A stretch of DNA of 37,492 nt, from the IMG/VR virus record IMGVR_UViG_3300032046_000093, positions 1 through 37,492 of that record. One strand, given 5' to 3'. Positions 1 through 37,492 of this stretch are shown here, in pieces; position 1 is the first letter of the stretch, and each line of letters begins with the position of its first letter. The stretch comes from a virus. Below the pieces are notes generated by a model. That model did not search any database. It saw nothing but the letters and a program-made list of their open reading frames with translations, and had not been told where the DNA came from. The position numbers and the translations under genes are program-made.

Positions 1-259
1 TCGAGTCAGAGACCGCACCCTGCAAATCAGCCGTCCCGGTGACCACTACGTCGTCCGTCAGATCGAGCGTGCTTGCACTATCCCACAGCCCGCCCCGCGC
101 ATCCATCGCCCCCACGAACACACTCGTACTGTCCACGTTCAACGTCGTATCGAAATCCCCAGCCCCGTTGCTGGTGAGTGTCCCGGTGATCACCACGTCA
201 TCGTTGACCGTAAACGCAGAGTTCGAGTCAGAGACCGCACCCTGCAAATCAGCCGTCCC
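1..259 (-). repeat. 222-bp in-frame repeat inside the repeat protein
   Basis: The sequence starting at 1 (tcgagtcagagaccgcaccc) recurs at 223, giving a period of 222 bp or 74 codons. The block 33-174 recurs at the other end of the window (37351-37492) with only a few substitutions, so the gene carries several near-identical 74-codon modules. Repeats this similar are a likely place for an assembler to open a circular genome. Confidence 0.85.
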
Positions 260-577
260 CGTCACCACCGCGTTACCTGCAACCGTCACGTCCCCCGTAA
301 AGTTCTGTGCCCCGCTCGACGTGATTGTCCCATCGTAGGCCAGCCGCCAGCGCACCGTCCCGCTATTCCTGAACTCCACGATGTCCCCGGTGCTCGTCTG
401 GTCCACAATCAGTTGATCCGTATTCGCGCCCTCAAAGTTCGCCCCGCTCCCACTCAGGCTCATCACTTGATACGGCTCCGACGGCATCGCGTAGCGCTGC
501 AGCACAGTCGCGATCCCCACCAGCACCAATAGGATGATGCTAATTGCTACGATTGTTCGGAATGTTCGCTCGTTCAT
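1..577 (-). CDS. membrane-anchored repeat protein, N-terminal part (runs off the window edge)
   Basis: The ATG at 577-575 overlaps the stop of the upstream gene (ATGA) and has GGGAG just before it. The frame stays open to position 1, so the gene is cut by the window edge; its C-terminus is the partial gene at 37038-37492. Residues 1-8 are polar (MNERTFRT), followed by a hydrophobic segment at about 9-22 (IVAISIILLVLVGI), which looks like a signal anchor. The rest is Gly/Thr/Asp-rich and made of short beta-type units such as GDVTVAGNAVVTGTADLQ and NDDVVITGTLTSNGAGD, resembling repeat stalks of tail-fibre or surface proteins. Its place between the capsid/caspase-like genes and the connector genes suggests a virion or host-surface role, but no family is recognised. 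Confidence 0.8.
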   Translation of the reverse strand, partial: MNERTFRTIVAISIILLVLVGIATVLQRYAMPSEPYQVMSLSGSGANFEGANTDQLIVDQTSTGDIVEFRNSGTVRWRLAYDGTITSSGAQNFTGDVTVAGNAVVTGTADLQGAVSDSNSAFTVNDDVVITGTLTSNGAGDFDTTLNVDSTSVFVGAMDARGGLWDSASTLDLTDDVVVTGTADLQGAVSDS

Positions 578-1116
578 CTCCCATACTCCTTCTTTTTCAC
601 GATCTTGAACCCCAGCGCATCCGCATCGCTCTCACGGAACGCCGTCAGCGCCAGCCGCGCCTTTGCCACTGACAGTGCCACCGGCACCGTCCAACCTGCC
701 CGCAGCGCCCGGAGCACCCACTGCACCAGCAAATCTGTGCCCACTACCTTCCGGCCCAGCGCCTTATTCTCGCCCGGTCCGGCGATGACGTAACCCGCTC
801 CAGCCCGGTACAGCGCATCCACCATTGGATCGTCATCCGCGCTAAAGCAGTTGGCCACCACGGCCGTAACATCCCATAACCGGGCACCCAGGATGTGCAC
901 GGAGAACAGCGCCGCCGGTTCCCCGGCTGCTCCATCCCCGTACCAGCCGGGTATCCCGCGCTTCCCATGCAGCCGGAAATAGAGCAGGTCGTACCCCTCC
1001 AGCCACTTCGTCTCGAATTCACTGGCCGTCATCGGCGGAGAGGTCAGCGGTTGCACGCCCGTCGCGCGTGCAACCGCCACACGCGCTTCCTCCGTACAGT
1101 ACGCAAAGATACGCAA
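574..1116 (-). CDS. caspase/CHAT-like cysteine protease-fold protein
   Basis: 180 residues from a TTG start at 1116. I chose this start because a strong GGGAGGTG lies 4 nt upstream, directly after the stop of the capsid gene, and because the protein then begins with a clean beta strand (RIFAYCTEE). A longer frame from 1170 would overlap the capsid gene. Residues 43-51 (DLLYFRLHG) and 84-93 (TAVVANCFSA), then YRAGAGYVIAGPG at about 103-115, follow the caspase/CHAT pattern: a hydrophobic strand ending in His-Gly, then about 40 residues later a strand ending in a catalytic Cys, then Ala-Gly-Ala. The putative dyad is His50/Cys90. The gene lies in the head operon, between the major capsid gene and the anchored repeat protein, which starts in an ATGA overlap. 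The fold call is inference from motifs; a virion protease or an anti-host factor are both possible. Confidence 0.55.
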   Translation of the reverse strand: MRIFAYCTEEARVAVARATGVQPLTSPPMTASEFETKWLEGYDLLYFRLHGKRGIPGWYGDGAAGEPAALFSVHILGARLWDVTAVVANCFSADDDPMVDALYRAGAGYVIAGPGENKALGRKVVGTDLLVQWVLRALRAGWTVPVALSVAKARLALTAFRESDADALGFKIVKKKEYGR

Positions 1117-1135
1117 GCCGCACCTCCCGCAGGTG

Positions 1136-2107
1136 CTAAGTCTTGCCCATGCACGCGAGCCGCCAGTCACCGTACGTGACCGTGTATCGAGCCAGCCACT
1201 TGAAATAGCGGATGCCCGTGCTCTGGGTATTGTCGTCCCAAAATACCAGTTGCGGTCCCTCGCGGATTTGCAGCATGATCGGCTTCTCGGGCAGTGTCGT
1301 GCACACCACCGCCCAGAAGGTCGAATCCACCCATCCGCCAGGTGCAGTCAACCGGTTCACCTTGCCCGCATATGGGTTCATCTCGCGGTTGGTCGTGTCG
1401 TAGGTTTCCTTGTTGTCCGTGATCTGCGCCGCCATCCGCTCCAGGTTGATCGCGTGGATAATCAGGTCGTGCACGATCCCGGTCGGGATCCCCCTGTCAT
1501 CTTTGAACTGCGACGCGGCGACCCGCACCGTCTCGAAGTTGTCGAGCGTCATCGCCAGCGCGTAAACGTTGTCTTGCACGGTCTGGTATTCAGCCCCCTT
1601 GTCGTAGTGCGAGTCGTGGAAGAAGGCCAGGCTATCGTAGCAGGCCCCGTACGTGGTCGTCGCATCGCCGCCGTTCAGCGCCGCAAAACATAAGTAATCC
1701 ATATGCTGCTGGAACCTCACCCCCGCACTGCGCGCCCATTCCTCCAGCCCGCCCACCCGGTTGTCGTTGATCGCGTTGTGCCAGATGCCGATGGGAATGT
1801 CCCAGTCCTGGTTATACACCACTAGACCCCGTTCATTCCCTCCCAGCACCGTGATCGCACCGCCTTCGTGCAACCCCGATACCTGCGGATGCCCGGTCCG
1901 GCTGTCCGTCCCACCTGGCCCGGCCTGGCCACCCACCTGCGCCGGCCACGGGATCGCGCCCAGGTCTCCGTAAATCTCGAATGCCCCCGTGCTCGTAGTC
2001 TCCCGCACCCACCCGGTCCGCAGGTTCTTGTACTCCTTGTTCCCCACCAGGAACCCCTTACGCATCCCATACTCCAGATGCGCCAAAACATCAGTCCGTG
2101 TAATCAT
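1136..2107 (-). CDS. major capsid protein, Mu gpT-like
   Basis: 323 residues, starting at an ATG preceded by GAGGAGGTCTATAG. Size, position after a Mu gpI-type protease-scaffold and a small decoration protein, and sequence features (an N-terminal helix LAHLEYGMRKGF, the WDIPIGIWHNAINDN region, the C-terminal KWLARYTVTYGDWRLACMG) fit the gpT-like HK97-fold major head subunit family. It would form the capsid shell. No internal protease site can be assigned by eye. The stop at 1136 lies a few bases before the Shine-Dalgarno of the caspase-like gene, so the two are probably co-translated. Confidence 0.75.
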   Translation of the reverse strand: MITRTDVLAHLEYGMRKGFLVGNKEYKNLRTGWVRETTSTGAFEIYGDLGAIPWPAQVGGQAGPGGTDSRTGHPQVSGLHEGGAITVLGGNERGLVVYNQDWDIPIGIWHNAINDNRVGGLEEWARSAGVRFQQHMDYLCFAALNGGDATTTYGACYDSLAFFHDSHYDKGAEYQTVQDNVYALAMTLDNFETVRVAASQFKDDRGIPTGIVHDLIIHAINLERMAAQITDNKETYDTTNREMNPYAGKVNRLTAPGGWVDSTFWAVVCTTLPEKPIMLQIREGPQLVFWDDNTQSTGIRYFKWLARYTVTYGDWRLACMGKT

Positions 2108-2123
2108 CTATAGACCTCCTCAT

Positions 2124-2165
2124 CTCACGTTTCACGCTTCACGTTTCACGTCTCACGCTTCACGT
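2124..2165 (-). repeat. heptamer tandem repeat (YTCACGY)x6
   Basis: Six consecutive heptamers of the form [CT]TCACG[CT] fill most of the short gap between the decoration and major capsid genes. It is a short tandem repeat of the STRR type. A second heptamer family occurs at 34590-34638. Confidence 0.85.
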
Positions 2166-2173
2166 TTCAGTTC

Positions 2174-2671
2174 CTACGTCGGCGTATTCGTCCGCATCGC
2201 CGCGTGACTGACGTCCACCCACACGTAGGTGCTGTCCACGTCCACGATCGTCCCGATCCACCAGTTGTTAGTACTGGTCGTCGTCACCGTGTCATCGTCG
2301 CTGGCGTACGCTGGAGCGCCGATGTCCGTGATCGTGACCGACCCCACGGCGAACCCCCAGATCCCGTTGACGTACACCGTGCACTTCTTGGCCCCATCCG
2401 CCGTATCCGCGGCCTCGACCGCGACCTTCTCCGCAGCAATGCCGCCGAAAATGTCCGCCGATGCCGATGCCGTGCTGCCACTGGAAGGCGCCGCCCGGAA
2501 GTACCCATCAGTGTCAGACTGATCGCACACGACGACAGATCCCTTGTAGACCGTGTGCGTCGTACTCCCCCCGCCGAAATTCGTGTACCCGGCCAGTTTC
2601 AGCGGGAGAGTTGTCAATCCCCCCGCTGGCAACTTGACCGGCCTGCTCTTGCTCGCTGAAAGTACAGTCAT
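2174..2671 (-). CDS. capsid decoration/cement-like protein
   Basis: 165 residues. The N-terminal part (KSRPVKLPAGGLTTLPLKLA) leads into an all-beta, Gly/Ser/Thr/Asp-rich protein with GGIAAEKVAVEAADTADGA and a C-terminal IGTIVDVDSTYVWVDV. Small beta-rich proteins with an 'exchange of initial value, then aging/updates' composition, coded between protease-scaffold and major capsid, are typically head decoration proteins of the DUF2190 or lambda gpD functional class. Assignment rests on size, composition and position. It begins 3 nt after the protease-scaffold stop. Confidence 0.55.
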   Translation of the reverse strand: MTVLSASKSRPVKLPAGGLTTLPLKLAGYTNFGGGSTTHTVYKGSVVVCDQSDTDGYFRAAPSSGSTASASADIFGGIAAEKVAVEAADTADGAKKCTVYVNGIWGFAVGSVTITDIGAPAYASDDDTVTTTSTNNWWIGTIVDVDSTYVWVDVSHAAMRTNTPT

Positions 2672-2673
2672 CG

Positions 2674-4275
2674 CTACTTACCTCCCCCCTGCCACTTCGA
2701 CAGGTCATACTCGCTCAGATCGCCCAGGTTGAGCACTGGATCCCGCAGATCCAGCAACTTCATCTCGAACGCATCGAGCGCGTCCGCGTACTCCTTCGGC
2801 AGCGCCTTCTTGCCGCCCGATCCCTCCCGGCCCGACCCGTGCTCCCCGAAATCCACCACCTTTGCCTTCAGCATCGCCATCATCGCCTGCCGCTCCTGAT
2901 CGCCCGGCAATGCTTCGAGCAGCGCTATGATGTCCTCCGGCTTGCTGCTCAGGCCGTGCTCGCCGCCGGTGACCTGGCCCACGAACTCGACCAGTGTCGC
3001 CCGCCGCGCGAACTTCTGCTTCAATTCAGCCTCAACCTCGGCCCTGACCTTCTCGCGCATCTCCGCCATCTGCTTCTGTTGCGCGGCCAGCTCGACCTCG
3101 TACTCCTTGCGGATCTTCTCCCGCATCTCCGCCAACTCCTTCTCGTTCATTTGCTCTTCCTCCTCTAGTTTGGCGATCATCGGTGCCACTGCATCCGCAA
3201 TCGCCTGCAACTCCAGCACATTCGGATAATATTCCTGCCCCTCGGCAGGCCACTTGCCTTCACCTTGCTTGTGCAGCCACGCGCAGAGTGCCTTTTCGTC
3301 CGTGATCCCCGGCTTCCCCGCCAGCACCTGCTCACACTTCGTAAACGACCCGGCCCACTTGCCCCAGGCCCCGATAATCGCCTGGATATTCCCTTGCAAC
3401 TCTGCCCAGTCCTTCGTCATCGCACCCCCTTCTCTCTTGAAATACTGCACCTGCTTCTCTCGCTTCGCTGCCGCCTCCCGTGCTGCTTCCTCACTCCCAT
3501 ACTCTTTGCCCGATCCGAACGGGAAGCGCCCCAACACCTTGCTTTCATCCGATGAATACAGGATAATTTCGCTTCCTTCCTTGCGGATCACCAGCTCGGC
3601 CTCTTCCGCAAACCATATCTCTGGCCCACTCACGCTGACCGGGATTACCTTCGTCCCAACTTCACCCACGGTATCTGCAAATGCTTTCAATGCTGCCCCA
3701 ATTGCCCCCGACAGCGCAATCCGCTCCTCCACAGTCACGTGTCCAGCCCCTGCCAGATCGTCTGCAATAGTAGTAAAGATCTTGTGGATGCGCGACTGCA
3801 GAAAATCCCCCAGCGCTACCGGCTTCGTTTCCTCCAGCGCATAAACCCCACTCTCGCCTAACTCGACCGGTTGCAACCCCTTCACCGCTGGAAAGTTGAC
3901 TAGGCTGATGCTCTTGATCACCTTCTTAGCCAGGTCAATTGTCGCACTCAGATAGCGATACACCTTGTCGCCGACCAACTTCCGCCCCACATCGTTCCAA
4001 TCCACGCTGGCCAGCAACCGGTCCCCATCCCGCCATACCTTGCGTACCCAGCCCGCCGCCTCGGCGCGCTCGTGATTGACATCAATGGGCACCTCCTGCC
4101 CGGCAGTGCCCTCCTCGAAACTCGCGACGAATGTATCGAGATCTTCATCAGCAACCTTAACCGTCTTGCCGTTGCGGTCCACAAACTCCCCAGTCCGCAG
4201 AACCTCTACTGCTTTGCCTTCACTGGCCTCAGCGAAGAGAAATTCCGAAACTTCTGCCGCAGAAATTCGCTTCAT
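2674..4275 (-). CDS. prohead protease-scaffold, Mu gpI-like
   Basis: 533 residues. Residues about 15-130 contain the Mu I-type protease signature: VDRNGKTVKVADEDLDTF, then IDVNHERAEAAGWVRKVW with the conserved His, and VYRYLSATIDL, followed by the usual Ser-containing strand IKSISLVNFPAVKG. The C-terminal third (about 365-480) is a charged coiled coil (EKELAEMREKIRKEYEVELA and similar), the expected scaffold, and the protease should remove it and itself during head maturation. The middle (about 285-345) carries a Trp/Cys-rich insert (AWGKWAGSFTKCEQVLAG, LCAWLHKQGEGKWP) often seen inserted in phage head proteins. Codons 4-8 (ISAAE) are encoded by one of the TTCTGCSGCAGAA palindromes. The gene overlaps the gp10-like gene by 4 bp. 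Confidence 0.8.
   Translation of the reverse strand: MKRISAAEVSEFLFAEASEGKAVEVLRTGEFVDRNGKTVKVADEDLDTFVASFEEGTAGQEVPIDVNHERAEAAGWVRKVWRDGDRLLASVDWNDVGRKLVGDKVYRYLSATIDLAKKVIKSISLVNFPAVKGLQPVELGESGVYALEETKPVALGDFLQSRIHKIFTTIADDLAGAGHVTVEERIALSGAIGAALKAFADTVGEVGTKVIPVSVSGPEIWFAEEAELVIRKEGSEIILYSSDESKVLGRFPFGSGKEYGSEEAAREAAAKREKQVQYFKREGGAMTKDWAELQGNIQAIIGAWGKWAGSFTKCEQVLAGKPGITDEKALCAWLHKQGEGKWPAEGQEYYPNVLELQAIADAVAPMIAKLEEEEQMNEKELAEMREKIRKEYEVELAAQQKQMAEMREKVRAEVEAELKQKFARRATLVEFVGQVTGGEHGLSSKPEDIIALLEALPGDQERQAMMAMLKAKVVDFGEHGSGREGSGGKKALPKEYADALDAFEMKLLDLRDPVLNLGDLSEYDLSKWQGGGK
4250..4266. repeat. palindrome site 1 (core 4252-4264)
   Basis: Core TTCTGCCGCAGAA flanked by AC and AT, so the palindrome extends to AYTTCTGCSGCAGAART. 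It covers the stop/start junction of the gp10-like and protease-scaffold genes and encodes ISAAE at the start of the protease. Confidence 0.85.
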
Positions 4276-4715
4276 CCCGCCACCTCCTGGGCCAACTGCG
4301 TCACGATCCCCGCCCCCGCCTTCTCCAACAACATCCCAATTGCCGCCTCATTGTCCCGCACCACATCCGCCGTCGTCCGCCAGCGCCAGGCGTGGAACGG
4401 CAACTGCCGCTCCGGATCCTGTACCAGCGGCCCGTACGGCGTCGCGTTCCCCACCCGCCCAATCAGCGTCCCACTCCCGGCCACCTCCACCACCCGCTGC
4501 CCCGCCACCCACAACCGCCCCAGCGTCCCTGTGCGCCGGTACCGGCTATCAGCCGGTGCAGGTGGATAATCCGCCGCGTCTCCCTGCAGCACCATCAACG
4601 CCTGCTCGATTGCCAGCTCCACCTGGCCAGCCGCAATCTCTGGAAAGTTCTCCAGCGTCGCGATAAATTCGGCCAGGTCCATCTGGAATTGCTCGAACCC
4701 CTCACCCTCGATCAT
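4272..4715 (-). CDS. HK97 gp10-like / virion morphogenesis protein
   Basis: 147 residues from the ATG at 4715, which overlaps the portal stop in an ATGA. The upstream extension of the frame is out-of-frame portal sequence. The N-terminal helix region (FEQFQMDLAEFIATLENFPEIAAGQVELAIEQALMVLQ) followed by YRRTGTLGRLW, a GRVGNATPYGPLVQ segment and a C-terminal helix matches the layout of the gp10-like / Mu gpG-like family: an amphipathic N-terminal helix, then 'Y.RTG.L...W' and 'N...YA..V'. These proteins act at the head-tail joining step. Translational coupling to the portal supports a neck or head-completion role. Confidence 0.65.
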   Translation of the reverse strand: MIEGEGFEQFQMDLAEFIATLENFPEIAAGQVELAIEQALMVLQGDAADYPPAPADSRYRRTGTLGRLWVAGQRVVEVAGSGTLIGRVGNATPYGPLVQDPERQLPFHAWRWRTTADVVRDNEAAIGMLLEKAGAGIVTQLAQEVAG

Positions 4716-6808
4716 TTCACCCTGGCCCTCACATCGTCCAGCATCTGCCCCAGGTAGTCCCCCTCGGAGACGATCACGCCCTGGAGCGCCGCGCATCCAC
4801 TGACCCTCTCTCCCCACGGCACATCGAGCGGCTGCCGGCACACCAACTCATCCTTGACCGAACTCCACACCACCACCCACACGCCGTTCGGCAAGAGCAC
4901 TGGCCGTGTGTAGCACCGGCACCGCACGTGCGCCGGCGCCTTGAACGCCGTCGCCGGCAACCCCACCCGCTGCCGCACCAGGTCGTTGGCCTCGTCATAA
5001 GCCCGCGTGACCTCCGTCGCCGCGATCATCTCCGCCCGCATTGGCCCGAACGCCGGTGTCAGCGCTTTCACCAGGTCGGGCAGCGCCGCTCCCGTCTCCA
5101 CCCACGTGGCCACCGTCTCCTTGACGGCCGTGCGCGTCGTCTCCGTGATTCCCCTGATCAGCTTCCCCACGTACTCCCGCGCCCACCTGGCCGCATCCGC
5201 GTTGACCAGCGTCCAGTCCGCCCCGCCCGCGAACGCCGTCATCGCTTCCTGGATCACCATCCCCGACAGGCTCGTAGCGTGCTTGAGTACCTGGGCCAGC
5301 AAGACCTTCTTCAACGCCTCCGACTCTGCCGCCCAGAACGTCGCGTCGTTCACGTCCCCCCCACTCTGCGCAATCGCCAGCACCCGCTCCTGTTGCTCCT
5401 TCAGGAACCCCCGCACTTTCCCCGCGATCTCCGCCTCAATGGCCGCCCGCTCCTCATCGTGCCCACCCTCGGCAAATTCGGCCAAACCCCCGAACGGCTC
5501 CTCCCCCGCCCCCTGCTCTTCCGCTCCTCCGCCCCCCTGCTCCTCCTCTGGCCCCTGCTCCCCTGCCCCCCCGTCCCCCTGCTCCTCTGGCTGCTCCTCT
5601 GCCACCTCGATTACCGGCATCCCCGTCCGCCGCCGCAGCCAGTTCGTGTCCTCTGGCTGCCAATCGAGGAGAGTATTGACCTGCTGGAGCCAGTTCCCCA
5701 ACTGTCCCAACGCCGGTTTCTCTACCCGTGAGTGTGCCACCCGGGGCATTGTCACCATCCCCGGAAACGGGTTATACCCCATCAATCTCGGCACCCCGAA
5801 CCGGTTGACCACCGTGGCCACCCGGTCCAGGTAGCCATCCACTGCCATCAGAAATAATTGCGATTTGTCCGACCCCAGCGCCCAGGAGCCCGTCTGCCCG
5901 GTCCCGAGGTCAATGAAATCGGCCAACGTCGTCTGCAGCATCAGCAGCCGGTAGTATTTGATCGTGTTCAGCAGCGCCTCCGCCCCGCTATTCTGCGCCG
6001 ATTCCAGCCGGAATTTGACCCCCGTGGGCACTGACACGAACTGCTTCTCATCTACCGTCAGCGCCTGTCCCACCGTCTCCACGGCGCTCAAATCATCCGC
6101 TTGCGGCTTTTCCTCGAACTCGAACACCGGCAGCCCCACGAACGTGCGCTGCCACCCAATGCCCTGAATGATCTGGTAATTCTTGAGGTAATACCAGATC
6201 TCATAGATGCTTTCGAGGAGGGGGAATCCTTCGGGGTTGCCGCCATCCCGCTGCGAGGTGAAATGTAGCGACTTCTCAATCGGGATGCGGATCTGCTCGT
6301 AGGTCGGCGCTGGCATCTGGATCAGCGCCTGCACCCCGCCCGTCTCGTCGAATTCCCACTGCCAGAAAGACGACTGTCGCCGCATCGCCCACTTGCGCCA
6401 CCCGATACCCTTGTCGTCATATTGGCTGGCCACATCCGCATCCGGCCCCAGGCGACGCTTGTACACCATCTCCATCCACGACCAGCCGAACAAGACGCAA
6501 CTCAGTGCATCCTCCACCGCATCCTCGACCGTGTGGCTCATATCCTCCAGGCAGGTCCCTACAAAATCCGCTGCCCGCTTGTCACCATCTGCCTTCCCGC
6601 CCGGCTCCGCGTACCAGGTCGCCGTCCGCGCAAACAAAATCATCGCATTCCACAGCGTGCGGATGGTCGGATCCCGCCGGCGCATCTCGTTGAAAATCTT
6701 GTATGCGGCCGGCCAGTTCAGAACCGGCGTGTACGCCTCCTGCACCTGGCCCGCAAAGGCCATCAAGCCCGTCTTGCCGGTCTCGTTCACATCTGGGCCT
6801 GTTGCCAT
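4712..6808 (-). CDS. portal protein (DUF935/Mu gp29-like) fused to MuF minor head domain
   Basis: 698 residues from the ATG at 6808, chosen for GGGAGGGCGCA upstream; an ATG 10 codons earlier has no such site. Residues about 1-400 fit the Mu gp29-like DUF935 portal family (AYTPVLNWPAAYKIFNEMRR, EDALSCVLFGWSWMEMVYK, GWQRTFVGLPVFEFEE). A Glu/Gly-rich low-complexity linker of about 40 residues follows. The C-terminal part (about 480-690) is a MuF/SPP1 gp7-type minor head domain with TPAFGPMRAEMIAATEVTRA and the HVRCRCYTRPVLLPNG ending. In Mu and SPP1 these are separate genes. The portal forms the DNA-entry ring; MuF domains associate with portal and are ejected. The gene overlaps the large terminase by 22 bp. 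Confidence 0.8.
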   Translation of the reverse strand: MATGPDVNETGKTGLMAFAGQVQEAYTPVLNWPAAYKIFNEMRRRDPTIRTLWNAMILFARTATWYAEPGGKADGDKRAADFVGTCLEDMSHTVEDAVEDALSCVLFGWSWMEMVYKRRLGPDADVASQYDDKGIGWRKWAMRRQSSFWQWEFDETGGVQALIQMPAPTYEQIRIPIEKSLHFTSQRDGGNPEGFPLLESIYEIWYYLKNYQIIQGIGWQRTFVGLPVFEFEEKPQADDLSAVETVGQALTVDEKQFVSVPTGVKFRLESAQNSGAEALLNTIKYYRLLMLQTTLADFIDLGTGQTGSWALGSDKSQLFLMAVDGYLDRVATVVNRFGVPRLMGYNPFPGMVTMPRVAHSRVEKPALGQLGNWLQQVNTLLDWQPEDTNWLRRRTGMPVIEVAEEQPEEQGDGGAGEQGPEEEQGGGGAEEQGAGEEPFGGLAEFAEGGHDEERAAIEAEIAGKVRGFLKEQQERVLAIAQSGGDVNDATFWAAESEALKKVLLAQVLKHATSLSGMVIQEAMTAFAGGADWTLVNADAARWAREYVGKLIRGITETTRTAVKETVATWVETGAALPDLVKALTPAFGPMRAEMIAATEVTRAYDEANDLVRQRVGLPATAFKAPAHVRCRCYTRPVLLPNGVWVVVWSSVKDELVCRQPLDVPWGERVSGCAALQGVIVSEGDYLGQMLDDVRARVK

Positions 6809-8379
6809 TGCGCCCTCCCTTGCCCGAACGGGTCCCACCGACTCGGCCTGCTGGGAGCCTGCGGCACGTCACTGAAACTCACGTAAGACGGCAGCATCTG
6901 GACCGCCCCGCTCACCGCATCCACCTGGTCGTCATAAGTGCCTCGCGGGAATCCCAGCGCCTCCGATACGAACGCATCGTTCCACGTGGCCCGCACCATA
7001 TACACCAGCCCATCCTCAATCCGGCTGGCCCACACCTGCGCCCGCACTTCCTTGTTGCCCACTTCGCGCGGATTCACCGCCCGCAGCGTCCGGCCCTGGA
7101 GTTGATCATCTCGCTGCAGTTCCTGGAAATAGCCCCCCTGCTGCCCGGCAACCTCAATCCCCTGCTCCACCGCGACGTCGTCGCCAAGCATCACCCGCAC
7201 CATCGTTGGCCGCGCCTCGGCCCACGGTCCCGGTAGCCGCCGCACGTCCAGGATGTAAAGCCGTCCATCCCGTCCACGCCCAATCTTGGCCCCCGCGATG
7301 TAATCCGCCCGCTCCTTCCCGCTCACCGCCAGGTCCCAGTACCGCGCCTCCCGCAACCCGGCCGGCACCTCCTCGGCTGTCACGACCTTGATCAGATGCG
7401 CCTTGATCATCGCCCCTTCCAACTGCCGCGGCCGCTGTTGGTACAGCGCGTCCCACTCGTACCCGCCGATGTTCACGCGGATCGTGGTCAGCGCATCGAG
7501 CGAATATTTCTCAGGCCACAGCGCCTCGCCCGGCTGCCGTCCCACCACGTCCACCGACCGCCACCAGCCCGCCTGACATGCCTTCAACACGTCATCGGCC
7601 TGGACCTCCCCGGCCCACTCCTCGGCGACGGCCGGTAGATTCAACACTGTCCACTGATCTGCCCCATCCTCCCCCACCATCCGCCGCAATAGCCGCCCCG
7701 CCAGGTCGTCCTCGTGCCAGCGCTGGTGCATCAGCACCACCGCCGCCCCATCCTCCAGCCGCGTGTATAACGTGCTTCTGTACCAATCGTCCGTGCGATC
7801 CCGCACCGGCAGACTCTCCGCATCCCGCCGGTCGCGAAATGGATCGTCTATGATGGCCAGGTGTGCCCCGCGCCCGATAATCGCGCCGCCCACACCCGCC
7901 GCCACCATTCCCCCCCGCTGCTGCACAAAATCCCAGGCGTTAGCCGCATGACTGTCGCTGGCCAGCGCCACCGGTTCTGCCGCAGAACTCCGGTCGCCAA
8001 AAATCGCCCGGAACGGCGCATCGATCACCAGGTTGCGCACCTGGCGACTGAATCCCACCGCCAGGTCACCTGTGCACGAGCTGAGGATCACACGACTATC
8101 GGGGTTGCGGCCCAAAAACCAGGCCGGGAAGCGGATACTCACCAACTCACTCTTGCCGTGGCGAGGGGGCATAAACACCATTAAGCGCCCGATCCCCTCC
8201 CGCCCGCCGCTGGCCACGTACCGCTCAACCTCTTCCAGGTACTCAGCCAGGAGGGTATTGTGCCGCGCCACCTGGTACTGGGGGAAGGTGTACGTGGTAA
8301 AATCCATCAGTCGCCGCCGGGCCAACTCCCGCCGCGCCAATTCCCCCTTCGCGTCCTGCCGCAGGTCAGCCACTGGCAC
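6787..8379 (-). CDS. terL: terminase large subunit
   Basis: 530 residues. Walker A is at about 69-78 (FMPPRHGKSE), with the typical 'R.G.W' adaptor replaced by AWFLGRNPDSRVILSSC; Walker B is at about 173-180 (LAIIDDPF). The C-terminal RNase H-like nuclease begins at about 345 (RYWDLAVSGKERADYIAGAK), carrying the first catalytic Asp, with further acidic residues at DVRRL and DDQVDAVSG near the end. It is the ATP-driven DNA packaging motor with headful or site-specific cutting activity. It overlaps the small terminase and portal genes, as expected of a packaging operon. One TTCTGCCGCAGAA palindrome lies inside it at 7975-7987. Confidence 0.93.
   Translation of the reverse strand: MPVADLRQDAKGELARRELARRRLMDFTTYTFPQYQVARHNTLLAEYLEEVERYVASGGREGIGRLMVFMPPRHGKSELVSIRFPAWFLGRNPDSRVILSSCTGDLAVGFSRQVRNLVIDAPFRAIFGDRSSAAEPVALASDSHAANAWDFVQQRGGMVAAGVGGAIIGRGAHLAIIDDPFRDRRDAESLPVRDRTDDWYRSTLYTRLEDGAAVVLMHQRWHEDDLAGRLLRRMVGEDGADQWTVLNLPAVAEEWAGEVQADDVLKACQAGWWRSVDVVGRQPGEALWPEKYSLDALTTIRVNIGGYEWDALYQQRPRQLEGAMIKAHLIKVVTAEEVPAGLREARYWDLAVSGKERADYIAGAKIGRGRDGRLYILDVRRLPGPWAEARPTMVRVMLGDDVAVEQGIEVAGQQGGYFQELQRDDQLQGRTLRAVNPREVGNKEVRAQVWASRIEDGLVYMVRATWNDAFVSEALGFPRGTYDDQVDAVSGAVQMLPSYVSFSDVPQAPSRPSRWDPFGQGRAQWQQAQM
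7975..7987. repeat. palindrome site 2
   Basis: TTCTGCCGCAGAA inside the large terminase gene. The flanking bases (GG and CT) depart from the AY...RT pattern of the boundary sites, so it may be a weaker or chance site. Confidence 0.6.
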
Positions 8380-8923
8380 CCCCCGGCGCCGTCGCCAGTG
8401 CCCGCAGATCGTTCTCGTCCAGCTCGCGCAGATCGTCCGGCAAGAGATCCCCCACCATCAGCCTTTGCTTAGGCACGTAATCCCCCAGCATCTCCAGCGC
8501 TAATTTCCGGTCCGCGTGCGCACGTGGGTTCGGGTTGCTGGCCGCCTCGATCAGCGCCGCGATCACCTGCGCCCGCGCCTTCGCCAGCTGCGAGATCGTC
8601 AACGACCGGATCCGCACGTCTACCGCCGGGTTCTCTGCGCGCCACTTGCGGATCACCCGGTCGCTCGTCAACCCCAACTCCTGCGTCGCCAGCTCCCCTT
8701 GCGTCGCCGGCACGCGCCGGTCCCGCGGCTGCGAGGCCCACACGATATAGACCGCCTGCCGCCAGGCCCAGCCCTCGCCGCACAGCGCCCAGTAATCGTC
8801 CATCCACGGTGCAGCGCCGTAGCGCGCCTCGAATACCTCGCGCGCGTCGTTGCTGCGCAGTTGCGCCTCGTCCAGCGAATTCAACTCCGCTGCAAAGCCG
8901 GGTAGCGTCAATACGTCGCTCAT
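8366..8923 (-). CDS. probable terminase small subunit
   Basis: 185 residues from the ATG at 8923 (MSDVLTLPGF); an in-frame ATG 21 codons upstream lies in Pro/Arg-rich sequence with poor ribosome-site support. It is directly upstream of terL and overlaps it by 14 bp. The middle contains an HTH-like segment (QGELATQELGLTSDRVIRKWRAENP), consistent with a DNA-binding terminase small subunit of the type found ahead of Mu-like terminases (DUF1804-like). The call rests on position and the HTH-like pattern, not on a recognised full-length family. Confidence 0.6.
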   Translation of the reverse strand: MSDVLTLPGFAAELNSLDEAQLRSNDAREVFEARYGAAPWMDDYWALCGEGWAWRQAVYIVWASQPRDRRVPATQGELATQELGLTSDRVIRKWRAENPAVDVRIRSLTISQLAKARAQVIAALIEAASNPNPRAHADRKLALEMLGDYVPKQRLMVGDLLPDDLRELDENDLRALATAPGGASG

Positions 8924-9016
8924 AGCCTTAGATCGCACCCTCGAGGCTGGGGAGATGGACGGCGTGCGCGGGCGGGGGGCACACACGGCCCATCCGCCCC
9001 AGCCCCCAACGCGCGA

Positions 9017-9673
9017 TCATTCTCGTATCGCCTCCTGCAACAAGTCAAAAAACTGCGACCGCCACTTGGCTACGTCCCACCCCGGGCATACGGTACCAGC
9101 GTACCGGTCGTTGTGGCCCTTCACTTGTTCCAGCGTCACACTGAATTGAGCCATCAACCAACGCACTAGCCTCACAGTGGCTTTTAGCTGCAAGAGTGGC
9201 GGTCGCACTTTGTGGAGGTGTCCGGCCATCCCGATGGAGACGTTGACGTTGCGATGTCCTGTATGATCGTGCCAGAACCCCCACCGCAGCGGCGCACAGA
9301 GCCAGCACTGACCGGTCACGGAGACCCAATAGTGATACTCTGTGCTAGGCCGCCCCTTAGTAAAGAAATACTTCGCCGTGGCGACGGGATCGTGAGACAT
9401 CGTGTGGTGGATCGTGATCCCCTGGATCTGCACCAGTTCCCGCATCCACCAGGCAGGTGGGTCGGTCGGATGAGGATTGAGGGGCATCTGGTCGATGATG
9501 TCCACAAACGGCTCGATCCCGCTCTCTGGATCGGCAGCCAGGCGACCGGCCAGGGCTTTCAACTCATCCGCCTGCTTCGTACCCCACGCATTCGACGCCT
9601 GCATTGTCGCTCGCAGATCATCTGCGATGGCCAAAATCGCATCCACTGCCCACTGATAATTGTTATCGCCCAT
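9017..9673 (-). CDS. N-acetylmuramoyl-L-alanine amidase (endolysin, Amidase_2/PGRP fold)
   Basis: 218 residues. The Amidase_2 domain spans about 85-200: ITIHHTMSHD with zinc ligand His90, STEYHYWVSVTGQCW, NVNVSIGMAGHL, and KGHNDRYAGTVCPGWDV with His187 and Cys196, the other two expected zinc ligands. It hydrolyses the amide bond between N-acetylmuramic acid and L-alanine in peptidoglycan. The first 80 residues are helical with no recognised binding domain, and there is no signal peptide, so it needs the holin for export. Its ATG directly follows the stop of the upstream gene (TAGATG). Confidence 0.92.
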   Translation of the reverse strand: MGDNNYQWAVDAILAIADDLRATMQASNAWGTKQADELKALAGRLAADPESGIEPFVDIIDQMPLNPHPTDPPAWWMRELVQIQGITIHHTMSHDPVATAKYFFTKGRPSTEYHYWVSVTGQCWLCAPLRWGFWHDHTGHRNVNVSIGMAGHLHKVRPPLLQLKATVRLVRWLMAQFSVTLEQVKGHNDRYAGTVCPGWDVAKWRSQFFDLLQEAIRE

Positions 9674-9946
9674 CTAATGCTCCGGCAATTCCGCCAACGG
9701 CCCGGTAATCTCCTCGTCCGGGTTCAGATGATACTTGATGCACAACCGCGTGAATCGCCGCTGCCAGGCAGAGACCTGGCTCTCCAGCTCCTTGATGCGT
9801 TCACGAAGAGCCTCGATAATCTCGCGCAGCGCCTGCACTTCGTCCTTCCTGGCCGAAGCGCGCGCAGTACGCCACGAAACCACCAGGCTCCCGATGCCGG
9901 TCAAAAACCCGGCAGCGGCGACAAACCACGCAATCCCGTTGCCCAT
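9674..9946 (-). CDS. one-TM coiled-coil lysis protein (spanin- or antiholin-like)
   Basis: 90 residues from the ATG at 9946. One hydrophobic segment near the N-terminus (GIAWFVAAAGFLTGIGSLVVSW) is followed by a charged coiled coil (KDEVQALREIIEALRERIKELESQ). This layout, between a holin-like gene and the amidase, is that of an inner-membrane spanin-like or holin-partner protein. No embedded outer-membrane lipoprotein frame was seen. The stop touches the amidase start codon. Confidence 0.55.
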   Translation of the reverse strand: MGNGIAWFVAAAGFLTGIGSLVVSWRTARASARKDEVQALREIIEALRERIKELESQVSAWQRRFTRLCIKYHLNPDEEITGPLAELPEH

Positions 9947-9948
9947 CC

Positions 9949-10401
9949 CTAACCAGACTGTGGCTTCAGTACCTGCGCCATCCGCAGGCCCTTGAAGAAG
10001 ATCGGCGACGTCAGGATGGCCAGCACTACCTGTCCGATCCGGTTGAGCACATCGAAGACCATGCGCGCCGTGTCGCCGGTATAGTCCACTCCGAAAACGC
10101 CTGCCACGGCCAGGATGCCAAACAGCACGACATTGGCCAGCGTAGCCCATCGCCCGGCCTGCCCATCGGGAACGACCTTGAGCTGCTTGAGGATCTCGAT
10201 CACGACCATCACGACTGACCCCAGGCCCAGTGAGGCGATATACTCGTCTATCTTGCCCGTATCCACATCGGGCAGTGGCGGGAACTCTTCGCCCGGGATC
10301 GGCGAATCGAATGGCTGCGGCTGCTGGGCCAGCACCATGTGCGTCATTCCCAGCGCCAGCACCAGGACCACCAAAACTATAACGAACCCTCTTGCCTTCA
10401 T
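9949..10401 (-). CDS. holin-like membrane protein
   Basis: 150 residues with GAGGAGGTC upstream. Residues 1-25 form a signal-peptide-like segment (MKARGFVIVLVVLVLALGMTHMVLAQ), then a Pro/Asp-rich stretch, then three hydrophobic segments: LGLGSVVMVVIEILKQL, WATLANVVLFGILAVAGVFG and VLNRIGQVVLAILTSPIFF. It is the first gene of the lysis cassette, coded just ahead of the spanin-like and amidase genes, so it is the best holin candidate. A predicted N-out signal is unusual for class I holins and resembles SAR-type or pinholin topologies. Confidence 0.6.
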   Translation of the reverse strand: MKARGFVIVLVVLVLALGMTHMVLAQQPQPFDSPIPGEEFPPLPDVDTGKIDEYIASLGLGSVVMVVIEILKQLKVVPDGQAGRWATLANVVLFGILAVAGVFGVDYTGDTARMVFDVLNRIGQVVLAILTSPIFFKGLRMAQVLKPQSG

Positions 10402-10435
10402 CTTTTGACCTCCTCAACTGACTATGATTAGTAAC

Positions 10436-10478
10436 AAAAAAACGCGCTGGCAACCCCTTGCGGGATCACCAGCGCGCT
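10436..10478 (-). terminator. rho-independent terminator
   Basis: On the minus strand an 8-bp GC stem (CGCGCTGG, 10476-10469, pairing with CCAGCGCG, 10450-10443) with a partly paired loop is followed by seven T (10442-10436). It ends the 10511-10723 transcript and sits only 35 bp before the holin gene, leaving no room for another promoter. Confidence 0.88.
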
Positions 10479-10510
10479 TCTCTCTTGCCTACGCCGTCAA
10501 ACTATTCTCT

Positions 10511-10723
10511 TTATCGAGAAAAGGCTACCTGGCCCTCAAAGATTTCGTAGTGAACCTGAAACTCTCCCTCACCGCAGTTCAATTCGATACGCATCTTCTT
10601 GTGGCTATTAATGATGTCCATCCGCTTGACCAGATAGCGGACGACATCGGCGATGCGCCCACTGATATTGTATGTCCGCTGTCCGTCTTGGATGATCAGT
10701 TCGTCCACGGTAGCCCCCGTCAC
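10511..10723 (-). CDS. small hypothetical protein
   Basis: 70 residues from a GTG at 10723 (an in-frame GTG five codons later is an alternative). Features are VDELIIQDGQRTYNISGRIADVVRYLVKRMDIINSHKK and a basic/acidic C-terminus; no family recognised. The GTG lies 6 nt after the -10 box of a near-consensus promoter, so the transcript would be leaderless. It is bracketed by that promoter and a strong terminator, so it forms its own single-gene unit, which suggests a regulatory or early role. Confidence 0.65.
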   Translation of the reverse strand: MTGATVDELIIQDGQRTYNISGRIADVVRYLVKRMDIINSHKKMRIELNCGEGEFQVHYEIFEGQVAFSR

Positions 10724-10728
10724 AATAA

Positions 10729-10757
10729 AGTATACTCCCGCCTCCTTTATATGTCAA
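10729..10757 (-). promoter_or_regulatory. sigma70-type promoter
   Basis: Minus strand TTGACA (10757-10752), 17-bp spacer, TATACT (10734-10729). One palindrome site (10766-10778) ends 8 bp upstream of the -35 box, where an operator or activator site could act. Confidence 0.8.
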
Positions 10758-10763
10758 GTAGAA

Positions 10764-10780
10764 ATTTCTGCCGCAGAAGT
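10764..10780. repeat. palindrome site 3 (core 10766-10778)
   Basis: TTCTGCCGCAGAA flanked by AT and GT, in the intergenic gap directly after the stop of 10781-10975 and 8 bp upstream of a -35 box. Confidence 0.85.
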
Positions 10781-10975
10781 TCACTCCATACGCCAGTACG
10801 TGCTATCCCAGAGTGGCCTCGGCCCCACTTTCTCCTCAGACTCTAATTCCTGCAGGGCCTCCAGTACCAATGTTGGACTCTCATCCAATTCTATGGACAA
10901 CTCAAACAGCCCTACCGGTCGCCGCCGCAATTCTTCCAGAATTGCCTCTTTCAATTGCTGCCTGTCCATCGTCAC
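10781..10975 (-). CDS. small winged-helix-like protein
   Basis: 64 residues: MTMDRQQLKEAILEELRRRP, then VGLFELSIELDESPTLVLEALQELESEEKVG and PRPLWDSTYWRME. The pattern (helix, helix-turn-helix with 'P..V..ALQELE.EEKV', then a short beta wing) is that of a minimal winged-helix DNA-binding protein. No cysteines or enzymatic motifs. GGGAGGTGACG precedes the start. Confidence 0.6.
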   Translation of the reverse strand: MTMDRQQLKEAILEELRRRPVGLFELSIELDESPTLVLEALQELESEEKVGPRPLWDSTYWRME

Positions 10976-11000
10976 CTCCCTTCTATATCAATTATATCAC

Positions 11001-11111
11001 TCATTCCCCCAAATGCGCATCCGCACTGTGAGATACCTGGCCCAACCCCGCCAAGAGCAACCCACCTATCACGCCGACAAACAACCCCACGATCAACCCG
11101 ACCCAGAACAT
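11001..11111 (-). CDS. 36-residue single-TM protein (DUF3789-like)
   Basis: This gene is short but well supported: GAGGAGGGGCA lies before the ATG at 11111, the frame overlaps the end of the upstream gene by 19 bp, and the product is one hydrophobic helix (MFWVGLIVGLFVGVIGGLLL) followed by a polar tail QVSHSADAHLGE. Small proteins starting MFWxGLxxG with a Gly-rich TM are common in phages and mobile elements (DUF3789 pattern). Function unknown. Confidence 0.6.
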   Translation of the reverse strand: MFWVGLIVGLFVGVIGGLLLAGLGQVSHSADAHLGE

Positions 11112-11299
11112 TGCCCCTCCTCCTCCCCCTCCCACTCCAACAACTCAATGACCTCCATCGTGCGGTCCCAGTACGAGCCCGCCGCCGGCGCACGCGGCCC
11201 AAACAACAAATGAACGGCCCGCGACTTGGCTCCCCACTCTCGCCGGTGCTGCTCCCAGAACTCCCGCAACTGCTCGATGCGCTCGTCTGTAGTCGTCAT
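11093..11299 (-). CDS. small acidic hypothetical protein
   Basis: 68 residues from the ATG at 11299 (MTTTDERIEQLREFWEQHRR). The earlier in-frame ATG at 11359 would add a Gly/Arg-rich stretch of low plausibility. Helical, with RAVHLLFGPRAPAAGSYWDR in the middle and an acidic end (LLEWEGEEEGQ). No family recognised. It overlaps the next tiny TM gene. Confidence 0.55.
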   Translation of the reverse strand: MTTTDERIEQLREFWEQHRREWGAKSRAVHLLFGPRAPAAGSYWDRTMEVIELLEWEGEEEGQCSGSG

Positions 11300-11363
11300 A
11301 TCCTCACCGCTTCGCGCCTGCCCCCCACCCGAACCCCTTGAGGTGAGGGGCAGAACCAACCGG

Positions 11364-12002
11364 TCAGTACCCCACGTTTGCCCGCGTGCCTATCACCTCC
11401 TCTGCCTGCGCCTGCCCCACGGGGACGAGCGCACTCATCACCCGTGCCCGGTTGAATTCTGACTGCAGGAACAGGAACTCGGCGTCGCTGAACTGCGGCA
11501 CGTCGTCGTCCCGCAGTTGATCCAGCCGCCGGCAGGCCTGTGCAATCAGCGCATTGGCCTGATCGAACCGCTGGTGCCCCTTGTGGAGCTCACGCACCTT
11601 GAGCGCGATACCACCCTTGTAGATCTCCCAGGCATTGGCCAACCGCTGGGAGACCGGCGCCGCCGGGTGTACAATCTCCACCGCCTGGCCCCAGGCCGCG
11701 ATAGAGAATCGCGTATTGACGAACCGGCCAGTCTGTTCCAGCCACTCGACCGTGACCGGCCCCAGGTCTGCCTCAGCTAGCGCTGCCGTCGTATGCACCA
11801 GGTAGCGCGCCACCAGGTCTTTGGAGATCCCCGGCAGTGTCCGTCCCTGCGGATCCAGCAACACGGGCGGCCGGAAGATCGCCACCTCGCGTCCTTGCAC
11901 CGCCGCTGCTTCTGCCCTATCCGTATCGGGCAGATCGTACACTATAACCTTCGTACCTTGCTGTGACCGCTTCGATGACTTCCCTCGTCCTAAGAGCTTC
12001 AT
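11364..12002 (-). CDS. hypothetical protein
   Basis: 212 residues with a basic start (MKLLGRGKSSKRSQQGTK), two beta-rich segments (KVIVYDLPDTDR, EVAIFRPPVLLDPQGR), then helices including LVHTTAALAEADLGPVTVEWLEQTGRF and a C-terminal helical bundle (RFDQANALIAQACRRLDQLRDDD). No TM segments or catalytic motif seen; no family recognised. It lies between the membrane protein 12108-13040 and the small acidic gene. Confidence 0.65.
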   Translation of the reverse strand: MKLLGRGKSSKRSQQGTKVIVYDLPDTDRAEAAAVQGREVAIFRPPVLLDPQGRTLPGISKDLVARYLVHTTAALAEADLGPVTVEWLEQTGRFVNTRFSIAAWGQAVEIVHPAAPVSQRLANAWEIYKGGIALKVRELHKGHQRFDQANALIAQACRRLDQLRDDDVPQFSDAEFLFLQSEFNRARVMSALVPVGQAQAEEVIGTRANVGY

Positions 12003-12107
12003 CTGTAACCTCCATCCATGTCTACACTTGCAATATCAACAGCGTCACGTTGACGCCAGAACACCCAATGTCGTGCGTGCGTGCGTCTACGCGCCCGAAC
12101 GCACGCC

Positions 12108-13040
12108 TCACGCACCCTCCGAGGCGGGTGGGGCGGCCTCACCGTGTCCGTTCCTGCCCACGATCACCTCCAACACCCGTCGCCCCACCGCCGTCAACTC
12201 GATCCCCTGCCGGTGCTCTGAAGGATTGCGCCACGCCGCCAACCCCCGGCCCAGCATCTCATCTATGAATGCCTGGTACTCCTCCCGGCCCGATAACGGC
12301 CGTCCCTTCCCCGCCAGGCCTCGCTCCGAAATCTGCGCCCCCGTCAGAATCCACTTTGCCAACATCCGGCCCCGTATGATTGCATCTGGTCCGGTCAACA
12401 ATGTGACCGTATCCATCGCTCGCATATTGCCATTCCCACGCTCCACCACCTCCACCTGCAACCGCTCCGTCTTCACCTCAGACTCAGATCCCTTGGGTGG
12501 ATTCAACGCCTTGAAAATCCGGTTCACCTGCCAGGGCAACACCGGTCCAGGCCATGCGATTGCCGTCCGAGGCGGTACAGGGCCGCTGGGGTCCACGATC
12601 TCCACAGAGTACCGGTACATCCCGACGACCATCGGGTAGATCACCACGAACACTAAGAACCCAATCCCCCACACCTGGAGCACTCCCAGCGGGTGCGCCA
12701 GTAGCCAATGCCACACCTGCCGGGCAAGGGGGACCCCCGCGACAAGTGCAATCGCCAGCACAATGGATGCAACGATGCCAACCATCAACCAATTGCCCAC
12801 CTGCCGCCACAACCGCCAGCACACCAGCCCTCCCACCCCCAACACCCCCAGCGCCAGAATCCACTCCCGCGCCAGAATCAAGCACCCCGTCAGCGCCAGG
12901 TAGATCGCAAAGTCGCACAGCATCAAGCGCCAGATCTGCGCCCACGGCACCTTCACCTCAGCCGCGGCGTCTATCTTCTTGATCTCGATCTGCCCCGGCT
13001 GCGACCCGATCACCGTCGGCCCTTTATCGTTGTTGCCCAT
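12108..13040 (-). CDS. four-TM membrane protein with C-terminal helical domain
   Basis: 310 residues. Four hydrophobic segments lie between about 38 and 145 (LMLCDFAIYLALTGCLILA; WILALGVLGVGGLVCW; LMVGIVASIVLAIALVAGV; VLQVWGIGFLVFVVIYPMVVG). The soluble C-terminal half (about 150-310) has beta-strands, then a helical part ending in IELTAVGRRVLEVIVGRNG, reminiscent of a winged-helix repeat. It could be a membrane-tethered DNA- or partition-associated protein, because the ParA operon is directly upstream, but this is speculative. Its start overlaps the small TM gene 13024-13266. Confidence 0.65.
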   Translation of the reverse strand: MGNNDKGPTVIGSQPGQIEIKKIDAAAEVKVPWAQIWRLMLCDFAIYLALTGCLILAREWILALGVLGVGGLVCWRLWRQVGNWLMVGIVASIVLAIALVAGVPLARQVWHWLLAHPLGVLQVWGIGFLVFVVIYPMVVGMYRYSVEIVDPSGPVPPRTAIAWPGPVLPWQVNRIFKALNPPKGSESEVKTERLQVEVVERGNGNMRAMDTVTLLTGPDAIIRGRMLAKWILTGAQISERGLAGKGRPLSGREEYQAFIDEMLGRGLAAWRNPSEHRQGIELTAVGRRVLEVIVGRNGHGEAAPPASEGA

Positions 13041-13266
13041 CCGCCACTCTCCGTTCCGCCCCCGTCGGCGCTACCTGGCCGTGGCGTTCCGCCCACCCTG
13101 GCCAGCGCCGCTCGGCCAGCCCGTCCGCCAGCCACCCCAACGGCCCACCCGGTTGTAGCCAGCGCAGCACCATCCGGCCCGCCACCACGACGAAAGTGAC
13201 CGCCAGGAGCCAGACCCCACACACGGCTACAACCGCCTGGAACGTTGAAAACCCGTCACTGGACAT
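13024..13266 (-). CDS. small one-TM protein
   Basis: 80 residues. One hydrophobic segment (FQAVVAVCGVWLLAVTFVVVAGR, about 9-31) is followed by a Trp/Arg/Gly-rich soluble tail. It overlaps the start of the four-TM gene by 17 bp, so both are probably one translational unit. No family recognised. Confidence 0.55.
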   Translation of the reverse strand: MSSDGFSTFQAVVAVCGVWLLAVTFVVVAGRMVLRWLQPGGPLGWLADGLAERRWPGWAERHGQVAPTGAERRVADGQQR

Positions 13267-13317
13267 TTATACGCCTCTGCTCCAAAAATCGCTCAGAATG
13301 CCTCTCAAACCCTCTAA

Positions 13318-13377
13318 CCCCACCACTTACCCCACCACTTACCCCACCACTTACCCCACCACTTACCCCACCCTTTA
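13318..13377. repeat. 12-bp tandem direct repeats (iteron-like), five units
   Basis: Four perfect units CCCCACCACTTA (13318-13365) and a fifth degenerate unit CCCCACCCTTTA follow one another without gaps. They lie just after the RHH partner of ParA, in the only gap between the par genes and the downstream membrane genes. Arrays of short direct repeats beside ParA/RHH operons often serve as partition site (centromere) or as autorepression operator; here that role is inference. Confidence 0.85.
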
Positions 13378-13378
13378 T

Positions 13379-13397
13379 GGTGGGGTTAAACCCCACC
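13379..13397. repeat. 19-bp inverted repeat next to the iterons
   Basis: Arms GGTGGGGTT (13379-13387) and AACCCCACC (13389-13397) around one central A. The arm repeats the CCCCACC core of the 12-bp direct repeats in opposite orientation, so it is likely bound by the same protein. Confidence 0.8.
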
Positions 13398-13423
13398 CTA
13401 TCAAGGCCAAGATGACTCAGTTC

Positions 13424-13795
13424 TTACTTTTGCCCTCGTTTTTCCAACTCATTGACGAGGCTATCCACATCCTCCGGCAGCACAATCACCCAATCATATC
13501 GAGGTGACCGGCTAACTCGCCGGTGATCTTCAAAACTGATCTCACCACTCACATACTGGCGAATCACTCTGGCCACCAACAAGTTGACCACACTGGCCGG
13601 GCTGCATTCTTCTGCTTTACTGATGACCTCAATCATCTGTGCTACACGAGGATCAAGTTCAAAAGTAACCCGATGCCGGATCGCCTGTTTGCGCTGCTCT
13701 TGGGTCATCCCACGTCGCTGCTTCCGCCGATTATTGTCTCGCAGGATCGCATCCACTGCCGGATCCACTATGACCTTTTGTCGCTCCGCCATCAC
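13424..13795 (-). CDS. ribbon-helix-helix ParA-partner protein
   Basis: 123 residues from the GTG at 13795, or the ATG directly after it; the start overlaps the ParA stop. After a basic, flexible N-terminus (VDAILRDNNRRKQRRGMTQEQRKQAIR) comes a RHH core: beta strand HRVTFELDP followed by two helices (RVAQMIEVISKAEECSP, ASVVNLLVARVIRQYV). RHH proteins coded directly after ParA act as centromere-binding partners and autorepressors (ParG/omega type). The gene continues about 45 residues beyond the RHH with YDWVIVLPEDVDSLVNELEKRG. Its likely binding sites are the 12-bp repeats downstream. Confidence 0.7.
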   Translation of the reverse strand: MMAERQKVIVDPAVDAILRDNNRRKQRRGMTQEQRKQAIRHRVTFELDPRVAQMIEVISKAEECSPASVVNLLVARVIRQYVSGEISFEDHRRVSRSPRYDWVIVLPEDVDSLVNELEKRGQK

Positions 13796-14574
13796 CGACC
13801 TCCTTTATTGCCGATCTCCTGGCCCAGTCGCACCAACACCTGGCGATATCCGCCCCGCCGCTGGTTCTCGATCACGACCCCACACAATGCCCTGCAGTCA
13901 GGCGCGTACTCCCACAGTGTTTTTCCATAAGCCGGCGCTTCGCGCGCCTTGACGTCGAGCGGGATTGGCGGCCAGGACATCTTGCCGAATTGCTCTACCA
14001 GAATCTGGAGCTGTTCGGCCGATTCCTTAGTCGTGCGCTCCCAGAACGTGGGCAGGATACCCAGGAATGTTCCATATTCCTGACCAAGCTGACTCAACCT
14101 CGCTGCACTCGTCAACACATCCCGCGCGCCCACGGCCGCCAGGTAGTCGAGTGCCACCGGCACCAGGAAGCCATCACACGCCACCAAAGCGCACATCTGA
14201 AAAATGTCTACCCCCGGCGCCACGTCGAGCACCACGACGTCGTAACAATCGTACTGCTTGAGCGCATCCCGCAGCACATACTCCCGGAATGATCGCCCGA
14301 CCAACCGCTCCTGCGCTTCCATACTCGAGTGATCGCCGAGCACTACTTCCAACCGCTCACGGCCAGAACTCCGCACTGCAGGAGCCCGCTCGAACAATAG
14401 CCGGTACAGATCGCCCCGCTTCTCCAGCCCCAGCACATCGGCCACGTTTCCTTGCGCGTCCAGGTCCACGAGCAGCACCTGCGCGCCCGCAATCGCCAGC
14501 CCGTGGGCAATCGTGACGGCGCTGGTCGTTTTTCCGACTCCGCCCTTCTGGTTAATGAGTGCTAACGTATACAC
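13792..14574 (-). CDS. parA: ParA-family partition ATPase
   Basis: 260 residues from a GTG at 14574, chosen for AAGGAGGACGACG directly upstream and because the protein then starts like other ParA proteins (MYTLALINQKGGVGKTT). The frame is open further upstream but reads as low-complexity Arg/Gly sequence. Deviant Walker A KGGVGKTT at about 10-17, Walker A' VLLVDLDAQGN, Walker B DVVVLDVAPGVD. No N-terminal HTH, so it is the small (type Ib-like) form. It would move or position DNA with the RHH partner; in a phage it points to stable maintenance as an extrachromosomal prophage. Confidence 0.88.
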   Translation of the reverse strand: MYTLALINQKGGVGKTTSAVTIAHGLAIAGAQVLLVDLDAQGNVADVLGLEKRGDLYRLLFERAPAVRSSGRERLEVVLGDHSSMEAQERLVGRSFREYVLRDALKQYDCYDVVVLDVAPGVDIFQMCALVACDGFLVPVALDYLAAVGARDVLTSAARLSQLGQEYGTFLGILPTFWERTTKESAEQLQILVEQFGKMSWPPIPLDVKAREAPAYGKTLWEYAPDCRALCGVVIENQRRGGYRQVLVRLGQEIGNKGGR

Positions 14575-14630
14575 CGTCGTCCTCCTTGCTTGAGGCAGGG
14601 GGGCGAGAGCACTCCCCCCTGCCTTCTCTC

Positions 14631-15491
14631 CTACAGCCTTTCCACGTCCGCTGGCGGGACCTGGATCTTCCCGAACTCCACCTCGTGCCTCGCGCACCAT
14701 CCCGGCATCTCTGTATGCTCGCACACCTCGATCCGCTCGACCTGGTACACGTTCGCCACGCGGACCGGATGACCGCCCGAGACCGGGTACCACCAACCCT
14801 GGTGGTCACACTCGGCCGTCAGTGAATCGACGTACTCCCTCTCCACGTAACGGCCCTCGTCGTCCATCGCCAGAATGCCATAGTGTACCCGGTAAAACAC
14901 GAAGGGGTAGAACGCCGCCTTCTGCAACTCCAGCCGCCGCGCCTCCCGCTCTTCCCTGGCCGCCCGCGCCCGCACCTGGGCCTGTTCCTCCGCTTCTGCA
15001 ATTTCCACCCGGCCCTCGAGATCCCAGGGAATCTCTATTGTGCGGAAATCCTCGTCACTCTGGACCCGGTTGAGCGCAGCCACTATCCGCTGAATCCCTG
15101 CCTGCTGTGCCTGCCTGTCCTCCTCTTGAGCAGCGTAGCCATCGTCTACGTCCTTAATCCAAGTGAGGATGGCTTGCAGCACGGCTGCCGTACCATGATG
15201 AAAGTGATTCTGGCTAATGAATTCCCTGGTGCAGCCACGGTACAACAGGACCATACCACGGGGCGTGAACCTGGCATTCAGTCCACTGAGCAGATCAGCC
15301 CCCAGCGCCTCTAGCCACAGACCATGCTGATACTCACTCTGGACCGCTTCGAGGCGTTGCCTCTCCTCATTCACGGCTCTCTCCCGCTGAGCCGTGACCG
15401 CTGCCCACGCCTGCTCCTCGATCTCCACCTGCTGCCGCAGCGCCTCTATCGCCTGCGCGCTAACTTCTGCCGCAGAAACCTGTGTATCCAT
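14631..15491 (-). CDS. hypothetical protein with coiled coil and Cys/His C-terminal region
   Basis: 286 residues. Helical and coiled-coil N-terminus (VSAQAIEALRQQVEIEEQAW..., then EEQAQVRARAAREEREARRLELQ in the middle), then a beta-rich C-terminal part with ECDHQGWWYPVSGGHPVRVANV and EVCEHTEMPGWCARHEVEFG; the Cys/His spacing could bind a metal. Codons 5-9 (VSAAE) come from a TTCTGCSGCAGAA palindrome at 15465-15477. It is the third gene of the operon leading to parA and overlaps its upstream neighbour in TAATG. Family not recognised. Confidence 0.65.
   Translation of the reverse strand: MDTQVSAAEVSAQAIEALRQQVEIEEQAWAAVTAQRERAVNEERQRLEAVQSEYQHGLWLEALGADLLSGLNARFTPRGMVLLYRGCTREFISQNHFHHGTAAVLQAILTWIKDVDDGYAAQEEDRQAQQAGIQRIVAALNRVQSDEDFRTIEIPWDLEGRVEIAEAEEQAQVRARAAREEREARRLELQKAAFYPFVFYRVHYGILAMDDEGRYVEREYVDSLTAECDHQGWWYPVSGGHPVRVANVYQVERIEVCEHTEMPGWCARHEVEFGKIQVPPADVERL
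15463..15479. repeat. palindrome site 4 (core 15465-15477)
   Basis: TTCTGCCGCAGAA flanked by AC and AC, 12 bp inside the start of the 14631-15491 gene, encoding the VSAAE stretch at residues 5-9. Confidence 0.85.
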
Positions 15492-15724
15492 TACTTGTCC
15501 TCCTCTGGAAACTCAATCACGTCCAACATCGCCATCGTCGCCTGGAGAAACTGCCGCACCAGGCGCATCAGCTCGTGCACATCCGGCTCTGCCAGGCCCT
15601 TGCGGCCGTTCAGCATCGGCAGCGCCTCCGCTACGTTCTGCACCAGCGACCCTTTCCAGGCTCTCAGCGCCTGGTCGTTCCGGCGCAGCCGCCGCACCTC
15701 AGCCGACGAGATCTTGACGCCCAT
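15491..15724 (-). CDS. small helical hypothetical protein
   Basis: 77 residues, all helical: MGVKISSAEVRRLRRNDQAL, LVQNVAEALPMLNGRKG, DVHELMRLVRQFLQATMAML, acidic end IEFPEEDK. The start ISSAEV echoes the ISAAEV peptide encoded by the palindromes elsewhere, but the DNA here does not carry the palindrome. Overlaps upstream and downstream genes. No family recognised. Confidence 0.6.
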   Translation of the reverse strand: MGVKISSAEVRRLRRNDQALRAWKGSLVQNVAEALPMLNGRKGLAEPDVHELMRLVRQFLQATMAMLDVIEFPEEDK

Positions 15725-15944
15725 CCCCCCCGGCCTCCTGTCCCCCGCAATAACTCCCCCGCGACAACTGCGACACGATCTGCAGGATCAGCTCGAGTAT
15801 GTGAATCGTCGTGATCAGCCGCACCCTCTGCTCGATCCCCAGCCGTAACTCGGCCCGCCTGACCTCCAACTCCGTCAGGCCCAATGATGTAGGATACAAC
15901 CCACAACTCTCGTCCATCGTTCCCGTTCCTACCTGCTCGTCCAT
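15699..15944 (-). CDS. small hypothetical protein, first gene of the par operon
   Basis: 81 residues from the ATG at 15944, chosen for AAAGGAGCC 8 nt upstream. Features are LTELEVRRAELRLGIEQRVRLITTIHILELILQIVSQL, a long amphipathic helix, and a Gly/Cys-containing tail (GSYCGGQEAGGDG). No family recognised. It is the first gene after the 15977-16120 leader and would be controlled by that leader's terminator. Confidence 0.55.
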   Translation of the reverse strand: MDEQVGTGTMDESCGLYPTSLGLTELEVRRAELRLGIEQRVRLITTIHILELILQIVSQLSRGSYCGGQEAGGDGRQDLVG

Positions 15945-15976
15945 TTTTCCGGCTCCTTTCAGGCCACATATACGAC

Positions 15977-16120
15977 AAAAGCCCACAGTGGCATTACCAA
16001 CCCGGAGCCGGAAAGCTCAGCCAGGCGATTTTGCCACTGTGGGCCTTTATCCACAACCAGTATGGAGTTGTCAATGGGTGGCGATAAAAAATCGCCTACT
16101 ATGGAGCTTTCCGGCTTCCA
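15977..16120 (-). ncRNA. structured leader or small RNA with interleaved stems and terminator
   Basis: Transcription from the promoter at 16127-16155 should begin near 16120. Two 13-bp perfect inverted repeats interleave: arm 16104-16116 (GAGCTTTCCGGCT) with 16006-16018, and arm 16032-16044 (TGCCACTGTGGGC) with 15981-15993. In the minus-strand RNA the order is P1, T, P1', T', and T' is followed by UUUU, so T/T' is a terminator-like hairpin. A third hairpin (16080-16085 with 16091-16096) lies between. P1/P1' and T/T' cannot both form without a pseudoknot, as in a terminator/antiterminator switch. The first gene of the par operon starts about 33 nt after the U-run. It could be a regulatory leader or a free small RNA. 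Confidence 0.65.
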
Positions 16121-16126
16121 CTGAAG

Positions 16127-16155
16127 ATTATACCACATCTTTTTCCCCTTGTCAA
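16127..16155 (-). promoter_or_regulatory. consensus sigma70 promoter
   Basis: Perfect TTGACA (16155-16150), 17-bp spacer, perfect TATAAT (16132-16127), on the minus strand, driving the structured leader and the par operon. Palindrome site 5 lies 25 bp upstream. Confidence 0.9.
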
Positions 16156-16178
16156 CCCCACCGTAGGACTTGAGTACC

Positions 16179-16195
16179 ATTTCTGCCGCAGAAAT
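16179..16195. repeat. palindrome site 5 (core 16181-16193)
   Basis: TTCTGCCGCAGAA flanked by AT and AT, directly after the stop of the Tas-like gene and 25 bp upstream of a consensus promoter. Confidence 0.85.
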
Positions 16196-16902
16196 CACAG
16201 CGGCGGCCACCCGAACTCCTCCGGCCGGTACTCATGTTCATGCCCCAGCCGCTCGTGCGCGTACGGCGCTCGCGTGGGCAAGCCCTCAATTGTGCGCCAG
16301 CGCTCCCACAGATGCGCCAGGAAAATCTTGGCCATCTTGCGCATTGCCGCCCGGTGCCGCCGGATCACCGGCCAGTCCGGCCGGTTGGCGTCGTAATATG
16401 CCCGCGCGCTGTCGTAGATCTGCCGGTACGGGCTGTTCGCCTTCATAAACGATCCAGCGATGAGCAACACCGTCGCCTTCAACCGCTGGTTGTAGTGCAG
16501 GCGCTCTCCGGCCTGTGGATGCTCCCGCTCCCCATCCACCACGCCCATCCCCGCATACCGCCACAGCGCGCTTACCGTGTTGGCCCGCTCAATGTCGATC
16601 GGTGCCAGCAACTTGGCGGCCAGAATCTCTGCTATGCCCCGCAGCGCCAACACCTGCTCGATGATGGGCTCACTCTCGCACAGGTCGTGGATCAGCGCCG
16701 CGATGTCGCCGTCCAGCCTACGTTCCAGCCCCAGAAACGCATCGTAGTAATATGCCAACACCTCGCTCTGTTGGTCACTGCCGCCGCCATCATCGGCCCC
16801 CCGCACAATCGCGTCAATCCGGCTGCCGAACTGAATGCGTGCCTTCTGGATCTGCCGGTCCCGCAAATCCACCAACGCCCTGAGTAACTCTTTCTGCTTC
16901 AT
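16195..16902 (-). CDS. Tas-like Nop/Transposase_20-domain protein (nuclease-less)
   Basis: 235 residues, ATG at 16902 with AGGAGG 8 nt upstream. The N-terminal part (1-80) is helical; residues 84-105 (QVLALRGIAEILAAKLLAPI) are a helix-hairpin-helix of the kind in IS110-type Transposase_20 domains, followed by SALWRYAGMGVVDGE (about 111-125), LHYNQRLKATVLLIAGSFMK, SPYRQIYDSARAYYDANRP, and AMRKMAKIFLAHLWERWR. The RuvC/DEDD catalytic domain of a full IS110 transposase is absent, and no HNH is present. Known biology: Transposase_20 is structurally related to Nop domains, and Tas proteins of TIGR-Tas systems are Nop-domain proteins, some without nuclease. The array directly upstream makes this the better reading than transposase debris. 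It probably binds guide RNA and target DNA without cutting. Co-transcription with the array is likely. Confidence 0.8.
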   Translation of the reverse strand: MKQKELLRALVDLRDRQIQKARIQFGSRIDAIVRGADDGGGSDQQSEVLAYYYDAFLGLERRLDGDIAALIHDLCESEPIIEQVLALRGIAEILAAKLLAPIDIERANTVSALWRYAGMGVVDGEREHPQAGERLHYNQRLKATVLLIAGSFMKANSPYRQIYDSARAYYDANRPDWPVIRRHRAAMRKMAKIFLAHLWERWRTIEGLPTRAPYAHERLGHEHEYRPEEFGWPPL

Positions 16903-16918
16903 TTTCGATTCCTCCTGT

Positions 16919-17325
16919 AACTCGCTCTATGACTTAGGTTTTCTCTCAGTCCCTGGCTCGCTCTCTGTTATTGGTTCTTCTCTATAGTCGAGGCTCGCTT
17001 TCGCCACTTGGTTCTTCTCAGTCGCCTGGGCTCGCTCCGCCGCTCTGGATCTCTCTGCTACCTAGGCTCGCTTAATGTATTAGGGTAACTTCCACCTCAT
17101 GACTCGCTTCCACCTCTTGGTTTCCTTATCAGGATTGGCTCGCTTCCGCACTTAGGTTAACTTCCACTTCCTGGCTCGCTCTGTCGCTTTGGTTCTCTCT
17201 ATAACCCTGGCTCGCTCGTCCAAGTCGGTTCTCTTAATCTCCAAGGCTCACTCCAAGGTGCTGGTTTCCTCTCCAACTCAGGTTCGCTTCTAGGATTCGG
17301 TCATCTCAATCTCACAGGCTCGCTC
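16919..17325 (-). repeat. TIGR-type tandem guide array (alternating 9-nt repeats, 9-nt spacers)
   Basis: On the minus strand two repeat types alternate every 18 nt. Type A is RAGCGAGCC (12 copies, from 17317-17325 to 16919-16927, variants such as AAGCGAACC, GAGTGAGCC, GAGCGAGTT). Type B is RAG..AACC (11 copies: GAGATGACC, GAGGAAACC, AAGAGAACC, AAGTTAACC and others; two carry one extra A). Between them are 22 different 9-nt spacers, for example TGTGAGATT, GAATCCTAG, AGGGTTATA, TAATACATT, CAGGCGACT. The full period is 36 nt. No open reading frame crosses it. The first repeat lies in the last codons of the upstream HExxH gene and the last ends 2 nt before the Shine-Dalgarno of the Tas-like gene. 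This matches published TIGR arrays, which give 36-nt tigRNAs with two 9-nt spacers. Which repeat is 'edge' and which 'loop' cannot be told here. Confidence 0.85.
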
Positions 17326-17650
17326 TCGGTTCATTGTCGGCTTTCCAATCGTACCAATCCTGTAACCCCGGGTTATCCCTCAGTACCCCCATCAACCCGT
17401 TTGCCAGCACATCCATCAGGGACTCGTCATCAGTTTCCTTATCCCGTCCCGCCTGCGTCAGAATCACGTGGAAAACCTCGTGGAGCAATGTCTCATACTG
17501 CTCCTGGTCTGCCAGGTCAGATTCAATCGCAATTTCGCTTCGTGTGTGCCGGACCTCTCCCCACAATCCTTTTCCATCGCTATGTAAACCCTGTACCGGG
17601 ATAATCTGAAAAATGAATGGCCCTATCCTGATTTTCTTCGGCAATACCAT
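17312..17650 (-). CDS. HExxH metallopeptidase-like protein
   Basis: 112 residues from the ATG at 17650 with GGAGGTGG upstream; a longer frame to 17716 has no such site. MVLPKKIRIGPFIFQIIPVQGL, then SEIAIESDLADQEQYETLLHEVFHVILTQAG with HEVFH at about 67-71, the HExxH zinc-binding motif, and DVLANGLMGVLRDNPGL near the end. Short HExxH proteins with 'LLHEvfHvil' are common in phage genomes and resemble ImmA/SprT-type zincins. Substrate unknown. Its last codons carry the first array repeat, so it is probably co-transcribed with the array. Confidence 0.7.
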   Translation of the reverse strand: MVLPKKIRIGPFIFQIIPVQGLHSDGKGLWGEVRHTRSEIAIESDLADQEQYETLLHEVFHVILTQAGRDKETDDESLMDVLANGLMGVLRDNPGLQDWYDWKADNEPRASL

Positions 17651-17925
17651 CAATCCACCTCCAGAAATGGAAATCCGGCCAGCGCTCCCAACAGCAGCGG
17701 CCAGGCCAGCACACACCCCGCCGCGTACAGCGCCAGCCGCACCAGGTTGCCAACCCAGCGCCGGGGCAGTTCATGGTACACCCGCTCCAGCACGTGCAAC
17801 CCGCCCACGATCCGCCCGTACGTGTAGGCCACCCCGATGGCCCACACGAAGACGACGATCAGCTCCGTGCCGGTCAGCAGCCGCACCGTCCCCTCGACCC
17901 TGTCCAGCACCATCCACCAGGTCAC
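17650..17925 (-). CDS. small membrane protein
   Basis: 91 residues from a GTG at 17925 that overlaps the stop of the upstream gene (GTGA). Two hydrophobic segments: GTELIVVFVWAIGVAYTYG and the C-terminal NLVRLALYAAGCVLAWPLLLGALAGF, separated by a basic linker (LERVYHELPRRWVG). The stop overlaps the next start (TGATG). Function unknown. Confidence 0.55.
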   Translation of the reverse strand: MTWWMVLDRVEGTVRLLTGTELIVVFVWAIGVAYTYGRIVGGLHVLERVYHELPRRWVGNLVRLALYAAGCVLAWPLLLGALAGFPFLEVD

Positions 17926-18116
17926 TTCCGCCTCCAACCTCTGGCCACCCACCTGGCCAGCATGGCGATGATCATCACAGCCAGCGCCCCCGCCGCCCAT
18001 GTGGCCAGCGTCCGCCAGTCCGCCGAGGTCAGCGGCTCCAGCACCGGCGGCGACGACCGCACCCAGCCTGGCAGCAGCACAATCGCCCACCCGATCTCAA
18101 CAACTCGATCAGACAA
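17922..18116 (-). CDS. small one-TM protein
   Basis: 64 residues from a TTG at 18116, the only start in frame after an upstream stop; GGGGTGAA lies directly before it. Contains EIGWAIVLLPGWV and TLATWAAGALAVMIIAMLARWVARG, a C-terminal TM ending in basic residues. Coupled to the next gene by GTGA. Confidence 0.45.
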   Translation of the reverse strand: MSDRVVEIGWAIVLLPGWVRSSPPVLEPLTSADWRTLATWAAGALAVMIIAMLARWVARGWRRK

Positions 18117-18141
18117 TTCACCCCGCGCTGTTGCCTATGCA

Positions 18142-18312
18142 TCAGTGTAACCTCCTATCATATCCCAACCGCCGGGACCGGTCCGTCCGCCAGATGAACC
18201 CCAACCCCGTCGCCGCCAGCCCGGCTAGCGCCAGCCCCTGGGCCACCGCCGTACACCCTCCAGACAGCGCCAGAATCGCCAAGAACCCCAGCGTCAGCGC
18301 GATCGTGTTCAT
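18142..18312 (-). CDS. 56-residue lipoprotein-like or one-TM peptide
   Basis: Starts at the ATG 18312, which overlaps the stop of the upstream gene (TGATG). The hydrophobic N-terminus ends in LALSGGC, similar to a lipobox, then AVAQGLALAGLAATGLGFIW and a basic end (RTDRSRRLGYDRRLH). Probably membrane-located; no family recognised. Confidence 0.5.
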   Translation of the reverse strand: MNTIALTLGFLAILALSGGCTAVAQGLALAGLAATGLGFIWRTDRSRRLGYDRRLH

Positions 18313-18497
18313 CACTCCACCTCCGGGTCATATACCAGGTCGGCGCTGGCCAACGGCAGCCCATCGAGGTCATCGAAGACACAGGGCTGGGCTTCAATCA
18401 ACTCCTCAGTCTCGAACGCATCGAAGAGCGTCATCTGCCCGGCCCGCATCGCCCGCTGGAGATTGCGGATCTCCTGAGCCATCCCCGCCCGCATCAC
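18312..18497 (-). CDS. small acidic hypothetical protein
   Basis: Up to 61 residues; the start is uncertain (GTG 18497, ATG 18494, or ATG 18482 giving MAQEIRNLQRAMRAGQ). Acidic C-terminus (FDDLDGLPLASADLVYDPEVE). Coupled to the next small gene. No family recognised. Confidence 0.45.
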   Translation of the reverse strand: MMRAGMAQEIRNLQRAMRAGQMTLFDAFETEELIEAQPCVFDDLDGLPLASADLVYDPEVE

Positions 18498-18509
18498 TGC
18501 GCGCCATGC

Positions 18510-18782
18510 CTAATGGGGCGTTTCCCGCGCTACCTGGTGCGCGAACTTGATGCACTCAGGATATTCCACCCCGGTATTGCCCCAGATCACAATCAGATCC
18601 CGGGCCTGATCAGGAAAAAACCGGAGAATCATATCGCGCAGCACCGTCGAATCCTTGCCCGCGCTGAATGCCAGCGCCGGGCGATGGGCCACCGCAAACG
18701 CCTCGGCGATCGCCGACCGGGCCAACTCGACCTTGCGGTCCAGGTCGTGTGCCTGCAGCGCAGTCAGCTCATGCCACCTCAT
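18510..18782 (-). CDS. truncated PAPS reductase-like ATP-pyrophosphatase domain
   Basis: 90 residues. A helical start (LDRKVELARSAIAEAFAVAH) leads to RPALAFSAGKDSTVLRDMIL, the SGGKDS-type P-loop of the PAPS reductase/adenine nucleotide alpha-hydrolase family, then LIVIWGNTGVEYPECIKF, matching the 'NTG.E.PET..' segment. Family members are usually over 200 residues, with the C-terminal part missing here; no continuation is seen in another frame downstream. Either a minimal nucleotide-binding protein or a decayed gene. Starts in an ATGA overlap. Confidence 0.65.
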   Translation of the reverse strand: MRWHELTALQAHDLDRKVELARSAIAEAFAVAHRPALAFSAGKDSTVLRDMILRFFPDQARDLIVIWGNTGVEYPECIKFAHQVARETPH

Positions 18783-19129
18783 TGCACCGCTCCTCCCACC
18801 AGCACTACGTGCCCGTCGCGGACCGTGCTATCGTACCACACGGGCAACGCCACCCCCATCCACGCCAGAATGCGGGATAAACTCTTGAACATCTCCGGCC
18901 GCTTCACCATGACCCCGGCCACCGGCAGCCCGCGCTCCTCCTCGAACCGCCGCAACTCCGCGCGCAGCGTCGCCACTCCGGCCGGGGCCTCAATCAACTT
19001 CATCTCTCGCTCATCCACTGCTTCACCTCCATTAAACTCTATCAGGCCAGGGAGACACCAGGTCCAATCTTCCCGGTGGCCCAGACCGGTGCCCCTGATG
19101 CTCCCTGGCCACCAACCCCACTCAGCCAT
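18779..19129 (-). CDS. small hypothetical protein
   Basis: 116 residues from the ATG at 19129, or 79 residues from a GTG at 19018 preceded by a better ribosome site (GGAGGTGAAGCA). The shorter form reads VDEREMKLIEAPAGVATLRAELRRFEEERGLPVAGVMV and ends in a beta hairpin (VALPVWYDSTVRDGHVVLVGG). No family recognised. It overlaps both neighbours. Confidence 0.5.
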   Translation of the reverse strand: MAEWGWWPGSIRGTGLGHREDWTWCLPGLIEFNGGEAVDEREMKLIEAPAGVATLRAELRRFEEERGLPVAGVMVKRPEMFKSLSRILAWMGVALPVWYDSTVRDGHVVLVGGAVQ

Positions 19130-19532
19130 ATCGCTCTAGACTGTCGTCTTCCTCGTCCTCCTCATCTTCGTCCTCCTCATCTGGCGTCATCCAGTAACCT
19201 AGTTCCAGCCCATCGTCTTCGTTGTCCTCATGTATCACCCTTGCGGGTAGTTTCTTCACCCGCATTGGGATAGTCCAGGGAGCAATGGGCAGCGCCTGCA
19301 AATGGTTCACCGCGTGCAATGCACTCTCCTGGTCGGTCGGCGTGATCGCATATACCGCCGCCCCCCCATAGAACTTCGTGAATGCAGGGCTGCCGTCCAC
19401 GGCCGGGACATCCACCCGCAGCATCGCTACTCCCGCCACGGCGACCTCCGACACCTGGCCAGCAATCAGATTGTGCCCGAAAAGCTCAACGATTGCCCAG
19501 GTTGGTTCAGAAAACGGACTCTCAGACATCAC
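19122..19532 (-). CDS. hypothetical protein with acidic tail
   Basis: 136 residues. Beta-rich start (WAIVELFGHNLIAGQVSEVAVAGVAMLRVDVPAVDG), the FTKFYGGAAVYAITPTD stretch, and a strongly acidic C-terminus (DEEDEDEEDEEDD). The pattern is common in phage operons, but its function is not known to me. The start overlaps the methyltransferase stop by 11 bp. Confidence 0.65.
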   Translation of the reverse strand: MMSESPFSEPTWAIVELFGHNLIAGQVSEVAVAGVAMLRVDVPAVDGSPAFTKFYGGAAVYAITPTDQESALHAVNHLQALPIAPWTIPMRVKKLPARVIHEDNEDDGLELGYWMTPDEEDEDEEDEEDDSLERYG

Positions 19533-20469
19533 TACCTCCTCTATTCAAAATCGCCTTAGCCACCGCCATTGCGAACGGCGGTGCAACTGCCTGCCCCACC
19601 GCCTTCCACTGCTCTACCTGGGTCCCCACTAACCGGAACCCATCAGGGAATCCTTGCGCCCGCCGGGCCTCTAAAATTGTCGCGGGTCGCAGCCGGCCGT
19701 CGCTGTAGATCAAGGGGGCAGTGCCATTTATATGGGCTCGCCATGCACTGACCACTGTGGGCAGCAAATCATCGTCCCCGACAATTTGCGGACTGTACGC
19801 ATCACCATACAGCGCCGCATTCCGAATGACCCGCCTGAAAATTCCCTTGAGCGCCTTGACGCTGGCGTGCCCTACGGCGTTTTGGTCTCGGATCTCCCCG
19901 AACCGTACCCACGGCCGCCGACTAAACAGATCCGCTACCTCACTATGCGTCGGCTCGGGCACTGGGACCGGCGATACCCGGCTCGCAATGATGTGCCAGC
20001 GCCGCCGCATCTGGCAGATTCCCCAATCCGCGTAGAGAAATATTGCTTCGAGCCGGTGCACGAACCCCGCCACATCCAATGCCGCCCGGATCTCGGCTGC
20101 CCCGTTGGAATTCGCGAATGGTGGAACATTTTCCAGGAAAATGTAGGTGGGCCAGTCGCCCCCCTGGAGCCCACGAATCAGCCGGGCCACCTCGCCTGAA
20201 ATATCGCGCTGATCCGCTGTCCCCAGCTCCAGCCCCGCCCGGCTGAAAGGCTCACACGGAATTCCACACGTCCAGACATCTGCCTCTGGCACATCGGCAG
20301 ATCCCATCTGTCGAATGTCCCGCACCTCACACGGAACATTGTGAAAATTCAGCCTATGAATTTCCACCATCACCGGATCCACGTCGAATGCATACGCAGT
20401 CCCAATGCCCCCATCCTCGAACCCGAGTGTAGTACCACCTGCTCCACAACAGAGATGTACTGCATTCAT
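19522..20469 (-). CDS. C5 cytosine-specific DNA methyltransferase
   Basis: 315 residues from the ATG at 20469, chosen for AGAGGAG 8 nt upstream. Motif I at the start (HLCCGAGGTTLGFEDGG), motif IV GIPCEPFSRAG with the catalytic Cys, motif VI-like ENVPPFANS, motif VIII-like QMRRRWHIIAS, motif IX RPATILEARRAQGFPDGF and motif X VGQAVAPPFA. A typical complete C5 methyltransferase with a short target-recognition region; it methylates cytosine in a short unknown site. No cognate restriction enzyme is seen, so it is probably an orphan enzyme protecting phage DNA. Confidence 0.9.
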   Translation of the reverse strand: MNAVHLCCGAGGTTLGFEDGGIGTAYAFDVDPVMVEIHRLNFHNVPCEVRDIRQMGSADVPEADVWTCGIPCEPFSRAGLELGTADQRDISGEVARLIRGLQGGDWPTYIFLENVPPFANSNGAAEIRAALDVAGFVHRLEAIFLYADWGICQMRRRWHIIASRVSPVPVPEPTHSEVADLFSRRPWVRFGEIRDQNAVGHASVKALKGIFRRVIRNAALYGDAYSPQIVGDDDLLPTVVSAWRAHINGTAPLIYSDGRLRPATILEARRAQGFPDGFRLVGTQVEQWKAVGQAVAPPFAMAVAKAILNRGGSDV

Positions 20470-20490
20470 CCCTACTATCTCCTCTATCAA

Positions 20491-20895
20491 GATTGCCTTA
20501 GCCCGTTATTTCGCGTAGTGTATGTAACTTGTGTAACTTTGACCCTGACTTGACATAAACAACGTTACACAAAACCAGACATCCATCTTCTTTATAGTAG
20601 CCAAAGGCAAACGAAAGTCATCTAACTCCTATATACAAGTTACATAAGTTACAATGTTGCATATAAAACTACAATCTACTTGATATAACTGGAGTGCTGG
20701 CCCACTGTCTCACTAATAACCCAGATGCGCGTCTTGTTTTGTGTAACTTTGTAACTTGTGTAACTTTGTCCAGGGGGTACCACGGGGAAAAAATAATTTT
20801 CCCGAAAAATATTTCTTCCCCCCCTATACCCCCCGCATGAAGTTACACAAGTTGCACAAGTTACACAAAAGCAGACGCCCATCTTCTTTACTACC
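20491..20895. other. non-coding AT-rich repeat region (possible origin or operator region)
   Basis: 405 bp without a credible gene between the methyltransferase and the primase-helicase. It holds many copies of GTAACTT/AAGTTAC, often as GTAACTTGTGTAACTTT. A longer unit (GTTACACAAAA followed by SCAGACRYCCATCTTCTTTA) occurs at about 20564-20595 and 20861-20890 as direct repeats, and once inverted at about 20723-20745. An AT-rich hairpin-like stretch (ggggaaaaaataattttccc, 20784-20803) lies between. Iteron-like repeats and AT richness next to the primase suggest a replication origin; operators for early genes are the alternative. A translated frame here reads only repeat-derived Cys/Thr motifs. 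Confidence 0.55.
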
Positions 20896-23550
20896 TCACA
20901 TTGGCAGTTCCTCTTGCTGGCCCTTCGCCGTCTCGCGTGCCTCAATTTCATATAGCGTCTGGATGATTTGTACCAGCGCTTCATCGTCTAACCCGAATCG
21001 CTTGCGCAGCCCCTCGATGCGTGCCTCGTCCCAAATGACCTGGTAGCCGCGCCGGTGGGCAGTTGCCCCGCGCTCCGTGCGCAGGTGTAACCCATTACGG
21101 ACTGTCCCCCCGACTTTCTTCGGCGTAACCTGCCTGTCCCCCCGCTTTGCGGTCTCGTCCTCCCCCCAATTCTCATAATCAATCAGCCAGTTCACCTTTT
21201 GGCTGAGCGTTGTCAATGAGAGATCGGGCTCGTGGCCGTCGTCGCTGGCGATCCGGTATTCGGCTACCAGCACCTCGAGCACTTTGTTGGCCAGCGTCAT
21301 TCCGCGCTCGACCACCATCTGCCGGTTGTACTCGCGGATGAATGCTCGCAGGTCCTCCCGCAGGTCTTCATCGTCAATCAGCGTGACGAGGGCCACCGTC
21401 ACCTGGTTGAGTCGTGGCTCGATCGCCGTGTCCAGCCCTGAGTAATCCAACTCGATCTGTGGCTGCCAATGCTGTAGCCGGTAGCGCAGCAGCAGATTAC
21501 GGACGGTCGGTGCTTCCTCAGTCCAAAATGACATCGGTAGGTCAATCGGAATATCCGCGCGGGTCGTGGGGCCTCCCATCTCTTTCGTCAAGCACCGGCT
21601 TTCCAATGCCCAGTCTTGGAACTTCTTTCGCGTAGCAATTACCTTAGGTCCATATACTACAAACACCTCTGGCTCGAAACCTGTGTTGCGGTCACCCGAC
21701 CGGAGTACCGTCCCCTGCGTGCGTTGGTAACCGGTGTTCAAAATCTTTACGATGTCGGCTGCCTCATCACTCTTGCCAAAATCTGCCTCATCGAGCACCA
21801 ACGTTCCCCGGTACCGGTCCAGAATGCGGAAGATGGGACTGACCGTCGCCGCGCCCGACACGTAGATCGGCCGGTAGCACATCGCCCCCACCACCTGGAT
21901 TAATCTCGACTTGCCAGTGCCCGCATCTCCCAGCGCGCGGATGTACGGCACCGTGTTAAAGCAATCATACAACCAGGAAAATAGAACGTAATATGCAGAC
22001 AGGGTCTCATAGAACACATCCACATCCACGTACTTGTGGACCGTGCCCTGGATTAGGTGCACCAGGTCGCGCACAGAAGTGACCTCGCCGAGGGCCGTAG
22101 GGAAGTGCACGACCCGCTCACTCAGGATGCGATTGTGTGCCGGGATTGGCACGTACCGCACGTGCTCCACGTCCACGTGGGGCGCCGTCGTAATCGTTCC
22201 ATCTTCGTGCCGGATGGCGAATGTGGTCTTGCCCCCGCCCGTGCTGTTGCCTATGCCAATCGCGCCATCTGGCGGCTGATAAATCAACTCACACAAGTTG
22301 CCAGCGATATAACCCCCGACCACCTCGATGGTGATCAGCGGCTCCCCGTTATCCTCAGCAGCAGTAGCCCCGGCCAGCTCTGGATCCTCCCGTGTCGCTT
22401 TCAGCATCCCGTTAAACTGGCGGAGGCCCATCCCCAGAATCCCGGCCAGGTGCTCGCGCTCGACGGCCAGCGCGAACTCATTCATCCGCGCCACTAGGAT
22501 AAAGAGCCGCCGCAGCATCCGCTCACGGTCTGCCCCCTCTGCCGCGGCCGCCTCCCGTGCTAGAACTTCCACCCACGTAGGAGCAGCAGTTAGCAGCGCG
22601 CGCGCCTGATCTTCCGTAGCTCCGACCAGCAGCCACTCGTTCGCATCTCCCACCGGCCAGGTGACCAGCCGGGTCAGGGGCCCGAGCGAGTCGGCGATGA
22701 CCCGCGCCGCCTTGATACCCGCGTCGTCCTGGTCGAGCGCCAGGTAGATCACCTTGTGCCGCGCCAGCATCTTCAGCAGCCCTTGATCTGCGCTCACCCC
22801 TGCCAGCGCAATCGCTGGCAGCCCCCACTGCGCCAGTGAGATCGCATCGGCCTGCCCCTCGACCAGCACAATGTTTTCTTCGCGCGGACTATAGAGCCAG
22901 TTGACATAACAGCGCCGCTCACCGATCAGCTCAGCAGGCGGATTGAAGTGCCGCTTCTCCGTGATCGAGCGCGCCGACAGATACACGACCTTGCCGCCCT
23001 CGACGTGCGGGTAGACGAGCATCCCGCTCACAATTTTGAACGTAGCAGCAGTAGTAGGCGCTGCCGGGTCAACGTTATGCATCGTGAATTCCCCGCGCAG
23101 CGTCTTTGCATCCCCATCGGCGAATCCCAGCCCGGCCTGTTGGATCGTCTCAGGCGTCCACCCCCGTGATGCGCAGTAATCCAGTGCCGCCGAATTCTGC
23201 CGCAGAACTTTCACAAAGTGTCTGGCTGCCACAGTCAACGCCTCGTACCGCGCCCGTCGTTCCTGCGCAGCCTGCCCATCTTCACTGCCCCACTGAGGTG
23301 CTGGCAGCCCCGCCTGTGTACACAGGAACTCAACCGCCGCCTTAAAATCACAGCGCCGTCGGTGCATCACCCAGGTGATGACATCCCCGCTCTCACCCTG
23401 GCTGTTCCAGAAATACGCCTGCTGATGCACATCCACAACCAGGCTATCGTGGTTTTCTGCCCGCAGATACCGTCCCCTCCCTCGCAAAGGATATTCCGCG
23501 CCAACGATGTCCTCAATAAGATTTGCTTCCTTGACCTTTTCCAAGTCCAT
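20896..23550 (-). CDS. primase-helicase (TOPRIM primase with helicase-like ATPase)
   Basis: 884 residues, start with GGAGAGGCTG upstream. The N-terminus (about 5-80: IEDIVGAEYPLRGRGRYLRA, FWNSQGESGDVITWVMH) follows the CHC2 zinc-ribbon fold of DnaG-type primases, but the zinc cysteines are missing. TOPRIM domain about 225-300: VLVEGQADAIS and LALDQDDAGIKAA hold the acidic metal ligands. A second part has a Gly-rich P-loop-like stretch (GNSTGGGKTTF, about 434) and a true Walker A GDAGTGKSR (541-549), Walker B TLVLDEADF (about 583), and a C-terminal helical region. This is the central replication protein and the only one in the window. One palindrome site lies in it (23195-23207). Confidence 0.85.
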   Translation of the reverse strand: MDLEKVKEANLIEDIVGAEYPLRGRGRYLRAENHDSLVVDVHQQAYFWNSQGESGDVITWVMHRRRCDFKAAVEFLCTQAGLPAPQWGSEDGQAAQERRARYEALTVAARHFVKVLRQNSAALDYCASRGWTPETIQQAGLGFADGDAKTLRGEFTMHNVDPAAPTTAATFKIVSGMLVYPHVEGGKVVYLSARSITEKRHFNPPAELIGERRCYVNWLYSPREENIVLVEGQADAISLAQWGLPAIALAGVSADQGLLKMLARHKVIYLALDQDDAGIKAARVIADSLGPLTRLVTWPVGDANEWLLVGATEDQARALLTAAPTWVEVLAREAAAAEGADRERMLRRLFILVARMNEFALAVEREHLAGILGMGLRQFNGMLKATREDPELAGATAAEDNGEPLITIEVVGGYIAGNLCELIYQPPDGAIGIGNSTGGGKTTFAIRHEDGTITTAPHVDVEHVRYVPIPAHNRILSERVVHFPTALGEVTSVRDLVHLIQGTVHKYVDVDVFYETLSAYYVLFSWLYDCFNTVPYIRALGDAGTGKSRLIQVVGAMCYRPIYVSGAATVSPIFRILDRYRGTLVLDEADFGKSDEAADIVKILNTGYQRTQGTVLRSGDRNTGFEPEVFVVYGPKVIATRKKFQDWALESRCLTKEMGGPTTRADIPIDLPMSFWTEEAPTVRNLLLRYRLQHWQPQIELDYSGLDTAIEPRLNQVTVALVTLIDDEDLREDLRAFIREYNRQMVVERGMTLANKVLEVLVAEYRIASDDGHEPDLSLTTLSQKVNWLIDYENWGEDETAKRGDRQVTPKKVGGTVRNGLHLRTERGATAHRRGYQVIWDEARIEGLRKRFGLDDEALVQIIQTLYEIEARETAKGQQEELPM
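23195..23207. repeat. palindrome site 6
   Basis: TTCTGCCGCAGAA within the primase-helicase gene; flanks AA and CT do not fit the extended pattern. Encodes part of LRQNSAAL, so it may be tolerated coding sequence rather than a working site. Confidence 0.6.
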
Positions 23551-23826
23551 CAGCCTCTCCTATGCGAGCTTTCGTTTTCCCTGGTTCTAAAATTACTATG
23601 ATTTCTCACTGCCCAGATAGCGCCGCCCGCTCAGCCCGACGTTTTTTGCCGGGTGGGTTACTTTACAATAACTGCCAACTTACACGGTAGCGTACTTCCG
23701 ACTAGATGTATTATGTAAGTTTGCTGCGTTTCACTGTGATTCTGGCCCATGTTCCCACGCGCCGCGCCTGCGCCATCCACGCACTGGTAGTTTCGGAACT
23801 TTCGGTTCTTACCTGCTACTAAAAAA

Positions 23827-24090
23827 CTATGGGCTGCCCACGCTTCGTTGCGCCTGGTCAGACTGCAATACTTGCTTCACGCAATCGTGCGCAGCATCAC
23901 AGTCATCTATGATGCGAACCATCTCCCCATTTGCCAGTTCCACAATGTGATCCAACTGTGGCACTCTGCGATATATGCGCCGCAGATGAGCCGCCAATAT
24001 CCCACACGATTGCATCGCATCATTCAGATGCACTGAGGCAGTTTCAAGTGCCTCAAGTCGGGCGCTGTCGTTCCGTGATGGCCTGCTCAT
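23827..24090 (-). CDS. small helical hypothetical protein
   Basis: 87 residues: RPSRNDSARLEALETASVHLNDAMQSCGILAAHLRRIYRR, then DHIVELANGEMVRIIDDCDAAHDCVKQVL. Helical throughout, no recognised family. It overlaps the end of the membrane protein by 38 bp. About 275 bp downstream of it (23551-23826) hold no gene; a short hairpin is present near 23638-23660. Confidence 0.5.
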   Translation of the reverse strand: MSRPSRNDSARLEALETASVHLNDAMQSCGILAAHLRRIYRRVPQLDHIVELANGEMVRIIDDCDAAHDCVKQVLQSDQAQRSVGSP

Positions 24091-24430
24091 AATCCGTCAC
24101 ATCGTCATGATCATGCCGTCGGTCAAGAAACCACTCAACAGCCCTGGGCAGCATTGCACCCATTCCAGCCGCCACGATGAGTAATACAACCATAGACCAT
24201 GCTTCCCAGATTTGCACCATAGGCGGGTTAACCAACTCTGCGTAAATCGCTGCCCACAGCGCCAAGCCAGCCAGAATACTGCCACATCCATATCCATAGG
24301 CAAACGGACGTTTGAGTTTCCCAGCCTCGTCAACCAGAGACAGCCAAATCCGCCAGGGAAACCAGTGTCCTGCTATATTCGTCAGCATTACCATTCCCAT
24401 GATCATGCCTTTAATTAACGCTTCCATCAA
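24053..24430 (-). CDS. small polytopic membrane protein
   Basis: 125 residues. Hydrophobic segments: MIMGMVMLTNIAGHWF at the N-terminus, GYGCGSILAGLALWAAIYAELV, and WSMVVLLIVAAGMGAMLPRAVEW; the acidic/His tail is RRHDHDDVTDYEQA. It could be a second holin or a superinfection-exclusion-type protein; lying next to the integrase makes the latter possible. No family recognised. Confidence 0.6.
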   Translation of the reverse strand: MMEALIKGMIMGMVMLTNIAGHWFPWRIWLSLVDEAGKLKRPFAYGYGCGSILAGLALWAAIYAELVNPPMVQIWEAWSMVVLLIVAAGMGAMLPRAVEWFLDRRHDHDDVTDYEQAITERQRPT

Positions 24431-24536
24431 AAACCCCCCATCTCCACAACCTTGTGGTATACTAACAATGGAGATCAGGGGAGTGATACTTCGGTTTAGC
24501 CCCCGTCGTGTCTGCCCTGGTCTCCCCTCCCCACCT

Positions 24537-25514
24537 TTACAGTGCCCATCTATCCACTGGGCTTGCCCGGCGATGCGCCTCCTCCATGTCCACTTGTGCT
24601 AGCGCCAGGTACCGCTTGACCATCTTCAACGACTTATGTCCCAAGATTGCCTGCAGTGTAAACACATCGCCCTGATTTCTGAGGTAGTTGATGGCAAATG
24701 TGTGCCGAAAGCGATGCGGATGACAATCCTTCACACTTGCCCGCTCACCTAAGCGAGAGGTAAGCTGCCGCAGCGTATCACGGCTGAATCGCCGCCCACG
24801 CTGCGTAGCAAAAAGCGGGTTTCCCTCTACTTCCGCATCTGGCCGCTGAGCCACGTAAAGCCATACTGCCCGCCGCGCCGACTTCCCCAGGTGCACGTAC
24901 CTTTCAACCCCACCTTTAGGACCTGGTGCCCCCGGCCGTTGCACAATCCGTATCTGCCCCATCTCCAGGTCCACATCGCCAATATTCAAGCCACATAGCT
25001 CAGAAGCCCGCATTCCTGTATCAAGAAGCAAAAGAATAATTGCCCGATCCCGCGTCCCCGTAGGCCGCGCTGCCTGGACCTCCTCACCACTGTGTGTCCG
25101 CCAGGCCGCCGTCTTTGCACAGGCGCTAATCAGTGCTACAATATCATCCCGCGAAAATGGGACAATCGCGGGATCAGTGAAACGAGGGGCTTTGATACGC
25201 CTGATGATGTGCTCTACACCCAACTCTTGGTTAGCCCACGTCCATAGCGCGGACAGAGTAGTGTAGACATTGCGCCTACTTTTGTCTGACAGGGGATGAT
25301 CTTCACCGCTGAATCGCATAGGCACATACTTGTGCCGTAACCAGTCCAGAAACGCCGCGATGTCAGGTGTGGTAATTGTCTCGATCTCCTTATCCGCACT
25401 GAGATGCTCTGAGAAGATGCGCAGGTGTTGTCGGTAAGATTCGAGGGTCCTATCCCTTACCCCTTCGGCGGACTTTGATAGGAGAAACCCTTGTATGGCT
25501 GTCGCGAGTTTCAT
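24537..25514 (-). CDS. int: tyrosine recombinase / phage integrase
   Basis: 325 residues from the ATG at 25514, which overlaps the RHH stop (TGATG). N-terminal SAM-like DNA-binding region (1-110: RTLESYRQHLRIFSEHL, RRNVYTTLSALWTWANQEL), then the catalytic domain with Arg169 (DTGMRASELCGL), a Lys in the beta hairpin near 200, His267-x-x-Arg270 (HPHRFRHTF), His293 (ILGHKSLKMV) and the nucleophile Tyr302 (VKRYLALAQ). The full catalytic set is present, so it should be active in site-specific integration. The likely attachment region is the nearby tRNA-like segment. Confidence 0.93.
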   Translation of the reverse strand: MKLATAIQGFLLSKSAEGVRDRTLESYRQHLRIFSEHLSADKEIETITTPDIAAFLDWLRHKYVPMRFSGEDHPLSDKSRRNVYTTLSALWTWANQELGVEHIIRRIKAPRFTDPAIVPFSRDDIVALISACAKTAAWRTHSGEEVQAARPTGTRDRAIILLLLDTGMRASELCGLNIGDVDLEMGQIRIVQRPGAPGPKGGVERYVHLGKSARRAVWLYVAQRPDAEVEGNPLFATQRGRRFSRDTLRQLTSRLGERASVKDCHPHRFRHTFAINYLRNQGDVFTLQAILGHKSLKMVKRYLALAQVDMEEAHRRASPVDRWAL

Positions 25515-25714
25515 CACGCCTCGACTTCTGCGGCAGAAATCTGTGGCTGATACTCTGCCAGACAAGCTTCCCGATAGCGCTGCGCCACTTCTTCACGAAT
25601 GATCTCCGCCATAGCACGCCCAGTCGTTTGCGCTTCCTTGCTGAGCAAACGATAGAGAAACGCCGGGAGATATACCTTGACCTGTTTGCCTAAGACTGTT
25701 TGTTGTTGAGACAT
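25514..25714 (-). CDS. small ribbon-helix-helix protein upstream of integrase
   Basis: 66 residues. KQVKVYLPAFLYRLLSKEAQTTGRAMAEIIREEVAQRYRE fits a RHH fold (beta strand, helix, turn, helix). The C-terminal residues QISAAEV are encoded by palindrome site 7. Translationally coupled to int, it could be an excisionase-type or autorepressor protein; the divergent promoter region directly upstream carries inverted repeats. Confidence 0.6.
   Translation of the reverse strand: MSQQQTVLGKQVKVYLPAFLYRLLSKEAQTTGRAMAEIIREEVAQRYREACLAEYQPQISAAEVEA
25524..25540. repeat. palindrome site 7 (core 25526-25538)
   Basis: TTCTGCGGCAGAA flanked by AC and AT, about 12 bp before the integrase start codon, in the last codons of the RHH gene. 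Confidence 0.85.
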
Positions 25715-25753
25715 TTGTTCACCCTTCTGATCATATTGTGCAGCACATTGTAT

Positions 25754-25782
25754 ATTATAGTCCTTCTACAGGGACTTGTCAA
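25754..25782 (-). promoter_or_regulatory. consensus sigma70 promoter for RHH-integrase operon
   Basis: Perfect TTGACA (25782-25777), 17 bp, perfect TATAAT (25759-25754). Divergent from the repressor promoter. Confidence 0.9.
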
Positions 25783-25789
25783 GTACTTC

Positions 25790-25816
25790 AGGACAAAATG
25801 TCCAACATTTTGGACA
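25790..25816. promoter_or_regulatory. operator-like inverted repeats between divergent promoters
   Basis: TGTCCAA-CATT-TTGGACA (25799-25816) is a perfect 7-4-7 inverted repeat, and just to its left GGACA-AAA-TGTCC (about 25791-25803) shares an arm with it. They overlap the -35 region of the repressor promoter and lie upstream of the integrase promoter, the classic place for a phage repressor operator. Confidence 0.75.
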
Positions 25817-25826
25817 ATTTTAAGGT

Positions 25827-25832
25827 TATAAT
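25827..25832 (+). promoter_or_regulatory. -10 box of repressor promoter (leaderless mRNA likely)
   Basis: TATAAT with only 8 bp to the ATG at 25841, so transcription should begin at or next to the start codon, as for lambda cI from PRM. No good -35 box is present; the inverted repeat covers that position, which suggests activation by a bound protein. Confidence 0.7.
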
Positions 25833-25840
25833 GAGAGATT

Positions 25841-26197
25841 ATGCCTAACAACAACGACTTCACGCAGTGGCTCCTACGGGAGTTAGAGACACGAGGTTGG
25901 AGTATGCGGGAGTTAAGTCGCCGCTCTCAAATACCGCCATCCACGCTAAGTGCCATCCTCAGTGGCCAAATGCAAGTTACGCCCGAGACAATCGGGAAGC
26001 TCGCGCCAGCGCTGAACATGCCACTCGAGCGCCTATATCGCCTCGCAGGTTTCCTACCTGCGCCCCTGGCTGACGAGAATGAGAGACACGCGCTGTTAGA
26101 CTACTTTCAGTGCCTATCTTCCGATGAACGCCGCTCTGTGATTACACTGGCCAGAGCACTATATGAAAGCCGTGGCAAATACACGATAGAGAAATGA
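25841..26197 (+). CDS. XRE/HTH_3-type phage repressor (cI-like)
   Basis: 118 residues. HTH domain at about 9-65: FTQWLLRELETRGWSMRELSRRSQIPPSTLSAILSG, QVTPETIGKLAPALNMPLERLYRLAGFL. The C-terminal 40 residues are short and helical (LLDYFQCLSSDERRSVITLARALYES), without an S24 autocleavage domain. As the only plus-strand gene, divergent from the integrase operon with inverted repeats between, it is the likely lysogeny repressor. No self-cleavage domain means induction would have to work by another route, for example a zincin such as the HExxH protein at 17.3 kb (inference from the ImmA/ImmR precedent). Confidence 0.82.
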   Translation: MPNNNDFTQWLLRELETRGWSMRELSRRSQIPPSTLSAILSGQMQVTPETIGKLAPALNMPLERLYRLAGFLPAPLADENERHALLDYFQCLSSDERRSVITLARALYESRGKYTIEK

Positions 26198-26213
26198 CTT
26201 CTGCGGCAGAAGT
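26197..26213. repeat. palindrome site 8 (core 26199-26211)
   Basis: TTCTGCGGCAGAA flanked by AC and GT, beginning at the last base of the repressor stop codon. Confidence 0.85.
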
Positions 26214-26274
26214 GGAGATCGCCAGGTTGCCAAATGCACACTAATCGTCAGACTGCCACATTAGGCAGCCCGGC

Positions 26275-26315
26275 GCTAAATTTAGCCTTGACACCTGGCA
26301 AAATCGGGGTATAAT
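26275..26315 (+). promoter_or_regulatory. consensus promoter with adjacent palindrome
   Basis: Perfect TTGACA (26288-26293), 16 bp, perfect TATAAT (26310-26315), on the plus strand. A 12-bp palindrome GCTAAATTTAGC (26275-26286) abuts the -35 box. It drives the tRNA-like RNA. Confidence 0.9.
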
Positions 26316-26321
26316 ACATGT

Positions 26322-26401
26322 ACATTGCGGGGTAGAGCAGAGGCAGCTCGTCGGGCTCATAACTTGGTCTTGCAGCGCAACTCGCCAGAGTTGCGCTTTT
26401 T
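26322..26401 (+). ncRNA. tRNA-fMet-like small RNA ending in a terminator
   Basis: GCGGGG from 26327 begins a sequence matching the 5' half of bacterial initiator tRNA: acceptor strand, TA, D-stem GAGC/GCTC, then GTCGGGCTCATAA with anticodon CAT at 26358-26360. The anticodon 3' strand (CTTG instead of CCCG) keeps pairing through G-U pairs. The T-arm and 3' acceptor are absent; instead GCGCAACTC/GAGTTGCGC (26375-26383, 26388-26396) with TTTTT forms a rho-independent terminator. It cannot be a working tRNA. It is either a dedicated small RNA mimicking initiator tRNA, or the phage attachment site carrying part of the host tRNA-fMet gene. Confidence 0.75.
26375..26401 (+). terminator. rho-independent terminator
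   Basis: 9-bp stem GCGCAACTC / GAGTTGCGC, GCCA loop, five T. Ends the tRNA-like RNA before the convergent gene 26426-26767. Confidence 0.9.
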
Positions 26402-26425
26402 CATACCCTGGCGGTCACTCTCAGC

Positions 26426-26767
26426 TCACCCCTCGCCAGGTTTCCCCTTCGCTTCCAACGCCGCCCGTAACCGCGCCGTCTCGCTCTGTGCCTCTGCCGC
26501 CACCCGCTCAAACTGCGATTCGATCACAGCCAACCCTGTGCGCAGGGTCGTAGCCACAGCCGTCAATGCGACATTGGGATCCGACAACAGAACCACACTT
26601 GCCTCCTGTTCAGGCCGCCCCACCACCCACCGCACAGCCACCACCACCGGTGCCGGCTCCTGATTCTGCGCCAGTAAAGCCTGCACGCGCATCAACGTCT
26701 CCCCATTCGATTGCGTGCCTAACAAATCCTTCAGCTCCTTCGCCAATTTGCTCGTGGATTCACTCAT
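26426..26767 (-). CDS. hypothetical protein after tail gene
   Basis: 113 residues: MSESTSKLAKELKDLLGTQSNGETLMRVQALLAQN, a beta stretch APVVVAVRWVVGRPEQEASVVLL, then a helix FERVAAEAQSETARLRAALEAKG. Last gene of the late operon, convergent with the tRNA-like RNA. No family recognised; a small tail or assembly factor is possible from position. Confidence 0.55.
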   Translation of the reverse strand: MSESTSKLAKELKDLLGTQSNGETLMRVQALLAQNQEPAPVVVAVRWVVGRPEQEASVVLLSDPNVALTAVATTLRTGLAVIESQFERVAAEAQSETARLRAALEAKGKPGEG

Positions 26768-26792
26768 CGTATCTTCTCCTAACTATCCGCCG

Positions 26793-29700
26793 CTAACTAT
26801 CCGCCGCAATGACTCTCACGAAACCATCCCCAAATTTCACTTTCAAGTCACCATCTGCACTATCCACGTAGAGGATTGCATATCCTGCATCGGTGGCAGG
26901 TGCAGCAATTCCGTCTTGGACCCGCATATCTCCATATACTTTGATACCGGTGCTGAATACTCGTAACCTTTGAGTGCCACCAATGCCCAAATCAATTTCC
27001 CCGAGGGCACTATACGACGCGACATCGGGGCTGATTATAGAGAGCGTTGTGGCCCCACCCGCTTTGTTTGTAGCACCGAGGTCAACCACTGAGGAATCTC
27101 CGACATCTGGTGATAATCCCCGCAATGCCAAAATATCCGTGGCTCCCGATTTGTAACTATATATCTGAGCAATATCGCTGCCATCATTCCAGACAATACT
27201 ATTTATTCGCCCTGTCCCAGCGGCAAAAGTGATACCGTTGCTATCCAGCCACACTGCGCCACCACCCGCGTATGCCTTCCCATCACTGGCCTGCAGATAG
27301 AACTGCTTCGTCCCCGCCGCATTATACCCCGCAATCTCATCCGCCGTGATCTGGATCCGCGTTCCGGTGCTCGAGCTCGCAATACTAAATTGCCCATCCA
27401 GGATATAAATCCCCGGCGTCTGCATCGACCCTATATCCACCAACGGCTGCTGCAATTCAAACAACTGTGACACTTCGTTTGCAGCCAGTACCCTACCAAA
27501 CACGCCCAGTTCACAGAATGCGGCGCCCATCTGATTTGTGGCATTGTAGTAACTTCCCAAATTCCACTGGGCCACAGTAGGTGCTGTACAGGCAGTCGTA
27601 TCGGTATCTTCCAGTACCCCGTTCACGTAGAGTTTGTAAGAATCCGTGGTAAAGTCCAGCGTGACCACAATATCGAGCCAATCACCTGCACCAAAAGTTT
27701 GTGTGCTCGATTCGAGTTGAATCGAGACTGCCCCGCTTTGCAGCCAAACTCGAAATACATCAGTATCGGCACCATAGGAGACAAACAGTCGATCGGTTGC
27801 ACCACCATAGGCATCCATAAATAAGTTGGGTGTGGCGATTGGCCACGTGGCATTAGCAGCATACAGGGGCTGAACAGCCAGCCTGAATGAGAGTGTATTC
27901 TTTCCACTTATCAGCCCACCGTGAGCATCCAGGTTGCACTCGTTGGCCGTCCGCGTGCTCGTGCTGGCGTGTGCCGTACCCGTCCAGGCATAGCCGTACC
28001 CAAGTGAACCATCACAGTAACTGGTAGCATAGGCTTTTGCTTCGACTTGCCAGGCATCAGAATAGAACGTGACGGGTTGGGCACTATTTGTGATCACTGC
28101 CACGCCAGCCGACGCTGGAACCAGTGCACCCGTGGTGAAGATTAGTGTAGTGCGCTGAATTGCACCACTCAATACGACTGGGCTGCTATCCACAACTGCT
28201 CCATTGGTCCAGTCACGCCAGCGTAGCATGATCGTTCCGCTGCCCCACACGTAGACAGAAAACGCATATTGGGTGGCTGCGGCCAACTTACTGTCCAGAT
28301 GGTAGATTGGACCTTGCGCGCCGGCTGCCCCATTGCAGACTGCCTTCAGGTTATATGTCCCGAAAACCGCACGGGTGCTATCTTGGCTCAGTGTAGTGAC
28401 AGTAGTGTAAGCAGTGTATCCTGTGGTATCGGTTTCGATCGATGGATTTTCCATCTTGTTGGTAGTAGCTTCCTCAATCACCAATCCGCGTGTCCCCAAC
28501 CACATCCCCTGCGTCTGGTGGAATCCACCGCTCAGCATCGCCACCTGCCCCCGCAGCGACTTCCACGTCGTCGTCGTAATCTCACAATGCGGTCCCAGCA
28601 GCAACAATCCATCCGCCGTATTGAAGAAACTCTCCCCGATCTGCAACTGATTCGCCTGGATCCGCTGGAACTGCCCCGCCGCGTTCCACGTTAGGGGTGG
28701 GACTGTCCCCCCACTGGCCCCAATCTGCCCCGATCCATCGACGTCGATCTGTGCACATAGCGCAGCGCTGGCATTGTAGCATCGGATCCCCTCGGTCGAG
28801 TCCATCAACACCCGCGCCCCGCTCGCCGCCGTGCGGATCGTCGCGCCCGTCACCGTCCCCGCCGTGATCGTCCCCAGATCCGCCGTAATTGCGCTCAGCT
28901 GAGAGACGTTCATCTTGTCCGCCGTGATCGTATTCGCCGCGATCTTCGCCGCCGTGATGGCCAGCGCCGCGATGTAATCCGTCCCGATCTGCGTCAAGGT
29001 CGCACTCGCAGCCGTGGCGTATGTCCCGCTGTTGTCGCTCGTGTCCACCGCCCGTACCTGGTACCAGAACGTATTCCCCGCCGCGATCTGTGCACTGGTA
29101 AAGTTCTGATCTATGTAGAAATTCAGCCGCGCCAGCGCAATCGTCGCGTATGTCCCTGGCGATCCTCCACTATCCGGCGCCCGCTGGATCTCATAATGCT
29201 TCAGGTCGCCTTCAGTGTTCGCCGTCCATTGCAGCCCCACCAACGTCCGGCTGCTGGTCGCCGACAGCCCAGCCACTTGCGCTGGCGCGGCCGTATCCTT
29301 TGCCGTCGCCTTGCTCCGCGTTGTACTCCAGGCCGAATCGTTCCCCGACCAATCCACCGCCCGCACCCGCACATAGTACGTCGTGTTGCCCAGCAACCCC
29401 ACGAACCGCTCGATCCGGCTGCCCCCGGCCGGGTGGATCCGGCTCCACGTATACCCGCTGAAATCCGACGATGTGGACACCTGCACCAGGTAATGATCCA
29501 GGTCCGTATCCGCCACTGCGCTCCACGTCACCTGCAGATAGACGACCTGGTGCCCGTCCGCGTCTATGTCCACGTCCGTCGTCAGATTCGCGCTCTCGAG
29601 CACTGGCGCCGCCGGTGCATCCGTGTCGAACACCGTGTCACCGATCGTCGTGATCTGTGTCTCGATCGTCGCAATCGTCAGCGCACCAGCCCGGGCCGTC

Positions 29701-30698
29701 TTCGCAGGCTCGATCTGCTCGTCATTCAACGACAGGTGGTATCGCCTCCGCTCCCCATCCCGCCCGATGAACTCCATCCGTATCCGCCGGATGTAGAACG
29801 TCGAATTGATCGCCCACGTTGCGTTCACCAGCGCCACGGACATCCCCGCCCGCAGCCCATCCTTCTCCGTCCACAACTCGTAGGACGAGCGCGGCAGATC
29901 GTACCGGTCCAGAATCGCATTGCCCCGGTCCGTGATTCCCTGCGCCGTGGTGATCCGCTCATCCCGGCTCACCGCGTGCCGTTCCCCGTACGTGATGATA
30001 CTCGCAGGGTCAGTAACCCAGTTGCTCACTTCCTTGCCCAGCACGAACACCTTGTTCGCCAGCCGCCCTGCGCTCCTCGACCGCTTGAACCCGCCGAACC
30101 CAAACGACGTCGTCCCATTCGGCGACGTGCTCAAACTGAAGCCGGCCGCATTCACCTCCGTCGCAAAATAGTGCAAATTCTTATTGTAATCCACGTAATA
30201 CCGTGCGCCCGTCCTGCGGCACAGATCATCGAGACACTCCCGCAGCGTCATCCCCGCAAACTCCACCGCCTCCATCGAGGCATCTACCGTCCCCACGTAC
30301 GTCACCGCGTTGATGTCGCTGCGATAGAGGGGGAATAGTCCATAAGTTGCATTACCCAGAATGTAGGAATCTGCCACCGTAGCCGCGTACGATGCGCTCG
30401 CCACGACCGTCTCGTCGAGCAGGATGTTATTATCCTGGCACACGATCCCCCACGTCTTGGTGATCCCCTCCTGGCCGTCCGAGATCTCGACCACCTCCCC
30501 CGCGAAGACGGTCGTCCCATCGTCGTCTACGTTCACCACGGCCTTCGGGTTTATCGTGACCGTCCCGCTGTGATCCCGCACTGAGAACCGGCACGTGGCC
30601 ACCACGCCTCCGGTCGCCACCTCCTCGATCGAAAGCGACCGCACGTCCACGTACGCCGTAATGTTGCTTCCGCCGACCGTAATCGTCAATCCCGGCAT
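26793..30698 (-). CDS. large tail hub/receptor-binding protein with FN3 and LamG-like domains
   Basis: 1301 residues. The N-terminal 350 residues resemble a tail hub/baseplate protein: MPGLTITVGGSNITAYVDVRSL, then MTLRECLDDLCRRTGARYYVD and RDERITTAQGITDRGNAILD. Two fibronectin type III domains follow at about 365-465 and 470-570 (TYYVRVRAVDWSGNDSAW, FWYQVRAVDTSDNSGTY). Next come tail-fibre repeats with ALAITAAKIAANTITADKM, a concanavalin/LamG-like region at about 920-1070 (LSFRLAVQPLYAANATW, TDSYKLYVNGVLEDTDT) and a C-terminal beta part. It should form the tail tip and bind host surface carbohydrate or protein. It follows the tape measure directly. Confidence 0.8.
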   Translation of the reverse strand: MPGLTITVGGSNITAYVDVRSLSIEEVATGGVVATCRFSVRDHSGTVTINPKAVVNVDDDGTTVFAGEVVEISDGQEGITKTWGIVCQDNNILLDETVVASASYAATVADSYILGNATYGLFPLYRSDINAVTYVGTVDASMEAVEFAGMTLRECLDDLCRRTGARYYVDYNKNLHYFATEVNAAGFSLSTSPNGTTSFGFGGFKRSRSAGRLANKVFVLGKEVSNWVTDPASIITYGERHAVSRDERITTAQGITDRGNAILDRYDLPRSSYELWTEKDGLRAGMSVALVNATWAINSTFYIRRIRMEFIGRDGERRRYHLSLNDEQIEPAKTARAGALTIATIETQITTIGDTVFDTDAPAAPVLESANLTTDVDIDADGHQVVYLQVTWSAVADTDLDHYLVQVSTSSDFSGYTWSRIHPAGGSRIERFVGLLGNTTYYVRVRAVDWSGNDSAWSTTRSKATAKDTAAPAQVAGLSATSSRTLVGLQWTANTEGDLKHYEIQRAPDSGGSPGTYATIALARLNFYIDQNFTSAQIAAGNTFWYQVRAVDTSDNSGTYATAASATLTQIGTDYIAALAITAAKIAANTITADKMNVSQLSAITADLGTITAGTVTGATIRTAASGARVLMDSTEGIRCYNASAALCAQIDVDGSGQIGASGGTVPPLTWNAAGQFQRIQANQLQIGESFFNTADGLLLLGPHCEITTTTWKSLRGQVAMLSGGFHQTQGMWLGTRGLVIEEATTNKMENPSIETDTTGYTAYTTVTTLSQDSTRAVFGTYNLKAVCNGAAGAQGPIYHLDSKLAAATQYAFSVYVWGSGTIMLRWRDWTNGAVVDSSPVVLSGAIQRTTLIFTTGALVPASAGVAVITNSAQPVTFYSDAWQVEAKAYATSYCDGSLGYGYAWTGTAHASTSTRTANECNLDAHGGLISGKNTLSFRLAVQPLYAANATWPIATPNLFMDAYGGATDRLFVSYGADTDVFRVWLQSGAVSIQLESSTQTFGAGDWLDIVVTLDFTTDSYKLYVNGVLEDTDTTACTAPTVAQWNLGSYYNATNQMGAAFCELGVFGRVLAANEVSQLFELQQPLVDIGSMQTPGIYILDGQFSIASSSTGTRIQITADEIAGYNAAGTKQFYLQASDGKAYAGGGAVWLDSNGITFAAGTGRINSIVWNDGSDIAQIYSYKSGATDILALRGLSPDVGDSSVVDLGATNKAGGATTLSIISPDVASYSALGEIDLGIGGTQRLRVFSTGIKVYGDMRVQDGIAAPATDAGYAILYVDSADGDLKVKFGDGFVRVIAADS

Positions 30699-30699
30699 C

Positions 30700-32319
30700 C
30701 TACACCTCGAAACTCCTCACGCCCCGGTGCACCAGAATCTGCTCCTGTCTTCTGGCGATCTCCTCGATGTCATCGTCACTCCGCACCGACCCCGGCCCGA
30801 ACTGATTCGTAATGTAATACGTCACCCCGCCCAGTCCGGCCCCGCCTGCCATCGGCGCTGCCATCCCCCCGCCCGCCATCGCCGGCGCAAACGCCAACTG
30901 TGGCATCGCTGGTAACCCCTGAATCGCCTCCGCAATCCCGCGCAACCCCAGTTCAAATGGTGTCGCCGATCCCGGCGTCAACCAGTCAGGCAACTGAATA
31001 TTCTGAATTGCCTCCCATTGCTGCTTAAACCAATCAATTGCCCGCGAAATGGCATCTATTGCCCCCGTAACTCCCTCTATTACCAATTTGAACATTTCCA
31101 ACCCAAATTTGACTATATCGATTGCACTCTTCAGATTTGCCCAGATCACTGACCCCGCCAGATTCCCCATGATCTCCCCAAAGTCCGAGGCCCCCCCACC
31201 CCCTAAACCCAGCGCCCGCGCCAGATCATCCAGCGCCGGTTTCAGATCCCGATTCCAAACACCTGTGATCTCCGCCCATCCTCGCTGAAGATTGCCCCAC
31301 GCATCCTGCAGCCACGGCAGAATCGTCGTCGTAAAATCGCCGAACTCCTTGCGCAGCCATTCCCACACCGGTTGCGCGTCTCGCAGCAACTGCTGGGTCG
31401 CATTCCACAGGTCTGGCCACAATTCATCCCACTTCGCCTTGAGCCATTCCACCGCCTTCGGCACCTTCTCGCCCAGCCACTCCCCGGCTATTCCCGCCCA
31501 CTCCACCAGCTTCGGCCCCACCCCGCTCACGATCTCATTCAGCGGCTTCAACAACTCCGCCAGGGCCGGTACGAATCCCAGGCCGATCCCATCTTTCGTA
31601 TCCGCAATTGTCGTCTGGAATGCCGCCAGTTGCTGCGTGGCCGTGCCTTGCACCTCGGGCAACCCGGCCGTCTTCTCCTGCAACTGGCGCATCGCCTCTG
31701 CTGCCAGTGCCGCCTGCTGTTGCTCCTTTGTCAATTCATCAGCCGTCAGCCCCAGGCTCGCCGCGTACTGCTCGTTCAGCGACTTCAGGTCAACCTGGAT
31801 CCCCATCTGCTCGAGCGCCGCCGGTTGCAACCCGCCGATAGCCTCCGTGTATCGGTCGGCCATCGCCTGCAGATCCCCGCCCGTCGCCGCTGCGATCTGG
31901 CTCATATACCCCAGCGCCTCGGGCAACTGCGTGGCCAGCGTCTCCCCGGCCTTCATCGCCGCCTCGTTGTACAGCGTCATCAGATCGCTCGCCGGGATCA
32001 TCCCCGCCGTCGCGTCTTGTAACGCCGTCATCATCACGTCGCCCGAGATCCCCGAGGCCTCCGTGATCCGGTCGAACGATTCCGAGATATTCTGGAGAGG
32101 GGCAGCGTCAATCGCCAGATTGGCAATCCCCACCCCCAGCCTTACGCACGCCGTGCCGATGCCAACCACCGCAGCGGCAGCCAATGCCAGCCCGCCGGTC
32201 GCAATGCCCGCCGCAATCCCACCCAACGATTCCAGTGCGCCCCCGGCCCCCTTCACCGTCTTACTGGCTTCGTCTCTCGCTTTGAGGATGATCTCCAGCG
32301 CGGCTTCACTGACACCCAA
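30700..32319 (-). CDS. tail tape measure protein
   Basis: 539 residues. Starts LEIILKARDEASKTVKGAGGALESLGGIAAGIATGG, a typical tape-measure start with an Ala/Gly-rich hydrophobic segment, then helical repeats with Trp-rich units (VEWLKAKWDELWPDLWNATQQ, WLQDAWGNLQRGWAEITGVW) and a C-terminal hydrophobic Gly-rich stretch. It sets tail length and is ejected on infection; at 539 residues it would mean a short tail of roughly 80 nm by the usual ratio (inference). It lies after the chaperone genes and before the hub gene, as in siphoviruses. Confidence 0.85.
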   Translation of the reverse strand: MGVSEAALEIILKARDEASKTVKGAGGALESLGGIAAGIATGGLALAAAAVVGIGTACVRLGVGIANLAIDAAPLQNISESFDRITEASGISGDVMMTALQDATAGMIPASDLMTLYNEAAMKAGETLATQLPEALGYMSQIAAATGGDLQAMADRYTEAIGGLQPAALEQMGIQVDLKSLNEQYAASLGLTADELTKEQQQAALAAEAMRQLQEKTAGLPEVQGTATQQLAAFQTTIADTKDGIGLGFVPALAELLKPLNEIVSGVGPKLVEWAGIAGEWLGEKVPKAVEWLKAKWDELWPDLWNATQQLLRDAQPVWEWLRKEFGDFTTTILPWLQDAWGNLQRGWAEITGVWNRDLKPALDDLARALGLGGGGASDFGEIMGNLAGSVIWANLKSAIDIVKFGLEMFKLVIEGVTGAIDAISRAIDWFKQQWEAIQNIQLPDWLTPGSATPFELGLRGIAEAIQGLPAMPQLAFAPAMAGGGMAAPMAGGAGLGGVTYYITNQFGPGSVRSDDDIEEIARRQEQILVHRGVRSFEV

Positions 32320-32321
32320 CG

Positions 32322-32606
32322 TTACCTCGCTTCTGCTTCCCGCTGGCGCTCCCTGATGATCAGCGCCCGCTTATTCAACAACATCCGCACATTATCCACT
32401 ACGTCGGCCGGCGTGGCCATCAACTCCGCCCACGACCAGCCCGTCTCCAACAAAATCACGCTGTCTGAGAGTTCGGGCGGGAGCGTCCCGCCCGACCGCA
32501 ATGCGACCTCAATCGCCGCCTCGAAAGTTGGCCTGATCTTCTGGCTTCCTCCGTTTGGTTGGGTTGTAGGCGTTGATTTCGGCCAGGATGAAATTGCCGT
32601 CCTCAT
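32322..32606 (-). CDS. tail assembly chaperone, second frame
   Basis: Frame 32322-32606 reads PTFEAAIEVALRSGGTLPPELSDSVILLETGWSWAELMATPADVVDNVRMLLNKRALI, which looks like the C-terminal part of a tail-assembly chaperone (gpGT-type). The first 98 bp overlap the upstream gene in another frame, and the ATG at 32606 has a weak ribosome site. In most siphoviruses this frame is reached by a programmed frameshift; here a +1 (or -2) shift near the end of 32509-32901 would be needed. Confidence 0.55.
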   Translation of the reverse strand: MRTAISSWPKSTPTTQPNGGSQKIRPTFEAAIEVALRSGGTLPPELSDSVILLETGWSWAELMATPADVVDNVRMLLNKRALIIRERQREAEAR

Positions 32607-32901
32607 CCTGCAGCGCCTCGATCCACGCCCGCCGCAGCGCCATCACCTTGCCCTCTGGCCCCTTCAGTGTCCAGGCCAGAATCCCGATCTCCAGGATTGC
32701 CAGGTTCATCTCCCCGATTGCGATGTCGGCGCTCATCTGCGCCCCACCGCCATCGTTGGGATTGACCAGTCCAACCTTGTACGCCACCTGCGCCAACTTC
32801 TGGCGGTCCCCGAACGTGAACCGCTTGATGGTAACCGTCTCGTCCTCGTCCCACCACTCCGCGTGAATGACCTTCGTCTCATCAACAACAAAGCGTGGCA
32901 T
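32509..32901 (-). CDS. tail assembly chaperone, first frame
   Basis: 130 residues from the ATG at 32901 (AAGGAGGTTGAAG upstream): MPRFVVDETKVIHAEWWDEDETVTIKRFTFGDRQKLA, typical of a gpG-type protein between tail tube and tape measure. The C-terminus (NPTKRRKPEDQANFRGGD) overlaps the next frame by 98 bp, the usual layout for a frameshifted G/GT pair. Confidence 0.65.
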   Translation of the reverse strand: MPRFVVDETKVIHAEWWDEDETVTIKRFTFGDRQKLAQVAYKVGLVNPNDGGGAQMSADIAIGEMNLAILEIGILAWTLKGPEGKVMALRRAWIEALQDEDGNFILAEINAYNPTKRRKPEDQANFRGGD

Positions 32902-32969
32902 CTTCAACCTCCTTTTCGAGCGCCTGGAGCCATTCTGAGCGGATGACCGCCCATCCTGGCTCAAATCCA

Positions 32970-33014
32970 GCAAAAAGCGGCACAGAATGCCCCTAGGGGC
33001 ATTCTGTGCCGCTT
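32970..33014 (-). terminator. terminator-like 40-bp perfect palindrome
   Basis: 32975-33014 is a perfect palindrome: AAGCGGCACAGAATGCCCCT followed by its reverse complement. On the minus strand it is followed by further T (TTTTTG including the stem end at 32976-32972), so it should act as a terminator or attenuator between 33029-33235 and the tail chaperones. Confidence 0.8.
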
Positions 33015-33028
33015 GACCCACCCGCCCA

Positions 33029-33235
33029 TCAGCCCGATAGCAACCAGGCCACCTCCCGCAGCGCCCAGAGATCCTCGCGCCGCATCCCTTCGATCAGATC
33101 GTGCAACTCTGCGCGCGTGTTCGCCTCCCATACCTTGTATTCGGGATCCTTGCCGATGTCCCCTTCTGGGCACAATCCCAATGCCCGCAGCATAGCGCGC
33201 AACCGTTGCACTAGCCCGTGATCCTTTCGTACCAT
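33029..33235 (-). CDS. small hypothetical protein in tail operon
   Basis: 68 residues from the ATG at 33235 with GGAGGGAATGGG upstream; the frame also opens at 33283. MVRKDHGLVQRLRAMLRALGLCPEGDIGKDPEYKVWEANTRAELHDLIEGMRREDLWALREVAWLLSG, helical. No family recognised. Confidence 0.5.
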   Translation of the reverse strand: MVRKDHGLVQRLRAMLRALGLCPEGDIGKDPEYKVWEANTRAELHDLIEGMRREDLWALREVAWLLSG

Positions 33236-33295
33236 CCCATTCCCTCCTTGACAGGTGATTAGCAACAATCCCCATTGTATCACCCTCCACGGGGA

Positions 33296-34324
33296 CTATG
33301 TCGGATATGCCGATAATGTCGTCAACAGCAATGCGCGAAAGATCTTGGCCCAGTCAGCATCGTATACCGGCTTACACGTCACCTCGAACGTCGTCAGCCC
33401 GTCCGAGTCTCCCCACTCTGGCCAATCACTATACTGGATGCACTGATCCAGATACAGATACGGCACATTGGCCTGGCCAACGTCAATCGCCGTGGTTCCC
33501 CGTAGGCCGATCCTGGCGAAGCGCTTCGTCCGATCGAGATAATATGCCTGCTCGGCCAGCGCAGCAGTACCCCAGCCGTAGGTCAGCTTAAGTTCCGGGC
33601 CCTTGGCATCCTCGACCACACTGGAGAAATAGAGTTGCCCGTCCGGACAGTATTGCGGCTTGAATTTCGTATCCAGTGTCCACGTGAACCCCTTCAGCAA
33701 CCCGGTTACTGGTGTGACCCCGATGCCTGCACCGGTCGTATCAAGCCAAAACTTTGCCAGGTTGAACGGCGCATACTGCACCGCCTGTGCCAGCAACGCT
33801 GGCGTCTTCTCCGTCTTCGACCACTGCCGGCCGGTGATGCTGGCCGTGAACTTGCACGCCTCGTTCGGCGCGCCCGAAATCTCTAGTTTCGTCGCGAAGC
33901 AATACTCGGCCTCAAAATTCTGCGTATCGTCCCCCACCTCGAACGTGAACGTATCAATCCCCGCCGTAATGTCCGGCGTGTTGGCCGCCGTCAACGTCGG
34001 GTCGAACGTCCACAAATACGCCAGCGGCTGCAAAGTCGTGGATGGTTGCGTCGGCGTCACGTTGCCACAGATACTCATCGCGCAGAGCCACAGCGCATGC
34101 CGGAAGTTGATGTCACCGGTCAACGTCAAATGTGCTTCCTTGCCCACTACCAGGTCAGTAGCCACATTCAGTGCCAGTGAATTCCGGTCCTCCACTGGTT
34201 GGTGAATGGTCACCCCCGCATCGAACTTGCTGGTTCCATAAAAAATCTCCACAGCCGCCTCGGCTAAGCCGGGCGTACCCTCGACATTGCTGACCTGAAT
34301 ATATCGAAATGCCTTAAGCCCCAT
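33296..34324 (-). CDS. tail tube (major tail) protein
   Basis: 342 residues, beta-rich: KAFRYIQVSNVEGTPGLAEAAVEIFYGT, DIPLVVGKEAHLTLTGDINF-type strands, PDITAGIDTFTFEVGDDTQNFEAEYC, FKPQYCPDGQLYFSSVVED. Position between connector/tail terminator genes and the chaperones, and its size and beta-rich 'TFEVTC' end, fit a phage tail tube protein. It stacks around the tape measure to form the tail tube. Confidence 0.7.
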   Translation of the reverse strand: MGLKAFRYIQVSNVEGTPGLAEAAVEIFYGTSKFDAGVTIHQPVEDRNSLALNVATDLVVGKEAHLTLTGDINFRHALWLCAMSICGNVTPTQPSTTLQPLAYLWTFDPTLTAANTPDITAGIDTFTFEVGDDTQNFEAEYCFATKLEISGAPNEACKFTASITGRQWSKTEKTPALLAQAVQYAPFNLAKFWLDTTGAGIGVTPVTGLLKGFTWTLDTKFKPQYCPDGQLYFSSVVEDAKGPELKLTYGWGTAALAEQAYYLDRTKRFARIGLRGTTAIDVGQANVPYLYLDQCIQYSDWPEWGDSDGLTTFEVTCKPVYDADWAKIFRALLLTTLSAYPT

Positions 34325-34643
34325 CCATCACCTCCTGATGCTGATAACACCGCTGGCCCCATTCCTCCACCCCCCGCCGGCAGCGTCCCCCCTCGACCGT
34401 GGCTGCACCACAGAACGGCCGTACCTCCACGAACTCAGCCTTCACGTACAACCCACACCCCTCGATCATCGCCACCGTGATGTGCTCACGCTCCGCCCCC
34501 ACCACGTCGGCCCCCGTCAAATCCCGCGCCGGCAGCGCCATCACGTAAGCCCCCGCCGGCCCGATGAACTTGTAAATGATAGGTTCAGACTCCAACTTCC
34601 AACCTCCAACTTCCAACTTCCAACCTCCAACCTCCAACCTCAA
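34314..34643 (-). CDS. small protein with C-terminal Cys3His motif
   Basis: Up to 109 residues. The first 18 codons (MRLEVGGWKLEVGGWKLE) come from a heptamer repeat and may not be translated; a TTG inside the repeat near 34592 (LESEPIIYKF...) is another possible start. The C-terminal part has CGAATVEGGRCRRGVEEWGQRCYQH, a C-x8-C-x9-C-x2-H pattern of a small zinc-binding module. Overlaps the tail tube start. Confidence 0.5.
   Translation of the reverse strand: MRLEVGGWKLEVGGWKLESEPIIYKFIGPAGAYVMALPARDLTGADVVGAEREHITVAMIEGCGLYVKAEFVEVRPFCGAATVEGGRCRRGVEEWGQRCYQHQEVMDGA
34590..34638 (-). repeat. heptamer tandem repeat (YTCCAAC)x7
   Basis: Seven consecutive [CT]TCCAAC heptamers, encoding the repeated EVGGWKL at the start of 34314-34643 on the minus strand (GTTGGAR). 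The repeat also supplies a GGAG Shine-Dalgarno. Confidence 0.85.
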
Positions 34644-35269
34644 ATTCCATACCTGATCCTGTACTCCCGTTCATGTTCCTGCTGCCACGCTGTGTACACA
34701 GCCTTCCGCCGCACCTGGTCCGCTGTCCGCCCTTGTGTTAAGTGCGCCAGGAAACATTGCGTGTGCGGGATCCCGTGCGTGATTACCCGGCTGGTCACCA
34801 GCCGGTCGTCGGACCACAGCGCCGTGTGTGCCCCCTCGTACCGCATCCATCCCCGATGCTGAAAGATGCGGTAGCACCAGGACGTCAACGCCAGCCAGTC
34901 CTTGACCAACAGCGCGTAAGATTGGCCAGCCTCGAATTCAGGCAGCCGCCCCAGCAGTCGCTCATCGGCATCGAGCGCCACGTACCAATCCCCATCTTGC
35001 CCCACCAGGTACGCGGATCTCTTTTCCACCTCATCGTACCAGGCCCGTGGCTGCCCGTCATCCCCCAATCGGCAGCCGATCCATTCTGCCCCGTACGCCC
35101 GGGCGATGGCCTCCATCGCATCCGTGCTGCCAGGGTCATCGTGCGGATACGCCGAAAACGCTCCATCCACTACCACGACCCTCTCAAACCCACCATGGCC
35201 AAGGACACTCTCCAGGCATCCTGGGAGCATCCTCTCCTCGTTATAGGCGATTACACAGGCAATCCGCAT
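34640..35269 (-). CDS. family 2-like glycosyltransferase
   Basis: 209 residues: MRIACVIAYNEERMLPGCLESVL, ERVVVVDGAFSAYPHDDPGSTDAMEAIARAYGAEWI, and WYVALDADERLLGRLPEF with the DxD metal site (ALDAD). This is the GT-A nucleotide-sugar-binding half of a GT2-type enzyme; the C-terminal part (FQHRGWMRYEGAHTALW, THGIPHTQCFLAHL) fits the acceptor side. It may glycosylate a tail or capsid protein, or host surface, to modify adsorption or hide the virion. Confidence 0.8.
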   Translation of the reverse strand: MRIACVIAYNEERMLPGCLESVLGHGGFERVVVVDGAFSAYPHDDPGSTDAMEAIARAYGAEWIGCRLGDDGQPRAWYDEVEKRSAYLVGQDGDWYVALDADERLLGRLPEFEAGQSYALLVKDWLALTSWCYRIFQHRGWMRYEGAHTALWSDDRLVTSRVITHGIPHTQCFLAHLTQGRTADQVRRKAVYTAWQQEHEREYRIRYGI

Positions 35270-35291
35270 AACTCTCCTGTAGGAATGGCTC

Positions 35292-35759
35292 CTACGTCAC
35301 GAACTCGTCAGCCGCGTACACAACTTCCTCGATTGTCATCACCGTCAACCGGAATCCCACGAACGATGGCAACGTTGCCCGCGCCTGCCCCTTCTGCCAC
35401 AGATAGATTGGATCTGAGCGCGCCTCCACCAGGCAATTCACGATCCCCGCCGTCCCATCCAACGACGGATGCGCGTTGATCTCGTCTATCACCGACTGGA
35501 TGGCCGTCACGATACTGCTGTAACTGTCGCCGGCGAACCGGTCCCACACCTCCACGTAATGCGTCCACCGGTACCGTACCTGTCCCCAATCCCCCGACCG
35601 CTCCGACCGCATCGGCCCGGGCAGGATCACCGCATACGGCGCACTGCCCCGCCCGATCACCTTCAGGTCCCCCAGCACCACATCCGCCGTCGCGAACGTC
35701 CCGGTCAGGCCCTGGATCACCGTCTGCAGCGCGCTTTGGATCGTCGCGTCACCGGCCAT
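35292..35759 (-). CDS. tail terminator-like protein
   Basis: 155 residues from the ATG at 35759 (a TTG start three codons earlier is also possible). MAGDATIQSALQTVIQGLTGTFATADVVLGDLKVIGRGSAPYAVILPGPMRSER, then WTHYVEVWDRFAGDSYSSIVTAIQSVIDEINAHPSLDGTAGIVNCLVE. This is the mixed alpha/beta pattern of tail-terminator/minor-tail U-like proteins coded after the connector. It should cap the tail tube. Confidence 0.6.
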   Translation of the reverse strand: MAGDATIQSALQTVIQGLTGTFATADVVLGDLKVIGRGSAPYAVILPGPMRSERSGDWGQVRYRWTHYVEVWDRFAGDSYSSIVTAIQSVIDEINAHPSLDGTAGIVNCLVEARSDPIYLWQKGQARATLPSFVGFRLTVMTIEEVVYAADEFVT

Positions 35760-35786
35760 CGTTACCAACTCGGGTGCGTATAGTCA

Positions 35787-36308
35787 TCATTCGACGTCCG
35801 TATCCCAGTCCACGATCTGGTTGCCCATCATCTCGCGTTGGAAGATGGGCACGATCTCGTCGCCAGAATCATCCTCCGTCCGGCACTGCAGCCCGTACGC
35901 CAGCACCCGGCTGCGCGTCGCCCCTAGCGCCGCGAGACCCGCCGCGTGCTTCCCGACGAACTCCGCCGCCTCCTGCTCGATCACCCGAAACGGCGACCCC
36001 GCCCGCATCTCCTCCGACCCGGGCGCATAAGGCCCCGCGCCGTTGGCCGCGTGGCACAACTCCACCGCCTGCGCCACCACGAACTCATCCAGCGCCAGCT
36101 TCGCATCCGCCTGGCTCACCGGCACCTTGAACCCGGCCTCCGCCAGCAACACATTGAGAATCCCGCTCACGCGGTCCACGAACTTCTCCACCTGCGCCAG
36201 CGTCGGCCGGGTACTGGTCGAATAGATCACCCCCGTCGCCGTGGCATACAGCGGCGTCAGCGCCCCCACCTCATCGGTCGAGCCGTATGAGTTCGCCCCG
36301 ATCGCCAC
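35787..36308 (-). CDS. head-tail connector protein (gp6-like)
   Basis: 173 residues: SYGSTDEVGALTPLYATATGVIYSTSTRPTLAQVEKFVDRVSGILNVLLAEAGF, then LDEFVVAQAVELCHAANGAG and AAEFVGKHAAGLAALG. Helical 'RPT..QVE.F...V...ln..L..aGf' pattern fits the gp6/adaptor family that binds under the portal. Confidence 0.6.
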   Translation of the reverse strand: MAIGANSYGSTDEVGALTPLYATATGVIYSTSTRPTLAQVEKFVDRVSGILNVLLAEAGFKVPVSQADAKLALDEFVVAQAVELCHAANGAGPYAPGSEEMRAGSPFRVIEQEAAEFVGKHAAGLAALGATRSRVLAYGLQCRTEDDSGDEIVPIFQREMMGNQIVDWDTDVE

Positions 36309-36309
36309 C

Positions 36310-36687
36310 CTACCTCCAGATGAACACGTAAACGGTCACAGCCGTCGTCAGCGCATTACACCCCGCGATAGACACACTGATACGGCCGTTAGCCAGCGGA
36401 TGTTGATACTCGCCGGTGACCACCGCCCCGGCCGTGTCAGTGGACTGCACCTTCGGGTAGACCCACAAATCGGTCACCGCGTTATCCTTGCTGTACAACA
36501 CTACCTCAGGTCGGTTGTCGTCGCTCTCCACCACCACGTCGATGTCCGAGGTATTCGGCGCATCCGCGCTCCAGTCCACGTACAACGCCCGCACCTCCCC
36601 GTTGACCGCCCGGGCGCCGTAGCCAGTGCCCGTGGCTGAGGCATTCGCGCCGGTCGTGGTGACCGTAATCTTCTGAACCTCAACCAT
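36310..36687 (-). CDS. small beta-rich virion-associated protein
   Basis: 125 residues: VQKITVTTTGANASATGTGYGARAVNGEVRALYVDWSADAPNTSDIDVVVESDDN, LVVYPKVQSTDTAGAVVTGEYQHPLANGRISVSIAGCN, TVYVFIWR. All beta, Thr/Gly/Asp-rich, like small virion accessory proteins. No specific family recognised; it starts in an 8-bp overlap. Confidence 0.5.
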   Translation of the reverse strand: MVEVQKITVTTTGANASATGTGYGARAVNGEVRALYVDWSADAPNTSDIDVVVESDDNRPEVVLYSKDNAVTDLWVYPKVQSTDTAGAVVTGEYQHPLANGRISVSIAGCNALTTAVTVYVFIWR

Positions 36688-36985
36688 CGGTCACCTTCTT
36701 CCGTCGCGGCTTCTGCGCCACTACAGGCAATTCCGGTTGCGTGACAGTACCGTGATCATCCGTCGCGACGTGCTGGCCAGCACTGTTTTCGTCGCTTTTT
36801 GCATCAGAATCTTGCACCACCGCTGCCGCAGGACTCTCAGTGATCTCCAGGATCCCTATGTCCGCCGCGTGCCGCAACTCCTCAGTGATCTCTGGCAATT
36901 CCCGCGCCTGATGTTTCACAAACTCCGTCGCCGCGATCGTCGCCGCGCCCCACCGGTACATTGGATGAACCCTCACCAGATACAT
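36680..36985 (-). CDS. small hypothetical protein
   Basis: 101 residues: MYLVRVHPMYRWGAATIAATEFVKHQARELPEITEELRHAADIGILEITESP, then a polar Asp/Ser/Gln-rich tail ending in KPRRKKVTDG. Resembles short N-terminal segments of phage proteins with 'P..P.e....' and a disordered C-terminus. No family recognised. Confidence 0.5.
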   Translation of the reverse strand: MYLVRVHPMYRWGAATIAATEFVKHQARELPEITEELRHAADIGILEITESPAAAVVQDSDAKSDENSAGQHVATDDHGTVTQPELPVVAQKPRRKKVTDG

Positions 36986-37037
36986 CTGTCACCTCCCACG
37001 AGCGGGCAGGGACCCGCGCCCCTGCCCGTCCCATCGC

Positions 37038-37492
37038 TCACTTCTGACCATAGATGCAATAGTACGCAGTTGTTTCCGTGCTGGCTGCGTTATAGTCGGC
37101 GCCCCGTGTGTTGATCGCCACATTGTCGCCACTGATACTGGTACCAATGAACGCGGCCGTCGCCGCCGGAGTCGTGATCATTGTCGCAATCGCGACAGTC
37201 GGGGTTGTCACACCGTGCGTACCAACTGCGACAGTCACGGTTGCCGTGAACCCACTCGTGACCCCACAGTACACGATGTACCCATCTACAGCACTTCCAA
37301 GTGGATACAAGCTGCTCGGACCGTAGTTCAGCGCCCCGGCCGCGTCCAATGTCCCCGTCACCACCACGTCGTCCGTCAGATCGAGCGTGCTTGCACTATC
37401 CCACAGCCCGCCCCGCGCATCCATCGCTCCCACGAATACACTCGTGCTGTCCACGTTCAACGTCGTATCGAAATCCCCAGCCCCGTTGCTGG
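37038..37492 (-). CDS. membrane-anchored repeat protein, C-terminal part (runs off the window edge)
   Basis: Open from the window edge to the stop at 37038. It begins in the 222-bp repeat (TSNGAGDFDTTLNVDSTSVFVG, GLWDSASTLDLTDDVVVTGTLDAAG), near-identical to the part encoded at 1-174, and ends in a unique C-terminal domain (NYGPSSLYPLGSAVDGYIVYCGVTSG, ...TVAVGTHGVTTPTVAIATMITTPAATAAFIGTS..., TRGADYNAASTETTAYYCIYGQK). In the frame of 1-577 the codons continue correctly across the edge. Confidence 0.8.
   Translation of the reverse strand, partial: SNGAGDFDTTLNVDSTSVFVGAMDARGGLWDSASTLDLTDDVVVTGTLDAAGALNYGPSSLYPLGSAVDGYIVYCGVTSGFTATVTVAVGTHGVTTPTVAIATMITTPAATAAFIGTSISGDNVAINTRGADYNAASTETTAYYCIYGQK
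37351..37492 (-). repeat. second copy of the 222-bp repeat unit
   Basis: 37351-37492 matches 33-174 with a few substitutions. If the window edges join directly, one unit would be 48 bp (16 codons) shorter than the 222-bp unit and the frame would still hold. Confidence 0.85.

What the first reader, a model, noticed from the sequence alone, without database searches (positions are those of the whole stretch)
16195..17325. A TIGR-Tas-type RNA-guided system with a nuclease-less Tas protein in a temperate phage
Seen in the sequence: a strictly phased 18-nt periodicity, 12 type-A repeats (RAGCGAGCC) alternating with 11 type-B repeats (RAG..AACC) and 22 different 9-nt spacers over 407 bp. It has no ORF and ends 2 nt before the Shine-Dalgarno of a 235-residue Transposase_20/Nop-like protein that lacks RuvC and HNH domains. 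Established knowledge: TIGR-Tas systems pair a Nop-domain Tas protein with arrays processed to 36-nt tigRNAs carrying two 9-nt spacers; Tas proteins may or may not carry a nuclease, and Nop is related to the IS110 domain. Inference: this copy binds DNA without cutting it, so it may repress host or rival-phage genes, or regulate the phage itself. An automatic annotation would call the gene 'IS110 transposase' and leave the array blank.
Basis: partly seen in the sequence, partly recalled or inferred. Interest (0 to 1): 0.97.

Follow-up and report, generated by a model that had tools for sequence, protein, structure and literature searches.

The report
Nuclease-free TIGR-Tas guide system in phage
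A bacterial virus, probably of Anaerolineae, carries a small known-type RNA-guided DNA-binding system (TIGR-TasA: a protein without a DNA-cutting domain plus 11 short two-part guides); what such systems bind is still unknown, and comparison with sister phages suggests they store quickly changing guides aimed at something other than the phage itself, perhaps rival phages.

Summary
On the minus strand, 17325→16919 is a dual-repeat array: 12 edge repeats (RAGCGAGCC), 11 loop repeats (RAGNRAACC), 22 spacers, 36-nt pitch (two units are 37). It lies directly upstream of a 235-aa gene (16902→16195). The protein is a Tas protein, not an IS110 transposase: NCBIfam TIGR_Tas 173.9 bits (cut-off 100) against IS110 24.0 (cut-off 140); its AlphaFold model matches TasH (Z 25.7) and TasR (22.8) above IS621 (15.9) and Nop5 (8.2). 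It has no nuclease domain, so it is TasA, a published type (Faure et al. 2025, PMC12045711). It is a new member of a known kind, in a probably Anaerolineae-infecting temperate phage. Comparative tests bear on function. A sister phage, syntenic at 68-76% DNA identity, keeps the repeats and a TasA under purifying selection (dN/dS 0.17) but shares no guide. 270 guides from 33 arrays do not match their own phages above chance, so self-regulation is disfavoured. Two guides match a sister phage while their own phage is changed at that site (p about 0.05 each): leads only. Best explanation: guides retarget a non-cutting DNA binder against other mobile elements, such as related phages. Mycobacteriophages with stem-loop TasA arrays make this testable.

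The parts
16919..17325 (-). TIGR dual-repeat array: 12 edge repeats (RAGCGAGCC), 11 loop repeats (RAGNRAACC), 11 two-spacer guides; transcribed 17325 to 16919
   Evidence: same edge/loop cores in more than 30 related arrays
16195..16902 (-). tasA, 235 aa, solo Nop-domain Tas protein without nuclease domain
   Evidence: NCBIfam NF052498 173.9 bits, cut-off 100; PDB TasH E 1e-17 and TasR E 2e-17; AF2 pLDDT 89.9, TasH Z 25.7
16905..16918 (-). ribosome-binding region of tasA (AGGAGG), 2 nt after the last edge repeat
   Evidence: sequence
17312..17716 (-). upstream ORF in the same operon (weak M78/IrrE-like metallopeptidase similarity); its last codons overlap the first edge repeat
16127..16155 (-). 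12/12 extended -10 promoter TTGACA-17-TATAAT just downstream of tasA; starts the next transcript
   Evidence: conserved in the sister phage apart from one base of the -10 (TATCAT)
15945..16126 (-). structured 5' leader with three mutually complementary copies (16116-16104, 16018-16004, 15956-15946), the last overlapping a Shine-Dalgarno
   Evidence: fold z -6.0; copies change in step in the sister phage
13424..14796 (-). ParA ATPase ORF and a weakly RHH-like ORF, a candidate partition module, in the leader's operon
   Evidence: ParA relative also in the two closest TasA phages
24537..25565 (-). tyrosine integrase (temperate life style)
   Evidence: phrog_1 E 2.5e-49

Best explanation
This is a TIGR-TasA locus. 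Shown by sequence and predicted structure: the array architecture and the Tas fold without a nuclease. Taken from the characterised relatives, not shown here: the array is transcribed with tasA, cut within edge repeats into about eleven 36-nt tigRNAs, and each tigRNA loads a TasA dimer that unwinds and sharply bends an 18-bp site, spacer A pairing with one strand and spacer B with the other (site = A followed by the reverse complement of B). Without a nuclease, the effect must come from occupying and bending the site, blocking transcription, replication or packaging. Inferred: the guides are aimed at other mobile elements, most likely related phages of the same host, and are exchanged quickly, while the phage's own DNA does not match. 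Confidence: about 0.97 that it is TIGR-TasA, about 0.85 that it is a guided non-cutting binder, about 0.45 that rival elements are the main targets.
For: Membership. Guides are the variable part: sister phage G001 (whole-genome synteny at 68-76% DNA identity) keeps edge and loop repeats and a 76%-identical TasA (dN/dS 0.17) but shares none of the guides. In five mycobacteriophages with tas genes 96-98% identical, only the spacers of conserved stem-loop frames differ much, and whole guides recur in new combinations. No self-targeting: 270 guides from 33 arrays gave 32 own-contig sites of 15/18 or better in the true geometry, against 38-54 in three wrong geometries. Spacer GC follows genome GC (r = 0.75, 23 arrays), as expected for targets of similar composition. 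Leads: G001 guide 2 matches this phage at 11208-11227 (16/18) but only about 12/18 at its own homologous site (21 of 400 shuffles reach 16). BPBiebs31 guide 4 matches Pinto and HermioneGrange at position 222 (17 of 18 pairings, halves overlapping by one base), where BPBiebs31 itself has changed (6 of 120 shuffles).
Against: No confirmed natural target. The two leads have p of about 0.05 each, and cross-phage matching over 38 contigs shows no general excess. No window guide matches the sister phage at 15/18 or better. Four more mycobacteriophage arrays added no match of 16/18 or better in the true geometry (that parse cut the BPBiebs31 guide to 8+8 and skipped it). Host chromosomes were hardly tested. 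TasR gave no phage protection in E. coli (PMC12045711).
Confidence: 0.5

Rival explanations
1. TasA represses chosen host genes (a phage-encoded, CRISPRi-like silencer for lysogeny or takeover).
For: Nuclease-free binder in a temperate phage with an integrase; spacer GC follows phage GC, which host genes would also satisfy.
Against: A silencer of conserved host genes would predict conserved guides, yet the sister phage shares none and mycobacteriophages on one host strain differ in most guides. Window guides against the 149-kb Ornatilinea contig gave one 15/18 site, at or below the controls.
Confidence: 0.2
2. The array regulates the phage's own genes or replication.
For: Operon setting beside a structured leader and a Par module. 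One overlapping 15/18 near-match of guide 9 lies in that leader at 16022.
Against: 270 guides show no excess over control geometries in their own contigs. The guide 9 near-match needs a 2-nt overlap of half-sites, is at chance level, and no guide of the sister phage reaches 14/18 anywhere in that phage's genome in the same register, although the leader is conserved there.
Confidence: 0.12
3. TasA-tigRNA helps DNA transactions of the phage, such as integration or plasmid-like partition, by bending DNA.
For: Integrase and ParA in the genome; ParA in the two closest TasA phages; the TIGR-Tas authors note TasA-ParB operons and bending.
Against: ParA is absent from the other 48 records tested, and many changing guides are not needed for a fixed site.
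Confidence: 0.13
4. It is an IS110-like transposase gene beside an unrelated tandem repeat.
For: Weak Transposase_20 match; PHROG description 'transposase'.
Against: Far below the IS110 cut-off and no N-terminal DEDD domain; the model is closer to TasH/TasR than to IS621; the same array type sits beside tas in dozens of phages.
Confidence: 0.01

Closest known systems
TIGR-TasA with dual-repeat array (FpTIGR type; Faure et al. 2025, PMC12045711)
   Same: Solo Nop protein; alternating edge and loop repeats with 9-nt spacers and 36-nt pitch; array next to tas; phage-borne.
   Different: Box D is AG rather than UG; the A of box C (CCA) is not fixed; array upstream inside an operon and without a terminator; probable Anaerolineae phage.
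TIGR-TasH (Salicola phage CGphi29)
   Same: Closest solved relative (sequence E 1e-17; Z 25.7); nearly the same edge core (AGCGAGCC).
   Different: TasH has an N-terminal HNH domain; this protein starts where TasH residue 65-70 aligns.
TIGR-TasR (PDB 9mty)
   Same: Nop fold, coiled coil and C-terminal domain align (Z 22.8).
   Different: No RuvC domain here.
IS110/IS621 bridge-RNA recombinases
   Same: Shared Nop-like RNA-binding domain (Z 15.9).
   Different: No DEDD/RuvC domain; guides in an array; below the IS110 family cut-off.
Stem-loop TIGR arrays of mycobacteriophages (BPBiebs31, Pinto and others) and Gordonia phage Morrissey
   Same: Solo Tas protein over the NCBIfam cut-off, array beside tas, two roughly 9-nt spacers per guide.
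   Different: Guides sit in hairpins instead of between edge and loop repeats.

Membership tests
TIGR-Tas | Tas protein of the Nop-domain family, distinct from IS110 | tested here: met
   NF052498 173.9 bits over cut-off 100, IS110 model 24.0 under 140; model Z 25.7 TasH, 22.8 TasR, 15.9 IS621, 8.2 Nop5
TIGR-Tas | Array of two alternating 8-12-nt repeats with about 9-nt spacers next to tas | tested here: met
   array ends 2 nt before the tasA Shine-Dalgarno
TIGR-Tas | Box D and box C motifs shared by edge and loop repeats | tested here: met
   AG...CC in both repeats here; related arrays carry AG/AG or TG/TG pairs, with few exceptions such as L002
TIGR-Tas | Spacers vary while repeats are conserved between relatives | tested here: met
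   Sister phage: same repeats, no shared guide
TIGR-Tas | Truncated terminal edge repeats and a terminator after the array (typical, not defining) | tested here: not met
   Last edge degenerates (GAGCGAGTT), but no terminator before tasA; the array is in an operon. The Ornatilinea relative has the terminator
TIGR-Tas | Processing to 36-nt tigRNAs bound by Tas | not testable with these tools
   Needs small-RNA sequencing of a pull-down
TIGR-Tas | Tandem-spacer DNA targeting | not testable with these tools
   Sequence scans found no significant target
TasA subtype | No nuclease domain fused to the Nop domain | tested here: met
   235 aa, whole chain covered by the Nop part of TasH/TasR; array directly upstream of the start codon
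TasH / TasR subtypes | N-terminal HNH or RuvC nuclease | tested here: not met
   Absent
IS110 transposase | N-terminal DEDD/RuvC domain and IS110 family score | tested here: not met
   24.0 bits, cut-off 140; Pfam PF02371 17.7, cut-off 21.3

The most novel reading that the evidence does not exclude
TasA arrays are an RNA-guided sibling-exclusion weapon: guides are copied from conserved sites of closely related phages, the carrier's own copy of the site drifts away (self-immunity by divergence), and whole guides are swapped between phages like cassettes. Supported so far by two nominal cases (G001 against this phage; BPBiebs31 against Pinto/HermioneGrange) and by guide shuffling among mycobacteriophages.
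Probability: 0.25. Interest if true: 0.85.

Novelty: new member of a known kind. Interest (0 to 1): 0.45.

Why it matters
The natural targets of TIGR systems, and of nuclease-free TasA above all, are an open question in the founding paper. This locus comes with a syntenic sister phage whose guides are all different, a cultured relative (Ornatilinea apprima), and about 74 sequenced mycobacteriophage records with Tas relatives on one laboratory host. Together they turn 'what does TasA bind?' into a direct experiment.

Tried and rejected
Own-phage targets: no excess. Alternative guide register (loop to loop) and three wrong geometries served as controls. Chance 15/18 site of guide 9 in the leader (16022): needs overlapping half-sites, dropped. 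An exact 18/18 match of a duplicated guide of phage L035 to a tail-like gene in L160: about the number expected by chance (a 16-mer gave 5 hits). A guide shared by L023 and L025 found only an unrelated contig. N-padded short BLAST for mycobacteriophage targets found nothing, but had no positive control, so it is inconclusive. Plasmid collection: no relative. A prophage-like Anaerolineae contig with a 66% terminase (L268) carries no match of 15/18 or better to window guides in the true geometry. Codon-phase pattern of near-duplicate guides (L017, L234: two third-position-like changes): too few cases to claim. Rfam hits in the window are far below gathering scores. IS110 reading rejected.

Full report
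What is there. The window is a complete IMG/VR virus record of 37,492 bp with head, portal, terminase, tail, lysis, primase, methyltransferase and integrase genes, nearly all on the minus strand. The array runs 17325 to 16919 on that strand. Segmentation gives 12 edge repeats RAGCGAGCC, 11 loop repeats RAGNRAACC and 22 different spacers. Two units are 37 nt long. The periodicity is far outside shuffles (0.496 against a maximum of 0.353). The first edge repeat overlaps the last codons of the upstream ORF; the last one ends 2 nt before the Shine-Dalgarno of tasA.

What the protein is. Pfam alone is ambiguous (Transposase_20, 17.7 bits, below cut-off). NCBIfam is not: TIGR_Tas_endo 173.9 bits over a cut-off of 100, IS110 24.0 under 140. 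The only significant PDB sequence matches are TasH (E 1.3e-17) and TasR (E 2e-17). An AlphaFold model from 11 relatives (pLDDT 89.9) matches TasH (TM 0.89; Z 25.7), TasR (0.73; 22.8), IS621 (0.59; 15.9) and, weakly, Nop5/Prp31 (Z about 8). The chain contains only the Nop part, so by the published naming it is TasA, the solo-Nop type. The NCBI name 'endonuclease' would mislead here.

Relatives. Fifty IMG/VR loci were found with one alignment and more with two others. More than 35 of the first set have recognisable 36-nt arrays beside tas, with edge core GCGAGCC and loop ending ACC nearly throughout. Salicola phage CGphi29 (the published TasH) has the same kind of array, and Microcystis phage Mvi-JY20 has one ending in a terminator-like hairpin. 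In bacterial genomes the closest relative is a locus in Ornatilinea apprima P3M-1 (Chloroflexota, Anaerolineae; 53% identity), with an array ending in a terminator. The window terminase has a 66% relative in another genome of the same class. The host is therefore probably an Anaerolineae bacterium (inference).

Sister phage. G001 (IMGVR_UViG_3300033991_000232) is syntenic over the genome at 68-76% DNA identity. Its TasA is 76% identical with dN/dS 0.17. Its array has four parsed guides; none is shared with this phage, although repeats and position are kept.

Tests of targets. Following the published rules (spacer A pairs with one strand, spacer B with the other, 0-2 bp gap), I took A followed by the reverse complement of B as the target. 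This order is my derivation from the reported 8-nt 3' overhangs. I used three wrong geometries as controls. In 270 guides and their own contigs the true geometry gave 32 sites of 15/18 or better, the controls 42, 38 and 54. Own-phage targeting is thus not supported. Against the other contigs there was no general excess either.

Leads for sibling exclusion. G001 guide 2 fits this phage at 11208-11227 with 16/18 (AAATGAACG-GC-CCGCGACTT), while G001's own homologous site fits only about 12/18. Shuffled guides reach 16/18 between the two phages in 21 of 400 trials. Independently, Tas relatives in about 74 mycobacteriophage records (two actinophage Tas proteins tested are over the NCBIfam cut-off) sit behind stem-loop arrays in the phages examined. 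In five of them the stems and boxes are nearly identical while the spacers differ. Guide 4 of BPBiebs31 fits Pinto and HermioneGrange at position 222, a conserved non-coding left-end site present in 164 phage records. There 17 pairings fit, with the half-sites overlapping by one base, whereas BPBiebs31 differs at that site. Six of 120 shuffles reach that score. The overlap is outside the geometry tested for TasR, though stem-loop spacers are reported as 8-12 nt. Four further arrays showed whole guides recurring in new combinations (for example Arcanine combines guides of Parliament, HermioneGrange and BPBiebs31), but no new strong target. These are leads, not findings.

Array evolution. Near-duplicate guides occur within arrays, mostly as whole edge-started A+B units (L035, L026, L017, L031, L234). 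Since both spacers are duplicated together, this supports the A+B unit as the functional guide. Spacer GC follows genome GC (r = 0.75).

Mechanism. By homology: co-transcription with tasA, processing at edge repeats, and loading onto a TasA dimer that unwinds and bends an 18-bp site without cutting. Because the last edge repeat lies 2 nt from the tasA Shine-Dalgarno, TasA binding or processing there could also affect its own translation (speculation). The biological target remains unknown; rival elements are my best guess at about 0.45.

Novelty. It is a new member of a known kind (TIGR-TasA, dual-repeat). The main text of the founding paper does not mention Chloroflexota. The added value is the sister-phage comparison, the negative self-target test and the tractable mycobacteriophage set.

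Noticed in passing
window 15945-16155 (-): Directly after tasA: an ideal extended sigma-70 promoter and a strongly folded leader (z -6.0) with three mutually complementary copies of one motif, the third overlapping a Shine-Dalgarno. In the sister phage all three copies changed in step (GAGACGCGAATCTC / GAGATTCGCGTCTCC / GGAGACGCGAA). This looks like an anti-SD/anti-anti-SD translational switch, though a set of repressor operators is not excluded.
   Followed up: partly
window 13424-14796 (-): ParA ATPase next to a weakly ribbon-helix-helix-like ORF: a candidate partition module in a phage that also has an integrase. A ParA relative occurs in the two closest TasA phages (66% and 54%) but in none of 48 other records tested.
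   Followed up: partly
L252, L254-L257, L281-L284 (upstream of tas): Mycobacteriophages (Fromanvirus) carry four to five stem-loop TIGR units with conserved frames and variable spacers; guides recur in new combinations between phages. The gene is annotated as transposase or hypothetical protein.
   Followed up: partly
L253:2600-3900: Gordonia phage Morrissey has stem-loop TIGR units on both sides of its tas gene, with the same stem sequences reused on the two sides.
   Followed up: no
L035, L026, L017, L031, L234 arrays: Whole guides duplicated within an array, identical or with one or two changes; in L017 and L234 the two changes are 6 and 12 nt apart and would be synonymous in one reading frame.
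   Followed up: partly
window 13317-13372 and 34590-34641: Short perfect or near-perfect tandem repeats (12-mer x4.7 ACCCCACCACTT; 7-mer x7.4 CTCCAAC).
   Followed up: no
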